A stretch of 61,035 nt of DNA from Secundilactobacillus hailunensis (lineage in GTDB: Bacteria; Bacillota; Bacilli; Lactobacillales; Lactobacillaceae): NCBI RefSeq assembly GCF_005405185.1, contig NZ_BJDO01000010.1, forward strand, positions 1-61,035, given 5' to 3'. Positions 1-61,035 of this stretch are shown in pieces. A model generated the notes under the pieces. It had not been told where the DNA came from. It saw only the letters and a list, made by a program, of their open reading frames with translations, and did no database searches. The position numbers and the translations under genes are program-made. The first letter of the stretch is position 1; every line of letters begins with the position of its first letter.

Positions 1-61
1 CCTCAATTATTAAGTGTTCATCATCTATTCCTAACAACATTTTCGTAGTATCATTTGACAT
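1..61 (-). CDS. ISL3-family transposase, N-terminal fragment (runs off the window)
   Basis: An ATG at 61 on the minus strand follows an AGAAAGGAAA ribosome-binding sequence and opens MSNDTTKMLLGIDDEHLIIE. This start resembles the N-termini of ISL3-family transposases (a TK-LLGI-D pattern). Only 20 residues are visible, so zinc-finger and DDE domains cannot be checked. A nearby upstream ATG at 68 hits a stop after five codons and is rejected. Whether the gene is intact cannot be told. Confidence 0.55.
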   Translation of the reverse strand, partial: MSNDTTKMLLGIDDEHLIIE

Positions 62-206
62 AGGGCATTTCCTTTCTTGACTTAATTCTGTGGTGGGAGT
101 AAGTTAACGGACGGGAGATGTCCGCTTTTTTATTCTAATGATAAACAAAAAATCTGTCATCAGTAATAGATAAAAATCTATTACCAACAACAGATATTGT
201 AGAACC
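1..206 (-). mobile_element. Edge of an ISL3-like insertion sequence, cut by the window start
   Basis: The bases carry the start of a leftward transposase frame and about 145 bp of upstream DNA. Read on the minus strand, the sequence from 206 begins GGTTCTACAATATCTG, which resembles the GG-T-CT ends of ISL3-family elements, so 206 is a plausible outer end. The stretch contains a palindrome (taatagat/atctatta, 164-183) and a short hairpin followed by a T run on the plus strand (108-131), perhaps blocking read-through from outside. The other end and any target duplication lie beyond the window. The family call rests on the transposase start and the end motif only. Confidence 0.5.
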
Positions 207-326
207 CTAACTCAAATATGAGGAAGTCCGTTTTGTGTTTCAATACGTCCGGTTATAGTGTGCTTACATTGCATTATGGTGACATCAATTATTAATCGGC
301 TCTACACCTGAAGGGAGGAAGGTGCC

Positions 327-1382
327 ATGTTTTTAGCTTTGAAAGAAATCAAAAAAGAGAAGTTTCGCTCTGGACTGATTATTGTCATGATCGTGCTAAT
401 CAGCTACCTGATCTTCATCCTTACCAGTCTCGCACTGGGGTTGGCCCGGGAAAACACCGATGCCATTAATTCCTGGGGCGTTGAAAAGATGACGCTTAGC
501 TCCACTGCTAACGTAGATCTGCGGCAGTCATTTTTAACCAGCAAACAAACCGGTACGCTAACCAAAAACGAGGCCTACCTAGGAGAAACTCCTGTGGTAG
601 CTGAAGCAAAAGGCCATCAGCAGCAGTCCGCACTCTTTGTGGGGCTAAAAGCGAATCAGTTTATTGCGCGCAACATTAAGCTTGAGTCTGGTCACTGGAT
701 TAAACATTCCCATGAGGTTGTCGCAGATACCTCATTAAAATTAAAGGGGTATAAATTAGGTGATAAATTCAAATTAGCCGATGACAAAACCAAATTTACG
801 ATCGTTGGTTTCACCAAAAACGCCAAGTTAAACGTCACACCGGTCCTTTATGGTCAGTTGGCAACGTGGCGAAAACTTCGTGGAATCACCATGGGACCCG
901 TTGCCAGCGTCGTGGCCTCCAAGAACAGCCAGTATCATAACCCAAGGTCAGGGACCAAAACCTATACCCGTCAGCAGATCATTAATAAACTCCCCGGCTA
1001 TCAGGCCCAAATCTTGACTTTTGTACTCATGATCGGGTTCTTAATGATCATTTCCCTGATTATCATTGCCGTCTTCCTCTATATTCTCACCATGCAGAAA
1101 CTGCCAAATTACGCGGTCCTTCGTGCACAGGGTATCCCTAGCAAAGTGCTCGTCAGTGCAACTATCAGCCAATCGCTGATACTGGTAGCCAGCGGTTTAG
1201 TTATTGGAACCGTCCTAACTGCCATTACTGGTCTCATCATTCCGGCACAAGTCCCAATGGCATTTGATATGCCAATTTTGACTGCGGTTGGTTTAGGAAT
1301 TCTCATTATGGCTTTAATTGGCAGCTTAATACCGGTTCGAACCGTCTTGAAGGTCGATCCCGTGTCAGTGATTGGAGGTTAG
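327..1382 (+). CDS. FtsX-type ABC exporter permease, HrtB-like
   Basis: This 351-residue membrane protein has the layout of single-unit MacB/FtsX permeases: one N-terminal membrane helix (about residues 16-40), a long extracellular domain (40-220), then three C-terminal helices (about 225-345). It starts MFLALKEIKKEKFRSG and matches in length and plan the HrtB permeases of heme-efflux systems in Gram-positive bacteria. The start follows a GGAGG sequence. The next gene, its ATPase, begins five bases after the stop, so the two form an operon. The transported compound is inferred from the family; heme or another amphiphile is possible. Confidence 0.8.
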   Translation: MFLALKEIKKEKFRSGLIIVMIVLISYLIFILTSLALGLARENTDAINSWGVEKMTLSSTANVDLRQSFLTSKQTGTLTKNEAYLGETPVVAEAKGHQQQSALFVGLKANQFIARNIKLESGHWIKHSHEVVADTSLKLKGYKLGDKFKLADDKTKFTIVGFTKNAKLNVTPVLYGQLATWRKLRGITMGPVASVVASKNSQYHNPRSGTKTYTRQQIINKLPGYQAQILTFVLMIGFLMIISLIIIAVFLYILTMQKLPNYAVLRAQGIPSKVLVSATISQSLILVASGLVIGTVLTAITGLIIPAQVPMAFDMPILTAVGLGILIMALIGSLIPVRTVLKVDPVSVIGG

Positions 1383-1386
1383 CGCG

Positions 1387-2067
1387 ATGAGTTCTTTTAC
1401 CGTTAAAAATGTCAATCAAATCTTCGGTTCCGGGACCGCTAAAGTCCACGTCCTCCATGATATTAATTTTGAAGCTGAACCCGGTACCTTAAGTTTACTC
1501 ATGGGGCCTTCCGGTTCAGGAAAAACCACCCTCTTAACGATCATCGGTGGCTTGCGAACGCCGACTAGCGGCACCGTCACGGTAAACGGTGTCAACTATA
1601 ATCAGCGGTCAAAAAGACAGCGTGATGCCTTACGCTTGGATGAAATCGGGTTTGTTTTGCAGCACTATGATCTATTACCCTACTTGACCGTTGCCGACCA
1701 ATTTACCTTGGTGGATAAAGTGAAGCCCAAAGGAAGCCTATCCAAAGAACAACTTACACAGGTCCTAGATACCTTAGGCATTGAAAACCTGCTGCACAAA
1801 TACCCCAACGAATTATCCAGCGGTCAGCAGCAACGAGTGGCTATTGCCCGGGCGCTTTATCCCGATCCCACGATTATTCTAGCTGACGAACCCACCGCCG
1901 CGTTGGACAGCCCCCGCGTCAAAGTCGTTGGTAGTTTATTTAAACACTTGGCAACTGACCATCATAAAGCCGTGGTCATTGTGACCCACGATCCCCGTTT
2001 AATGGCGTTTGCAGATCATTTATACGAAATCAGGGATGGCGTACTCACCAAGCAGCCCCTGAAATAA
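1387..2067 (+). CDS. ABC exporter ATP-binding protein, HrtA/LolD-like
   Basis: The 226-residue protein is the ATPase partner of the upstream permease. Walker A (MGPSGSGKTT), the LSSGQQQ signature, Walker B (IILADEPTAALD) and the H-loop (VTHD) are all visible. ATP hydrolysis at the membrane should drive export through the FtsX-type permease. The start is set at the ATG at 1387, eight bases after GGAGG; a TTG at 1372 would place the ribosome-binding site inside the gene. A bidirectional terminator follows the stop. Confidence 0.88.
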   Translation: MSSFTVKNVNQIFGSGTAKVHVLHDINFEAEPGTLSLLMGPSGSGKTTLLTIIGGLRTPTSGTVTVNGVNYNQRSKRQRDALRLDEIGFVLQHYDLLPYLTVADQFTLVDKVKPKGSLSKEQLTQVLDTLGIENLLHKYPNELSSGQQQRVAIARALYPDPTIILADEPTAALDSPRVKVVGSLFKHLATDHHKAVVIVTHDPRLMAFADHLYEIRDGVLTKQPLK

Positions 2068-2069
2068 CC

Positions 2070-2114
2070 AATAAGACGGCCCACACCGAAAATATCAGTG
2101 TGAACCGTCTTATT
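2070..2114. terminator. Bidirectional intrinsic terminator
   Basis: The arms aataagacgg (2070-2079) and ccgtcttatt (2105-2114) pair, with further pairing inside (cacac/gtgtg), and U-rich tails on both sides. The hairpin separates the exporter operon from the convergent FMN-binding protein gene. Confidence 0.85.
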
Positions 2115-2119
2115 TTAAT

Positions 2120-2494
2120 TCATAGTAATTGTTTAGCTGAAGTTGGCGTAACTTCCAAAACTTTGCGAATAAAGGGATACTTTGCTTTGACTTGTTCAAA
2201 TTCTGCCCCGCTATCAACGAACTTAGCGGTTCCCGTTAACCGAAATCCCGTTCCCTGATAGCCATCACGCCCTTCGACATCGCGAGCGCCTACCGTGAGC
2301 AGAACCTGATTATTTTGGGCCAGATCTTTTTCCGCGTGGGTAAACCCAGCAGCCGGAATTAAGATTCGTTCATCATCAGTGACCGTTAAATAAGAGTTCC
2401 AAGTATTCGTAATGTGTGGTTCAACGGGCGTCCAAGTAACAACGGAAACGACCCCTTCGTAGTCTAAGACAGCGTGAAATTTATCGGTTAGCAT
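2120..2494 (-). CDS. Pyridoxamine 5'-phosphate oxidase-like FMN-binding protein
   Basis: This 124-residue protein has the split-barrel pattern of small pyridoxamine-phosphate-oxidase-like flavin proteins, with conserved stretches NTWNSYLTV, RILIPAAGFTHAEKDL and GTGFRLTGTAKF. The fold binds FMN or a related cofactor. The substrate of these short stand-alone members is usually unknown. The gene is convergent with the ABC operon and shares its terminator. No partner gene lies next to it. Confidence 0.75.
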   Translation of the reverse strand: MLTDKFHAVLDYEGVVSVVTWTPVEPHITNTWNSYLTVTDDERILIPAAGFTHAEKDLAQNNQVLLTVGARDVEGRDGYQGTGFRLTGTAKFVDSGAEFEQVKAKYPFIRKVLEVTPTSAKQLL

Positions 2495-2617
2495 GATTAT
2501 TCCTTCTTTATATTTTGACTTATTCTGATAATAGATTAAGCGCTGTTATCTGTCAACAGATTCAATGCTAAAATTATTTTGATGTAGAGCCGATACTAAC
2601 CTCAAACTCATGGGTTT

Positions 2618-2707
2618 CCTGCTTTCCTTTCATATGGCCAAAACGTGTTCTGGTAAGCAGATAGCTGTATGCAAGGGACGGTTACTAATCCCAAACCCAT
2701 GAAATTT
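2618..2707. repeat. Half-copy of the intergenic hairpin repeat
   Basis: This 90-bp stretch is a diverged tandem copy of the left half of the element just to its right. Both begin cctgctttccttt, then a cat(a/t)-gcc-aaacgtgttc segment, agcagatagctg, and end in a loop-like cccaaaccca. The right arm is missing, so this copy cannot form the long hairpin. Confidence 0.7.
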
Positions 2708-2844
2708 CCTGCTTTCCTTTTACATTGCCGAAACGTGTTCAAGCAGGCAGATAGCTGCATGTAAGGCAGGCCACCAACAACCCCAAGCCCAGGGTTATTG
2801 GTGGCCTGCCTTACATTACGCTATCTTAGCGCCTGCTTTCACAC
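2708..2844 (+). repeat. Complete intergenic hairpin repeat (copy A)
   Basis: Nested pairs are visible: AAGCAGGC/GCCTGCTT (2741-2748 with 2831-2838), AGATAGC/GCTATCT (2749-2755 with 2820-2826) and a perfect 19-bp inner stem (2759-2777 with 2798-2816). A four-base bulge, tagc, sits on the right side only. The loop holds ccccaagccca. Copies at 24974-25076, 25330-25451, 55555-55650 and 55877-56000 have the same plan with different stem sequences. The function is unknown. Confidence 0.85.
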
Positions 2845-2851
2845 TCTACCC

Positions 2852-3207
2852 AAAAAAGCCGCCCCCCAATATCGTTATCAGGAGAACAGCTTCCGTATCT
2901 AAACCGGTCGCAAACTGCGCGACCCTTTCGTACCTGTAGAAGGTTATCGACCAATTTTTCGTAAATCTTGGATCTTAACCGCTGGGGTTCGTACTCTTGT
3001 CGGCTCGAGGGTTACCACCGAATACCGATTCCATCTCCTGTTACTCGATGCCTCAATTCTCATTTTAGCAGCCTAGCAAGGAAACAGCCTATTACCCATT
3101 TGACTCTACGCAAAGTTCGATTGGTCTAGCAACACTAAGCATCGAACTCTTGTTGCTTCACAGCAACGATACTACTTTCAAAACTAATTGGTCTTATCTA
3201 ACCTTCC
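2852..3207 (-). ncRNA. Candidate structured non-coding RNA, about 355 nt
   Basis: No reading frame occupies this stretch, yet the minus strand looks like a complete RNA gene. A promoter precedes it, and the predicted 5' end (GGAAGGTTAGATAAGACCAATT) pairs with bases about 240 nt downstream: 3199-3206 with 2939-2946 and 3186-3193 with 2949-2956, 16 bp in all. Inside are hairpins GTTGCT/AGCAAC (3152-3167) and AGTTCGAT/ATCGAACT (3114-3148). A GGTCGC/GCGACC hairpin lies 3' of the closing helix. The 3' end is a ten-pair stem (2858-2867 with 2881-2890) followed by six U. The conserved cores of RNase P RNA, tmRNA and SRP RNA as I know them are absent. I do not recognise the family. Confidence 0.7.
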
Positions 3208-3213
3208 AACATT

Positions 3214-3242
3214 ATAATACCTGATAATGTAACCGATTACAA
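3214..3242 (-). promoter_or_regulatory. Promoter of the candidate structured RNA
   Basis: On the minus strand TTGTAA (3242-3237) and TATTAT (3219-3214) are separated by 17 bp. The predicted start near 3207 coincides with the first base of the RNA's closing helix, which supports both calls. Confidence 0.65.
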
Positions 3243-3276
3243 GAAATATGGCCTACTTTTTTTAGCCTAAATTTAA

Positions 3277-4731
3277 CTACAAAATTGGTGACAATAACCG
3301 GCAAAAGCTTTGCTTAAATCGCAGGTATAAAGACTGCTTATCAAACGCCTCAGCTGTGATCAACCGGCTGCCGCGCTGGTCCGCTTCAAATAATGCCGCT
3401 AATTGAGCCACTAATTTTTCATCGTAGAGAAAGGCATTCACTTCAAAGTTTAGTTTAAAACTGCGGCAATCCATATTAGCGGACCCCACTGAGGCTAGCC
3501 GATCATCCACGACCATGGTTTTCGCATGCATGAATCCCTGTTCATAGTAGTAAATTTTGACGCCATCTTTAGCCAGTTCATGTGCATAGTATTGCGTGGC
3601 GCGATACACAAAGGGATGATCCGGCATATGGGGGATCATAATGCGGACGTCCACTCCTGCCATCACTGCAATTCTAATGGCATCCATAACGCTATCATCT
3701 GGAATCAAGTACGGCGTTTGAATCCAGACCCGCCGCTTAGCCGTTTGAATTAATTTAATGTACCCCATTTTGATCTGCTGCAAGTCAGAATCCGGTCCGC
3801 TACTGACGATCTGCATATTGGTATCGCCTTTAACGTGAGCTAACGGAAAATAACGAGCTACCACGTGATCGGCCGGTAAGAGTCCCTTAGAAGCCGTCGC
3901 GTTCCAATCCAAAATAAACCGGCCCTGCAGCCCAAATACTGCAGAACCAGTCACCCGTAAATGAGTGTCCCGCCAATAGCCGAATTTTTTATGCCGCCCC
4001 AAGTACTGATCACCAATGTTAAACCCGCCAACGTAACCGATCCTACCATCAACCACAACGATTTTACGGTGATCCCGAAAGTTCAACCGAAAATCAGTTA
4101 GCGCTGAACGGGTCAAAAACGGTTCCGCATAACCGCCAGCCCTAATTAAGGGTTTAAAAAACGAGTGAAATGCACCGAATGAACCAAAGGGGTCATAGAT
4201 TACCCGGACTTCTACACCAGAACGTGCTTTACGCACCAGCAGATCACGAATCTGTTTGCCAATATTATCATTATAAAAGGAGTAAAACTCAACGTGAATA
4301 CTATCCTGCGCCCGTTCCATATCTTCAATCATGGCGTGAAACAGCTGCTTGCCATTCGCAATAATACGCACCCGGTTCTTCCGGGCTAAAAAGGCCTGGT
4401 TAGCGGTTTGAAACATCGTGACCAATGATTTAACGGAATCCGATGCCTCATCCGCCGGCAGACTTTCACTGCCTAATGCTTTGCGCTGTTTAGCCAGCAA
4501 TTCGTTAAACTGAAGCTGAACGTCACTCTTTGCCTTAAACAGTTTATCTTTGGGTAATTGACGGCCGAGAAAAGCATAGATCAAGAACCCGATTACCGGC
4601 AGTAGAAAAAGCACCAGTAACCAGGCCCAAATCGCTACAATGTCGCGTCGCTGTCTAAAGATAATGATAATTGCTAAAATAATATTGATGAGATAAATGC
4701 CTTCACCAATCATTGTCATGGTAATTTCCAT
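3277..4731 (-). CDS. cls: Cardiolipin synthase
   Basis: The enzyme joins two phosphatidylglycerol molecules into cardiolipin at the membrane. The 484-residue protein has two N-terminal membrane helices (about 6-28 and 33-55) followed by two phospholipase-D catalytic motifs, HRKIVVVDG within the first half and HAKTMVVDD near residue 400. This is the usual layout and length for bacterial Cls. The ATG follows a GAGGGAGA ribosome-binding sequence. The gene is monocistronic; the promoter of the candidate RNA begins about 35 bp beyond its stop. Confidence 0.95.
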   Translation of the reverse strand: MEITMTMIGEGIYLINIILAIIIIFRQRRDIVAIWAWLLVLFLLPVIGFLIYAFLGRQLPKDKLFKAKSDVQLQFNELLAKQRKALGSESLPADEASDSVKSLVTMFQTANQAFLARKNRVRIIANGKQLFHAMIEDMERAQDSIHVEFYSFYNDNIGKQIRDLLVRKARSGVEVRVIYDPFGSFGAFHSFFKPLIRAGGYAEPFLTRSALTDFRLNFRDHRKIVVVDGRIGYVGGFNIGDQYLGRHKKFGYWRDTHLRVTGSAVFGLQGRFILDWNATASKGLLPADHVVARYFPLAHVKGDTNMQIVSSGPDSDLQQIKMGYIKLIQTAKRRVWIQTPYLIPDDSVMDAIRIAVMAGVDVRIMIPHMPDHPFVYRATQYYAHELAKDGVKIYYYEQGFMHAKTMVVDDRLASVGSANMDCRSFKLNFEVNAFLYDEKLVAQLAALFEADQRGSRLITAEAFDKQSLYLRFKQSFCRLLSPIL

Positions 4732-4819
4732 ATAATCTCCCTCTTAGCACTTCGATTATGATACTATGGGGAAAATTATAGCACACGCAACATTGCTACT
4801 TCGAGAAAGGAAGTCCCGC

Positions 4820-4975
4820 ATGTTTTCTACAATCGTTCCCGCAATTTTCGGTATTCATGGCGTCGGTACCATCCGCGTTTTTCACTGGTTATTTCGTGAA
4901 AATCCCGTCATCGGGTTTGGCTTCTTGTTAGCCATCATTCTGTACAGTATTTACCGCTATAATAACCGTCATTAA
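4820..4975 (+). CDS. Small membrane protein of unknown function (51 aa)
   Basis: This short gene is divergent from cls. It starts at the ATG at 4820, eight bases after AAAGGA; an in-frame ATG at 4766 lacks a ribosome-binding site and would add a segment overlapping the cls upstream region. The product begins MFSTIVPAIFGIHGVGTIRV and has one clear membrane helix (about residues 25-45) ending in a basic RYNNRH tail. A strong terminator follows. I do not recognise a family. Confidence 0.55.
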   Translation: MFSTIVPAIFGIHGVGTIRVFHWLFRENPVIGFGFLLAIILYSIYRYNNRH

Positions 4976-4985
4976 GATAAATAGA

Positions 4986-5021
4986 GGGTAACGCGTTCGA
5001 AGGCGATCGAACGCGTTACCC
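4986..5021. terminator. Bidirectional intrinsic terminator
   Basis: A 15-bp perfect stem (gggtaacgcgttcga with its complement) has a six-base loop and a T run on the plus side. It serves the small membrane protein gene and probably the convergent secreted-protein gene. Confidence 0.85.
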
Positions 5022-5030
5022 TTTTAACTG

Positions 5031-6137
5031 CTAATAAACCGTTGTTGAAAGCAAGACTTCTGGACTATGGTTACACAATAAGTAACCATGACCAGTTGAA
5101 TCAAAAGTCAGCCCTTCAGTTTCACGCTTAGGGGTTAGTCCTGACCATTCAAATGAACTATTCGTTAGTGAGCCATGCCCATTTAATTTATTGGCTGGAA
5201 AACTAGCAATCGAATCATCCGAAATTAAATACAGTCGACCACGTTTGGCATTATAACCCATACTTTGAATGTGGGTCCCTGGCTGATGTTTTAGAACTTG
5301 ATCTGTTCTCCTAAAAATAACGTGGTGCGTGGAAATGTTTCCCTTATAGATATTCGCACCATTGCCCGGGTTACTCCAAAAATAAGCACTGCCATATTTA
5401 TCAAAGGTTAACGTGTGCCCGCCATGAATGAAGCCATGAGAAACTAAGTGGAAGCTGATTGCCCGATCAGGTTTCAAAGTTGCTGTACTAATATGTTGAA
5501 TATAGCCGCCGGTAGAAGTTGGCGCGCCTGATTTAGTTTCATTATCCCGCCACATATAAAGGGCGTGACTCTTCAAATTATAGGCCAAAGATTGACCGTG
5601 ACCGGTATCAAACATACCACCGACTTTAACAGCGCGTTGAACATCCTTTTGTTTATCTGAATACTTACCATGCTTTTTAATATACGCCGACTGCAGCAAC
5701 TTGGGTTCTTTAGTAACACCCAATTGCGTGAGTCGTTTCATATCCAGCCGAATGATCCGCCCTTCGTTTCTGGTGTTAGTTGGGCAATAAACGATGTACA
5801 TATAGCCGCTCTTAGAAACTGCTATCGATTGCGGATTACCCCAATGCTGATTATCCTTACCGGGATATGGTAGTAGAAAGTGCGTCTTGAACGTCACTTT
5901 TTTCCCGCTGACCGCTTTTACTTCATTAAACTGACTAGTCGCTTTCATATGAGTATAGTTTTTGGGTACTTTTACATATTTAACGTTCGAATTATTGAGC
6001 GTCCGGGCTCGTGATGGGTGGTTAATTAACGCCGTAGACCGCTGGTTATAGACCTTAACTGAGGCATTTGCTGTAACCGCTTGTCCCAAAACAAAACAAG
6101 TTACACAACTCATCACCCCTAAAATAAACCGTTTCAA
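5031..6137 (-). CDS. Secreted protein of unknown function, paralogue 1
   Basis: The 368-residue product has a signal peptide (residues 1-25, ending VTANA) and no membrane or wall anchor, so it should be released. A paralogue of 367 residues lies at 10038-11141. Shared segments recur along the chain: NPQSIAV/NPQAIAF, YIVYCP, VKVGG, TGHGQ, LYMWRDN, LTFD, RLYLISDDSIASFPA and KRETEGLTFD. The recurring glycine and aromatic strand segments (GGHTLTFDKYG, SMGYNAKRGRLYLISD) suggest a beta-propeller-like fold; this is inference. No catalytic motif is recognised. Confidence 0.7.
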   Translation of the reverse strand: MKRFILGVMSCVTCFVLGQAVTANASVKVYNQRSTALINHPSRARTLNNSNVKYVKVPKNYTHMKATSQFNEVKAVSGKKVTFKTHFLLPYPGKDNQHWGNPQSIAVSKSGYMYIVYCPTNTRNEGRIIRLDMKRLTQLGVTKEPKLLQSAYIKKHGKYSDKQKDVQRAVKVGGMFDTGHGQSLAYNLKSHALYMWRDNETKSGAPTSTGGYIQHISTATLKPDRAISFHLVSHGFIHGGHTLTFDKYGSAYFWSNPGNGANIYKGNISTHHVIFRRTDQVLKHQPGTHIQSMGYNAKRGRLYLISDDSIASFPANKLNGHGSLTNSSFEWSGLTPKRETEGLTFDSTGHGYLLCNHSPEVLLSTTVY

Positions 6138-6259
6138 GCTGGTTTCCCCCTAAAAGTAAGACAAATTTTAAAATATATCTTTATCATAAGGCAAAAACAC
6201 TGCTTATCTCAATAATAGCTTAAATGTTTTTAAGAATTTTTACGGCGGTCAGGCGCATC

Positions 6260-7108
6260 TTAATTACGGCCAGTAACTACCGATTGTCCAGTCGCGTAGT
6301 CAATCTTAGCCCCTGGCTGAACATTAAAAATGTAGACGTTAAAGTGAATCGTATTGCTGCCAATCGACTGGGCCTGCATTTGAACGCCCCGGGCTAACAG
6401 TTCACTATGCCGAAAGACTGGCGTCACTCGATACCGCACCTCATTTGCCGCGTTTAATTTAAGGTAGGTTGCGACCTCAGTTTCGTAGTTTTCCATTCCG
6501 GGCGAGTTCAGCGACCTAGTCCCCGTCATTAAATTTTTCGGGTTATTGTTCTGGCCAGTAAATTGATAACCGATCAAATGACTGCGGTTATATAACCAGT
6601 CCGTTTTACCCTGGTAAGTAAACCGCTTGTTATGCCATCCTGTAGGACTAACGTACAGTGGTTCGCGCTGGGCGTGAGGCATAAGTGATTTAGCCAGTAA
6701 TGCATCGGCCCCCGTCACCCGGTTAAGGCTGTCTAACGGATGATATTCTTGCCACGGCCCTTTAGCGGTACTGAGCTGAGCTTTCGTAAAAGTCGGTACG
6801 CCCTGATTGACTTTCACCACCTGCTGGCCATGATAGTTAAGGTCTGCGAGCTGTGCCGTACTATTAGCCTGAGTGTGACCAGTCGCACGCGGCTGACTCG
6901 TAGTACTAGTAGACTGGTGACCCTTAAAGTTCTGAATGACCGAACTCGCCTTACTCTGCAGCGTCGTTTGACTACTAGCTGAGCTTGCCGTGTTCGTCTT
7001 TGAACGCTGGTTACCCGTTGTACTAGAAATCCCTGCGATCAGTGCTACCGCGATCACCAGCCAGGTAAAAAACGAATTACTATTACGCTTACGCCGTCGT
7101 CTTGGCAT
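6260..7108 (-). CDS. Membrane-anchored DNA/RNA non-specific endonuclease (EndA/NUC1-type)
   Basis: The 282-residue protein starts with a basic tail (PRRRRKRNS) and one membrane helix (about 13-30), followed by a Ser/Thr/Gln-rich linker to about residue 110 and a nuclease domain. The catalytic signature reads NRSHLIGYQFTG, then NPKNLMTGTRSLN and GMENYE, matching the DR(G/S)H-type motif of His-Me finger nucleases with the histidine and asparagine present. Such enzymes degrade extracellular DNA or act in DNA uptake; here it would be displayed on the outer face. AGGGGGA precedes the ATG. Confidence 0.85.
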   Translation of the reverse strand: MPRRRRKRNSNSFFTWLVIAVALIAGISSTTGNQRSKTNTASSASSQTTLQSKASSVIQNFKGHQSTSTTSQPRATGHTQANSTAQLADLNYHGQQVVKVNQGVPTFTKAQLSTAKGPWQEYHPLDSLNRVTGADALLAKSLMPHAQREPLYVSPTGWHNKRFTYQGKTDWLYNRSHLIGYQFTGQNNNPKNLMTGTRSLNSPGMENYETEVATYLKLNAANEVRYRVTPVFRHSELLARGVQMQAQSIGSNTIHFNVYIFNVQPGAKIDYATGQSVVTGRN

Positions 7109-7176
7109 TTTATAATCCCCCTAAAAGTTTAATAGGTTTAGTTTACCAATAAACGTATGTTCGGTCTAGTGACCCA

Positions 7177-7217
7177 AAAATACTCATCATATCAGTCGCT
7201 GATATAATGAGTATTTT
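7177..7217. terminator. Hairpin between nuclease and AP2-like genes
   Basis: The arms aaaatactcat and atgagtatttt (7177-7187, 7207-7217) enclose a second pair atatcag/ctgatat. It lies just after the AP2-like gene stop and probably ends that transcript, though the U tract is short on the minus side. Confidence 0.6.
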
Positions 7218-7218
7218 A

Positions 7219-7692
7219 TTAATTCTGCAATTCCTGCGCTTTAAAATACTGCTGTTCTGCTTGCCGGCGTAATTCTACGGCTTCTTCAAAGGAGTGGGTC
7301 GCCCGATTTAACACGTAGCGGCCATGATACATCAGCCGCGCTACGTAAGTTCCCGATTTCTTATCAAAAGAAACCCCGATCACACCTGAACGATTCCGCT
7401 TGGAACGGATCAACGAGGAATACCCGATACCATTTTGATCCACTAACGCACCGCCCTGAGCATTAATAAAACTTTCGTTGTGCTGCGCATTATGCCGTGA
7501 TACTTCCCGGCGTAAACAGCCGCAACTGCGGGTAATTCCCTTTCTCAGCGCATAGCCTTCAACTACTACCCGTTGGCCGCAGTCACACAGGCATAACCAG
7601 CAAACGTTTCCATTTCGTGCCACGGTATCAGCCCGTTTTTCGACCACTAATCGGCCAAACCGCTGATGAGTTAAATCAATACAATGACTCAT
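7219..7692 (-). CDS. Stand-alone AP2-like DNA-binding protein with zinc-ribbon-like N-terminus
   Basis: The 157-residue product begins MSHCIDLTHQRFGRLVV and has a cysteine cluster CWLCLCDCGQRV...CGCLRRE (about residues 30-70), a pattern seen in phage and lactobacillar proteins carrying an AP2/ERF-like domain. The C-terminal segment NRSGVIGVSFDKKSGTYVAR resembles the AP2 strands found next to HNH homing nucleases. No HNH motif is present. The start is the ATG at 7692, seven bases after GGGGAGGA; an upstream start would include that ribosome-binding site. Mobile or phage ancestry is likely; the role is unknown. Confidence 0.7.
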   Translation of the reverse strand: MSHCIDLTHQRFGRLVVEKRADTVARNGNVCWLCLCDCGQRVVVEGYALRKGITRSCGCLRREVSRHNAQHNESFINAQGGALVDQNGIGYSSLIRSKRNRSGVIGVSFDKKSGTYVARLMYHGRYVLNRATHSFEEAVELRRQAEQQYFKAQELQN

Positions 7693-8011
7693 TAAAGATC
7701 CTCCCCTTCGATTCAATTAGATCCCCATAAATGCTACTCAGGAATGGTTAATGTGATTAACTATTCCGTCTACTCATGCTGTTTCCCCAACTCACGCCAA
7801 CATTATACAATAATTTGACTATGAGATGTTTCTCATTTTTTCAATAATTATTAAAAAAAATGGTAATGTTTCCTGCGTTGTATCCCATTATCAGTTAAAA
7901 TAATGATGGTAGTATTCAATTGCATGAGAAAACTTTAACTTTATTTCAAATGCTTGCGTTGCCCCTGCTTCCACTGCTATACTCGATTCACATAATAATG
8001 AGGTGATTAAA

Positions 8012-8566
8012 ATGAAAACATCCCGAACAAAGGCACTGTTACTGAGTCTGGTCGCAGTTCTCGCCATTTTTCTAACCGCTTGCGGCAGCAGTACTGCCAA
8101 TAAGTCCAACTCCCATGAGCAGGCTAGTTTTAAAAACGAACCGACCACCACTAAACACGCCGACGTTAAGTCCAGTATCTTATCGGGCGACGGTTTCTGG
8201 TACTTAGCTGGCAAGATCAACCACAAGAGTAATTCTGGCATTGAAGCTATTGCATTTGACAAAAAGACTGGTAAGGCCACGATGTACAACGTTGACAAAT
8301 TCTACAAATCTTACAGCGCTGCCAAAAGGGCCAAGGCTTTGAACAAGGAAGGAACCGTTAAGTATACCTTTACTAAGGATAAAAAAGATCAAACAATGAT
8401 CAAATTATCCGGTAAGTTATCCGGAATCGATATGACCCAGACCGTGACCGTTAAAGACTCAACTAAGGGTACTAATAAAGCGACTAAACTGCACTTAAGC
8501 GGGTATCATGCAGTCCGCGATGTCGATATGGATAAAACCAATGTCGTCTTTGTAGAAACCACTTAA
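8012..8566 (+). CDS. Lipoprotein of unknown function
   Basis: The 184-residue product has a lipoprotein signal with lipobox LTAC around residues 20-23, so it should be tethered to the outer face of the membrane. The mature part is Lys/Ser/Thr-rich (GSSTANKSNSHEQ), then a single compact domain with segments DGFWYLAGKI and GIEAIAFDKKTGKATMYNVD, which suggests beta strands. The ATG at 8012 lies about five bases after GAGGTGA. A TTGCGT, 18 bp, TATACT promoter precedes it. An overlapping minus-strand frame lacks support. Confidence 0.75.
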   Translation: MKTSRTKALLLSLVAVLAIFLTACGSSTANKSNSHEQASFKNEPTTTKHADVKSSILSGDGFWYLAGKINHKSNSGIEAIAFDKKTGKATMYNVDKFYKSYSAAKRAKALNKEGTVKYTFTKDKKDQTMIKLSGKLSGIDMTQTVTVKDSTKGTNKATKLHLSGYHAVRDVDMDKTNVVFVETT

Positions 8567-8588
8567 ACTGCAACCAATTTAAGCATTT

Positions 8589-8633
8589 AAAAACCTGCGT
8601 TATGGTGACTCATTCGCCATAGCGCAGGTTTTT
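8589..8633. terminator. Intrinsic terminator after the lipoprotein gene
   Basis: The arms aaaaacctgcg and cgcaggttttt pair, with an inner ttatgg/ccatag continuation and a T run. Confidence 0.9.
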
Positions 8634-8675
8634 AACGTATAATAAACTTAATTATGATTCAAAGGGGGCGTTCAC

Positions 8676-9509
8676 TTGTCGCATGCCAATGCTTATCCAT
8701 ACCAAGAGGTTTTTGAACGTTATCTCAATCGTCAAGAACTGGCACAACCCACTATTGCTGAATATCGTTCGGTCCTAGCTGATCTATTCAACTTTTTGAG
8801 TAACTTCAACGCCGGTTACCAAGCCGATCACCGGGTGGCAACGCTATTAGACCGGGACGTCGAGCAGTACCTGGCAATGCTGGTCAACCAGCGTCAAGTC
8901 ACTAACGGTACTTACAATAAGATGCTGTCACACATCAATATTTACTTTAAATACCTGTTCACGCACGATTTGATCACGCATTACCCCACCCTCACGCTAA
9001 AGGGTAAATCACACGATGATTTAAAAACACCAACAACTAAATGGCTGCACTTAATGCCAGCCATTTTAGCCAATCAGCAACTAGCCATTTACACCCGGCT
9101 AACAATGCTTTTGACCAGCCACTATTACACCATCTCGGAGTTTTTGACTCCCGGCTTTTATCAGCAATTACACCCGCGGAACTTTAATCCAGATGAACGG
9201 ACTTTCTGGCAAGATTATCAGCAATTCATCACCCCGTTACAAGCGCGCCAGCATAGTCAGGATCTGTTTTTAAAGCAGCGATTAGACGGGGATCCCCACC
9301 TCACCGCTGCGGGGCTGCATAAGTACTTAAAACCTGACGAAAAGCTGTTAGGCTTCGCGTTAACGCCCACTCGGTTATATCAAAGTGCTATCTTGGATTA
9401 TCTCTTGCAGCATCCTAAATTAAGTGACCAGCAGCTCAGCGATAAACTGAGACTCGACCCGCAATCGCTAAATTATTACCGGCAGCTGGCAATGCAGTAT
9501 CAAGGATAA
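8676..9509 (+). CDS. Tyrosine-recombinase-like protein lacking an evident catalytic core
   Basis: Residues 1-115 of this 277-residue protein look like the SAM-like N-terminal core-binding domain of XerC/XerD-type integrases (TIAEYRSVLADLFNFL, YNKMLSHINIYFKYLF). The remainder does not show the family's Arg...His-x-x-Arg...Tyr pattern. The C-terminus (HPKLSDQQLSDKLRLDPQSL) resembles a helix-turn-helix. It may bind DNA without cutting it. A TTG start at 8676 follows AAAGGGGG by seven bases. It could form a unit with the small downstream gene. Confidence 0.6.
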   Translation: MSHANAYPYQEVFERYLNRQELAQPTIAEYRSVLADLFNFLSNFNAGYQADHRVATLLDRDVEQYLAMLVNQRQVTNGTYNKMLSHINIYFKYLFTHDLITHYPTLTLKGKSHDDLKTPTTKWLHLMPAILANQQLAIYTRLTMLLTSHYYTISEFLTPGFYQQLHPRNFNPDERTFWQDYQQFITPLQARQHSQDLFLKQRLDGDPHLTAAGLHKYLKPDEKLLGFALTPTRLYQSAILDYLLQHPKLSDQQLSDKLRLDPQSLNYYRQLAMQYQG

Positions 9510-9602
9510 GCCAGTACCATGATAGCGCTTAACTTTTTAACCTTTTCGACTGTATTTCAATAAATTTTACGGTATGATTAGGGCAAAAGGAGTGTGGTTT
9601 TT

Positions 9603-9905
9603 ATGGCAAAGAAAACAGTTACTGTTGATTTCGAAAAACTGGCTAGCCAGCACGCGGCATTTATTAAGGAAAATCCGTGGTTGATCCCGGTTGGTCTATC
9701 CGTTCACATGATTCCACTGGCACTGTTGGTTTATGGTCATGTCAAAACTAACATCTATAAAAAGAAACTCCAAATCGAACGTGAAAAGACCAAGCAATTG
9801 GCACTGCAGCTTCAAAGTGACCGTCCGCAGGGTCATGGTCGCCACCATTCTAAGCACCATGGTGGCTACCACGATTTTAAACCAACAGCACCTAGACAGC
9901 TGTAA
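9603..9905 (+). CDS. Small membrane protein with histidine-rich tail
   Basis: The 100-residue protein has one membrane helix (about residues 29-47, LIPVGLSVHMIPLALLVYG), a charged coiled-coil-like stretch (KKKLQIEREKTKQLALQLQ) and a histidine-rich end (HGRHHSKHHGGYH) that could bind metal. The start is the ATG at 9603, ten bases after AAGGAG; a GTG at 9594 is too close to that site. A strong terminator follows. I do not recognise a family. Confidence 0.6.
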   Translation: MAKKTVTVDFEKLASQHAAFIKENPWLIPVGLSVHMIPLALLVYGHVKTNIYKKKLQIEREKTKQLALQLQSDRPQGHGRHHSKHHGGYHDFKPTAPRQL

Positions 9906-9933
9906 ACTCAGTATTCACTTCAATCAGCAATTA

Positions 9934-9979
9934 AAAATAGCGATTGACTTCCAACATTTAGGAAATCAATCGCTATTTT
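9934..9979. terminator. Bidirectional intrinsic terminator
   Basis: A perfect 14-bp stem (aaaatagcgattga with its complement) plus inner ttcc/gga pairing has A/T tails on both sides. It lies between the His-rich protein gene and the convergent secreted-protein gene. Confidence 0.85.
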
Positions 9980-10037
9980 ATGACTTGAATACTAACTGAA
10001 TCACCACCTCAGCATCAATTTGTAACTTGAAATGGTT

Positions 10038-11141
10038 TTAATAGACGCCAGTCGATCGAAGAACCTCTGGATTATGGTTCATCAACAAGTAACCATGACC
10101 GGAATTATCAAAAGTCAGCCCCTCAGTTTCACGTTTCGGTGACAGGCGTGACCATTCAAAGGACTTACTGTTCAATGACCCGTGACCATTTAGCTGCTTA
10201 GCTGGAAAACTGGCGATGGAATCATCAGAAATCAAATATAGCCGATCGCGTTTAGGATTATAGCCCATACTTTGTTCACAGGCTCCCGGCGCCCTTTTCA
10301 GAAATTGATCAGTCCGTCGAAATTTAACGTTTTGCATCGAGACATTGCCCTTATAGATGTAGGCACCCATACCCGATTTAGCCCAGTAATAAGCATTACC
10401 ATTCTGATCAAATGTCAAAGTACCGCCACCGATAATCGCCGTTCTATGTGCTTTGAGATAAAACCGAATTGCGTGTTCAGGTTTTAAAGAATTCGGATTG
10501 ATCTGCTGAATCTCAGCGTGGATACTGGTTTGAAGATCTGAACTATTGCGATTATCCCGCCACATGTATAATCCGTTATCTTTGGGATTATAGGCGAGCG
10601 TCTGACCGTGACCAGTATTAATGATGCCGCCGACCTTAACGGCTTTTTGAATCTTTCGTTGCTGATTAGAGAATTTACCATGATGCTTCACGTAGATGTT
10701 TCGTAATTCTCTGGGATGCTTATAGACGCCTAATTGTTGCAGCTGCGTTAAATCATACCGGACGATTCTTCCCTGGTTATGATAGGCTTTGGGACAATAG
10801 ACGATATACATCATGTTGTTCTTGGTAAATGCAATCGCTTGGGGATTCTCCCACTTTTGATTATCCTTGCCAGGATCAGGCAATAACAATCGCGTCTTAA
10901 ACGTCATTTTTTTACCCGCAACTGCGTGCACCCGATTGGACTGATTATTTAATCTCATATGGGTATATCTTCTGGGTTTGTTAACAAAGTGAACCCTTGA
11001 ATCATTGACCGTTCGCATTTGCGAGGGATGACTAATTAGGGCTGATGAATGCTGATTATGTACTTTAGCTGCCGCTCCAATTGGCTGATATAGCGCTAAA
11101 CATGACATTAAACTGGTTAAAATAACAATAAACCGTTTCAA
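10038..11141 (-). CDS. Secreted protein of unknown function, paralogue 2
   Basis: The 367-residue protein has a signal peptide (residues 1-25, LYQPIGAAA end) and is collinear over its full length with the product of 5031-6137. Both start the mature chain with KV-NQ-S-ALI-HPS, keep PGKDNQ, TGHGQ, LYMWRDN and RLYLISDDSIASFP, and end with PEVL-ST-VY. The two genes lie 4 kb apart in the same orientation and are diverged, so the duplication is not recent. No catalytic residues are recognised. A propeller-like secreted binding or enzyme domain is inferred. Confidence 0.7.
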   Translation of the reverse strand: MKRFIVILTSLMSCLALYQPIGAAAKVHNQHSSALISHPSQMRTVNDSRVHFVNKPRRYTHMRLNNQSNRVHAVAGKKMTFKTRLLLPDPGKDNQKWENPQAIAFTKNNMMYIVYCPKAYHNQGRIVRYDLTQLQQLGVYKHPRELRNIYVKHHGKFSNQQRKIQKAVKVGGIINTGHGQTLAYNPKDNGLYMWRDNRNSSDLQTSIHAEIQQINPNSLKPEHAIRFYLKAHRTAIIGGGTLTFDQNGNAYYWAKSGMGAYIYKGNVSMQNVKFRRTDQFLKRAPGACEQSMGYNPKRDRLYLISDDSIASFPAKQLNGHGSLNSKSFEWSRLSPKRETEGLTFDNSGHGYLLMNHNPEVLRSTGVY

Positions 11142-11269
11142 AATTTTCCCTTTCCTGTTTCAAAATATCATTGCTAGCCTCATCATAGGTCAGCCATTCT
11201 ACTATTTTCAATCAAAATAAGACATTTCTTCAAAAGGCATTAACAATTGACTTGGTACTCTACGATCAG

Positions 11270-11692
11270 TTACTGCTTAATTGTATCAATCAGTGTGTAA
11301 TTGGCTGGCACTGCAATGCGATCTTCGCGGCGAATTACAAACCCCTCGCTGGCGTAAAATTTTAGTGCCGGTTCATTTTCAATCACACATTTCAAGGTTA
11401 ACGTTCCCACTGCTTTTTGCCGCATTTTTTGAATCAGCGCGTGGCCAACCCCTTGGTGCTGAAATTCGGGTGCCACAAATAACAGGTGAATAAAATCCAT
11501 GACGCGCAGTAAACTGGCAAAACCAGCGATCTGGCCATCGATCTCCGCCACAAATAGCGCCTCGCCACGTGAATCGTGGTCAAAGTCTGTTAGTTCAGGA
11601 TGGGCGACCCACGGAAAATAACGCTGCCGATCACGTAAATAAATTACTGCGACTGCTTCTCGCTCAGTTGGTTTCATTGGCCGGACTATCAT
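11270..11692 (-). CDS. GNAT-family N-acetyltransferase
   Basis: This 140-residue single-domain protein shows the GNAT acetyl-CoA loop as FQHQGVGHALIQKM (about residues 78-91), preceded by the strand IHLLFVAPE and followed by LKFYASEGF. Family members move an acetyl group from acetyl-CoA to an amine. The substrate cannot be predicted. A GGAGGAAG sequence precedes the ATG. Confidence 0.85.
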   Translation of the reverse strand: MIVRPMKPTEREAVAVIYLRDRQRYFPWVAHPELTDFDHDSRGEALFVAEIDGQIAGFASLLRVMDFIHLLFVAPEFQHQGVGHALIQKMRQKAVGTLTLKCVIENEPALKFYASEGFVIRREDRIAVPANYTLIDTIKQ

Positions 11693-11893
11693 TTAGCTTC
11701 CTCCTTAAATGACACATAAAAAATTATAGCATTAATAGTTAGTAACAATCTGCTAAAAACGACGTAACCAATAGTTTATCGCCAAAGTTATCGTTTAAAT
11801 TCATTTTACGAGAACTTAACACTTTCTTTGACGATTTTTAAGGTTGTTTTCTGTTATACTAATGACAGTTTTTGTGCTGCGGAGGTGTATATT

Positions 11894-13162
11894 ATTTTAA
11901 ATCACACAAAACAGCGCGTATCGCGTTTATTGATCGCGCTTATTTGTATGCTACTGGTGTTTTCACCAGCTAGTCCTAGTTTCGCTAAAAGTAAAAAGAA
12001 CGGCCAAATGTCAGATTACACGAAAGTTAAATCAGCCTATGTTATGGATGCTAAAAGTGGCCAGACGCTCTATCAAAACCACGCTGACCGGCAGTTACCA
12101 ATTGCTAGTCTGTCCAAGATGATGACCCTTTATTTAACCACTCAGGCTATCAACCATCATCAGCTCCATTGGAACGATAAAGTTTCCGTTGATCCTCAAT
12201 TGGTTAAAATGAGTAAGTCTTACAGTTTGGGATCCTTTAAAATTAATCATTCCAATCAATATACCGTCAAGGACCTTTACCAAGCTGCCTTGATCGCGTC
12301 TTCTAATTCAGCCGCCATTGCCCTTGGTCGAGCGGTCGCTGGCGGCAACAATGCCAAGTTTATTGCCATGATGAATCATCAGGCAAAGGACTGGGGCATC
12401 GATGCGAACTTTGTCAGCAGCTCCGGATTGGATAACACTGACCTTAAACACTACGGCTACCAATTGCATGGAACGTCTGCCAAAGCTCAAAACATGGTCA
12501 GTGCCAAGGCCATCAGTATCGTGGCCCAGCATCTGATCAAGGCGTTTCCTCAGATCACGCAATGGAGTACTAAACCCAATGCCAAGTTGAATGGCCAGAC
12601 ACTAGTTAACGCTAACTCCATGTTAAAGCCCGGCTTTTACTACCGCGCCAGCAATCATTTAACCGGCCTTAAAACCGGCTATACTGAAACTGCCGGTCTG
12701 TGCTTAACGGTCACTTACTGGCGGCATGGCCGCGAATTGATCGCCACTATCCTTGGCAGTAAGAGCACCTTTTCCGCGATGAACGGCCTGATTACTCACC
12801 TAGATAAAACGGTGAGAAGCAAGTCCATAACGGAAACACCCCAGAAATACCGGATTCAAGGCCAGCAGGTAACAGCTGATCCCGCCGAATCACACACGCA
12901 AGTCTGGTATCGCGTAGGTCAAGATCCGAAGAAGATCAAAATCGCTAATCGCCTGACTGCCACTGAACTACCGGTTAAAAAGGGTCAGCAGGTAACGACT
13001 ACGACCTTTAATAATACCGGCTTACCAGCTGCCACCACGCAGACTGATACAGCTGCGCAAACGGTACGTAAACCAGTTGCCAAACAGGGCAACACCAGTG
13101 GTACCAACTGGTTTAGTCGCCTATTTGCCGGTATTGGCAAAAGCTTTTCACACGTTTTTTAA
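11894..13162 (+). CDS. dacA: D-alanyl-D-alanine carboxypeptidase (PBP5/DacA-type)
   Basis: This enzyme trims the terminal D-alanine of peptidoglycan stem peptides outside the cell. The class motifs are S-x-x-K (SLSKMMT), S-x-N (SSNSA) and K-T-G (KTGYTET), followed by a C-terminal beta domain and a short amphipathic end (FSRLFAGIGKSFSHVF) suited to membrane binding. GGAGG at 11881-11885 has no ATG, GTG or TTG at proper spacing; the in-frame ATT at 11894 gives a good signal peptide (LNHTKQRVSRLLIALICMLL...SFA). A TTG at 11828 lies upstream of a TATACT promoter and is rejected. Confidence 0.88.
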   Translation: MLNHTKQRVSRLLIALICMLLVFSPASPSFAKSKKNGQMSDYTKVKSAYVMDAKSGQTLYQNHADRQLPIASLSKMMTLYLTTQAINHHQLHWNDKVSVDPQLVKMSKSYSLGSFKINHSNQYTVKDLYQAALIASSNSAAIALGRAVAGGNNAKFIAMMNHQAKDWGIDANFVSSSGLDNTDLKHYGYQLHGTSAKAQNMVSAKAISIVAQHLIKAFPQITQWSTKPNAKLNGQTLVNANSMLKPGFYYRASNHLTGLKTGYTETAGLCLTVTYWRHGRELIATILGSKSTFSAMNGLITHLDKTVRSKSITETPQKYRIQGQQVTADPAESHTQVWYRVGQDPKKIKIANRLTATELPVKKGQQVTTTTFNNTGLPAATTQTDTAAQTVRKPVAKQGNTSGTNWFSRLFAGIGKSFSHVF

Positions 13163-13180
13163 ATGGATTTATTGATTCAA

Positions 13181-13212
13181 GACTCACCTAAGCTAAACGG
13201 CTTAGGTGAGTC
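13181..13212. terminator. Intrinsic terminator after dacA
   Basis: The arms gactcacctaagc and gcttaggtgagtc pair around a short loop and are followed by six T. Confidence 0.92.
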
Positions 13213-13321
13213 TTTTTTAAGCTTGAATCAGTTTTTATGAGAATTCATCCTTAATTTTCACAAAGTTCTCATTATATTTGCTATACTGTCAGGTAAACAT
13301 CAAACAAGGAGCGCCATATAT

Positions 13322-14599
13322 ATGGATAAAATTAAAATTGGGCTGGTAGGCCTTGGAACCGTTGGCAGCAGCGTTCTTAAAATGATTACTGAAAATTCCG
13401 ATAAGGTCCAAAACATCACGGGCCGCAGTCTGAGCGTTAAAACCGTTGTGATCAGAGACGTCGCTAAACACCAAAATCAAGTCCCAGCAGGAGTCACTGT
13501 CACGACTGATCTAAACGCGATCATCAATGATCCCGAAATCAAAATTGCGGTAGAGGTAATGGGTGGCGTTCATCCAGCTAAGGAAGTCATCACGAAACTG
13601 TTAAACGCTAAAAAACACGTGGTTACCGCCAACAAGGATTTAATTGCCTCCGCTGGTGAAGAATTGGCCGCTATTGCTAAAAACAATCACTGTGATCTCA
13701 TGTATGAAGCCAGCGTTGCCGGTGGTATCCCCATTTTAAGAACCATTGTGACCAGTTTTGCAGCCGACTATATCACTGAGGTCAAAGGGATCGTTAACGG
13801 GACGACCAACTACATTTTGACCCAGATGCAGCGTAAGAACTGGTCATATGATCATGCGCTGGTAAAGGCACAGGAGTTAGGCTTTGCTGAATCTGATCCC
13901 ACTAACGATGTGGAAGGTATCGACGCAGCTTACAAGATGATTATTTTAAGTCAGTTCTCGTATGGTACCCATCTTAAGCTCGCCAATATGTCGGTAGAAG
14001 GCATTTCAACCATTCAGCAATCTGACGTTCAGCAAGCGGATGCGTTTGGTTACACCATCAAATTACTGGGGATCTCCCGGCGAATCAATGATGGTGTATT
14101 TGCCGAAGTTGGACCGGTGCTGGTGCCTAAAGATCATCCGCTGGCAACGATCAATAACGAAAACAACGCGGTAATGGTCACGGGCCAAGCCGTTGGTGAA
14201 ACCCTATTCTATGGCCGTGGTGCCGGTGGCCTGCCAACCGCCAATAGCGTGTTAAGCGACATTGTCTCCGTCACTAAAAACATCGTTCTGGGGACTACCG
14301 GCAACTCCTTTAATAACTACCAAAGCAAGGTCGGCAAAGTTGACCTAAACGATGTCATCTATCCCTATTACCTCTCCTTAAATATGCTGGACGTTCCGGG
14401 TCAGATGCTAAAATTCACGCAAATTATGACCCAGATTGGTGCCAGCTTTAGCCGAATTGTCCAAACTAACACGGATGGTCAAACGGCGCGCGTCGTGATC
14501 ATTACTCACGAGATGTCAAAAGTTCAATTACATGATTTAAAACAACAGTTAATGGCGATCAACACCATGTCGTTACTGGCAGCATATAAGGTTTTGTAA
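13322..14599 (+). CDS. hom: Homoserine dehydrogenase
   Basis: The enzyme reduces aspartate semialdehyde to homoserine for threonine and methionine synthesis. The 425-residue protein has an N-terminal NAD(P) fold (GLVGLGTVGSSV), the conserved catalytic-region stretch VKGIVNGTTNYIL and a C-terminal ACT-like regulatory domain from about residue 345 (GASFSRIVQTN). It is a normal-length single-function enzyme. It is monocistronic here, between strong terminators, without thrB or thrC alongside. AAGGAG precedes the ATG, and an extended TGCTATACT promoter lies upstream. Confidence 0.95.
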   Translation: MDKIKIGLVGLGTVGSSVLKMITENSDKVQNITGRSLSVKTVVIRDVAKHQNQVPAGVTVTTDLNAIINDPEIKIAVEVMGGVHPAKEVITKLLNAKKHVVTANKDLIASAGEELAAIAKNNHCDLMYEASVAGGIPILRTIVTSFAADYITEVKGIVNGTTNYILTQMQRKNWSYDHALVKAQELGFAESDPTNDVEGIDAAYKMIILSQFSYGTHLKLANMSVEGISTIQQSDVQQADAFGYTIKLLGISRRINDGVFAEVGPVLVPKDHPLATINNENNAVMVTGQAVGETLFYGRGAGGLPTANSVLSDIVSVTKNIVLGTTGNSFNNYQSKVGKVDLNDVIYPYYLSLNMLDVPGQMLKFTQIMTQIGASFSRIVQTNTDGQTARVVIITHEMSKVQLHDLKQQLMAINTMSLLAAYKVL

Positions 14600-14604
14600 C
14601 TTCA

Positions 14605-14667
14605 AATACAGTAAAAGCGCAGATCAGTTTCCAAGTTTAGGAAACCCATCTGCGCTTTTACTGTATT
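14605..14667. terminator. Bidirectional intrinsic terminator
   Basis: A perfect 20-bp stem (14605-14624 with 14648-14667) has further inner gtttcc/ggaaac pairing and T-rich ends, between convergent hom and pepC. Confidence 0.9.
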
Positions 14668-14696
14668 CTGGAATCTACCGAGTTTTTTCACACACT

Positions 14697-16022
14697 TTAC
14701 ATCAACGGATCCCACGGTGCTAATTCAACTGGCTGATGCGCTAAGATTGCCCGCTGTTCAGCCGTCAGATACTTCTTATGGACAACGACTTCATAGACGA
14801 ACTGATCCATCCAGTCATCCGTCATCACGAAATAGCCCTTTTCACCGTTTTTCTCGCCCCACGAATTTTCCACTTTCCAGCGGTTAGGCGTGCCGTCCAC
14901 TAGATTAACCCCGGTTAAGGTCATGGCATGGGTCACTTCAGCTTCGTGATAAGCGAAGCGCTGGGCTTTATTTAACGTCAGATCGATGCCAAATAATTCC
15001 GCACGCCGGTAGAGTTTAGCATCTAAGAAGCCCTGTTCACGGCTCATCTGCTGCAGCACATCGTTACCAAACCAGACCGTTTCACCATCCTGCAGTTGGG
15101 CAATTGCCGTTTTTTTAAGGACATCCATATCAACGTTTAAAAACTGAATCTGCTTGCCGCCAGCAATGTTTTCCTGGCTGGCCAAACGATACAACTCATT
15201 TAGCGGTTTATCTGGTGAGTTGGTGACCACCACGTAATCTTCCAGATCAACGTCAAATTCCTGTTTGAAAAAGTCAGTCGGTGTCACATCGGCTTGCCGG
15301 TGCCACTTTTTATCGTTATCACGGTACTCTAAATCAAAGGTAGTCGGTGGTTCACCAAAGGAATAGGCCGCCATGCGGTACACTTCGCCCACCATCTGCC
15401 GGCGCTTTTCATCCAGCTGATCAGCACTGGCACCTTCATGAACGAGGTCCCGTAAAATCACCGCATCCCGCCGCATTTTAAGCGCTAAGGTTGACGCAAA
15501 CGCATTAGTATGGTCGGTATTGTAGGTTTCTGGCATGGCATAGGCTGGCATGACACCGTATTTTTCGACCAGTGCCGCAACCATTGGCCATTGACCGCCA
15601 TCACCACCCGCCATCTTGAGATAAAAAGCGACTTCTCGGTCATTGGGACCCTTATCGGCCGTCGCTAAAATTTGCTGGTAGAACATATTCGCCCGTTCAA
15701 CTCTATCCCAGAAGAATAAGTAGTTCTGAGATAATTCAAAGTTTTTCACGTGGTGGGTCTGTTCAAAGCGGTGCCGTAACGTATTCAGTAATGAAAATTC
15801 CCAGCAGCGGCCACTCTGTTTTTGATTGGTCACAGTGCCAGTATCGAGTTCCACGGAAAATTCCCGGTGCAGACGAACCTTTGCCGCTGGATCAGTCGCC
15901 GCGGCGTTCACACCGTTCGTCATGACGGCGCGGCTGATCACGTCTGCGTCCGGCCGTTGTTTGAGATCTCGATGGTATTGTTTAAAATCACTTGCTGTTA
16001 ATGCTGACAGTTTTTCAGCCAT
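14697..16022 (-). CDS. pepC: Aminopeptidase C (bleomycin hydrolase-type cysteine peptidase)
   Basis: PepC is a cytoplasmic hexameric peptidase that releases N-terminal residues during growth on peptides. The 441-residue protein has the active-site cysteine in NQKQSGRCWEFSLLN (Cys73), the histidine in THAMTLTG and the asparagine in VENSWG. Length and layout fit the lactobacillar PepC/PepE group; which paralogue it is cannot be decided here. The gene follows the efflux pump gene by 23 bp on the same strand, so the two may be co-transcribed. Confidence 0.92.
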   Translation of the reverse strand: MAEKLSALTASDFKQYHRDLKQRPDADVISRAVMTNGVNAAATDPAAKVRLHREFSVELDTGTVTNQKQSGRCWEFSLLNTLRHRFEQTHHVKNFELSQNYLFFWDRVERANMFYQQILATADKGPNDREVAFYLKMAGGDGGQWPMVAALVEKYGVMPAYAMPETYNTDHTNAFASTLALKMRRDAVILRDLVHEGASADQLDEKRRQMVGEVYRMAAYSFGEPPTTFDLEYRDNDKKWHRQADVTPTDFFKQEFDVDLEDYVVVTNSPDKPLNELYRLASQENIAGGKQIQFLNVDMDVLKKTAIAQLQDGETVWFGNDVLQQMSREQGFLDAKLYRRAELFGIDLTLNKAQRFAYHEAEVTHAMTLTGVNLVDGTPNRWKVENSWGEKNGEKGYFVMTDDWMDQFVYEVVVHKKYLTAEQRAILAHQPVELAPWDPLM

Positions 16023-16045
16023 GTATAAGCCTCCTAATCATACTT

Positions 16046-17218
16046 CTAAACTCGTTTCTTATAAGACAATCCTAACGCACCCAGACTATAGATGAGAATC
16101 AATCCCGCCATTGGAGCGTAACTAGCTGTACCGAATAACCCAACTAACGGTGAAGAAATTCCGACAAATGCGTTTTGTGACAAGCCAATCAACGCTGAAG
16201 CACTGCCGGCATTTTGCGGCGTCTGATTCATGATGATCGCGGTGGTCAGCGTGAGTAGCATGCCCACAAACACCACTAAGCACCACAGCAGGACAGCCAC
16301 TGCAATGAGCGAAAAATGCAGCCACGAACCTAGTAACAAGATCATGCTGTCTAGTAAGACCAGCACCATCCCGATCTTCATTTGAACGCGTTCTGATAGC
16401 CGGTTCACCCGACTGGGTAAGCCGCTGCCAATCACGATTCCCAGACCATTTATGGCGTAGAACAAACTAAAGGCTTGTGCCGACAAATGGAATAGTTGCT
16501 GATAGATAAAGGTTGAAGCCGAAATATAACTAAATAAACAACCATAGACCAGTCCAGTGATCACAATGTTACGCAGAAACCCTGGCAGTTCAATCAACGT
16601 ACCAAAGGACTTAAACGTTGCGAACACCGGTCCCGTTAACCGCTTTTCAGGTGCTAACGTTTCTGGAATACCGATCACGATCAAGCCAGTAAGCACTACC
16701 CCAATTACGCCTAAAAGAATAAACACTGCCTCCCAGGGGACAAACCGAATCATATAGCCGCCAATGATCGGCGCAATGATGGGGAAGACCCCGTTCACAG
16801 CATTTAAAATCGCGTAAAAATTAGTCAGTGCGTGACCGCTAAAGAGATCCCGGGCCACCGCTCGAGAAAGGACCTGCCCACTGGCTCCGGCAAGGCCCTG
16901 AATAAACCGCATGACGATCAGCATGGTGATCGAATGGGCCATCGCGATCAGCAACGAAGCCAACGCAAAGACCAAGAAGCCGATGATCAATGGTCTTTTA
17001 CGGCCATAATGGTCACTTAAGGGCCCCGCAATCAACTGACCAAACGCGAGTCCTAAAAGACAGGCGGTCAAACTCAATTGGATCAGCGATGCTGACGTTT
17101 GGAACTGGCGCATCATTTGCGGTAATGCAGGTAAGTATAAATCAATGGACAATGGCCCCGTAGCACTTAACGTCCCTAAAATTAAAACAAAACGCAGCCG
17201 GTGCTGTTGCTCAGACAT
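16046..17218 (-). CDS. MFS drug efflux transporter, Bcr/CflA family
   Basis: The 390-residue protein has twelve predicted membrane helices and the family hallmarks SIDLYLPALPQM in helix 1, GPLSDHYGRKRPL in loop 2-3 and RFIQGLAGASGQVLSRAVARD in helices 4-5. Bcr/CflA pumps export drugs or metabolites using the proton gradient. The substrate is not predictable. It lies just upstream of pepC on the same strand. Confidence 0.88.
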   Translation of the reverse strand: MSEQQHRLRFVLILGTLSATGPLSIDLYLPALPQMMRQFQTSASLIQLSLTACLLGLAFGQLIAGPLSDHYGRKRPLIIGFLVFALASLLIAMAHSITMLIVMRFIQGLAGASGQVLSRAVARDLFSGHALTNFYAILNAVNGVFPIIAPIIGGYMIRFVPWEAVFILLGVIGVVLTGLIVIGIPETLAPEKRLTGPVFATFKSFGTLIELPGFLRNIVITGLVYGCLFSYISASTFIYQQLFHLSAQAFSLFYAINGLGIVIGSGLPSRVNRLSERVQMKIGMVLVLLDSMILLLGSWLHFSLIAVAVLLWCLVVFVGMLLTLTTAIIMNQTPQNAGSASALIGLSQNAFVGISSPLVGLFGTASYAPMAGLILIYSLGALGLSYKKRV

Positions 17219-17427
17219 GTTATCAGTCCACCCCCCTAAAAAAGTATCATACCTATAATGATACGGAATTCTGTTAAAAATACTAGTGAAATCATTTGTT
17301 GGCTAATTAATATTGTTATAAATCACCATCATCTATTGTGCCTTTTAAGAAAAAAAGAGTAGTATGAAGTGTATTTAACTAAGATAACAGCGTCTGTGCT
17401 GCAGGCGCTGGAAGGGATAACAATGCA

Positions 17428-18012
17428 ATGAAATTCTTCAAAGAAATCGTGGTGCCGGTCGTCATCGGCCTGCTGCTGGCATTCGGCTTAAAAAGCTTAG
17501 TCCTGTCACCAGTTCGGGTAGATGGACCATCAATGGAACCCAACTTAACGAATAACGAACGTGTCTGGATGTTTAAACAAGCCCAGATCAAACACCTTAG
17601 CGTCATTGTTTTTGACGCCCATGGTGCTGATCCCGAAGCCGCCCCAGGAACGGATTACGTCAAGCGGGTCATCGGGCTACCTGGCGACACCGTTTCCTTT
17701 GTGAACGACAAACTCTACGTCAACGATAAAGTGGTCAATCAGCACTTTATCAGTAAAGATGAGGCAACGACGGGGACTGGTTCCCACAACTGGACGTTAC
17801 AGTCATTAGCCAAACAGTATGGCTGGGGCAAACACGTTACCGTAGTACCCAAGGGTGAATACTTCGTCTTAGGTGATCACCGTAGCGTTTCCAACGATGG
17901 CCGCTATTGGGGCTTTGTGAAAAAGAGTAAGGTTGCCGGTGTGGTCAAAGTGCCATTCTGGGCTGGTAATAAAACTGAACGAGCTAACGTAAATGGCTTA
18001 GGTTATGAATAA
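17428..18012 (+). CDS. lepB: Signal peptidase I
   Basis: This protease cleaves signal peptides from exported proteins on the outer face of the membrane. The 194-residue protein has one N-terminal membrane anchor (residues 7-27), the catalytic serine in DGPSMEPN (Ser35), the catalytic lysine in YVKRVIGLPGD (Lys79) and the conserved LGDHRSVSNDGRYWG box. This is the compact Gram-positive form. A GGAAGGG sequence precedes the ATG. A strong terminator separates it from the next, convergent gene. Confidence 0.94.
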   Translation: MKFFKEIVVPVVIGLLLAFGLKSLVLSPVRVDGPSMEPNLTNNERVWMFKQAQIKHLSVIVFDAHGADPEAAPGTDYVKRVIGLPGDTVSFVNDKLYVNDKVVNQHFISKDEATTGTGSHNWTLQSLAKQYGWGKHVTVVPKGEYFVLGDHRSVSNDGRYWGFVKKSKVAGVVKVPFWAGNKTERANVNGLGYE

Positions 18013-18017
18013 CACAC

Positions 18018-18056
18018 AAAAAGACTAGTGCGAGCTGATTTCGCACTAGTCTTTTT
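18018..18056. terminator. Bidirectional intrinsic terminator
   Basis: A perfect 16-bp stem (aaaaagactagtgcga with its complement) with a short loop ends lepB and the convergent small gene. Confidence 0.92.
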
Positions 18057-18061
18057 AATTA

Positions 18062-18253
18062 TCATGAATTTCGTTGCTGATCTTTTTTGATTTGACTGGC
18101 CATTTTCTCTGCTTGGTGTCGCTGCCGAGACATATTATTCTGCTTTGTCTTGGCATACACTGCGTACAATTCACCATAATCGATCTCATGATCATTATTG
18201 GTGCCCCCTAATACCGGCTGTTTTGACCGTCTGCCACTAAACCATTTTGCCAT
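18062..18253 (-). CDS. Small basic protein of unknown function (63 aa)
   Basis: The 63-residue product (MAKWFSGRRSKQPVLGG...) is hydrophilic and rich in Lys, Arg and Gln, with a likely helical second half (YAVYAKTKQNN, AEKMASQIKKDQQ). There is no membrane segment or known motif. A strong GGGGGAGGA sequence at proper spacing before ATG and a terminator at its end argue that it is a real gene. Confidence 0.6.
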   Translation of the reverse strand: MAKWFSGRRSKQPVLGGTNNDHEIDYGELYAVYAKTKQNNMSRQRHQAEKMASQIKKDQQRNS

Positions 18254-18370
18254 CGTTTATTCCTCCCCCAAGATAGGTATATACTTGTATGATACCAGAT
18301 TTGCTGATGTTGGCGTTAATTACTAGTAATTTTGTACAGTGACAGATTATCTATTACAGATAAACAACAA

Positions 18371-18407
18371 AAACTCAGTACAATAATCAGATTGTACTGA
18401 GCTTTTC
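18371..18407. terminator. Terminator downstream of pyruvate oxidase gene
   Basis: The arms actcagtacaat and attgtactgagct form a 12-bp stem around a six-base loop with T runs on both strands. It lies 30 bp past the pox stop. Confidence 0.88.
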
Positions 18408-18437
18408 ACGTTTAGATTCAATTTTTAAAACTTAAAA

Positions 18438-20198
18438 CTACTTATCATCGCCTTGAGCACGAAGCAGTTCACCTAATGATGGCTGCGTCTTTGGATCAAT
18501 GTGGTACTTCTCTGAGTACGCTTTAACAGTATCTTTTCCATAGAGCTTTTCGTCTAATGGCATAAAGGCCGTCGCAATTGGATCATCGGGATTAATGTAG
18601 GCGTTGATGACAATTGGTTTCTTGTTGCCGTTGGCCTGTAAGTCCTTGACCTTAGTGAAGACATTATCGAGATCAGCCTTATTCTTAACGGTAAAGCCAA
18701 TTCCACCAAGTCCTTCAGCCACCTTTGCCCAGTCAGCATCCGTTAGATCGACCCCGTAGAAATGCTGCTTGGATTCAGCTTGTTCGTAGTAGATAAAACC
18801 GAAGCGGTGGTTGGTGAAGACGACATTAATCACTGGCAGTTCATAACGAGCTTCGGTAATAATGTCCGGTGCCACCATGGCAAAACCGCCATCACCTGAT
18901 AGTGACCAAGCCTGCGCATCCGGCACACTCAGCGCACCAGCGATCCCACCGGGTAGGCCAAAGCCCATGGTTGCAAATAAACCCGAAATGGCAAAACGCT
19001 GGTTCTTGTTCATCGGTAACCCGCGAGCGCCCCATTCAGAAACGTTCCCGGTATCAACCGCGTAAGTGTCGTTAGGCCCTGCCAGTTCAGCAATCTTCTT
19101 GGTGACTGCTTCAGGGTTCAAGCCGCGGCTCTCATCTTCAGCCTGTTCATCCAGCCACTTGTTCCAGTTCGCCTTATTCTCCTGGTTCGCTTTCAGCCAA
19201 GTATCTGCTGGACGGGTTTCACCGGTGGCGATCATATCGTTCAGATAGCTCTTAGCATCCGCAATCACTGAATAATCAACGTCCACCGTCTTCCCAATAT
19301 CAAATGGGTTCGTGTTAACTTGAATAATTTTCAAATTCTTTGGCCAGAAGTTCGCAAACGGGAATTCAGAAGCCAAGAAGAGAATCAAATCAGCGTGTTG
19401 TAACGCTTCAAAACCTGACTTAGTTCCTAGCCGGCCAAAGGTCCCAATGAAGTTTGGATGATCAGTTGAAATAACCCCCGTTGCCGGTACGGTGTTCATT
19501 ACTGGAATGTTGAACTGCTCGGAGAACTTCGTCAACACATCACGGGCACCCAGCAAACCGCGACCAGCATAGATCAGTGGGTGCTTAGCTTCCTTGATCA
19601 TCTTAAGGCTGTCCTGGATAGCCTTTGGATCAACTGTTTGGCTGTAGTTATTCGTAACTTCTTTAGGCGTCTTTGATGGTTCATAATCAATTTCTTTTTG
19701 GGTTAGATCTTCAGGTAAAATGACCACTGCCACGCCACTTTGACGATAGGCTTCGCGAATGGCTTCGTTAATGACATAGGGAATTTGTTCCGCCGTGGTG
19801 ACGGTCCGGTTATAAACTGAAACATCATCAAACATCGGGCCTTCATCCATTTCCTGGAAGAAGTTGGTGTTCATCACTGGCTGAGCAACTTGGCCCACAA
19901 TCGCCAGCACAGGTACATGGTCCATCTTGGCATCGTACAGGCCATTGAACAGGTGAGTAGCACCAGGACCCGCGGAACCAAAAGCGACCCCGATCTTACC
20001 CGTGAACTTAGCGTCAGCAGAAGCGGCAATTGCACCGACCTCCTCATGGCGAACCTGAATGTATTTTACCTTATCTTGTTCGAGATATAGGCCTTCAACA
20101 GTATGGTTAATTGAGCCCCCAGGAATTCCATAAAGATGGTCAACGTCCCAATCTTCCAATACTTTAACTAATGCTTGTCCTGCCATCATCTTTGTCAT
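18438..20198 (-). CDS. pox: Pyruvate oxidase (phosphate-dependent, H2O2-forming)
   Basis: The enzyme converts pyruvate, phosphate and oxygen to acetyl phosphate, CO2 and hydrogen peroxide using thiamine diphosphate and FAD. The 586-residue product shows the family's opening (VDHLYGIPGGSINHTVEGL), the activating glutamate region (YIQVRHEEVGA) and the ThDP motif SGDGGFAM...VVFTNHRFGF. The start is the ATG at 20198, after GGAGGAG; a further ATG at 20216 contains that ribosome-binding site. A TATACT -10 and a 12-bp palindrome TTTAACGTTAAA lie upstream; regulation by oxygen or carbon source is likely but not shown. Confidence 0.92.
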   Translation of the reverse strand: MTKMMAGQALVKVLEDWDVDHLYGIPGGSINHTVEGLYLEQDKVKYIQVRHEEVGAIAASADAKFTGKIGVAFGSAGPGATHLFNGLYDAKMDHVPVLAIVGQVAQPVMNTNFFQEMDEGPMFDDVSVYNRTVTTAEQIPYVINEAIREAYRQSGVAVVILPEDLTQKEIDYEPSKTPKEVTNNYSQTVDPKAIQDSLKMIKEAKHPLIYAGRGLLGARDVLTKFSEQFNIPVMNTVPATGVISTDHPNFIGTFGRLGTKSGFEALQHADLILFLASEFPFANFWPKNLKIIQVNTNPFDIGKTVDVDYSVIADAKSYLNDMIATGETRPADTWLKANQENKANWNKWLDEQAEDESRGLNPEAVTKKIAELAGPNDTYAVDTGNVSEWGARGLPMNKNQRFAISGLFATMGFGLPGGIAGALSVPDAQAWSLSGDGGFAMVAPDIITEARYELPVINVVFTNHRFGFIYYEQAESKQHFYGVDLTDADWAKVAEGLGGIGFTVKNKADLDNVFTKVKDLQANGNKKPIVINAYINPDDPIATAFMPLDEKLYGKDTVKAYSEKYHIDPKTQPSLGELLRAQGDDK

Positions 20199-20352
20199 CG
20201 TATCGCACTCCTCCATTAATTCTTCATCACAATTAAAACGACAAATACTTAAATTGTTTAACGTTAAAAAGTATAAGACTGCAATCTCGAAAAGTCACAG
20301 GATTTGCTTACTTTTTGTAAGTTAATGATTTCACAACACTCTTTTCATCAAA

Positions 20353-20384
20353 AAAGCGGTCACTGTTCAACAGTCACTGCTCTT
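20353..20384. terminator. Hairpin after the Fe-S-type protein gene
   Basis: The stretch agcggtcactgttcaacagtcactgct folds as a stem centred on tgttcaaca, with A-rich sequence on the left giving U residues on the minus-strand transcript. Confidence 0.6.
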
Positions 20385-20390
20385 TAATGC

Positions 20391-20747
20391 CTAATTGCGT
20401 TCACTGACGACTTCCACGTTTTGATCAATTTCGCCGCCTTCATCTGCTAACACCAATGTCTGATACTTCGGCTGCAGTTTTAAGGTCATTTGATCACTTA
20501 GAAAACGGCCAGAATAGGATTTAATATACATTGGCTGCAGATTAGTTTCGATTTCTTCATCATAATCATCATAGGGCTGGCTATCGTTGATCAGTACCAG
20601 CTGAAATGAGACCTGCAACGCAACTAGTCCATGGTGCGAATAGGGACCAACACCGTCGTCATAACTCAGTAAGATCCGGGCATGCTCCGTTAGCTGTGGC
20701 TTGATCTTAGCAATGGCCTCTGGTGATAACGTTAAATGTCGTGTCAT
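20391..20747 (-). CDS. HesB/IscA-like iron-sulfur cluster biosynthesis family protein
   Basis: The 118-residue product (MTRHLTLSPEAIAKIKP...) fits the Fe-S biosynthesis fold family common in lactobacilli. The conserved cysteines of true A-type carriers are absent, so a carrier role is doubtful. The start at 20747 matches the family N-terminus and follows AAAGAAG; an upstream start at 20807 adds about 20 residues not typical of the family. The exact role is unknown. Confidence 0.65.
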   Translation of the reverse strand: MTRHLTLSPEAIAKIKPQLTEHARILLSYDDGVGPYSHHGLVALQVSFQLVLINDSQPYDDYDEEIETNLQPMYIKSYSGRFLSDQMTLKLQPKYQTLVLADEGGEIDQNVEVVSERN

Positions 20748-20910
20748 TTTGATCGCTTCTTTCATTAATTTTGACTTCATTATGAAAGTTGTCTGCCCGT
20801 AATACAATTAATATGATTCTTACTCACTCATTTTAAATGTAACCGTTTCAATACCCCTTTTAAATCTATGTTAGAATAGCCCTAATTATGGATCACTGGA
20901 GGTCACAGTT

Positions 20911-21414
20911 ATGAGTACAAATCAGTTAACCTGTCACGAAACAATAGCGATTTCAAATCACCGGGTATTCAGCGCGGACTTAAATGAACACAACACTGTG
21001 TTTGGTGGTCGAATTCTGTCATTAGTTGATGATACGAGCTCAATTGCGGCCTCGCGCGCTATCCATCAAGTTCAGGTCACGGCAACAATGGATCACATGG
21101 CCTTCATTGCCCCATTTGTGATGCAAGATGCCATGCTGATCGAATCCTACGTCACCGGTACCAGCCACCGTTCACTGGAAGTCTTCGTTAAAGGACTGGG
21201 CGAACACCTGCTGACCGGCGAGCGGTTTGTGGGCTTCACCTGTTTTGTTACCTTCGTCACGGTGGCCAATCCAGCCAATCCGCCGTTGCCTAAAATCGTG
21301 CCGGAAACGGATGAAGAAAAATTTCTCTGCAGCGGCTACGCTGACCGGTTAGTGCAGCGTAAGGCAGACCGTGATTATCAAAAGGGCTTATTCAAACATT
21401 TAAATCTCAGTTAA
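20911..21414 (+). CDS. Acyl-CoA thioesterase (hotdog fold, YkhA/YciA-like)
   Basis: The 167-residue protein has the hotdog thioesterase signature NEHNTVFGGRILSLVDDTSSIAA (residues 25-47), with the Asp acting in catalysis, and a typical VTGTSHRSLEVFV strand. Family members hydrolyse medium- or long-chain acyl-CoA in the cytoplasm. GGAGG precedes the ATG. The gene is convergent with mnmG and shares its terminator. Confidence 0.87.
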   Translation: MSTNQLTCHETIAISNHRVFSADLNEHNTVFGGRILSLVDDTSSIAASRAIHQVQVTATMDHMAFIAPFVMQDAMLIESYVTGTSHRSLEVFVKGLGEHLLTGERFVGFTCFVTFVTVANPANPPLPKIVPETDEEKFLCSGYADRLVQRKADRDYQKGLFKHLNLS

Positions 21415-21417
21415 ATC

Positions 21418-21462
21418 AAAAAAGACTAAATCCTCGCAGTTCAGCGAAGATTTAGTCTTTTT
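21418..21462. terminator. Bidirectional intrinsic terminator
   Basis: The arms aaaaagactaaatc and gatttagtctttttg enclose an inner cgc/gcg pair. It ends the thioesterase gene and the convergent mnmE-mnmG transcript. Confidence 0.9.
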
Positions 21463-21464
21463 GA

Positions 21465-23378
21465 TTATGCGTGAATCTTAGCAATTTTACCCCGTTCGAT
21501 ATAGATGCTCAAGATTGCAATATCAGCTGGGTTGACCCCACTGATCCGCGTTGCCTGGGCAATGGTTTCCGGACGGATCTTATCGAGCTTTTGATGAGCT
21601 TCGGTGGCGAGACCGTCAATGGCATCAAAATCGATGTTGTCAGGAATCTTTTTAGCTTCCATCTTCTTCATCTTAGCCACGCTCTCTTCGGCCTTTTTGA
21701 TGTAGCCGGCATACTTGATGCGAATTTCGATCTCCTCAATGACGCGGCGATCCAGCGGCTTTTCAGGTGCCGGAATAAACCGGAGTAAGTCGGCATAGGT
21801 CACCCGTGGCCGCCGAAGAAATTCAGACGCTAGCACACCGTCTTTCAGTGGCTTTTCGTGACGTGATTCAACGTAAGCATTCACTTCCGGCGATGGCTTG
21901 ACCCGCACCGTATTTAAGCGGGCAAGTTCATCTTTGATGGCTTGGCGCTTCGCCAAAAAGGCGTTGTAGCGGTCATCGGAGATCAGCCCCAGTTCATGGC
22001 CCTTAGGCGTCAAACGCAGGTCAGCATTATCGTGCCGTAAAATCAGGCGGTATTCCGCACGACTAGTTAGCAAGCGGTAAGGTTCGTTAGTCCCCTTAGT
22101 CACCAGATCATCGATCATAACGCCAATGTAGCCTTCGGACCGTTTCATGACGTAAGGTTCCTTGCCTAACGCCCGCAAACCGGCGTTGATTCCCGCCATA
22201 ATGCCTTGACCAGCAGCTTCTTCATAACCCGAAGTTCCGTTGGTCTGACCAGCTGTATACAGGTTCTTGATCAGCTTCGTTTCAAGGGTCGGCCGCAGTT
22301 GATAAGGGGAAACCACATCGTATTCAATGGCGTAACCCGGACGCATCAACTCGGCTTTTTCCAACCCTTTGATTGAATGAAGGATCTTTTGCTGAACTTC
22401 TTCTGGCATAGACGTCGACAGTCCTTGAACGTACCATTCATCCGTCTTGCGGCCTTCTGGTTCCAAGAACAGCTGATGGCGGCTCTTGTCCGCAAACCGC
22501 ACGATCTTGTCCTCAATTGAAGGGCAGTAACGGGGTCCAACCCCTTCGATCACACCGGTAAACATGGGTGCGCGGTCAAGGTTGGCCCGAATGATCTTAT
22601 GGGTTGTTTCGTTGGTGTAGGTCAGCCAGCATGAAAGTTGGTTTTTAAGTGCCAAATAATTTTCATCCGGCGTTTCAAAACTAAAGTGGTTCGGTTCTTT
22701 ATCACCAGGCTGTTCTTCAGTTTCGTCATAGTTGATCGTATTACCGTCCACTCGTGGCGGTGTTCCAGTCTTAAACCGTTCCAGCTTTAAACCGTATTTT
22801 TCGAGGTTCTTAGTGAGTTTCATGGCTGGCTGGGAGTTGTTAGGCCCCGATGAGTACATGAGCTCTCCGACGATAATTTTGCCCCGTGCGGCCGTCCCAG
22901 CAGCGATCACCACCGTTTTAGCGTTATAGTGCGCGCCGGTATTGGTAATGACCCCCTTGCAGACCCCGTCTTCAACGATCAGATCGTCGACGATGCCCTG
23001 ACGTAAGGTCAAATTCGGTTCCTTTTCCAGGGTGTGTTTCATCTCAGCATGATAAGCGTGCTTATCGGCTTGGGCCCGTAACGCCCGAACAGCTGGTCCC
23101 TTACCCGTATTGAGCATCCGCATCTGGACGTAAGTTTTATCAATGTTACGGCCCATTTCACCACCCAATGCGTCAATTTCACGCACGACGATTCCCTTGG
23201 CCGGGCCACCAACCGATGGGTTACATGGCATAAAGGCCACCATATCCAAGTTGATCGTCATTAATAACGTCTGGTTGCCCATCCGCGCAGCTGCCAACGC
23301 TGCTTCTACACCGGCATGACCGGCACCTACGATAATCACATCATAGTCCTGACCCTGATAGGGTTGAATCTCAGGCAT
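21465..23378 (-). CDS. mnmG: tRNA uridine-5-carboxymethylaminomethyl modification enzyme, FAD subunit
   Basis: With MnmE this enzyme installs the carboxymethylaminomethyl group on wobble U34 of several tRNAs. The 637-residue protein opens with the FAD-binding [17 protein letters not shown] motif and has the family block GTPPRVDG and a helical C-terminus ([11 protein letters not shown]... region reads [14 protein letters not shown]). Length is standard. It follows mnmE by 29 bp on the same strand. No rsmG or parA/parB genes follow it here, unlike in many relatives. Confidence 0.97.
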
Positions 23379-23407
23379 GTTGTTTCCTCCTAAATAAGTT
23401 CTCTCGT

Positions 23408-24799
23408 TTACTTACCAACACAAAATTGACTGAACAGCTGGTCTAATAACTCATCTTGATAGCTATCACCAGTGATTTCACCCAGCTTATTCCAGCATCT
23501 GGTCATATCGATTTGAACCAGATCAACTGGCATACCAGCTGCGATCCCACTCATGACATCATCTAACGCCGAACTGGCTTGTTTTAACAGCCCAATATGA
23601 CGGGCGTTAGTGACCATCACGTTACCCCGGCCAGTTTCGATACCTTCATCAAAGAAGAGGTGGCTGATCTCGCTTTCCAGCTGATCGACCCCCTGATTTT
23701 GAGTCATAGAGGCTTTAATAATCTTCGTGTCACCAGCTAATTGCTCTAATTCGGGCATTTCCAGTTTCAGTGGCAAATCAGTTTTATTTAAAATAATAAT
23801 TCGCTTTTCATCCGCCGTATCAGCTAATAGTTGCCGATCTTCCGCGGTTAATGGTTCGCTAGCATCCAGGACCAGAATGACTAGATCAGCCGCTGCAATG
23901 GCTTTTTTAGACCGTTCAACACCGATCTTTTCAACCTTATCATCCGTATGATGAATACCGGCTGTATCAACTAATTTTAACGGGACACCGCCGACGTTGA
24001 CGTATTCTTCGATCACATCTCTGGTCGTCCCCGCAACATCGGTCACGATGGCTTTATCTTCATGCAGCAGTTCGTTTAGTAAACTGGACTTACCCACGTT
24101 AGGCCGACCAACAATTGCAGTTGCCAGACCATCACGCAGCACTTTACCCTGCTTAGCAGTTTTAAGTAGTTGCTGAATCGAAGCCTTGACTTCTTTGGCC
24201 TTTTCCAGCAGTAACTTCGTCGTCATAGTTTCCACGTCATCGTATTCCGGATAATCAATATTGACCTCGACTTGTGCCAAAACTTCCAAAATATCCTGAC
24301 GCAGGTTTTTGATCAATCGCGATAAACTGCCGTCAAGCTGGTTTAAAGCAACTTTCATTGACCGGTCCGTTTTCGCCCGAATCAGATCCATGACCGCTTC
24401 AGCCTGACTTAAATCAATGCGGCCGTTGAGGAAAGCACGCTTGGTAAACTCACCGGGCTCAGCCAGTCGAGCACCTTGACTGATAACAAGCTGCAAAATG
24501 TCGTTGGTGGCAACTAAACCGCCGTGACAGTTGATCTCAAGCACGTCTTCACGGGTGTACGTCTTAGGCGCCCGCATAACGGAAACCATCACTTCATCCA
24601 CTTCTGACTGCGTTTCAGGATCAATGATATGACCATAATTGATTGTGTGACTTTTCACTTTGTCCAACGCTTTGCCTTTAAATAACGGCATAACTGCTTC
24701 AAAAGCGTGGTCGCCGCTCACTCGAATAATTGAGATGCCACCCTCACCAGGCGGTGTTGCAACGGCCGCAATCGTATCAAATTCACTTGTTGTCGTCAT
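23408..24799 (-). CDS. mnmE: tRNA modification GTPase
   Basis: The GTPase partner of MnmG has 463 residues. It shows an N-terminal formyl-THF-binding domain, then the G domain with G1 [10 protein letters not shown]3 DTAG, G4 NKTD, and the invariant C-terminal C-x-G-K, here CVGK. GGAGGGA precedes the ATG at 24799. It heads a two-gene unit with mnmG. Its own promoter at 24928-24956 is followed by an intrinsic terminator inside the leader, so expression may depend on read-through. Confidence 0.97.
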
Positions 24800-24840
24800 G
24801 TCTATCCCTCCATTGATTAATTGTTCATATTTTCACGCAC

Positions 24841-24888
24841 AAAAAAAGTGCCCACTCCATGCCCCTAACAGCATGGATAAAGCACTTT
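24841..24888 (-). terminator. Intrinsic terminator inside the mnmE leader (attenuator-like)
   Basis: On the minus strand AAAGTGC pairs with GCACTTT and CCATGC with GCATGG, followed directly by seven U. It lies 33 nt past the predicted transcription start and 42 nt before the mnmE ATG, with no room for a second promoter. It may be an attenuator or the end of a short RNA of about 80 nt. Confidence 0.75.
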
Positions 24889-24927
24889 GACTACTTTATC
24901 TATTTAAGATAAGAATGATTAGTTATC

Positions 24928-24956
24928 ATAATAGACTGGAATCAGAAGCGTGTCAA
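24928..24956 (-). promoter_or_regulatory. Promoter for mnmE-mnmG or a short leader RNA
   Basis: On the minus strand a perfect TTGACA (24956-24951), 17 bp and TATTAT (24933-24928) are visible. The predicted start is near 24921. Confidence 0.85.
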
Positions 24957-24973
24957 GAGAAAAAAGGTGCAGA

Positions 24974-25076
24974 AACGAGCGGTTAGATAGCGGTGTGTAA
25001 GCCAGGGAAAGTGAAGGTACGCCGACCTTTGGTGTGCCTTTACTTTCCCTGGCTTACATGTAGCTATCTGCTCGTT
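24974..25076 (-). repeat. Complete intergenic hairpin repeat (copy B, opposite orientation)
   Basis: AACGAGC/GCTCGTT (24974-24980, 25070-25076), AGATAGC/GCTATCT (24985-24991, 25063-25069) and a perfect 17-bp inner stem TGTAAGCCAGGGAAAGT with its complement (24996-25012, 25042-25058) are nested. The four-base bulge ggtt is on the left, the reverse complement of the right-side bulge in copies A, D and E, which fixes the orientation. The flank cccgattaggct recurs beside copy C. Confidence 0.85.
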
Positions 25077-25137
25077 GATGCCCGATTAGGCTCAAGGACA
25101 GGAAAGCACCTAACTCCATGTTTATTCATAACTTTCC

Positions 25138-25329
25138 CCTGTTATTCAGCCGAAACTGGCTCCGAAAAGCAGGGAGTTATGCGTAAGGGAGAAACGGTGT
25201 AAATCCAAGCCCACGGTTTATTTCCAGCTCTTCCCTGTTATCTAGCCGAAACTGGCTCCAAAAAGCAGGGAGTTATGTGTAAGGGGCGAGCAGTTTAAAT
25301 CCAAGCCCGTGATTTACTCACAGCTCTCC
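25138..25329 (+). repeat. Two tandem 96-bp half-copies of the hairpin repeat
   Basis: Units begin at 25138 and 25234 (cctgttat(c/t)(t/c)agcc), each with the small AGCC/GGCT hairpin, an aaaagcagggagttatg segment, gtaaggg and the loop-like ccaagccc, but no right arm. A third, complete copy starts at 25330. The period is 96 bp. Confidence 0.85.
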
Positions 25330-25451
25330 CCTGTTATCTAGCCAAAACTGGCTCCGAAAAGCAGGGAGTTATGTGTAAGGGAGAAACGGTGTAAACCCAA
25401 GCCCACGGTTTACACCGTTTCTCCCTTACACGCCACTCCCTAACCGCTTTT
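25330..25451 (+). repeat. Complete intergenic hairpin repeat (copy E)
   Basis: AAAAGC/GCTTTT (25357-25362, 25446-25451), AGGGAGT/ACTCCCT (25363-25369, 25435-25441), bulge aacc (25442-25445) and a perfect 22-bp inner stem (25374-25395, 25409-25430) surround the loop cccaagcccacgg. A small AGCC/GGCT-type hairpin precedes it. It ends 9 bp from the jag stop codon. Confidence 0.88.
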
Positions 25452-25459
25452 CTCCGCAC

Positions 25460-26239
25460 CTACTTCAGCGTAATCACCACCGCCCGCTTCGGCTCCGTTC
25501 CTGCCGAATAGGTCATGACGTGTTCATTATCCGCTAGAACGCTATGAATCTGTTTCCGTTCAAACGATGGCATGGGGTCCAGATAGACCGGCTTTCCAGT
25601 TGCGACGACTTCTCTAGCCATGTTTTCGGCCAAACGCGTCAAAGTCTCCACTCGCCGTTCACGATAATTGGCTACGTCCAATGTCACTTCTAATTTGGAG
25701 AATCGTTTATGGTTTAAAAAGACCTGCGCCAGACTCTGCAAGGCATTGATCGTGCGGCCATGTTTGCCGATCAAAAGACCTTCCTGCTCCGTTTTAAAAT
25801 TCATATTAATGTGCCGGTGCTTCACTTCAACCGTGCTAGTCGCATCAATCCCTAACTGACTGATGATCGTACTTAAATACTGATTTAATTCAGCCGCTAC
25901 CTGCTGGTATTCCGCCTGCCGGTTAACCGTTGGCCCTTCAGTGGTTGCTACGGTCTGATCCGTTGGTGTCGTCACTGGTTTAGATGCTGACGCTGATTTT
26001 GGTTCAGTAGCTGACTCGTCTGTTGTTTTAGTGACTGGTTTTTCTGTCTTTTCTGGTTGTTTTGAATTAACGGTAACAGCCGGCTTAATATCAACCCTAG
26101 CCTTTCGGGCGCCAATACCAAAGAAGCCTTTACGCGGTTTCGTTAGTACGGCCACCTCCACTTGAGATCTGTCGAGCTGAAGTTGTTGAAGTGCTTGTTT
26201 AACGGCACCGTCAACGGTCTCGCTTGTGTATAAAGTCAT
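25460..26239 (-). CDS. jag: RNA-binding protein Jag/KhpB
   Basis: KhpB-type proteins bind RNA with KhpA and affect cell division and elongation in Gram-positive cocci and rods. The 259-residue protein has a Jag_N domain (residues 1-52), a Thr/Pro/Lys-rich linker (55-110), a KH domain around GLLIGKHGRTINALQSL (about 160-176) and a C-terminal R3H domain (YRERRVETL...FERKQIHSVL). It follows yidC as usual but is separated from it by a full terminator, so it appears to have its own promoter. Confidence 0.93.
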   Translation of the reverse strand: MTLYTSETVDGAVKQALQQLQLDRSQVEVAVLTKPRKGFFGIGARKARVDIKPAVTVNSKQPEKTEKPVTKTTDESATEPKSASASKPVTTPTDQTVATTEGPTVNRQAEYQQVAAELNQYLSTIISQLGIDATSTVEVKHRHINMNFKTEQEGLLIGKHGRTINALQSLAQVFLNHKRFSKLEVTLDVANYRERRVETLTRLAENMAREVVATGKPVYLDPMPSFERKQIHSVLADNEHVMTYSAGTEPKRAVVITLK

Positions 26240-26276
26240 GACTGCTTTTCTCCCTTCGATAAACTACTTAATATAC

Positions 26277-26300
26277 AGTATAGCATGTGAGGGACCCTCA
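26277..26300 (-). promoter_or_regulatory. Jag promoter with an embedded palindrome
   Basis: On the minus strand a TATACT -10 (26282-26277) lies upstream of jag, and the spacer before it holds a perfect palindrome TGAGGG-N-CCCTCA (26288-26300). The -35 is weak. The position would suit an operator; no regulator can be named. Confidence 0.5.
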
Positions 26301-26379
26301 TTTGATAGCTTTTGCAAATGGTAATATTACAAATTTCAACTTGTTATTTATTACCAGCCAAATAGCTGCTAAAAACGCC

Positions 26380-26418
26380 AAAAAAAATCTCAGAGCAGGT
26401 TATGACCACTCTGAGATT
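26380..26418 (-). terminator. Intrinsic terminator between yidC and jag
   Basis: AATCTCAGAG pairs with CTCTGAGATT and is followed by eight U on the minus-strand transcript. Confidence 0.9.
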
Positions 26419-26448
26419 AATTATTTGCTTTAAAAAATTGCTGTTCAG

Positions 26449-27279
26449 TTACTTGCGACGACTTTTCTTAGCCCGCCGAATAGCTTTTCTAACTTGTCGT
26501 TCACGTGCTTTTTCTTTCTGGTTTTTCTCTTCACGTTCGCGGCGAATCTTCCAAGGATTTTGAATCACCAAGGTTTGACCCACTTGGAACGCGTTGGTAA
26601 TTACCCAGTAAAGTGACAGCGCACTTGGCAAGTTTAACGCGGTGATGAAGATAATCACGGGTGTAGTGAACGTCATCATAGTTGTCATGGTATTAGACTC
26701 AGGTTGCCCTTTCATCATGAGCCATGAACTTAAGAAGGTAAAGACTGCAGCTAGAATTGGTAAGATCATATATGGATCTTTTGCTCCTAGTTGCAACCAT
26801 AAGAAATGACCAGACCGTAAAACGTCGGTCCTAAAAATAGCTTGGTACAAAGCCCAGATAATTGGCAGTTGCACAATCATTGGTAAACACCCAGCAACCG
26901 GATTGACACCCGCTTCGCTATAGAGCTTTTGCTGCTCTTCACGCAGTTTCGCCATGGTCTCTTGATCACGGGATGAATACTTCTGTTGCAGCGCCTTTAA
27001 CTGGGGCTGAATCTCTTGGGTCTTACGCATACTGCGGGTTTGGAAAACCATCAATGGTAAGATGATGATCCGCACGATGATGGTGAAGACGATGATCCCC
27101 ATACCATACCCACCAAAAATGTGAGCTAGCCAAATAATGGCTCGGGAGAAGTTTAACAGGATAACGCCATCCCAAAGTCCTGTGCTATGTTCAGTGATTG
27201 GCTGATTACCACAAGCCGTCAATAAAACGGACAGGCCAACGATTCCAAACATAGTTATAAATCGTTTTAATTTTTTCAC
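26449..27279 (-). CDS. yidC: Membrane protein insertase YidC/OxaA (lipoprotein type)
   Basis: YidC inserts and folds membrane proteins, alone or with SecYEG. The 276-residue protein starts with a lipoprotein signal (LLTACG), has five membrane segments and the conserved core block [19 protein letters not shown], and ends in a highly basic ribosome-binding tail ([20 protein letters not shown]). It overlaps rnpA by four bases (ATGA), indicating translational coupling. Confidence 0.95.
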
Positions 27280-27638
27280 TGGTCTTCCTCGCTATAATCA
27301 TTATCAAGCAATTTCGCAAGTTTCAAGACGTGCGTCAAGTGCGTCTTGATCTCCGGCATCGGCATTTCTGAGGTTGACGGTCTAGCAATCACCAAAAAAT
27401 CAACGTCCTGCTTTAAATAGGGTTTCAGTTCGGTCAGTGATTGCCGAATTCGGCGTTTGACCCAATTGCGGTGAACCGCGTTACCGATTTTTTTACCCAC
27501 TGAAATTCCTACCCGAAAATGGGGCTGATTTGGCCGGTCCATCCGGTAAACCACAAACTGACGGTTTGCAACGGACTGCCGTGTTTCAAAAACCTCTTGA
27601 AATTCCGCTTCTTTCTTTACGCGGTAAGATTTTCGCAT
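27276..27638 (-). CDS. rnpA: Ribonuclease P protein component
   Basis: The protein subunit of RNase P helps the RNA subunit cut tRNA 5' leaders. The 120-residue product has the signature [20 protein letters not shown] (residues 50-69, the family RNR-type box). It lies between rpmH and yidC as in most bacteria. Confidence 0.96.
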
Positions 27639-27700
27639 ATTGCATCTCCAAAATGTCTGCTAACTTTTATTTTTATTTATTTTGCAAAGATAAAAATAAA

Positions 27701-27724
27701 AGACCACTGATTGGTCAGTGGTCT
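27701..27724 (-). terminator. Hairpin at the rpmH stop codon
   Basis: AGACCACTGA and TCAGTGGTCT form a perfect ten-bp stem with a four-base loop, followed by TTTTATTTTTA on the minus strand. It overlaps the rpmH stop and probably lowers read-through into rnpA, or marks a processing site. Confidence 0.75.
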
Positions 27725-27857
27725 ATGCAGACAATACTTTTCTACCTTTTTGACGTCGACGTGCTAAAACCTTACGGCCGTTGCTCGTGCTCATACGCTT
27801 GCGGAAACCGTGTACGCGTGAACGGTGACGTCTCTTTGGTTGATATGTGCGCTTCAT
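27723..27857 (-). CDS. rpmH: 50S ribosomal protein L34
   Basis: The 44-residue protein begins [18 protein letters not shown] and ends KGRKVLSA, the usual L34 sequence. GGAGGTG lies seven bases before the ATG. It is the first gene of the leftward cluster, with its own promoter next to oriC. Confidence 0.98.
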
Positions 27858-27923
27858 AAACTTACACCTCCTGATCTTCAGGCATGAAGCCATTATTTAC
27901 ATCTCTAAATGCATTTCTAAAAT

Positions 27924-27951
27924 ATAATAGCATATCTAGCGCCAACATCAA
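27924..27951 (-). promoter_or_regulatory. rpmH promoter
   Basis: On the minus strand TTGATG (27951-27946) and TATTAT (27929-27924) are 16 bp apart, about 65 bp upstream of the rpmH start. Confidence 0.75.
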
Positions 27952-28014
27952 AGGCTAAATTTAAAAAAAGCGCTTTTTTTTCGCTTTAAAAAAATTTGTT
28001 TCATGATTTAGGGG

Positions 28015-28283
28015 TGTGGATAACTGGTTAATTTTAGAATTGAAGAGAGCGTTTTTTAACTGAGTTATCCACTAGTCCACAGCCTGTGGTTTCTCAATCA
28101 AATTGCCCTGTTAATTTTGGGGACAAACTTGTGAAACACCTGATATTACAGCATTTGTTTTACACAACCGCCTGTGGATAAAAATGTTTCACAGAGCTTT
28201 TAATAAAGTTATCGACAGCCCTGTGGAAAACTTTATACCTGCCTGTGAAACAATTATCCACAAGTTCAAAAGGCTGTGGAAAA
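28015..28283. other. oriC part 1: DnaA-box cluster upstream of dnaA
   Basis: Boxes close to TTATCCACA occur at 28015-28023 (minus), 28065-28073, 28173-28181 (minus), 28209-28217 (TTATCGACA), 28222-28230 (minus, TGTGGAAAA), 28254-28262 (perfect) and 28275-28283 (minus). DnaA binds these to start replication and to control its own gene. The 480-bp gap has no reading frame. Confidence 0.93.
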
Positions 28284-28338
28284 CTTTTTTGTGGCATGCT
28301 AAACTGAATTTATCAATTTAATATGGGGAGGAAGAAAA

Positions 28339-29673
28339 GTGCTTGATTTAGACACTCTTTGGGGTGAAATCAAAGACGGTTTCCAACAGAAAATCGCCCC
28401 AACTGCTTTTAAAACGTGGATCGCATCTGCCGAGCCCGTTAAGTTAACTAACAATCGTCTGACAATCAAGCTACCATCGGAGCTACACCGTGATTACTGG
28501 CAACGCAACTTAACGCAGCCGTTAGTTGAACTGGCCTATGAATACGCCCAAGAGGATATTCAGCCAGTTTTTATTGTTGCTGATAACACTGAAAACTCCC
28601 AGGTATCCACACTTGAACACCCCGCAACAGCCTCTGCGCCATTTAGTCAGAGCGCTAAGCTGAATCCAAAATATACCTTTGACACCTTCGTCATTGGTAA
28701 GGGAAATCAGATGGCCCACGCTGCTGCGCTGGTTGTTTCCGAGGAACCTGGCGTGATGTATAACCCACTATTTTTCTATGGTGGTGTCGGTTTAGGTAAA
28801 ACCCATTTAATGCATGCCATTGGTAACAAGATGTTAGCCGATGATCCAAACGCTAAAGTTAAGTATGTCACTAGTGAGGCGTTTACGAACGACTTTATTA
28901 CTGCAATTCAATCAAAAACTCAGGATCAATTTCGCGAAGAGTATCGCAGCGTTGACTTACTGTTAGTAGACGATATTCAATTCTTCGCTGATAAGGAAGG
29001 GACTCAAGAAGAGTTCTTCCATACCTTTAATGATCTTCACGACGACGGTAAGCAGATCGTTTTAACGTCAGACCGACTACCAAATGAAATTCCCAAGCTG
29101 CAAGATCGTTTAGTATCGCGCTTCGCTTGGGGCCTCTCAGTCGATATTACGCCACCCGATCTGGAAACCCGGATCGCTATTTTACGTAATAAGGCGGAAG
29201 CCGATAACATTGCCATTCCGGATGAAACCCTAAGTTACATTGCCAGCCGGATTGATTCCAACGTGCGTGAACTGGAAGGCGCCCTAGCCCGTGTCCATGC
29301 GTATTCCAAGATGGTCCATCAGCCGATCACGACTGAATTAGTTGCTAGCTCACTGAAGAGCCTCAAACTTGATCGCCGTTCCAGTGAACTCACGATTCCG
29401 TTGATTCAAGAAAAGGTTGCCAAATATTATCACGTTTCTTTGACTGATCTAAAGGGCAAGAAACGAATCAAAACCATTGTCGTACCCCGGCAAATTGCGA
29501 TGTACTTGTCCCGGGAACTTACTGACAGTTCGCTGCCAAAAATTGGCAATGAATTTGGTGGCAAAGACCACACCACCGTCATTCACGCTTACGATAAAAT
29601 CGCGGACGCGCTCAAAACGGACAGTGATTTACAGGCCGAAATTACGAATCTTAAGACTGAAATTGAAAGATAG
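28339..29673 (+). CDS. dnaA: Chromosomal replication initiator DnaA
   Basis: DnaA binds the boxes on both sides of its gene and opens the origin. The 444-residue protein has domain I (residues 1-80), a linker, the AAA+ domain with Walker A ([13 protein letters not shown]) and Walker B ([10 protein letters not shown]), and a C-terminal DNA-binding domain with the [15 protein letters not shown] signature. It starts with GTG at 28339 after GGGGAGGA. Confidence 0.98.
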
Positions 29674-29776
29674 CCCTAGACAGTAAAAAAGTAATCGATT
29701 TGATTCAAGTTTCAAGTCGGCTACTTTTTTTACTGGTCCGAATAGGCTATTATAGATAAGACTTCGACACGGCTGC

Positions 29777-29905
29777 TGTGGAAAACTTAAAAAGTTATGC
29801 ACAAGTTATCCACATGTGCATAACTTATCGTTACTGCGTGTTTCGCAAACTTATCCACAGTATCCACCGCCCTACTATTACTATTCTTTTTATTTATATT
29901 ATGGA
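29777..29905 (+). other. oriC part 2: DnaA boxes and DnaA-trio unwinding module
   Basis: Boxes lie at 29777-29785 (minus), 29795-29803, 29806-29814 (perfect), 29815-29823 (minus) and 29851-29859 (perfect), then a degenerate box gtatccacc, a short GC-rich spacer and ctactattactattctttt, followed by AT-rich DNA. This order matches the basal unwinding system described for B. subtilis oriC, where DnaA spreads along trinucleotide repeats. The AT-rich stretch up to dnaN is the likely melting site. Confidence 0.88.
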
Positions 29906-29923
29906 TTATAAGGAGTACTCACT

Positions 29924-31063
29924 ATGAAATTTACAATTAATCGCGCAGCGTTCATCAAAGAACTCAACACTGTCCAACGCGCCATTTCTTCCAAAACCAC
30001 GATTCCGATCTTAACCGGTTTAAAATTAGTGGCTGACGATAGTGGTTTAACACTAACCGGTTCAGATGCTGACATTTCAATCGAAACGTTAATTCATGCT
30101 GATAATCCAGATAATCAACTGGCCATTCAAAGTCCAGGTGCCATTGTGTTGCCTGCCCGTTTTTTCAGTGACATTGTTAAACGGCTGCCAGAAGACAACA
30201 TGACGTTAGATGTGACTGAAGGTTTTCAGACGGAAATTACTTCCGGTTCGGCTTCCTTTACCATTAATGGGTTAGACGCCAACAACTATCCGCACTTACC
30301 AGAAATCGACGCCACCGATGCCATCACCTTAACGGGTGACGTTTTCCGGGAACTGATCAACCAGACCGTTATTGCCGTTTCTAATCAGGAAAGCCGGCCC
30401 ATTTTAACTGGGGTCCACTTTACGTTGGTTGATAACCAGCTATTAGCCGTTGCCACCGACAGTCATCGGTTGAGCCAGCGCAAAATTGAATTGCCATCCG
30501 CAGCATCCGCAACCTATGACGTCATCATTCCCGGTAAGAGTCTGACGGAACTGGCCCGCATGATTGGCGATGATAATCCTGACGTTGAAATGCGGCTATC
30601 CGAAAACCAAGTGTTATTCACGATCGGTGACACCCTGTTTTATTCCCGGTTACTGGAAGGCAACTACCCGGACACTTCTCGTCTGATTCCCAATGACTCG
30701 ACGACGAGTGCTGAATTTGATGCTAAAGGGTTATTGGCAGCCATCGAACGGGCTTCACTGCTATCCCATGAATCACGGAACAACGTTGTTAAGCTGACCC
30801 TAGATCCGGCAAATAACCAGGCCAAGATCTTTGGGAATTCACCTGACGTTGGGAACGTTGAAGAAGCCTTAGCACCCAGTGAAATGACTGGCGATGAGCT
30901 AGAGATTTCCTTTAACCCCGATTACATGAAGGATGCACTGCGGTCATTTGGAGCAGCAGTGATCACGATTGCCTTTACGTCGCCTTTGCGGCCATTTACG
31001 CTGGTGCCAACTGAAGATAAAGAGAACTTTATCCAGCTGATCACGCCAGTCCGGACTTTCTAA
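29924..31063 (+). CDS. dnaN: DNA polymerase III beta clamp
   Basis: The ring-shaped clamp holds DNA polymerases on DNA. The 379-residue product opens MKFTINRAAFIKELN and has the usual three-domain length, ending in the conserved VRTF-type tail (ITPVRTF). AAGGAG precedes the ATG. A strong terminator follows, so yaaA-recF-gyrBA are probably transcribed separately. Confidence 0.97.
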   Translation: MKFTINRAAFIKELNTVQRAISSKTTIPILTGLKLVADDSGLTLTGSDADISIETLIHADNPDNQLAIQSPGAIVLPARFFSDIVKRLPEDNMTLDVTEGFQTEITSGSASFTINGLDANNYPHLPEIDATDAITLTGDVFRELINQTVIAVSNQESRPILTGVHFTLVDNQLLAVATDSHRLSQRKIELPSAASATYDVIIPGKSLTELARMIGDDNPDVEMRLSENQVLFTIGDTLFYSRLLEGNYPDTSRLIPNDSTTSAEFDAKGLLAAIERASLLSHESRNNVVKLTLDPANNQAKIFGNSPDVGNVEEALAPSEMTGDELEISFNPDYMKDALRSFGAAVITIAFTSPLRPFTLVPTEDKENFIQLITPVRTF

Positions 31064-31080
31064 CAGTAAAAATCACTCAA

Positions 31081-31120
31081 AACACCGCTTCGGTTTTTAA
31101 CCCGAAGCGGTGTTTTTTTG
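31081..31120 (+). terminator. Intrinsic terminator after dnaN
   Basis: The arms aacaccgcttcgg and ccgaagcggtgtt (31081-31093, 31102-31114) are followed by a T run. Confidence 0.92.
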
Positions 31121-31161
31121 TCCCTAACGGTGTGTTAGTTAACAAGAACTGTTATAAAAGC

Positions 31162-31296
31162 TGTCATAATTTGCGGCTAAAATGGTGTTTTTTCGTGCGT
31201 TTGTCTTAAAAAAAGACGGTTTTAAATCTGTTTAACATCGTTTTACACGTAAAACGCTATTTTTAAGCTCTAAGCGTTTTTAGCTTAATTATGACA
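31162..31296 (+). other. Cluster of nested inverted repeats upstream of yaaA
   Basis: The dnaN-yaaA gap has no gene. TGTCATAATT (31162-31171) is matched by its complement at 31287-31296. Inside are the palindrome CGTTTTAC-AC-GTAAAACG (31239-31256), AAAACGCT/AGCGTTTT (31251-31258, 31273-31280) and gtctt/aagac. The palindrome and the AAAACGCT stem share bases, so they could be alternative structures. A TATAAT lies at about 31375, close before yaaA. The function is unknown. Confidence 0.5.
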
Positions 31297-31408
31297 AATT
31301 ACCTTACGAATATAAAAAACCGCTTAAATACCGTGAAATGAAACAGAAACTATACTTTTACCCCCAAAAAGCGTATAATTATAAGAGAAAATGAAGGTGG
31401 GTGAAGCC

Positions 31409-31636
31409 GTGAAAAAGGAAGTTTTCATTGAACCACCCTTTATCACCTTAGGCCAGTTGCTTAAAGAAGAAGCAATCGTTGGCTCAGGTGGTCAAGCCAA
31501 GTGGTATTTGAAGGAACATGCGGTTGATGTGAACGATGAGCCGGATAATCGGCGCGGACGAAAACTATATCCAGGAGATACGGTCGATGTCAAAGATGTC
31601 GGGCTATTTTTTATTCGCTTAAATCAGGCTGAATAA
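31409..31636 (+). CDS. yaaA: S4-like RNA-binding protein YaaA
   Basis: YaaA is a short S4-domain protein encoded between dnaN and recF in many Firmicutes. The 75-residue product reads [21 protein letters not shown] and has the S4 surface stretch [31 protein letters not shown]. The GTG start at 31409 follows GAAGGTGGG; an ATG at 31391 would put that sequence inside the gene. Confidence 0.92.
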
Positions 31637-31640
31637 GCTT

Positions 31641-32759
31641 ATGAAACTAGAAGAATTAAGGTTGCGACATTTTCGTAACTACCAAGATCTGACAGTTACC
31701 TTTGGTCCGGGCGTCAACGTGTTGCTGGGTGAAAATGCTCAGGGCAAAACAAATTTGCTGGAAGCCATCTATTTTTTGGCTTTAGCTCGAAGCCATCGGA
31801 CCAGCAATGACCGTGAATTGATCAGCTGGCAGGCCGAAAACGCGCAAGTTTTTGGGCGGGTTCAAAAACACAGTGGCCAAACCCCACTGGAATTAGACCT
31901 TTCTAAGCACGGCAAAAAAGCCAAAGTGAACCATTTGGAACAGGCGAAGCTATCCGGGTATGTGGGGCAGTTAAACGTGATTTTATTTGCCCCCGAGGAT
32001 CTCAGTCTCGTTAAGGGGTCACCGCAGGGTCGGCGTCGTTTCATGGATATGGAATTCGGGCAGATGAGTCACCGTTATTTGTACAATACGGCGCAATATC
32101 GGACGATCTTAAGACAACGCAACCGCTACCTCAAAGAATTAGGCAGTAAACAGCAGTCAGATCTGGTGCTGTTAGACGTGTTATCTGATCAGCTGGCAGC
32201 ATACGGTTCAGAGATCATTAGCGCCCGCGTGACGTTATTAAAACGGCTAGAAGTCTGGGCAGCTCAGGTACACCAAGAAATTTCTCAGCAGCGCGAAACA
32301 TTATCATTTCACTACGTTACCAGTGTTAAAGATGATGATCTGATCGATACCCAGCATATTTATGATGCACTCAAACTGCTGTATCAGCAGCACCGTGATA
32401 AAGAACTCTTTCGGCGGACGACGCTTATCGGACCGCACCGGGATGACTTAAAATTCCTGGTGAACGATAAAGACGTCTCCAGTTTTGGCTCTCAAGGCCA
32501 GCAACGGACCACCGCACTAAGCGTTAAGTTAGCTGAAATTGATCTGATGCACGAACAGACCGGTGAGTATCCGGTTTTACTGCTGGATGACGTGCTGTCA
32601 GAATTGGATGACAGCCGGCAGACGCATTTATTGACTGCAATTCAAGATAAGGTACAAACCTTCTTAACCACGACGAGTTTAAGCGGCGTAGCGCAAAAAT
32701 TGATACATCAACCAAAAGTATTTCGAATCAGCAATGGTGAAATCCAGGCTGATGACTAG
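31641..32759 (+). CDS. recF: DNA replication and repair protein RecF
   Basis: RecF loads RecA at gaps with RecO and RecR. The 372-residue protein has Walker A (GENAQGKTN), an SMC-like signature near [17 protein letters not shown] and Walker B ([11 protein letters not shown]). It starts four bases after the yaaA stop with a weak ribosome-binding site, so translation is probably coupled. Confidence 0.97.
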
Positions 32760-32780
32760 TTGTCTCAGGAGTTAGAGTGA

Positions 32781-34739
<1,959 letters not shown>

Positions 34740-34823
34740 TGTGAATTGGTTTGTTGATTCACTGGGGATCATTGATTGGCGGGTAGTGATTACCCGCGCC
34801 ATATTAGCTGGGAGGTACTAAAT

Positions 34824-37397
34824 TTGGCGAATGAAGAACTGCCAAGTCGCATCACGGATGTCGATTTAGCGAAAACCATGCGGACTTCATTTTTGGACTA
34901 TGCTATGAGTGTGATTGTCGCTCGGGCACTGCCAGATGTTCGTGATGGCCTGAAACCAGTTCACCGCCGGATTCTTTACGGGATGAGTGAATTAGGGGTA
35001 ACGCCTGATAAACCGTACAAGAAATCGGCTAGAATTGTTGGGGATGTCATGGGGAAGTTTCACCCCCATGGTGACGCCGCAATTTACGAAGCCATGGTCC
35101 GAATGGCACAGGACTTCAGTTACCGGTATATGTTAGTTGACGGCCATGGGAACTTTGGTTCAGTCGATGGTGACGGTGCCGCTGCTATGCGGTATACCGA
35201 AGCACGTTTGAGCAAGGTTGCCATGGAAATGCTGCGCGATATCAACAAGGACACCATTGATTACCAGCCGAACTACGATGGGACTGAAAAAGAACCTGTT
35301 GTTCTGCCGGCCCGCTTTCCAAACTTACTGGTCAACGGGGCTTCTGGGATTGCCGTTGGGATGGCCACTAATATTCCGCCGCATAATTTGGCGGAAGTCA
35401 TTAGTGCGCTGCATATCTTGATGAAGAATCCGGATGCCACAACGGCTGACTTGATGGAGGCACTACCTGGACCTGATTTTCCAACCGGTGGTGTTGTCAT
35501 GGGTAAATCCGGTATCCGGAAAGCTTATGAAACCGGTAAGGGAACCATTACCTTACGGGCTAAAGTTGAAATTGAAGAAGATAAGAGCGGCAAGCAAAAG
35601 ATCGTGGCCACTGAGATTCCTTACATGGTCAACAAAGCCCGTCTAATCGAGCGGATTGCTGATCTGGCGCGGGATAAACGCATCGAAGGCATCACGGATG
35701 TTAACGATGAGTCTGACCGTGAAGGGATGCGGATCGTCGTTGATGTCCGCCGGGATGCCAGTGCCGAAGTCATTTTGAACAATCTGTACAAGATGACCAT
35801 GATGCAGACCTCCTTTGGGTTCAATATGTTGGCCATTGTTAACGGTTCGCCCAAAATTTTGAGCTTAAAAGAAATTTTGCAGTATTACCTGGCTCACCAG
35901 CTGGAAGTTATTCGGCGGCGGACTGAATTTGAGCTTAAAAAAGCGAAAGCGCGGGCTCATATTCTGGAAGGCTTGCAAATTGCCCTTGATCACATTGATG
36001 AGATCATCTCGATCATCCGTAATTCGCAAACGGCTGAAGTTGCTAAGAATGAGTTGATCAACCGTTACTCACTTTCTGAGAAACAAGCGCAAGCTATTTT
36101 GGATATGCGGCTGGTTCGTTTGACTGGTCTGGAACGTGATAAGGTTGAAAAAGAATATGCAGAACTGCAAAAGTCCATTGCTGAGTACCAAGCAATTTTG
36201 GCCAGCAAAGACAAGCAAAACCAAATCATCTACCAAGAACTGCTGGATATTCAGAATAAATTCGGCGATAAGCGCCGGACTGAACTGATGGTCGGCGAAG
36301 TTTTGAGTCTTGAAGACGAAGATCTGATCGAAGAAGAAAACGTCATGATCTCCTTGACCCATAATGGCTACATCAAGCGGTTACCAACGTCTGAATTTAA
36401 GGCGCAAAATCGTGGCGGTCGTGGTATTCAAGGTATGGGAATTCACGATGATGACTTCATCGAGCACCTCGTTTCGACTTCAACGCATGATGTGCTCTTG
36501 TTCTTCACTAATGCCGGTAAAGTTTATCGGATGAAGGGCTATGAAATTCCTGAATACGGACGTTCCGCTAAGGGGATTCCAGTCATTAATCTGTTGAACA
36601 TTGAGGCGGGTGAGAGCATTCAAGCCGTGATCAACGTGTCCGATGCTGCTGGTGACCAACAGAAATACCTGTTCTTTACCACCCTGCACGGGACCGTTAA
36701 GCGGACACCAGTGAGTGACTTTTCTAACATTCGTTCCAACGGGCTCAAAGCTTTGAGTCTAAAAGACGATGACCAATTGATCAACGTCTCCATCGTGGAT
36801 AACGAACAGTGCATGATCATTGGGACACATTCTGGCTATGCGGTCAGCTTTAAAGCCAGTGATGTTCGCTCAATGGGTCGTTCCGCTACTGGTGTTCGTG
36901 GGGTTCGGCTTCGTGACGATGATTACGTGGTTGGTTCAGCCATTTTAGGTCCCAACGATAACGTATTCGTCATTTCTGAAAAGGGCTACGGCAAACAGAC
37001 ACCAGCTAGCGAGTACGCGATTAAAGGTCGTGGTGGTAAGGGTATTAAAACCATTAACGTGACCGAAAAGAACGGCCCGCTTGCTGGCTTGACCACGGTG
37101 ACCGGTGAAGAAGATATTATGCTGATTACTGATAAAGGTGTCATGATCCGGTTTGGTGTGGAGAACGTCTCACAAACTGGTCGGGCAACCTTAGGGGTTC
37201 ACCTGATTCGCTTAGATGATGACGCTAAAGTTGCCACCATGGCGGTGGTCGAGAAGGAAGCACCTGAAGATGAGTCCGATGACGCAACTGCAGATGCTAC
37301 CGATAATGATGGCGATACGTCGTTAGACCGCTTAGTCGATCGGGCGACGGATGATTCTGATTCATCGACTGATAGTGACAATCCTGATAACGATTAA
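34824..37397 (+). CDS. gyrA: DNA gyrase subunit A
   Basis: The 857-residue cleavage subunit has the active-site tyrosine in [10 protein letters not shown] and the DNA-wrapping beta-pinwheel with a GyrA box ([11 protein letters not shown]). The start is TTG at 34824 after GGGAGGT; a longer frame from 34776 lacks support. The acidic tail ([16 protein letters not shown]...) is long. In the quinolone region the residue matching E. coli Ser83 is Ala ([10 protein letters not shown]), where most relatives I know have Ser. Confidence 0.97.
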
Positions 37398-37413
37398 TTA
37401 AACACAAGAATTT

Positions 37414-37446
37414 AAAAAGGACGGCAATTAGTGCCGTCCTTTTTTT
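37414..37446 (+). terminator. Intrinsic terminator after gyrA
   Basis: The arms aaaaaggacggca and tgccgtccttttt have a five-base loop and a T run. Confidence 0.93.
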
Positions 37447-37570
37447 CGTAGTTAATCCTATAACCATCATCTCTTGCCAGGTTAGGCTTAACTGGGATTC
37501 ATCACTTGAGGCATGCGGCAGTTAAATGGGGTGAAAAGTGAACTGCTAGCAGGCTAATTTTAAAATAACA

Positions 37571-37599
37571 TTGCACTTTGGCTTGAACTTTGGTAGAAT
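37571..37599 (+). promoter_or_regulatory. Promoter of the rpsF-ssb-rpsR operon
   Basis: TTGCAC (37571-37576), 17 bp and TAGAAT (37594-37599) lie about 90 bp before rpsF. Confidence 0.7.
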
Positions 37600-37630
37600 A
37601 ATATTCTGTGAGTAATCCATTCGGATAACT

Positions 37631-37681
37631 CTCCTTGCTCTCTTAAAACTCAATGAAGAGGGCCTGAAGTCCATAAGGAGG
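37631..37681 (+). promoter_or_regulatory. rpsF leader hairpin masking the ribosome-binding site
   Basis: CTCCTT (37631-37636) pairs with the AAGGAG ribosome-binding site of rpsF (37675-37680), and GCTCTCTT pairs with AAGAGGGC just inside. An eleven-base bulge, ctgaagtccat, lies on the 3' side. S6-S18 complexes are known to bind an rpsF leader in many bacteria; this structure is a likely version of that autoregulatory site. Confidence 0.7.
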
Positions 37682-37691
37682 TGCAAATTTC

Positions 37692-37979
37692 ATGAAGTAT
37701 GAAATTACCTACATCATTCGTCCAGATCTTGACGATGCATCAAAGACCGCATTGGTCGACCGTTTCGACAAGATTTTGACTGATAATGGTGCAGATTTAA
37801 TCGATTCAAAAGATTGGAAGAAGCTTCGTTTCGCATACGAAATCGGTGGCTATAACGAAGGTCAATACCACGTTATTAACTTAACTACTGATAACGATAC
37901 TGCTTTAAACGAATTCGACCGTCTTTCAAAGATCAATGACGATATTCTTCGTCACATGATCGTAAAACGTGAAGACTAA
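37692..37979 (+). CDS. rpsF: 30S ribosomal protein S6
   Basis: The 95-residue S6 begins [15 protein letters not shown] and keeps the family core [22 protein letters not shown]. It binds S18 in the platform of the small subunit. It is the first gene of the conserved rpsF-ssb-rpsR operon. Confidence 0.98.
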
Positions 37980-38014
37980 TTTTTGACATTTAATGACTGA
38001 GAGGAGCGGGTCGT

Positions 38015-38551
38015 ATGATCAACCGGGCAGTGCTTACCGGACGCTTGACAAGAGATGTTGATTTGCGGTATACCCCAAGCGGGGCAGCAGTTGGGAACTT
38101 TACGTTAGCTGTTGATCGGCAATTTACCAATCAAAACAACGAACGTGAAGCTGACTTTATCAACTGTGTTATTTGGCGGAAATCTGCTGAAAACTTTGCT
38201 AACTTTACCCACAAGGGTGCGTTAGTGGGGATCGATGGCCGGATTCAAACCAGAAACTACGAAAATCAACAAGGTCAACGGGTCTACGTTACCGAAGTTG
38301 TGGTTGAAAACTTTGCTTTATTAGAACCGCGTTCAGCGAATAATAATAACGCAGGGAATTCGAATAACGCTAACAACTCCGGCAACAATAATGCACCCAC
38401 TGGCAATGCTCCTCAGAACACTAATCCGTTTGGTGATCCAAAAACCAATGGAGCGGCTAACAATAATCAAAACAACGGGAATAACCAAGCTGACCCATTT
38501 GCAAATAATGGCGATTCGATTGATATTTCCGATGATGATTTACCGTTCTAA
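38015..38551 (+). CDS. ssb: Single-stranded DNA-binding protein
   Basis: SSB coats single-stranded DNA at forks. The 178-residue protein has the OB fold ([20 protein letters not shown], residues 1-110), a low-complexity Asn/Gly linker ([17 protein letters not shown]) and the acidic protein-docking tip DDDLPF. AGGAG precedes the ATG. It is co-transcribed with rpsF and rpsR. Confidence 0.98.
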
Positions 38552-38575
38552 ACGGATCGAATTGGAGGGAAAATC

Positions 38576-38812
38576 ATGGCTCAACAAAGAAGAGGTGGCC
38601 GTCGTCGTCGTAAAGTCGACTTCATCGCCGCAAACCATATCGAATACATTGACTACAAAGATACTAACTTATTGGAACGTTTCGTTTCAGAACGTGGTAA
38701 GATTTTACCACGTCGGGTGACTGGCACTAGTGCCAAGAACCAACGTAAGTTAACGATTGCTATCAAGCGTGCACGGATCATGGGCTTAATGCCATTCGTT
38801 GTCGCTGATTAG
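38576..38812 (+). CDS. rpsR: 30S ribosomal protein S18
   Basis: The 78-residue S18 has the basic start [15 protein letters not shown] and the core [21 protein letters not shown]. It lies 24 bp after ssb, and the operon ends at a terminator just beyond it. Confidence 0.98.
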
Positions 38813-38837
38813 TCTATCTAGTATAGTGATTGAAAGG

Positions 38838-38869
38838 CGTCAACCAGTACTGCTGGTTGACGTTTTTTT
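38838..38869 (+). terminator. Intrinsic terminator after rpsR
   Basis: CGTCAACCAG and CTGGTTGACG have a five-base loop and seven T. Confidence 0.93.
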
Positions 38870-39151
38870 GTGCTTTAAGAACCGGCTAAAATCAAAAAAA
38901 CTATTTCTCGAGTAGTGTTATCAGATTACCAGTGTTAAGGCTTTTCTGGACACTGTGATTGAATTTGAGTTATAAAAGTTAGTGTTTCGTGAATTATTTA
39001 GATAAAATTAGTGTATTTAAAGCAATTAATTAATTGCTTGATAGTTCAAACCGGTATAATAGTGGTATAGTAATCACTGTCTTTAAGAGTAATAGCTATT
39101 TATGAATTATAAAGAGAGAAATTCACAAGGATAAGGGGAATCATAAAGTAC

Positions 39152-42100
39152 ATGAAAATAACTAACCGATTAAATAATTCGGCTTTGGCACAGTCATGCC
39201 AAGTTAGGTGCAAAAAGGGAAACTGCTGGATACACATGGGTATCATTACGCTGACGCTGGTAACGGGTTTTACTGTTAGTACAACGCTTGCTAGTGCCCA
39301 AACCCAAACAACAGCAACTACTGATGCTACTCAGATAACTAAAGTCAGTAGCGATGCTACGACTTCGGGCAATGCATCAGATCAAATGGGTGCAACAGCA
39401 GCGTCTTCTCAATCAACAAGCAGTGTTAGGCCTGATGACAGTAGTTCTAGTAGTGTATCCTCTAATAATGAAAGCGTTTCCAGTTCTTCTACTAGTCAAG
39501 CCAGCAGTTCAAATGATTCATCAATGACTAGTTCATCAAGTCAGGACAGTTCCCAAAAGACTGAATCGAAACCAACTCAGCAGACAGCAACTGACGTTAA
39601 CGGCCATAAACTTGATTTAGATACATTAGATAATCAAACATCAACTGATAAAACTGCAATAAATGAAGACGCAGCAACTAAAACAACAGCTGATAAAGCC
39701 ACAACAACAGTGACTAATGCGTCTCAACAAGTGGCGAATGATCCGGTTGTAAAGGATACGACGGGTAATTATTGGATGCAGATACCAGCAACAGATCCTA
39801 AAAATGGTCAGATAACGGGTGCTAACACGTACACGCAGTTAACGGATTATAGCTACCAAAAAAACAGCGATGGTTCAACGTACAGTGTTACAGGATATAC
39901 CGGCGAGTTACAAAAGTATCTTGCAGGTGGTGTGACCCCTGAAAACGGGTATGCGACGGCAATTACTCTGCCAGATACTTATAATGGTGATGCAGTAACG
40001 ATGGTTGCCGAGGATGCGTTTGATAATGAAAGGCGTAACCAGCCGCAGATCGTTAAAGCCTTAACACAAGTTACATTCGGCAAAAACATTAACACAATTG
40101 GGCAATCAGCTTTTGCTGGTAATCAGATAACTGGTCAAGTGGTTATTCCCAATACAGTTTGGGCAATTGGTGATAACGCTTTTGCGGATAATCAAATTCC
40201 GAGTGTTGTACTGGGATCAGGAACTTGGTTTACTGGACACGGGACGTTTGCGAATAACCAGATTAACCAGCTTGATTTAGGTACAGGTGTGACAGTGATT
40301 GGTAATGGTACGTTTGCAAATAATCAATTAACAACGTTAACGTTACCAGACCAAATTGGGCAGATCGATAATTCTGCATTTCAAGGTAATAAAACATTAA
40401 CAACGGTCAATTTCGGCAAGCAGAGTAAGTTAACAAGTATTGGGACGGCTGCTTTTGCGGATGATCAAATCAGCAGCATTGACCTACCTGATACAGTGAC
40501 TAATCTGGGTGATCAGGCGTTTGCAAACGACCCCCTCAACACGTTGGTACTTAGTAACAATGTAACAACGATTGGGACCAAAGCTTTTGCGAACAGTTAT
40601 CTTAGTGGCACGATTACCATCCCTAATTCCGTGATAAGTATTGGTGATCAGGCGTTTGAAAATAACCAAATTAGTGGGCTAAATTTAGGTTCGGCTGTAA
40701 CGACGATTGGAACAAGTGCGTTTGCGAATAATCAAATTAAAACCGTTGTTATTCCCGATTCAGTTACTGAGATTGGAATTAATGCTTTTGCTAATAACCA
40801 AATTACTGCAGTAACGTTAGGCAATAACGTTCAAACAATCGATACAGGAGCTTTTGAACACAATCTCATAGGTAAGATCACCATTCCTGATATAGTGACT
40901 AATATTGGTGAAAGTGCTTTTGCCAATAACCAAATTACTGCAGTAACGTTAGGCAATAACGTTCAAACAATCGGTACAGGAGCTTTTGAACACAATCTCA
41001 TAGGTAAGATCACCATTCCAGATACAGTGACTGATATTGGTGATAACGCCTTTACTAACAACCAAATTACTGCAGTAACGTTAGGTAATAATGTTCAAGA
41101 AATCGATACGGGTGCTTTTGAACATAATCTTATTGGTAAGGTCACTATTCCTAATACAGTGACTAATATTGGTGATAATGCCTTTGCTAATAACCAAATT
41201 ACTGCAGTAACGTTAGGTAATAACGTGACAACAATCGGGACTAACGCGTTTGTTAATAACTTAATTGGGGGTACATTGACGATACCAAGTAAAGTTATTT
41301 CAATTGGTAAGTCGGCCTTCTTTAATAATGAAGTTACGGAATTAGATATCTTAAGTGATCAGATTCAAACGATTGCTACTAACGCGTTTGCCCAAAATAA
41401 AATTAGTAAGGTAGTAACCGCGACCCAAATTACTTCAGTTGATTATTTAGAGGGTCAAAACGCCGTCGTTAACGTAATGACAACTGCCACAGCCACTCAA
41501 ATTGACCATGCCTCACAAGCAATTGAAGCGGCTCTAAGTGATGGGATTCACCCAGGTGTCATGCTGCCAACCGACTTAAAATTTATTGATGGCAATGGTA
41601 TTCAATGGCTTTATGATCCTAAATTAGACACGCTGACGGATCCTACTGGTCAGATACCAGCTTATCAGATTACGTTTACGTTTTCTTCAGATGGTAGTAG
41701 CAGTTATGGCACAAATGATTTAGTTATGAATTTAACGTTTCCTACCGCTGCTGAAAGGTCGCAAACGGGTCCAGCTGTAGTGGCAACCACCACGACGTTA
41801 GATTATCAGACGCCGGATGGTATAGCCCGTGGTAGTGTGACCTTGATCGGCAATCCTGGAGACCCAGGAACCATTTTTAATCAGTCTGAAATTTTGAATC
41901 ATATTCCTACGAATTATGACTTGGCGGTACCGGTGAATCAGTTACCAATACTAAAAGCGCAAGCAAAGAATCAAACGGTCATCATTCCGTTAGCTGGTCA
42001 AGATGACACGACAACAACGTCTTCACAGCCAGATAATGTGGGCCCAGCGACAACTGGTGAACCAACTACTCAAACTACAGTACCAGTTGTTGATCCAGAG

Positions 42101-42586
42101 CAACCGCAAACGGATGCAACCGCTGATCCCGGTACAGCTATAACATCGACAGAGCCTGGAAAAGCCGTTGTTAACGTAAATGAGAAGGGTCATTCTGATC
42201 TGCAGAACACTACAGATAAAGCTCATAGTGTACCCTCGACGGCTGAAGATGTGCGGGGTAATCAAGCTGTACAGACGATAACTGGTAAAGCAGCATCCGC
42301 AACGGAAGCCATAATGGCAACTGCACCTCGGAAAACCGCTATGAGTAATCAAATCGCTAAAAAAGCGACAGTGACGCCACTTTCGGCTAAGCAGGTGACA
42401 GCTACTAAGCAAACTGCTAACAAGCTAACTGCTACCAAGCCAACCACGAAGCAGCAGACAGCTTTGCCGACAACTCATTTGCCACAAACAAGTGAGACTT
42501 CGTCAGCTAAGCCAACGTTGATTGGTGCATTACTGTTAAGCATTTTGAGTTGGTTTGGTATTTCGCGGAAACATGAACATGATTAA
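39152..42586 (+). CDS. BspA-like leucine-rich-repeat wall-anchored surface protein 1
   Basis: The 1,144-residue adhesin-like protein has a long N-terminal export signal (K-x-x-CWIHMGIITLT...ASAQT, about 1-50), a Ser-rich stalk (90-140), BspA-type repeats of about 23 residues (TIPDTVTNIGDNAFANNQIT pattern, roughly 260-770), a MucBP-like segment (TTTLDYQTPDGIARG...), a Thr/Lys-rich spacer and a sorting signal LPQTSE with membrane helix and RKHEHD tail. Such repeats bind host or matrix proteins in other species; the ligand here is unknown. It is the first of three tandem paralogues. Confidence 0.88.
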   Translation: MKITNRLNNSALAQSCQVRCKKGNCWIHMGIITLTLVTGFTVSTTLASAQTQTTATTDATQITKVSSDATTSGNASDQMGATAASSQSTSSVRPDDSSSSSVSSNNESVSSSSTSQASSSNDSSMTSSSSQDSSQKTESKPTQQTATDVNGHKLDLDTLDNQTSTDKTAINEDAATKTTADKATTTVTNASQQVANDPVVKDTTGNYWMQIPATDPKNGQITGANTYTQLTDYSYQKNSDGSTYSVTGYTGELQKYLAGGVTPENGYATAITLPDTYNGDAVTMVAEDAFDNERRNQPQIVKALTQVTFGKNINTIGQSAFAGNQITGQVVIPNTVWAIGDNAFADNQIPSVVLGSGTWFTGHGTFANNQINQLDLGTGVTVIGNGTFANNQLTTLTLPDQIGQIDNSAFQGNKTLTTVNFGKQSKLTSIGTAAFADDQISSIDLPDTVTNLGDQAFANDPLNTLVLSNNVTTIGTKAFANSYLSGTITIPNSVISIGDQAFENNQISGLNLGSAVTTIGTSAFANNQIKTVVIPDSVTEIGINAFANNQITAVTLGNNVQTIDTGAFEHNLIGKITIPDIVTNIGESAFANNQITAVTLGNNVQTIGTGAFEHNLIGKITIPDTVTDIGDNAFTNNQITAVTLGNNVQEIDTGAFEHNLIGKVTIPNTVTNIGDNAFANNQITAVTLGNNVTTIGTNAFVNNLIGGTLTIPSKVISIGKSAFFNNEVTELDILSDQIQTIATNAFAQNKISKVVTATQITSVDYLEGQNAVVNVMTTATATQIDHASQAIEAALSDGIHPGVMLPTDLKFIDGNGIQWLYDPKLDTLTDPTGQIPAYQITFTFSSDGSSSYGTNDLVMNLTFPTAAERSQTGPAVVATTTTLDYQTPDGIARGSVTLIGNPGDPGTIFNQSEILNHIPTNYDLAVPVNQLPILKAQAKNQTVIIPLAGQDDTTTTSSQPDNVGPATTGEPTTQTTVPVVDPEQPQTDATADPGTAITSTEPGKAVVNVNEKGHSDLQNTTDKAHSVPSTAEDVRGNQAVQTITGKAASATEAIMATAPRKTAMSNQIAKKATVTPLSAKQVTATKQTANKLTATKPTTKQQTALPTTHLPQTSETSSAKPTLIGALLLSILSWFGISRKHEHD
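40793..41320 (+). repeat. Four 132-bp tandem repeats within surface protein gene 1
   Basis: Units starting at 40793, 40925, 41057 and 41189 share taaccaaattactgcag and the following bases, and each encodes two leucine-rich repeats (44 residues). High DNA identity between units points to recent expansion. Copy number may vary between strains. Confidence 0.85.
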
Positions 42587-42587
42587 T

Positions 42588-42629
42588 AAAAACTCTCTCA
42601 AAGCAGGTGAACTACTTGAGAGAGTTTTT
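42588..42629 (+). terminator. Intrinsic terminator after surface protein gene 1
   Basis: A perfect 14-bp stem aaaaactctctcaa with its complement is followed by a short T run. Confidence 0.9.
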
Positions 42630-42654
42630 GTGGTTTAAAGTTAGAAGCATCAAG

Positions 42655-42705
42655 ATTGACGTGTACTCCCAAGGTTATTTCCAACCTTTGGGGGTACACG
42701 TCAAT
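42655..42705. repeat. Long near-perfect inverted repeat between surface protein genes 1 and 2
   Basis: attgacgtgtac pairs with gtacacgtcaat, continued by cccaaggtt/aacctttggg with one bulge, around an atttcc loop. No T run follows and it lies beyond a terminator, so termination is not its obvious role. Confidence 0.7.
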
Positions 42706-42844
42706 TGTCTTTTCTAATAAATATCGAAATAAATTGCGTAAAACCCTTTAAGTGAATGTTAGAAGTGGTATAGTAATCAGATGTCTGCTTCAATAGATAG
42801 ACACTTATATATAAAAGTAAATAATTAGGGAGTATTTTAATTAC

Positions 42845-45800
42845 ATGAAAAACACGACTGGATCAAATCAGCCACTTATAGGACAGGCTCACCGCTTTCA
42901 GTGCAATATAGAAAAAGGCTGGTTACGTATGGGCGTTATTTCCATGATGGTAATAACAGGTTTTACCCTCACCGCTACGAGTGCTAGCGCCCAAACAGAA
43001 ACCGCGGTTACACCGACAAATCAACCGACGGACGTTAGCGTTGCTCCGGCATCATCTGGAACACCAACGTCTGAGCAGGATACAAAGACGGATTCTGGTC
43101 AATCACAAGCTGGAAATTCAGCGGTAACGAGCGGTGATAATCCGTCAAAATCAATTGATACTACAAGTGATTCCAGCAGTCAGCCGAATGATTCGGGAAA
43201 GCCAGCGACAGATGGTTCAGCAAGTCAATCAGATCAAAAACCAGCTGATTCTACAGCAACGCCGGCTGTACCAGCACCGACTGCGGCGCCAGTACCAGAG
43301 ACACCGGCAACGGATTATCAATACAGCCAAAATGGCGCCAATTATACTATTTCAGGGTATAGCGGCAATCAAACTAATATTACCCTGCCCAGTCAGTATA
43401 ATGGCGGTTCAGTGACAGAAATTGGGGCTGGTGTCTTTAATGATAAGCATATCAGTGGAACTGTAACCATCCCTGATTCGATTATCACTATTGGTGACAA
43501 TGCTTTTGCGAATAATGATTTTTCCGCGATAAATTTGGGTAAGGGTGTTAAAACAATTGGAAACGATGCCTTTTCACGTACGGCAAATAACTCAAATTCA
43601 ACGAATAGTATTAGCACTGTTATAATTCCTGATACTGTAACCAGTATTGGTGACCGAGCTTTTGTGAATAGCAAAATAAAACAGTTACAATTTGGCGATT
43701 CAGCATCAGTTTCAAACTCAAAAGTCGAAACGATTGGAGCAGATGCTTTTTCGGGTAATCAAATTAGCGGGACTGTGACCATTCCAGGTTCAGTGACCAG
43801 CATTGGTGACCGAGCTTTTGCGAATAATGATATTACTGGGGTAAATTTGGGCAAGGGTGTTCAAACAATTGGCAATGACGCCTTTTCACGTAACATTAGT
43901 ACAGATTCACACAATAATATTAGCACAGTTATCATTCCAGATTCAGTGACCAGTATTGGTACTTGGGCTTTTGCGAATGACAACATTACACAGCTACAAT
44001 TTGGTGATCCAGCATCAGATTCAAACGTCAAAATTGAAACGATTGGTAATGGCGCTTTTTCAGGCAATAACATTAGTGGCATTGTCACAATTCCCAAAAG
44101 TGTAGAATCAATTGGTCAGTATGGTTTTGATTCTAAAACGACTGTGGTTGCAAAGGATGCTGCTGGTAATTATTGGATACCAAGTACGGATTCAAATGGT
44201 AAGCTGACATTTACACAGTTAACAGATTATAATTATGATTCTAATGATAATGGAACATATACTGTTACGGGTTATACTGGTAGTTTGCAGCAGTATCTTG
44301 GTACTACGTCTAAGGATGGGTCAATAAATGGTCTTACTTTGCCGGATACTTATAATGGTAAATCAGTAACAGCAATTGGTGATGCTGCCTTTGCTGGTTA
44401 TGTTGGTAATAAAATTAGCGGTGCTGTCACCATCCCTGATACAGTAATTCAGATTGGTAAAGATGCATTTACGCAAAATAACATTAGTACAGTAAAGCTT
44501 GGCAGTGGAGTTCAAGTAATTGGTGATGACGCTTTTTCAATTAACCAAATTAATGCTGTCACTATTCCAAATTCAGTTATCAGCATTGGTACAAGGGCTT
44601 TTGCAGAAAACCAAATTACCGGATTAAAACTGGGTGATAGTGTTCAAACGATTGGTGACGATGCCTTTGCACGTGATAAAAGACAATCAGACTCAAACAA
44701 TCAGATTAGTGGTACTGTCGTTATCCCAGATTCAGTTACTAGCATTGGTGCGCGGTCTTTTGCGAATAATGATATTAGCGGATTGACTTTGGGTAATCAG
44801 GTTCAAACAATTAGTGATGATGCTTTTTCGGGTAATCAGATTAGTGGTATTGTCGTTATCCCAGATTCAGTTACTAGTATCGGCGAAAACGCCTTTGCGA
44901 ACAATCGAATTGAAACACTAGTACTTGGTCAAAACATCCGTACGATCGGACTCTACGCTTTTGATAGCAATGACATTAGTCATATAACAGGTGCTAAATC
45001 AATGGTTTCAGACCAATATTTAAGGGGTCAACAAGGTACCGTTAACGTGCAAATAAATGCAACTGATGTAAGTGGTAATCAGATTCAGCATGTTAAAGCA
45101 GCAATTGAAAAAGCGTTAAGCGTTGGTGGTACCACTAGTTTTAACCTATCAGATAATTTAACATTTATTGATCATGATAATAAAACGTGGACTTATGATG
45201 CCGCAACAGATACCCTGACAGGTCTTAATAGTCAGAAATCAGCTGTTGGTATTCTCTTTACTTTCAGTTCAGACGGGTTAGGCAGCTATGGCGCGCAGAA
45301 TTTGATCTTTACGATTGATCAATCAGAAAATTCGTCGACCCCTGGGCAGTCTGGTAATAATACGGGTACGGTGCCACCAGCTGCTCCTAATGTACCTACG
45401 CAGAATAATACGGGTACGGTGCCACCAGCTGCTCCTAATGTACCTACACAGAACAATACGGGTACGGTACCTCTAGTTACTCCTAACACACCTACACAGT
45501 CTGGTAATGATACAGATGCAGTACAGCCGAATGATTCTGGTACACCTAAACAGCCAGCAATTCCGACTATTGTTTCTAATATGCCCACACAATATCGTCA
45601 TACTACAAGTATAGTGCCACTTAGTTCTTCGAGTGACACAACAGTACTGGGTCACGTTAGTGCTACAAAACAGTCCCAGACAAGTACCATAACTACGAAT
45701 CAAGGCGATGCTGATGCTGAGCAGCAGGGAACAATTAAAAACGACCATGCAGCCTCTTCTCAAATAGGTGAGCAAGCTGGACCAGTTGCGCAAAAAGAAA

Positions 45801-46015
45801 CCAACAACTCAGCGACGACAGCTGCAACACCCAGTCACGAAGTTTACCAATCGACAATGACGACTAAGCAGTCTAAACAGGCTAATCAGTCGGCTACGGC
45901 AACATTGCCACAAACTAATGATGATTCATCAGCAAAACCAACGTTCATTGGTGCTTTACTATTGAGCATTTTAAGCTGGTTTGGGCTTGCACGTCGTAAA
46001 CACGAACAAGATTAA
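42845..46015 (+). CDS. BspA-like leucine-rich-repeat wall-anchored surface protein 2
   Basis: The 1,056-residue paralogue has the same kind of export signal (CNIEKGWLRMGVISMMV...ASAQT), an Asp/Ser/Thr-rich stalk, two blocks of BspA-type repeats (about 160-425 and 490-720) split by an AGNYWIPSTDSNG-containing insert, a Pro/Thr spacer with three 16-residue NNTGTVPPAAPNVPTQ units and a sorting signal LPQTND plus helix and RRKHEQD tail. It shares a 16-bp promoter-region block with gene 1. It is probably a cell-wall adhesin; the ligand is unknown. Confidence 0.88.
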   Translation: MKNTTGSNQPLIGQAHRFQCNIEKGWLRMGVISMMVITGFTLTATSASAQTETAVTPTNQPTDVSVAPASSGTPTSEQDTKTDSGQSQAGNSAVTSGDNPSKSIDTTSDSSSQPNDSGKPATDGSASQSDQKPADSTATPAVPAPTAAPVPETPATDYQYSQNGANYTISGYSGNQTNITLPSQYNGGSVTEIGAGVFNDKHISGTVTIPDSIITIGDNAFANNDFSAINLGKGVKTIGNDAFSRTANNSNSTNSISTVIIPDTVTSIGDRAFVNSKIKQLQFGDSASVSNSKVETIGADAFSGNQISGTVTIPGSVTSIGDRAFANNDITGVNLGKGVQTIGNDAFSRNISTDSHNNISTVIIPDSVTSIGTWAFANDNITQLQFGDPASDSNVKIETIGNGAFSGNNISGIVTIPKSVESIGQYGFDSKTTVVAKDAAGNYWIPSTDSNGKLTFTQLTDYNYDSNDNGTYTVTGYTGSLQQYLGTTSKDGSINGLTLPDTYNGKSVTAIGDAAFAGYVGNKISGAVTIPDTVIQIGKDAFTQNNISTVKLGSGVQVIGDDAFSINQINAVTIPNSVISIGTRAFAENQITGLKLGDSVQTIGDDAFARDKRQSDSNNQISGTVVIPDSVTSIGARSFANNDISGLTLGNQVQTISDDAFSGNQISGIVVIPDSVTSIGENAFANNRIETLVLGQNIRTIGLYAFDSNDISHITGAKSMVSDQYLRGQQGTVNVQINATDVSGNQIQHVKAAIEKALSVGGTTSFNLSDNLTFIDHDNKTWTYDAATDTLTGLNSQKSAVGILFTFSSDGLGSYGAQNLIFTIDQSENSSTPGQSGNNTGTVPPAAPNVPTQNNTGTVPPAAPNVPTQNNTGTVPLVTPNTPTQSGNDTDAVQPNDSGTPKQPAIPTIVSNMPTQYRHTTSIVPLSSSSDTTVLGHVSATKQSQTSTITTNQGDADAEQQGTIKNDHAASSQIGEQAGPVAQKETNNSATTAATPSHEVYQSTMTTKQSKQANQSATATLPQTNDDSSAKPTFIGALLLSILSWFGLARRKHEQD
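45356..45499 (+). repeat. Three 48-bp tandem repeats in surface protein gene 2
   Basis: Units start at 45356, 45404 and 45452 and encode 16-residue Pro/Thr-rich repeats of the wall-spanning stalk. The first two are almost identical and the third has diverged. Confidence 0.85.
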
Positions 46016-46033
46016 GTAATAACCTCAAAAGTT

Positions 46034-46082
46034 AAAAAAGACGTCTTCGTTGGTCAAAATGACCTAGCGAAGACGTCTTTTT
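46034..46082 (+). terminator. Intrinsic terminator after surface protein gene 2
   Basis: aaaaaagacgtcttcg with its complement forms a long stem that includes ttggtca/tgacct. The terminator after gene 3 is almost identical. Confidence 0.92.
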
Positions 46083-46232
46083 ACTAACTAATTTAAAGGT
46101 TAAAAGTACAAAAGCAGACCATAGTCCTCGCTATAAAAGGCGTGCGGTATCAAATAATTAGATTAATACAGCGTAGTGGACAAGTGTGTATTCGTTTAAG
46201 ATAAATTTCCTGAATTTATCTCATTTACTGGA

Positions 46233-46260
46233 TTGATGGAGAAAATGAGAGTGGTACAAT
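46233..46260 (+). promoter_or_regulatory. Promoter of surface protein gene 3
   Basis: TTGATG (46233-46238), 16 bp and TACAAT (46255-46260) lie upstream of gene 3. The -10 context AGTGGTAYA is shared with genes 1 (39061-39076) and 2 (about 42763-42778), where AGTGGTATAGTAATCA is identical over 16 bp. Confidence 0.65.
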
Positions 46261-46326
46261 AAAGCGGGGAATATGTCCAAAAGAAGGACACTTTTATAGA
46301 ATTAACAGGGAGAAATCACAAATATT

Positions 46327-49300
46327 ATGAAAGATATTAATAAGTTAGTAACACCACAGCTACGTCAATTTAAGTGCAACAGCGAGAAGAGTTGGGTGCG
46401 CATGGGAATTGTTACTGTGACGGTGATGACGGGGCTCACCTTCAGTATGACGGTTGCCAGTGCTCAAGTTTCAACTACAGCATCGTCAACGGTTCCAACT
46501 ACGCAAGCTAGTAAGGCAGTTACGCCGGAAGTAACAAAGGGCATTGATCAATCGCAAGATGGGGATCCAACGATGACCAATACTAAAAATGTTACTGAAA
46601 GTAATTCTAGTAGTCAGCTAAATAAGTCAGCAAAACCAGTAGCTGATGCATCAAAACCAGCTGATCAGGAAAAGATTAAATCTACTGAGACTCAGCAGCC
46701 TCAACAGGTGGCCACTGATGTAAAAAGCCCCGCTTTAAATCGGAGTTTGGCAAGTAATTTAGCTGTAAAAACGCAGCTAACCGATAAAAAAACAGGAGAT
46801 AAAATGACAGTAGAGACACTAGCCGCAGAGGTACCAAAGGATGTGGACTCTGCAGGTTATGCTTATACTCCTAACGACGGTAACTATACTATTTCAGGGT
46901 ATAGCGGTGATTCAAAAGATATTACCTTGCCAAGTACTCATAAGAATGGCAAAGTTACAGAAATTGGAGCTAATGCTTTTAATCGTCATAACATCAGTGG
47001 GACTGTCACAATTCCTAATTCAATTATCCATATTGATAATGATGCTTTTGCGAATAATGCTATTACGACGTTAAATTTGGGTACAGGTGTTCAAACCATT
47101 GGTGATGATGCCTTTTCGCGTAATCCCAATGATTCAAATTCAAACAATGCAATTAGTACGGTCGTAATTCCTAATTCAGTTACCAGTATTGGTATAAATG
47201 CTTTTACAAACAATAAAATTAATACAGTAGTGCTTGGTACAGGTGTTACAACGATTGGGGCAGATGCTTTTTCAGGTAATCAAATTAGTGGTACTGTTGT
47301 CATTCCGAATACGGTTACTAATATAGGTGCTAGAGCCTTTGCAAATAATAATATTAGTGGCTTAACCTTAGGTAATAGCGTTCAAACCATTGGTGACGAT
47401 GCTTTTTCACGTAACCTGAAAAAGCCAAATTCAAATAACCATATTAATGGTACTGTCACCATTCCCGATTCGGTTACCAGTATCGGTATGAACGCTTTTG
47501 CAAACAACCAAATTAGTACAGCAATACTTGGCCAAAATGTCAATTCAATTGGTCAGAATGCTTTTGATCATGATACTAAAGTAATTACAAAAGATGCGGC
47601 TGGTAATTATTGGATACCAAGTACGGATTCAAATGGCAAACTGACATTCACACAGTTAACGGATTATAGCTATGATTCTAATGGTAATGGAACATACACC
47701 ATTACAGGATATACCGGTGAGTTGCAAAAATATCTTGATCCTACGTTTAAGGTTGGAACAATAAATAACCTTACTTTGCCAAATACTTACAATGGTAAAC
47801 CAGTGACGGCAATTGGTAATTATGCCTTTAATAATAAAAATATTAATATCAGTGGTACTGTTACTATTCCTGATACAGTTACATCAATTGGTAACGATGC
47901 ATTTACGCAAAACCAAATTAGTGCAGTCAAGCTTGGTAAAAAAGTTCAAATAATTGGTCAAGATGCTTTTTCACTTAATCGAATTAGTGGTACGGTCACA
48001 ATTCCTGATACAGTAACTCGTATTGGTGAAAAGGCGTTTACGCAAAATAATATTCAGAAATTAGATCTTGGTAGCGGAGTTGAAACAATTGGTGACGATG
48101 CCTTTTCAATTAATCCAATCAGCGGTCTTGTCGCTATTCCAGATTCAGTTATCAACATTGGTATAAGAGCTTTCGCAGACGATAATATTAGTGACTTAAC
48201 CTTAGGTAAAAATGTTAAAATAATTGGTCAGGATGCTTTTGCACATGATCTTGAACATCAAAGGTTATTTCAATATCTTAGAAGTATCAACAGCTCGGAT
48301 GCCCTTAAAAATCAAAATTCATTTAACCATATTAGTAGTATCATCATTCCAGATTCAGTTACTAGAATTGATGAGAGAGCTTTTGCAAACAATAATATTA
48401 GTGATTTAACTTTAGGCAAAAGTGTTCAAAGAATTGGCACTGATGCTTTTTCAGGCAATCAGATTAGGGGAACTATTGAGATTCCCGATTCAGTTACCAA
48501 CATTGGTGACCGAGCTTTTGCAAATAATGATATTAGTGGATTAACCTTAGGAAATAAGGTTCAAACAATTGGGGTGGATGCTTTTTCGCGTAAGCTTACG
48601 AATTCGAATTCACTTAACCATATTAGTGGTATTGTTAATATTCCCGATTCGGTTACCAGCATTGGTATGAACGCTTTTGCAAATAATAGAATTAATGCAC
48701 TAATATTTGGTCAAAATATCCCTAATATTGGATCGTATGCCTTTGATGGCAATGATATCAGTAAGATAACAAGTGCTAAGTCAATGGTTTCAGACCAATA
48801 TTTAAGTGGTCAGCAAGCTATCATTTACGTACCAATAGATACAAAAGATGTAAAGGTTAACCAGATTCGAAATGTTAAGTCGGCGATTGAACAAGCGTTA
48901 AGAGCTGGTAATACTACTGGTTTTAACCTAGGAGATAAATTAACATTTACTGATTCTGTATGGTTTTATAATGCCGCAACAGATACTTTAACGAATCGTG
49001 ATGGTCCGATATTAGCTCATAATATTGTTTTTCGTTTTAGTTCAAATGGTTCTGGTAAATATGGAACAAATGAATTGATTTTTACTGTTAAATCAACACC
49101 GACGAAACCCGACACAACTACAAAGCCTAATCACAATACAGGTACGGTGGAGCCACCGATTGCGCCTAACATTCCCACACAGTCCAATCCCAATATAGAA
49201 ACAGTGCCACCGGTTACTAAGCCTTCACAGCCTAGTGATACTACAGGAGTACCATCAATTGGACCTAAATTACCTACACTATCTAGACACCATACTACGA

Positions 49301-49713
49301 ATATAGTGACACCTAGCATCCCAAATGACACAACGGCATTGGGTCATGAGAATGGTATAAAACAGCCACGGACAAGTACTACAACTATGAATCAAGGAAC
49401 TGCGAATAAGGGTGATGCTGAGCAGCAGAGAACAACTGAAAAAGGCCATGCAACAGCTCAAACGGGTGAGCAAGCTGGACCAGTTGCGCAAAAAGAAGCC
49501 AACAACTCGGCGGCAATTGCTGCAACACCCAGTCACGAAATTTACCAACCAACAATGACGACTAAACAGTCTAAACAGTCTAATCAGGCGGCTACGGTAA
49601 CATTACCCCAAACCAATGATGATTCTTCAGCAAAGCCAACGTTCATTGGGGCTTTATTATTGAGCATTTTAAGTTGGTTTGGTCTTGCACGTCGCAAACA
49701 CGAACAGGATTAA
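46327..49713 (+). CDS. BspA-like leucine-rich-repeat wall-anchored surface protein 3
   Basis: The 1,128-residue paralogue closely follows the plan of protein 2: signal CNSEKSWVRMGIVTVTV...ASAQV, stalk, two BspA-repeat blocks (about 180-425 and 480-800) separated by the same AGNYWIPSTDSNG insert, a shared module with MVSDQYLSGQQ, a Pro/Thr spacer and an identical sorting region LPQTNDDSSAKPTFIGAL ending RRKHEQD. Its 3' end and terminator are nearly identical in DNA to gene 2, pointing to duplication or gene conversion. Confidence 0.88.
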   Translation: MKDINKLVTPQLRQFKCNSEKSWVRMGIVTVTVMTGLTFSMTVASAQVSTTASSTVPTTQASKAVTPEVTKGIDQSQDGDPTMTNTKNVTESNSSSQLNKSAKPVADASKPADQEKIKSTETQQPQQVATDVKSPALNRSLASNLAVKTQLTDKKTGDKMTVETLAAEVPKDVDSAGYAYTPNDGNYTISGYSGDSKDITLPSTHKNGKVTEIGANAFNRHNISGTVTIPNSIIHIDNDAFANNAITTLNLGTGVQTIGDDAFSRNPNDSNSNNAISTVVIPNSVTSIGINAFTNNKINTVVLGTGVTTIGADAFSGNQISGTVVIPNTVTNIGARAFANNNISGLTLGNSVQTIGDDAFSRNLKKPNSNNHINGTVTIPDSVTSIGMNAFANNQISTAILGQNVNSIGQNAFDHDTKVITKDAAGNYWIPSTDSNGKLTFTQLTDYSYDSNGNGTYTITGYTGELQKYLDPTFKVGTINNLTLPNTYNGKPVTAIGNYAFNNKNINISGTVTIPDTVTSIGNDAFTQNQISAVKLGKKVQIIGQDAFSLNRISGTVTIPDTVTRIGEKAFTQNNIQKLDLGSGVETIGDDAFSINPISGLVAIPDSVINIGIRAFADDNISDLTLGKNVKIIGQDAFAHDLEHQRLFQYLRSINSSDALKNQNSFNHISSIIIPDSVTRIDERAFANNNISDLTLGKSVQRIGTDAFSGNQIRGTIEIPDSVTNIGDRAFANNDISGLTLGNKVQTIGVDAFSRKLTNSNSLNHISGIVNIPDSVTSIGMNAFANNRINALIFGQNIPNIGSYAFDGNDISKITSAKSMVSDQYLSGQQAIIYVPIDTKDVKVNQIRNVKSAIEQALRAGNTTGFNLGDKLTFTDSVWFYNAATDTLTNRDGPILAHNIVFRFSSNGSGKYGTNELIFTVKSTPTKPDTTTKPNHNTGTVEPPIAPNIPTQSNPNIETVPPVTKPSQPSDTTGVPSIGPKLPTLSRHHTTNIVTPSIPNDTTALGHENGIKQPRTSTTTMNQGTANKGDAEQQRTTEKGHATAQTGEQAGPVAQKEANNSAAIAATPSHEIYQPTMTTKQSKQSNQAATVTLPQTNDDSSAKPTFIGALLLSILSWFGLARRKHEQD

Positions 49714-49730
49714 TAAATAGCTCAAAAACT

Positions 49731-49779
49731 AAAAAAGACGTCTTCGTTGGTCAAAATGACCTGACGAAGACGTCTTTTT
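49731..49779. terminator. Bidirectional intrinsic terminator
   Basis: The stem is almost identical to that at 46034-46082 (aaaaaagacgtcttcg with complement). It also ends the convergent efflux pump gene. Confidence 0.92.
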
Positions 49780-49797
49780 GCTAACTGATTCATTTAA

Positions 49798-51216
49798 TTA
49801 ACGAGCTGCCTTAAAAGAACGTGTCGTAAACGCAATAATTAACGCGATGACGGCGAAAACCAGTGGTAAGTAGATGGCAACGTGCACACCAGCCGTAAAG
49901 GCACCCTGAGCGCCTAAATGACTAGCAGCTTGGCCGATACCTAACAGACTAGTGGCTAAAGCTGTGGAGATGGCACCAACAATTTGCTGCATGGTGTTCA
50001 TGATAGTACTACCATCACCAGAGGTTGGACCAGCTAAGGCATTTAAAGCGTGCGTTTGCGCTGGTGACATTGCCAAGGGACAGCCAATCATTAAGATGAC
50101 GTGGGCGGCAATGACGAATGCAACGGCGGTATGAATACCGGTCATGAGCAGCATGACAGCACCGATAATGGCGATAAGAAAACCTAACCGCGTTAACCAT
50201 TTTGCACCGAAATTATCAAATAAACGACCTGAAAAAGCCGAAACTAAGGCATTGACGATACCACCTGGCAACATAATGATCCCGGTCATGGCAACGGGCA
50301 GTAACAAGCCTTTTTGCAGGTACATTGGTAAAATATACATGGCAGAAAGAATAACCCCAAAGTCCAACATCACCATCAGTGCACCAGCCCGAAAGGCCGG
50401 ATTGGCGAAAATCTTCAGGTTTAAGATAGGTTCCTTAATATGAACCTGACGGTAAGCATAAATTGCTAAAACGATGATACCTAACAGTAATAAGCCTAAA
50501 ACAAGCGGTGATCCCCAGCCGCGTGAACTAGCGAAGCTAACGGCTGTAACGACACTGGCAAAGCCTACAACACTAGTTAAAATGGAGAGGACATCAATTT
50601 TGGGCTTGCTGAGTTGACCCACGTTTTCCAAGGATGTCAGGGCAAAAATCAAAGCAATCACTAAGAAAGGTACAAAGGCCCAGAAAATCCAGTGCCAGGA
50701 AAGTTTGGCTAAGATCAAGCCAGTCAGTGTTGGTCCGATAGCGGGCGCAAACATGATGACCATGGCGCAGGCACCCATGGCAGCGCCAATTTTAGCTGGT
50801 GAGAAGACCTGCATGGCAACCGTGAACATTAACGGCAGGATCAAACCAGTGGCAATCCCTTGAATCATCCGACCGAATAATAAGATCGGAAAACTTGGTG
50901 CTAAGGCTGCGATAATGGCACCGACTAGAAAATCTAACAGGCCAAAAATAACGACTTGCCGCGTGGTGAACCACTTGGTAATTAAACTATTTAACGGTAA
51001 GACGACCCCAATCACTAACATGTAGCTGGTCACTAACCATTGCACGGTTGCGGTATTAACATCTAGACTAGACATCAGACTAGGTAATGCGATATTTAAC
51101 GACGTTTCACTAAACATACCGACAAAGGCACCGATTAGCATACTAACCATGGCTAATGCTGGGTGCTTGACGGTAACTCGAGGCCGAGAAGCGGCCATTG
51201 TTGCTTGTTGTTCCAT
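49798..51216 (-). CDS. MFS multidrug efflux transporter, DHA2 (EmrB/QacA) type
   Basis: The 472-residue protein has about fourteen membrane helices and the DHA2 features SLNIALPSLMSSLDVNTATVQW in helix 1 and RMIQGIATGLILPLMFTVAM in helices 4-5. It should export drugs or other amphiphiles using the proton gradient. The gene is alone on the minus strand, between the surface-protein cluster and gdpP. No regulator gene adjoins it. Confidence 0.88.
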   Translation of the reverse strand: MEQQATMAASRPRVTVKHPALAMVSMLIGAFVGMFSETSLNIALPSLMSSLDVNTATVQWLVTSYMLVIGVVLPLNSLITKWFTTRQVVIFGLLDFLVGAIIAALAPSFPILLFGRMIQGIATGLILPLMFTVAMQVFSPAKIGAAMGACAMVIMFAPAIGPTLTGLILAKLSWHWIFWAFVPFLVIALIFALTSLENVGQLSKPKIDVLSILTSVVGFASVVTAVSFASSRGWGSPLVLGLLLLGIIVLAIYAYRQVHIKEPILNLKIFANPAFRAGALMVMLDFGVILSAMYILPMYLQKGLLLPVAMTGIIMLPGGIVNALVSAFSGRLFDNFGAKWLTRLGFLIAIIGAVMLLMTGIHTAVAFVIAAHVILMIGCPLAMSPAQTHALNALAGPTSGDGSTIMNTMQQIVGAISTALATSLLGIGQAASHLGAQGAFTAGVHVAIYLPLVFAVIALIIAFTTRSFKAAR

Positions 51217-51450
51217 TGAATAAATTCCTCGCTTTCAGAAAACTTTTTTTGCACAATGGGTTACATTACCAGAAAAAAGTCTGCTTCGTAAGTTATTTTT
51301 TTAAAATGGTCATTTTTTATTTTAATAGCGGTTAAATCAGGGGTATAGCTAAACTAAACGGACTTCATGAGACTGATGACCGCACCTGATGCCTATTTGT
51401 GCTAAAATATAACTACTATTATCGTCGACAAAAAGTAGGGGAGTTTGAAG

Positions 51451-53472
51451 ATGAACGGTTTATTTTCAAGGGCTAATTTACCCGAATTTTTAAGAAATAG
51501 ACGTCTTCGCGGTCTGTCACTATTCATGATCGCGCTATCAATTGCAGGGATCGTTCTGGCCTTTTTGTTCTCATGGATCTTAGGGTTATTAGCGTTAGTG
51601 GCAGTACTCACCAGTTTAGTCTTTGCGTTTAATACCATGAATGAAATTAGCGAGGATATGAACCGTTACATTGCTGACCTGTCATTTCGCATTAATCGTG
51701 GTGAGCAAGAGGCTTTGATCGATATGCCAGTGGGGGTCATGATTTTTGGCGACAATGATGCTATCGAATGGGTCAACCCGTATTTACAGCAATATTTTGG
51801 TGATCAGGCTGTCTTGAGTAAGCGGATGAACGATGTTGATCCGGAGCTGGAAAAGTTAATTCAAGACCATGTGAATGATAAACAGCCGCAAACGGTGACC
51901 TGGAATGGTCGCCAATTTTCATTTTTAGTTCAAAAAGATTTCCGGGCGGTTTACATGATCGAAGTCACTCATTTCACTCAGATCGAACAGCGCTACGAAA
52001 ACGAACGAATTGCCATTGGCCAGGTCTTTTTGGATAACTACGATGAAGTAACGCAGTCCATGACGGATCAGGAAGTTTCTAACCTCAGAAACTACGTGAC
52101 TAACGAACTGTCAACTTGGGCACAGCGGTTTGGAATGTATCTCAAACGGCTGGATGATGATCACTATCTGGTCTTTATGTACGCCCAAGCCATGCAGGCT
52201 GTGGAAAATGATAAGTTTAGTATTTTGGATGTGATTCGTGAGAGTACTTCCAAGCAAAATTTCCCACTGACGTTAAGTATTGGGATCGCGTATGGCGGTG
52301 CTGAGCTACCAAAATTAGCTGATCAGGCCCAGAGTAATCTGGACCTAGCACTTGGCCGTGGCGGTGATCAGGTAGTTGTCCGGGCACAGGATGAAGAAGC
52401 CCGGTTCTATGGTGGCAAGACCAACCCAATGGAGAAACGAACACGGGTTCGGGCACGGATGATCTCTCAGGCTCTACAGGAGTTAATGAACCAGTCAGAT
52501 ACCATCTTCGTTCAGGGACACCAACAGCCTGATATGGACTCGATTGGGGCTTGTATGGGGATTCGGCGGATCGCGCAGATGAACCAGAAGCAGTGCTACA
52601 TTATTTTAGATCGTCACGATATTCACAGCGATGTCCAAAAACTCCTAGATGCAATCAAAGACTATCCTGAAATCAACGATGCCATTATTACACCGGAAGA
52701 GGCATTGACTAAAATCACCAAGCAGAGTTTGTTAGTGATGGTGGATCATTCCAAACCGTCATTATCAATTTCACCAGAACTATATCATCAGCTGACTAAC
52801 CGGGTAATGATCATTGATCATCACCGTCGTGGCGAGGAGTTCCCTGAAAATCCGATGCTGGTCTACATTGAACCCTACGCTAGTTCAACGTGTGAGCTGA
52901 TCACCGAAATGTTTGAGTATCAGTCTCAAGAAAGCGAACCAATCAATAAAATCGAAGCTACCGCGATGCTGACGGGGATTTTTATTGATACCAAGTCATT
53001 CTCATTGCGGACCGGTTCACGAACCTTTGACGCTGCCAGCTACTTACGTTCAGCAGGTGCCGATTCGGTTCAGATGCAGCAGTTTATGAAGGAAAACGTG
53101 GATAGTTACCTGCAACGGAATCACTTGATTGAGCTGGTCACGTTTGTCCACGAAGACTTAGCGATTATTGCCGGTGAAGAAGACGAAGTTTATGACTCAG
53201 TGACAGCAGCTCAGGCAGCGGATGATCTGCTCAATATGTCCGGTGTGGATGCCTCATTTGTGATCACCAAACGTGATGATGGCCGGATCGGGATTTCAGC
53301 ACGCAGCATGGGTGAAATTAACGTTCAGATCATTATGGAAAAGATGGGTGGCGGCGGTCATCTATCAAGCGGTGCTACACAAATTGCTGATAGCACGGTA
53401 GCGGAAGTTAAAGCGCAGCTGGTCGATATTTTAAACGCTCAGACTGCCGAAGAAGCGACTCCCGCTACGTAA
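51451..53472 (+). CDS. gdpP: Cyclic-di-AMP phosphodiesterase GdpP
   Basis: GdpP hydrolyses c-di-AMP and so tunes potassium, osmotic and wall-stress responses. The 673-residue protein has two N-terminal membrane helices (about 20-60), a PAS-like domain, a degenerate GGDEF domain (SIGIAYGGAELPK) and DHH/DHHA1 domains with HQQPDMDSIGA, MVDHSK, IDHHRRG and GGGGHLSSGATQ. The ATG at 51451 follows AGGGGAG; the TTG two codons earlier is less well placed. It starts the gdpP-rplI-dnaB series. Confidence 0.95.
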   Translation: MNGLFSRANLPEFLRNRRLRGLSLFMIALSIAGIVLAFLFSWILGLLALVAVLTSLVFAFNTMNEISEDMNRYIADLSFRINRGEQEALIDMPVGVMIFGDNDAIEWVNPYLQQYFGDQAVLSKRMNDVDPELEKLIQDHVNDKQPQTVTWNGRQFSFLVQKDFRAVYMIEVTHFTQIEQRYENERIAIGQVFLDNYDEVTQSMTDQEVSNLRNYVTNELSTWAQRFGMYLKRLDDDHYLVFMYAQAMQAVENDKFSILDVIRESTSKQNFPLTLSIGIAYGGAELPKLADQAQSNLDLALGRGGDQVVVRAQDEEARFYGGKTNPMEKRTRVRARMISQALQELMNQSDTIFVQGHQQPDMDSIGACMGIRRIAQMNQKQCYIILDRHDIHSDVQKLLDAIKDYPEINDAIITPEEALTKITKQSLLVMVDHSKPSLSISPELYHQLTNRVMIIDHHRRGEEFPENPMLVYIEPYASSTCELITEMFEYQSQESEPINKIEATAMLTGIFIDTKSFSLRTGSRTFDAASYLRSAGADSVQMQQFMKENVDSYLQRNHLIELVTFVHEDLAIIAGEEDEVYDSVTAAQAADDLLNMSGVDASFVITKRDDGRIGISARSMGEINVQIIMEKMGGGGHLSSGATQIADSTVAEVKAQLVDILNAQTAEEATPAT

Positions 53473-53620
53473 ATTCAGTAATGAGAGATTAAATCGCAAT
53501 ACAAATGTCCAATAGGGCACGATTTATGGTAAAGTTATTTAATGAAAGTTCCCGTTTATGGGAGCGATAAAGCTTGGCATTTCGGGAATTACTCGGCGTG
53601 CCGAATAAGGAGGACTTATT

Positions 53621-54073
53621 GTGAAAGTTATCTTTTTGCAAGATGTTCGCGGCAAAGGTAATCGCGGCGAAATTAAGAATGTTTCAGACGGCTATGCCCA
53701 AAATTTTTTAATCAAGCAGGGGAAAGCCAAGCCTGCGACAGCCAGTGCAATGAGTCAGCTTAAGGGTCAACAAAAAGCTGAAGCTAAGCGCGAAGAAGAA
53801 GAACGCCAGGAAGCAGAGTCCGTTAAGAAAGTTTTGGAAGATCACGAAACCATCGTCCAATTAACGGCGAAGGCCGGTACTGACGGCCGGTTGTTTGGTT
53901 CCATTCCTAGCAAGCAGATTGCCCAGGCTTTGGACAAACAGTACGGTATCAAATTGGATAAGCGCAAGATCGAATTACGCGAACCAATTAAAGTTATGGG
54001 CTTCGTCAACGTGCCCGTTAAATTACATCAAGATGTGACTGCCCGTATTCGGGTTCACATCTCAGAAAAGTAA
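53621..54073 (+). CDS. rplI: 50S ribosomal protein L9
   Basis: The 150-residue L9 has the signature [31 protein letters not shown] and a long connecting helix. It starts with GTG after GGAGG. A terminator hairpin separates it from dnaB, which may reduce helicase expression relative to L9. Confidence 0.97.
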
Positions 54074-54093
54074 TTTGAAGTCCATTTTTTCTA

Positions 54094-54130
54094 GGGGTCG
54101 TCGGCAAATTGAGTTTGCCCCGACCCCTTC
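54094..54130 (+). terminator. Intrinsic terminator between rplI and dnaB
   Basis: ggggtcg/cgacccc and tcggcaaa/tttgcc form a long stem with a short T-rich tail. Confidence 0.8.
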
Positions 54131-54157
54131 GTTTATCATAGCAAGGAGTAATGAATC

Positions 54158-55555
54158 ATGAGTGAAGGGTTGAGAGATCAAACGCCGCCACAAAATATTG
54201 AGGCGGAAAAAGCGGTACTTGGGGCCATCTTTTTAAACGGCGATGCCCTAGTGGACGCAATGGAACAGCTGACCGCGGATGATTTCTATCGTCGTGCACA
54301 TGGCCTGATTTTTCAGACAATGGTCAATTTAAATGACCGGGATGAAGCCATTGACGTGGTAACAGTGTCGGATGAATTAAAGCGGCAAAATCAACTGGAA
54401 GACATTGGCGGTATGCCCTATATTGCCGAGCTGGCGGCGTCTGTGCCAACCGCAGCTAACGTTGGCTACTATGCGAAGATCGTAGCGCAAAAGGCTGTTT
54501 TACGCCGGCTGATTCAGACAGCGACTAAGATCGTGACGGACGGCTATTCAGAAGATGCCCCAGTTGATGAACTGTTAGATCAGGCTGAACAGTCTATCAT
54601 GAACGTCAATGAGTCTCGCAATCGGGCGGGATTTAAAGCGATCAAAGATGTGTTAAATTCGACTTTTGAAGAGATCGACCGGCTATCACAGAAGGGCGAT
54701 ACCGTGACCGGCTTATCCACTGGGTATCCGGATCTAGATAAGATGACCACGGGTCTGCATGACGATGAACTGATGATTTTAGCTGCCCGCCCAGCGGTTG
54801 GTAAAACGGCTTTTGCCTTAAATATTGCGCAAAACGTGGGAACCAAAACGGATAAGGCCGTGGCAATCTTCAGTCTCGAAATGAGTGCCGAATCGCTGGT
54901 TAACCGGATGCTGTGTGCGGAAGGTAGTATTAATGCCAATCACTTGAGGACCGGCCAGCTTGAAGAAGGCGAATGGCAGAATTTAATCGTTGCGATGGGC
55001 AGTCTATCAAAAGCAAAAATTTTCATTGATGACACAGCTGGGATTAAAATGTCTGAAATTCGGGCAAAATGTCGGCGGCTGTCTAAAGAGCAGAACGGTA
55101 ATTTAGGCTTAGTTGTGGTGGATTATCTGCAACTGGTGGAAAGTACCGGTGCGGAAAACCGGCAACAAGAAGTTTCCGCAATTTCGCGGCAGCTGAAAAA
55201 ACTGGCGAAGGAACTGCATGTACCAGTCATTGCGCTGTCGCAATTGTCGCGTGGCGTGGAACAGCGTCAAGATAAGCGGCCAGTGCTATCAGATATCCGT
55301 GAATCTGGTTCAATCGAACAAGATGCCGATATTGTGTCGTTTCTTTACCGGGACGACTATTATGAGCGTGATGATGATAGTGATGATAGCGGTGGAGGCG
55401 GCAACGACGATGAACAGGATGTCGGTGAAGTTGAAGTCATTATTGAAAAGAACCGGTCGGGCCCTCGAGGCACGGTTAAATTATTGTTTGTAAAATCGTA
55501 TAACAAGTTCTCATCGATTGCGTATGGGGCGGATCCAAATAGCCAAGGTGCGTAA
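54158..55555 (+). CDS. dnaB: Replicative DNA helicase DnaB
   Basis: The hexameric helicase unwinds DNA at the fork. The 465-residue protein has an N-terminal domain with PQNIEAEKAVLGA, the RecA-like core with Walker A (ARPAVGKTAFALN) and Walker B (LVVVDYLQL), and the LSDIRESGSIEQDAD block. It has an acidic Gly/Asp loop near residues 408-428. A hairpin repeat starts at its stop codon. Confidence 0.97.
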   Translation: MSEGLRDQTPPQNIEAEKAVLGAIFLNGDALVDAMEQLTADDFYRRAHGLIFQTMVNLNDRDEAIDVVTVSDELKRQNQLEDIGGMPYIAELAASVPTAANVGYYAKIVAQKAVLRRLIQTATKIVTDGYSEDAPVDELLDQAEQSIMNVNESRNRAGFKAIKDVLNSTFEEIDRLSQKGDTVTGLSTGYPDLDKMTTGLHDDELMILAARPAVGKTAFALNIAQNVGTKTDKAVAIFSLEMSAESLVNRMLCAEGSINANHLRTGQLEEGEWQNLIVAMGSLSKAKIFIDDTAGIKMSEIRAKCRRLSKEQNGNLGLVVVDYLQLVESTGAENRQQEVSAISRQLKKLAKELHVPVIALSQLSRGVEQRQDKRPVLSDIRESGSIEQDADIVSFLYRDDYYERDDDSDDSGGGGNDDEQDVGEVEVIIEKNRSGPRGTVKLLFVKSYNKFSSIAYGADPNSQGA

Positions 55556-55650
55556 GCAGACGGTTAGAGAGCGAAAGCTAAGGCCGGGAAATGGAAACCC
55601 TGGGTTTGGGGTTTACATTTCCCGGCCTTAGCTACAGCTCTCTGTCTGCT
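55555..55650 (-). repeat. Complete intergenic hairpin repeat (copy C, opposite orientation)
   Basis: AGCAGAC/GTCTGCT (55555-55561, 55644-55650), AGAGAGC/GCTCTCT (55566-55572, 55637-55643) and a perfect 17-bp inner stem (55576-55592, 55617-55633) are nested, with bulge ggtt on the left. Both arms of the box differ from copy A by the same compensating change (AT to GC pair). It begins on the last base of the dnaB stop and may act as its terminator-like end. Confidence 0.87.
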
Positions 55651-55702
55651 GTAGCCCGATTAGGCTATGTAAACTGTATGAGCCACTAAGTTCCTAAACA
55701 CC

Positions 55703-55731
55703 TTGACACAACCCGCTAACCATGCGATACT
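55703..55731 (+). promoter_or_regulatory. Promoter of the candidate small RNA
   Basis: A perfect TTGACA (55703-55708), 17 bp and GATACT (55726-55731) lie in a gap with no downstream plus-strand gene for 2 kb. Confidence 0.7.
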
Positions 55732-55737
55732 ATCAAG

Positions 55738-55862
55738 CGGTGCCAAACCATGGCGGGATTCCAAAGATCGGTGCATTCGTGCATTCAGAAGGTCGGCGGG
55801 CCTGCCTTTTCTTATGTCAATAAATAATCCGGTCATCGGTGGATGGCTGGATTTTTTTGTGG
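55738..55862 (+). ncRNA. Candidate small RNA, about 125 nt
   Basis: A promoter precedes and a strong terminator ends this stretch, which has no reading frame. Visible pairs are TGCA-ttcg-TGCA (a UUCG-capped hairpin), gcc/ggc around aaaccat and a possible aagg/cctt hairpin. The final stem aatccggtcatc/gatggctggatt (with wobble pairs, loop ggtg) is followed by seven T. I do not recognise an SRP, 6S or riboswitch core. The nearest plus-strand gene is 1.9 kb away, so this is probably free-standing. Confidence 0.6.
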
Positions 55863-55876
55863 ATAATTATAATTTT

Positions 55877-56000
55877 ACATAGCTGAAATGTGTTCAAGCC
55901 AGCAGATAGTTGCATAGAAGCCCCGTTAACCCAATTTCCCGAACTTGGAAATTGGGTTAACGGGGCTTCTACTCCACTATCTAAACGCTGGCTTTTACAC
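55877..56000 (+). repeat. Complete intergenic hairpin repeat (copy D)
   Basis: AAGCCAGC/GCTGGCTT (55896-55903, 55987-55994), AGATAGT/ACTATCT (55904-55910, 55976-55982), bulge aaac (55983-55986) and a perfect 25-bp inner stem (55915-55939, 55947-55971) are present. The flanks gtgttc and ttacac match copy A. A small ACAT/ATGT hairpin precedes it. Confidence 0.88.
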
Positions 56001-56010
56001 TCTGTTTACA

Positions 56011-56048
56011 AAAAATGACCCCACCACATTAGGGGGTGTGGTGAGGTC
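56011..56048 (-). terminator. Probable terminator of the MFS transporter gene
   Basis: gaccccaccaca pairs with tgtggtgaggtc (one mismatch), followed on the minus strand by six U. It lies about 210 bp past the transporter stop; the bases between hold no gene. Confidence 0.7.
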
Positions 56049-56256
56049 GAGGGGAGTGATAGCGTATTAATCTGTGGTTTATCCTGATTTGGGGAGGAGG
56101 AAAAATCAAAATATCGTTATCTGTTTTAAAGGGAAGCCAACTAATTTCTAATTGACTATGTTCAAATCATAAACAAAAATTGTGATAAAAATGTGAATTT
56201 TTCCATGCTACTTTCTAAAGTAATCGTTAAGGAATAGTAAAGCAATGGGCGCTTTT

Positions 56257-57438
56257 TTATTGATTAGGCTTACCGTGCCAACTTAATTGGGCGCCGACTA
56301 GCGCAATCAATGAGATCACACAGATGATGCCTACCGTACTGATCCAGCCAAAATGGGCGTAGGCTGGGCCTGGCACGATACCGCCTAACGTACCCCCTAA
56401 ATAGTAAGACATGAGGTATAAGCCGATAGCTGCCGATTTATTTTGCTTAACGTGCTGACCGACGAATTCTAAGGTGCAGGATTGGCCGGCAAAAACCGAG
56501 ACGCAGGAACAGGTTAAGCCCAAGATCATTGTCCATAGATTAGGAATCAGCGCCACCAATAGGCCGAGAATACCGAGGGTACAGGTCAAAAGAAACGTTG
56601 TGTTGACGCCTACCTTTAAAATTAACCGGCCAATAAATGGCGTCAGTATCGAAGGGACTAAGAAGACGATGAACACGAAGCCAACAGCCATAGTACTTAA
56701 ATTAATGGGGGCAGCTTGCAGACGCAGTGAGCCGTAGGTAAAGGTTGCCACTTGCTGAAAAAGCAAGCTCATCCCCACAAAACAGGTCAATAGCAGGCGC
56801 CAGTCGAGCAGGTGACTGCCAATACCGGCAATACTCTGCCAGACAGAGTCACTGGGAACGAATTGGTCGTCTTGCGGTAACCAGCGCAGGGTCATGAGGT
56901 AAGCCAGAACTAAAATGATGACCATTGGTAGAAAAATAGCGGGAATTGAATGAAAAGTATCAAAGAAAAGTCCTGCAAAGAACCGGCCAGAGAAACCGCC
57001 AAAGGCAGTTCCGGCAACGTAGAGGCTATTTAGACGAACAGCATCCTTGGGTGCAAAAGTTTCTGTAATGTAAGCCACAGCAACCGCGAACACAAAGGGA
57101 GTCGCAATGCCTTGCAGTAAGCGTCCTAACAGAAGCAAGGTAAAATTAGGACTGAACATGCAAATAACGGTTGCTAGTGCCATTGCTAAAATGGCCCACA
57201 ACATTAATTTCCGGCGACCGTAGCGATCGGATATTGAACCGGCAAAGGGTGCGGTGATTGCCACGCCAAATGTGGTGGCACTGATCGTTAAGGTTGCGAG
57301 ACTAATCGACACACGATACTGTGTGGCAAGCTGTTCTAGCACGGGTTGTGTGGCGTATAAGTTTAACAAAGCACACATCCCCAAAAAGAAAATAGAAAGA
57401 TCTGACCACCAGCTGGACTGGACGGTTACTGAATCCAT
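56257..57438 (-). CDS. MFS transporter (12 helices), substrate unknown
   Basis: The 393-residue protein has about twelve membrane helices with the MFS loop motif GSISDRYGRRKLML and a second RLLQGIATPFVFAVAVAYITE. It belongs to the broad DHA1-like or YnfM-like group of exporters. The substrate cannot be predicted. GGAGG precedes the ATG. It is divergent from the dehydrogenase gene, with a 288-bp AT-rich gap holding promoters but no other feature I can support. Confidence 0.82.
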   Translation of the reverse strand: MDSVTVQSSWWSDLSIFFLGMCALLNLYATQPVLEQLATQYRVSISLATLTISATTFGVAITAPFAGSISDRYGRRKLMLWAILAMALATVICMFSPNFTLLLLGRLLQGIATPFVFAVAVAYITETFAPKDAVRLNSLYVAGTAFGGFSGRFFAGLFFDTFHSIPAIFLPMVIILVLAYLMTLRWLPQDDQFVPSDSVWQSIAGIGSHLLDWRLLLTCFVGMSLLFQQVATFTYGSLRLQAAPINLSTMAVGFVFIVFLVPSILTPFIGRLILKVGVNTTFLLTCTLGILGLLVALIPNLWTMILGLTCSCVSVFAGQSCTLEFVGQHVKQNKSAAIGLYLMSYYLGGTLGGIVPGPAYAHFGWISTVGIICVISLIALVGAQLSWHGKPNQ

Positions 57439-57726
57439 AAATGTTGCCTCCTTTTTAAAACATGATATTAATACTGTAGCACAATGTGACCATGAACTTG
57501 AACTGTTAATTAGCGGTAACCTTATTTAGAAATAGGAAATTTAGTGATGAAAGTAAAAATGATAAAATTATTAGACAAATTGAATATAATATTAATATAA
57601 ATTATAAAAATCCAAATATGAATTAAAAGAAAAGCAGGTTGCAAGCGACGAAAAGGAAGACGATAATGAAACCGGTACATAATTTAATCTAATCTTCATA
57701 AATACAGTTAGTAAGGGATGTTGAAA

Positions 57727-58818
57727 ATGGTCAAACGATACGATAGTGATAAGGTTAAAGCGTTGGTACATAAGATTTACAGGGCGTACGGGTTTACAGA
57801 AAAACAAAGCGCCGCAGTTGCTGAAACGTTGATTTATACCGATTTACACGGGATTGCTTCGCATGGTGTGCAGCGGATGGTGATGTACGATCACTTCATT
57901 CAAAATGGTAAAATTCGGGTTCAAAGTAAGCCAGAGGTGGTTAAAGAAACCGACGTTAGCGCCGTCGTTGACGCTAACTTTGGCTTAGGCCAGCTGAATG
58001 GTATTTATAGCATGAATATTGCAATTAAGAAGGCTAAAGTGCACGGTGTTGGGATCGTGACGACGCGACATTCAGGTCACTACGGGATTGCCGGTTATTA
58101 TGCCAATATGGCTGCTGATCAGGGCTTGATCGGTTTATCATCGACTAATTCACGGCCGGCGATGCTGCCAACGCACGCTACGCAAGCCTTTGTTGGGACT
58201 AACCCAATCGCGTTTGCTATGCCAGCTAAACCGCATAACTTTATCTATGATGCCGCGACAACGACGGTCCCTCAGGGTAAAATCGAAGTTTACCGTAAAC
58301 TGGAAAAGGATCTACCAGCCTTGTGGGTAGCCAAGAATGGTAACCAAGAAATTAATGACCACCATGATACTGCTGATCTAGATGCTTTACGCGATCCGTT
58401 ATCTAATGTTGGCTTGACGCCATTAGGTGGGGTTACTGAAGAAACTGGCAGCCATAAAGGGTTTGGTCTAGGGATTATCGTCGAAGTATTCACGGCCATT
58501 CTTTCAATGGGCAACACCTCAACTGAAATTAGCCCTGAAAATCTACAGGTAGGTCCTAGTCAAAGCTTCATTGCCATTGATCCCTCGATCTTTGGCGATG
58601 TAGATCAAATCGTTCAGCGCTTCTCTGAATATTTACAGCAAATTCGTGAACTGCCGGCCATTCCCGGCAAGAAGATCTATGTACACGGGGATAAAGAAGC
58701 TTTAGCCTACGAAGACCGGAAGCAAAACGGCATGATCATTGATGATAAGACACTGGCTGAAGTGATCGGGATTGCTGATCACCTCGGTGTTAAACACGGT
58801 TCACTGGCAATGGATTAA
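57727..58818 (+). CDS. Malate/L-lactate dehydrogenase family oxidoreductase (Ldh2-type)
   Basis: The 363-residue protein has the hallmarks of the NAD(P)-dependent type-2 malate/lactate/ureidoglycolate dehydrogenase family: DLHGIASHGVQRM, TRHSGHYGIAGYYANMAA, GTNPIAFAMPA and HKGFGLGIIVEV. It reduces or oxidises a 2-oxo/2-hydroxy acid; the exact substrate is not set by sequence. The start at 57727 leaves nine bases from AAGGGA; an ATG at 57718 overlaps that site. It is monocistronic. Confidence 0.88.
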   Translation: MVKRYDSDKVKALVHKIYRAYGFTEKQSAAVAETLIYTDLHGIASHGVQRMVMYDHFIQNGKIRVQSKPEVVKETDVSAVVDANFGLGQLNGIYSMNIAIKKAKVHGVGIVTTRHSGHYGIAGYYANMAADQGLIGLSSTNSRPAMLPTHATQAFVGTNPIAFAMPAKPHNFIYDAATTTVPQGKIEVYRKLEKDLPALWVAKNGNQEINDHHDTADLDALRDPLSNVGLTPLGGVTEETGSHKGFGLGIIVEVFTAILSMGNTSTEISPENLQVGPSQSFIAIDPSIFGDVDQIVQRFSEYLQQIRELPAIPGKKIYVHGDKEALAYEDRKQNGMIIDDKTLAEVIGIADHLGVKHGSLAMD

Positions 58819-58828
58819 AAACCGGCAT

Positions 58829-58886
58829 AAAAAATGAGTTCTGATAGTGATCGAATCAAATCGGTTGATATCAGAACTCATTTTTT
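58829..58886. terminator. Bidirectional intrinsic terminator
   Basis: A perfect 18-bp stem aaaaaatgagttctgata with its complement has a longer loop, with T runs on both strands, between the dehydrogenase and lysE-type genes. Confidence 0.92.
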
Positions 58887-58897
58887 ATGTCGATAGA

Positions 58898-58913
58898 TGT
58901 TTCACGTGAAACA
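58898..58913. other. parS centromere-like site
   Basis: TGTTTCACGTGAAACA is an exact match to the 16-bp parS consensus bound by ParB/Spo0J during chromosome segregation. It lies in a 40-bp gap about 30 kb from dnaA, the usual origin-proximal zone. No parA or parB gene is in the window. Confidence 0.95.
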
Positions 58914-58925
58914 TCTGTAATGATC

Positions 58926-59483
58926 TTACCGCCAAAGATCAGCTGCTGCAAATACTAGTAACAGCGAAATAATGGTATTGAAAATGCGATAATAGCGCTT
59001 ATAGAAACGACTCATCATGGTTCCGCAAACCGTCCATGCAAAGGTCCCTAAACTGCCAATTAAAACCATGAGCAACCACTTGATCGGCATATTGTTTAAT
59101 AAACCCGTTAGACTAAAAGCACCGAGCCCAGTAATGAAATACAGATAGCCCTTAATATTAGTTAACTGCAGTAGCATTCCAGTTTTAAAACCACCGGTAC
59201 TGTCATCTTGTTCACCAGGCTTGCTAATGAACATATGGTAGGCCAGGTAGATGAGATAAGTAGTACCAACGATTTTCATCACTGTCAGAAAGGTTGGGGT
59301 TGACTGGAGCCAATGGGCGAATAAGGCGCCCATTAGACCCATGAAGCCCATACCAGACAGCATGCCGATATTGAGCTGTAAACTGGAACGGAAACCGCGT
59401 TGCTGACCGGAAGCCATGGCCATCATGGTATTGGGACCCGGTGTAAAGGACATCACAAAAACAAAGATAAAGAAAGCTGACAT
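58926..59483 (-). CDS. LysE-family amino acid or metabolite exporter
   Basis: The 185-residue protein has five to six membrane helices and the family opening FTPGPNTMMAMASGQQRGFR. LysE/RhtB proteins export amino acids or related compounds. The gene is divergent from a marR-type regulator gene, which may control it through palindromes in the shared gap. parS lies just past its stop. Confidence 0.87.
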   Translation of the reverse strand: MSAFFIFVFVMSFTPGPNTMMAMASGQQRGFRSSLQLNIGMLSGMGFMGLMGALFAHWLQSTPTFLTVMKIVGTTYLIYLAYHMFISKPGEQDDSTGGFKTGMLLQLTNIKGYLYFITGLGAFSLTGLLNNMPIKWLLMVLIGSLGTFAWTVCGTMMSRFYKRYYRIFNTIISLLLVFAAADLWR

Positions 59484-59516
59484 TTAAAGTCCCCCTTAGC
59501 ATATGTATGATTATTC

Positions 59517-59570
59517 ATTGCATTTGCAATAACTTAGTGAAATCTTAGCACTAGTTCATTGTAAATACAA
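59517..59570. promoter_or_regulatory. Two palindromes, likely operators of the MarR-type regulator
   Basis: ATTGCA-tt-TGCAAT (59517-59530) and TTGTA-aa-TACAA (59559-59570) lie between the divergent lysE- and marR-type genes. They are related in sequence and spacing (two central bases) and about three and a half helical turns apart. Binding by the adjacent regulator is inferred. Confidence 0.5.
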
Positions 59571-59619
59571 GAACCTTCCTGTAAATTAGAGGCAGAAAGT
59601 ATCATACGGAGGCAAAACG

Positions 59620-60021
59620 ATGTTTGAAATTATTCGTGACATTGGTGCCATTACGCGCCAAACCGAAATTAAAACCAATGCAGAGTTTAGAAGACTGGGA
59701 TTAGCTAATAATGCCTTTATCTATGTTATTCGAACCTACGAAAAACCAGGGATGTTTCTTGGTCAATTGGCAGATTCTGTCCAAATCGATCGGACGACGG
59801 CTTTTCGAACCGTACAAAAACTCGTGGACAACGGTTATCTCAGATTAGAAGACGATGCCAAAGATAAGCGTTTACGTCGGGTGTACGTGGCGCAAAAAGG
59901 GGCAGCCGTGTATCCAGAATTGCACGCTTTTGAAAAACACACCTCCGATCGACTCGTCTCACAGCTAACGGTAGAAGAACAAACGCAGCTGAAACAATTA
60001 CTCGCTAAATTAGTCTATTAA
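59620..60021 (+). CDS. MarR-family transcriptional regulator
   Basis: The 133-residue protein has the MarR winged helix: LGQLADSVQIDRTTAFRTVQKLVDNGYL (helix-turn-helix, about 48-75) and the wing DDAKDKRLRRVYV. It probably represses itself and the divergent exporter gene. GGAGG precedes the ATG. Its 3' end overlaps the convergent GNAT gene by four bases. Confidence 0.9.
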   Translation: MFEIIRDIGAITRQTEIKTNAEFRRLGLANNAFIYVIRTYEKPGMFLGQLADSVQIDRTTAFRTVQKLVDNGYLRLEDDAKDKRLRRVYVAQKGAAVYPELHAFEKHTSDRLVSQLTVEEQTQLKQLLAKLVY

Positions 60022-60452
60022 GCTAATGGGTCATGAACCATCTTGATGTGGGGCGTTGAGTTGAAGATAAACGGCTCACCAACTGTTTTGAACCCGTATT
60101 TCTGATAGAAACCCTTGACTGGCACCTGCGCTTCAATTGCAATTGGTAGATGAGCAAAATGCGTTCGAATGGTCGTTAAAATGTTCGTCATGAGCTGATC
60201 GCCTAAACCAATACCACGGTGGGCTTTATCGGTGACTACCCGACCAAAGGTGACGCCAGCGTCCGTTTTAAATACCCGGGAATAGGCAACGATACTGTCA
60301 TCTTGATAGAAGACGTGCAGCGCTTTGAGATCATTTTCATCGACTTCTTGGTAGATCCGCTTTTGATCGACAACGAAGGTAGCTACTCGAAGATGGTAGA
60401 TCTCATACAGTTCTTTAGTTGATAATTCTGAAAATGACTTGGTTTTCCACAT
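60018..60452 (-). CDS. GNAT-family N-acetyltransferase (ElaA-like)
   Basis: The 144-residue protein starts with the ElaA-like pattern SFSELSTKELYEIYHLRVATFVVDQ and has the acetyl-CoA loop VTDKAHRGIGLGDQLM, then GFYQKYGFKTVGEPF. The substrate is unknown. The AGGGGTGTTGG stretch upstream of its ATG is a weak ribosome-binding site. Confidence 0.85.
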   Translation of the reverse strand: MWKTKSFSELSTKELYEIYHLRVATFVVDQKRIYQEVDENDLKALHVFYQDDSIVAYSRVFKTDAGVTFGRVVTDKAHRGIGLGDQLMTNILTTIRTHFAHLPIAIEAQVPVKGFYQKYGFKTVGEPFIFNSTPHIKMVHDPLA

Positions 60453-60622
60453 AGACCAACACCCCTGATTAATTATTTAACTTCTGTTATTTTAGTGAGA
60501 AACCATAAACCATGTTAATTTCTCAAAAAATTAAAAATAATTTTGAAGTCAATAAAGCCTATTATATCAGTGCTTATTTAGATTTCAATACGCTGATTTT
60601 AAAATTAAGTTATTAAAAATGT

Positions 60623-60652
60623 TTGACATTTTCTCATGTTCGGCGCTACACT
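60623..60652 (+). promoter_or_regulatory. Promoter of the T-box leader
   Basis: TTGACA (60623-60628), 18 bp and TACACT (60647-60652) place the start near 60660. Confidence 0.75.
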
Positions 60653-60659
60653 ACTTGCA

Positions 60660-60936
60660 ACAAATCAAATACGACAACAAGATTTGACCCGATGGATTAG
60701 GGACACAGCCTTATGAAGAGAGTACCGATTTGGTGAGACGGTATTAGGACTATGACTTGAAAGATCGCGTTCGACGGGTTCGCTTTTCGAGGCGAACTGG
60801 TGGCACCCATTATCGTGCAGCGTATCGCAACCAAGGTTGCCGTGCGTGTTGAGGAATTACTTCAAACGGTAATTTGAATTAAGGTGGTACCGCGTTACTA
60901 AACGCCCTTTGGTCTTTGACCAAAGGGCGTTTTTTA
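60660..60936 (+). ncRNA. T-box riboswitch leader
   Basis: T-box leaders sense uncharged tRNA and control tRNA-synthetase or amino acid genes. The AGAGAG-type motif near 60717, a tggtga loop in a taccg/cggta hairpin (stem I tip), the basal pair acccg/cgggt, the T-box aaggtggtaccgcg (60881-60894) and the terminator arms aacgccctttggtc/gaccaaagggcgtt (60901-60932) are all present. The specifier codon cannot be fixed by eye; TTC at about 60770-60772 is one candidate. The target gene lies beyond the window. Confidence 0.92.
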
Positions 60937-60951
60937 GGTGCTACGATATTT

Positions 60952-60987
60952 GGAGTTGATAGGCAGTTTGCCTTTCAACTCCTTTTT
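60952..60987 (+). terminator. Second terminator hairpin after the T-box
   Basis: GGAGTTGA/TCAACTCC with inner AGGCA/TGCCT is followed by five T. No start codon with a ribosome-binding site lies between the T-box terminator and this hairpin. Confidence 0.75.
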
Positions 60988-61035
60988 CTATACCATTATT
61001 ATATTTGAACACGCAAATAGGACACTACACTATTT

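Follow-up and report, generated by a model that had tools for sequence, protein, structure and literature searches.

In lactic acid bacteria, 6S RNA (RF00013) shows conserved synteny and, in about one third of the species, carries cre boxes over the -35 region (PMC8414754). RsaI of Staphylococcus aureus is a free-standing RNA of 144 nt with a CcpA-type promoter control, and it is CcpA-repressed (PMC8334554). OLE, ROOL and GOLLD are long, many-armed RNAs whose function is unknown or partly known; one ROOL RNA has 659 nt, while many GOLLD RNAs exceed 800 nt (PMC12286853).

We describe here a predicted RNA of about 356 nt from Secundilactobacillus hailunensis, encoded in a stretch of 61,035 nucleotides (contig NZ_BJDO01000010.1), which is called the window throughout. 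It is like 6S RNA in its cre box over the -35 region and its conserved neighbour, and differs from it in fold and locus. It is like RsaI in being free-standing with a probable CcpA-type promoter control, and differs in its length and in reaching no Rfam family at cut-off. The likeness to OLE, ROOL and GOLLD lies in the many arms and in ends that we take to be tied by a long-range helix in those classes as they are here; the difference is that this RNA gives no Rfam match and is chromosomal, beside cls. Type B RNase P RNA (RF00011) is of similar length, but the genome copy lies elsewhere. No description of this RNA was found in the open-access literature searched, and the main text of PMC11109978 does not contain 'lactobacill'. 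It is uncommon for a large structured RNA supported by covariation to belong to no known family, and such RNAs often give no clue to function; this one offers a testable clue, a conserved cre box, in bacteria of food and feed.

A structured RNA gene downstream of cls

An earlier note, made from the letters of the window, had proposed that a structured RNA of no recognised kind, with a promoter and a terminator of its own, lies beside cls, and the comparative evidence given below supports this. The features of the locus are as follows.

2852..3207, minus strand: structured RNA gene with a predicted transcript of about 356 nt; present in 13 of the 15 genomes of the genus, with covariation and no Rfam family at cut-off
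3237..3242, minus strand: -35 hexamer TTGTAA; all 13 species have TTG at this position
3214..3219, minus strand: -10 hexamer TATTAT; same position, with variants, in all 13 species
3228..3241, minus strand: cre-like operator TGTAATCGGTTACA; at -34 to -21, overlapping the -35 hexamer
2852..2894, minus strand: terminator hairpin and T run; 8 of 18 pairs changed on both sides (helix 15), and found by the terminator scan
3277..4731, minus strand: cls, a cardiolipin synthase-type phospholipase D protein; upstream neighbour, with Pfam PLDc_2 and PLDc

The two hexamers (3242-3237 and 3219-3214) are separated by 17 nt on the minus strand, as had been claimed. Position 3207, six bases past the -10, opens the closing helix, in agreement with a predicted start on the first base of a long-range helix. 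We also found the ten-pair stem followed by six U that had been read as the terminator: six T end it, and the inner 10-pair stem is the part scored by the terminator scan. In the RNAalifold consensus the terminator has ten outer and eight inner pairs, and the outermost pairs draw on the T run.

Within 2.8 kb there were 7 promoter-like sites (5.4 expected) and 4 terminator-like sites (3.2 expected). Since these counts are near chance, such matches by themselves are no proof, and the comparison with relatives carries the case. The gene boundaries rest on conservation and the secondary structure on covariation, and transcription of the RNA is inferred. The conserved block counts for a free-standing RNA because its ends match promoter and terminator. 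We are nearly certain that a free-standing structured RNA gene is present at 2852-3207 on the minus strand.

Conservation within the genus

A DNA search found the RNA in 13 of the 15 genomes of Secundilactobacillus, the window's own included, where absence would have counted against the proposal. In three of them (G002, G004 and G009) the match covered pieces of 36-54 nt only, and the whole RNAs were then aligned. An exact 21-base pattern returned 12 named records, every one Secundilactobacillus. Eight near relatives are 0.82-0.97 identical to the window over the RNA, and identity drops to 0.11-0.80 in the 200 nt that follow; S. folii has a longer spacer, by which its cls value in that comparison is misaligned. 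The gene length ranges from 330 to 458 nt across the genus loci.

The cls stop lies 69 nt before +1 in the window, and the C-terminal motif and stop of cls were seen 46-152 nt ahead of the first base of the RNA in all 13 species (the draft of S. similis has a break in the cls frame, further upstream). The gene downstream of the RNA varies among loci. Near the RNA, only cls and, behind it, a gene like the one at 5031-6137 of the window persist (10 of the 12 named loci; the other two are incomplete).

The two genus genomes from which the RNA is absent, G005 and G008, have an ordinary-looking terminator, as judged by eye, directly 3' of cls. In a cls tree these two join genus g16, at a support of 92/72 that is below the threshold of the tool, and fall outside the clade of the 11 sampled RNA bearers (100/99). 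As the RNA is missing there and has, in searches under strict filters, no confirmed match beyond the two genera described here, it is not generally essential.

Consensus fold and covariation

We observed that the minus strand folds with an energy z of -2.81, none of 100 shuffles being equally low, as against -0.58 for the plus strand (28 of 100 shuffles equally low). The elements of the consensus are listed here; g14 is the second genus, treated below.

3199..3207, minus strand: P1, 5' strand; pairs with 2938-2946, nearly invariant and so showing no covariation within the genus
2938..2946, minus strand: P1, 3' strand; from the consensus fold and the covariation run
3187..3193, minus strand: P2, 5' strand GACCAAU; pairs with 2949-2955, nearly invariant, g14 counterpart GACUAAUCA/UGAUUGGUC
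2949..2955, minus strand: P2, 3' strand AUUGGUC; from the consensus fold and the 3'-end comparison with g14
3152..3167, minus strand: P3 hairpin; from the consensus folds
3114..3148, minus strand: P4 arm with UAGACCA motif; P3 and P4 together have 8 of 18 pairs changed on both sides, all 13 species
2983..3098, minus strand: P5 long arm, apical hairpin 3005-3056; helices 6-12 of the covariation run
2906..2924, minus strand: P6 hairpin 3' of the closing helix; from the consensus, no pair with both sides changed (helix 14)

P1 (9 bp), an internal loop and P2 (7 bp) form the closing helix, which encloses about 231 nt; a single-sequence fold makes P2 one pair longer than the consensus. The earlier note had described a 16-bp helix closing about 230 nt. 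The long-range helix at the start and the enclosed length were both recovered, and the 16 bp proved to be split as 9 + 7 around the loop. The internal hairpins that it mentioned were likewise seen.

The covariation check that had been suggested for the DNA downstream of cls in relatives was run with RNAalifold on 10 species. It gave 93 pairs, of which 25 had both sides changed with the pair kept in at least one species. Shuffled alignments gave 8.8 (sd 2.0), and 25 was reached by none of 500, in a test that favours the structure inasmuch as the 93 pairs were derived from the same alignment in which they were counted. When the partners were slid by 1-3 columns, only 2-7 covarying pairs were left. 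The alignment (A3), the model built on it (R1) and this main count cover 10 of the 13 species; similis, collinoides and paracollinoides, which carry insertions that take the alignment above 400 columns, were omitted, and P3 and P4 were counted on all 13. No double changes occur within the genus in P1, P2 or P6, and conservation is the sole support there for P1 and P2.

A loop-arm pseudoknot (A3 columns 121-125 with 167-171) was 96% paired with one double change; 114 of 500 shuffles did equally well, and it is not claimed. By eye, 10 of 13 species have two copies of GACCAAU in the RNA, one in P2 (3187-3193) and one in the P4 arm (3114-3148). Since the 3' strand of P2 could pair with either copy, a two-state fold is possible, with the second copy pairing with that strand as the alternative.

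The cre box

The operator TGTAATCGGTTACA is a perfect match to TGWNANCGNTNWCA, which we take as the cre consensus, and the only perfect match in the 61,035 bases. Shuffles of the 80-nt promoter gave a perfect cre in 0 of 20,000 cases and one within one mismatch in 64 of 20,000. Of the 13 species, 11 have a perfect box and 2 a box with a single mismatch, at a constant distance from the start. A noncoding gene with a conserved cre box in its promoter, as for a CcpA-controlled sRNA, is a finding for Secundilactobacillus only: the best site in g14 has one mismatch, in 1 of 20 RNAs. Since g14 has not conserved the box, control by sugar may be peculiar to Secundilactobacillus rather than central to what the RNA does. 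Judged from this site, CcpA quite likely controls the RNA in Secundilactobacillus. Because CcpA is known to repress at boxes that overlap promoters, its binding over the -35 hexamer would likely be inhibitory.

A probably related RNA in a second genus

The DNA 3' of cls was read in other genera and then in 24 genomes of g14, which is presumably Lentilactobacillus. In nine of these we saw an RNA of 160-180 nt that has a promoter and is closed by the helix GAAAGGU/ACCUUUC together with GACUAAUCA/UGAUUGGUC; a terminator follows further downstream. Model R2, built from those nine, matched 20 of the 24 g14 genomes and no others among 397 family genomes (E <= 0.01), and it finds nothing at the cls loci of the remaining four. 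The g14 core has 138-155 nt.

Of the 11 g14 genomes that were not seeds, 10 have the match on the same strand as the cls match and 670-784 nt beyond it; in the eleventh (G280) it is near the start of another contig. An open frame was seen by eye between cls and the RNA in those 10 genomes, and the g14 RNA keeps its own -10 just upstream. These observations indicated that the RNA is not simply a cls 3' UTR.

Covariation in g14 extended to 12 of 33 pairs (7.9 in shuffles, sd 1.3) and 50 cells (16.9 in shuffles), with 0 of 500 shuffles reaching either value; the alignment (A9, 20 rows, the nine seeds included) was fitted to R2, and so the count leans to the model. The number of pair types was not above the control (302/500).

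The two RNAs match at their 3' ends. For the final 60 nt we obtained a mean local score of 20.65 versus 14.34 in shuffles (sd 0.39; highest of 200, 15.47), with 15.4 in a reversed control; the score covers 7 of 13 Secundilactobacillus and 20 g14 rows, which are mutually related, and the spread is not to be read as a probability. At full length the score of 23.43 was not above all shuffles (mean 22.19; highest of 100, 23.49). One g14 locus (L138) and the window share ATTGGTCGAT-AACCTT, one inserted base apart. The same closing-stem sequence was found in the same place in both genera, with the RNA on the strand of cls and no more than 0.8 kb behind it in 13 of 13 Secundilactobacillus and 19 of 20 g14 genomes, the 20th being at a contig start. 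No one model recovers both: R2 matched 0 of 13 Secundilactobacillus RNAs at E <= 1, and R1 none of six g14 RNA loci (L083, L084, L108, L126, L127 and L128). Because place, strand and closing stem are shared, common descent of the two RNAs, with the body rebuilt, is likely on these comparisons. Secundilactobacillus and g14 are not sisters in the cls tree, which requires that the RNA was lost in some lineages or has moved. The earlier note, whose interpretation of the RNA is supported, had missed the cre box, the second genus and the variation in length.

Searches of the family and order under strict filters, by which weak matches to R1 and R2 can be lost, gave no confirmed match outside the two genera. 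R1 over 301 family genomes returned the 13 genus members and three weak others, all three inside ORFs. R2 over 395 order genomes returned 3 g14 genomes and a weak match in G460, which lies over an opposite-strand ORF. The 21-mer matched 14 of 301 genomes, namely 13 of the genus and G114 (2 mismatches), where the match reads by eye as protein-coding. The RNA had no blastn match among plasmid and phage records, and viral contigs had no exact 21-mer.

Some further sequences were seen after cls. Three of the four g14 loci without an R2 match (L084, L126 and L127) have a different-looking RNA with its own closing helix in the same place; in L084 and L127 that helix is GAAAGAUGA../UCAUCUUUC. L129 (genome G307) shows by eye a promoter, GAAGAAAG and CUUUUUCUUC ends and a short AU-rich interior, and is possibly a reduced form of the RNA. 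Short near-repeats (AAGTACC, TGTATCA) were noticed by eye between closing helix and terminator in L017 (about 1870-1960), L121 (3170-3400) and L123 (after 3171); a tandem repeat finder, run on L121 alone, gave one weak row. In L090 and L092, of genus g5, sequences resembling T-box leaders lie directly after cls, a likeness based on GGGTGGTACC, which we take to be a T-box leader motif.

Comparison with known RNA families

No Rfam family reached its cut-off at the locus with E-values up to 10 allowed; a hit to a known family was one of the two results that the earlier note had named as refuting it. The only match over the RNA was to the FAS-AS1 lncRNA model (3061-3214, 18.9 bits versus a cut-off of 55, E 6.9), which we regard as chance; the other five were microRNA models on the neighbouring palindrome, far below cut-off. 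Six other Secundilactobacillus and 13 g14 loci gave sub-cut-off matches only, none over the RNAs.

Neither RF00011 nor RF00013 matched the RNA. The RNase P RNA of the genome was found elsewhere (G000:C1:33535-33914, 332.3 bits). Its own 6S RNA is on another contig (50.8 bits, cut-off 46.4), between a rarA-like gene upstream and a uspA-like gene downstream. The consensus of the present RNA is multi-branched and not a rod with one central bubble.

OLE, ROOL and GOLLD, classes that Rfam contains, gave no match either. The ROOL and GOLLD context of phage or tRNA islands was not seen: the window has 0 tRNAs, and the phage and viral searches gave the results stated above. The likeness to large ornate RNAs drawn in the earlier note is therefore only general, the RNA being also smaller than the ROOL and GOLLD sizes cited at the outset.

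Proposed mechanism and alternatives

We propose that a sigma-A-type promoter would start the RNA on the first base of its closing helix and that the intrinsic terminator would end it. In Secundilactobacillus, CcpA and its co-factor HPr would occupy the cre box over the -35 and block the promoter as long as a preferred sugar is available. Once that sugar is spent, the RNA would accumulate, its ends tied by P1 and P2. It would then most likely act in trans on carbon adaptation, either through exposed loops (that of P3, the P4 internal loop and the P5 apical loop) that pair with mRNAs or through a fold that holds a protein. Action in trans is suggested by the promoter and terminator of its own. 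We read the RNA as one of a new family of free-standing RNA that CcpA probably represses until the preferred sugar is gone, for which the 6S RNAs and RsaI cited at the outset are precedents, and we hold it to be reasonably probable that the RNA of the window is a free-standing, CcpA-repressed noncoding RNA that acts in trans.

The other reading with appreciable weight is a structural RNA, that is, a scaffold or a protein- or ribosome-bound particle, OLE- or ROOL-like in manner, in which the closing helix holds together the ends of a compact fold and no mRNA is paired. The closing helix on the first base, the multi-branched fold, the terminator standing apart from it and the large changes in size around a constant closing stem (in the genus and down to the g14 core) are all consistent with this, but no such class is matched in Rfam and no candidate partner gene is seen, only cls and the 5031-6137-like gene staying near; we consider it rather doubtful. 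That the RNA is instead a cis element, either the 3' UTR of cls or a device for its processing or termination, would fit its position directly 3' of cls in 13 of 13 Secundilactobacillus species and the lack of a terminator-like site between the cls stop and +1 in the window. The conserved promoter and the frame that intervenes in 10 g14 genomes make this improbable, and among the cls loci that were read none outside the two genera shows this RNA by eye.

A cre box that overlaps the -35, as in the 6S RNAs cited at the outset, would also suit a diverged 6S paralogue that binds RNA polymerase. This we judge very improbable, given that RF00013 does not match, that the genome has its own 6S elsewhere with the usual 6S neighbours and that the fold is branched. 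An mRNA for a small protein has hardly any credit. It had been stated that no frame is open, which is too strong, since the RNA strand has a 39-aa ATG ORF (2944-3063) and the other strand a 53-aa TTG ORF (2968-3129). Five ORFs of at least 15 codons lie on the RNA strand, the best two of which (19 and 24 codons) stay open in 7 of 10 aligned species. None is kept in all 10, however; nine of the ten, the window itself being one of the ten, are at least 82% identical to it, which leaves the 7 of 10 weak, and the sequence changes preserve pairs.

We tentatively suggest a wider picture, a new class of catabolite-controlled RNA machine. Its closing stem (P1, loop, P2) would be constant, as would the place near cls, the promoter and the terminator, while the body would be rebuilt both between genera and inside one, with sizes that go from about 160 nt in g14, counted from stem to stem, up to about 460 nt for the whole gene of S. 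similis. That body may bind a protein or the ribosome and act when sugar runs out, under a CcpA control in Secundilactobacillus of the same kind as that of 6S elsewhere. If confirmed, the RNA of the window would join 6S as a further structured RNA controlled by CcpA in lactic acid bacteria, and would show that nearly the whole body of an RNA can be altered while its closing stem and its locus stay fixed.

A repeat beside the gene

Just downstream of the RNA, the window at 2615-2826 holds two direct 62-nt copies (84% alike) and a palindrome with 35-nt arms. Parts of this region match five other places on four other contigs, and similar hairpins were seen by eye 3' of the RNA in several other species. 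The element is probably a dispersed palindromic repeat.
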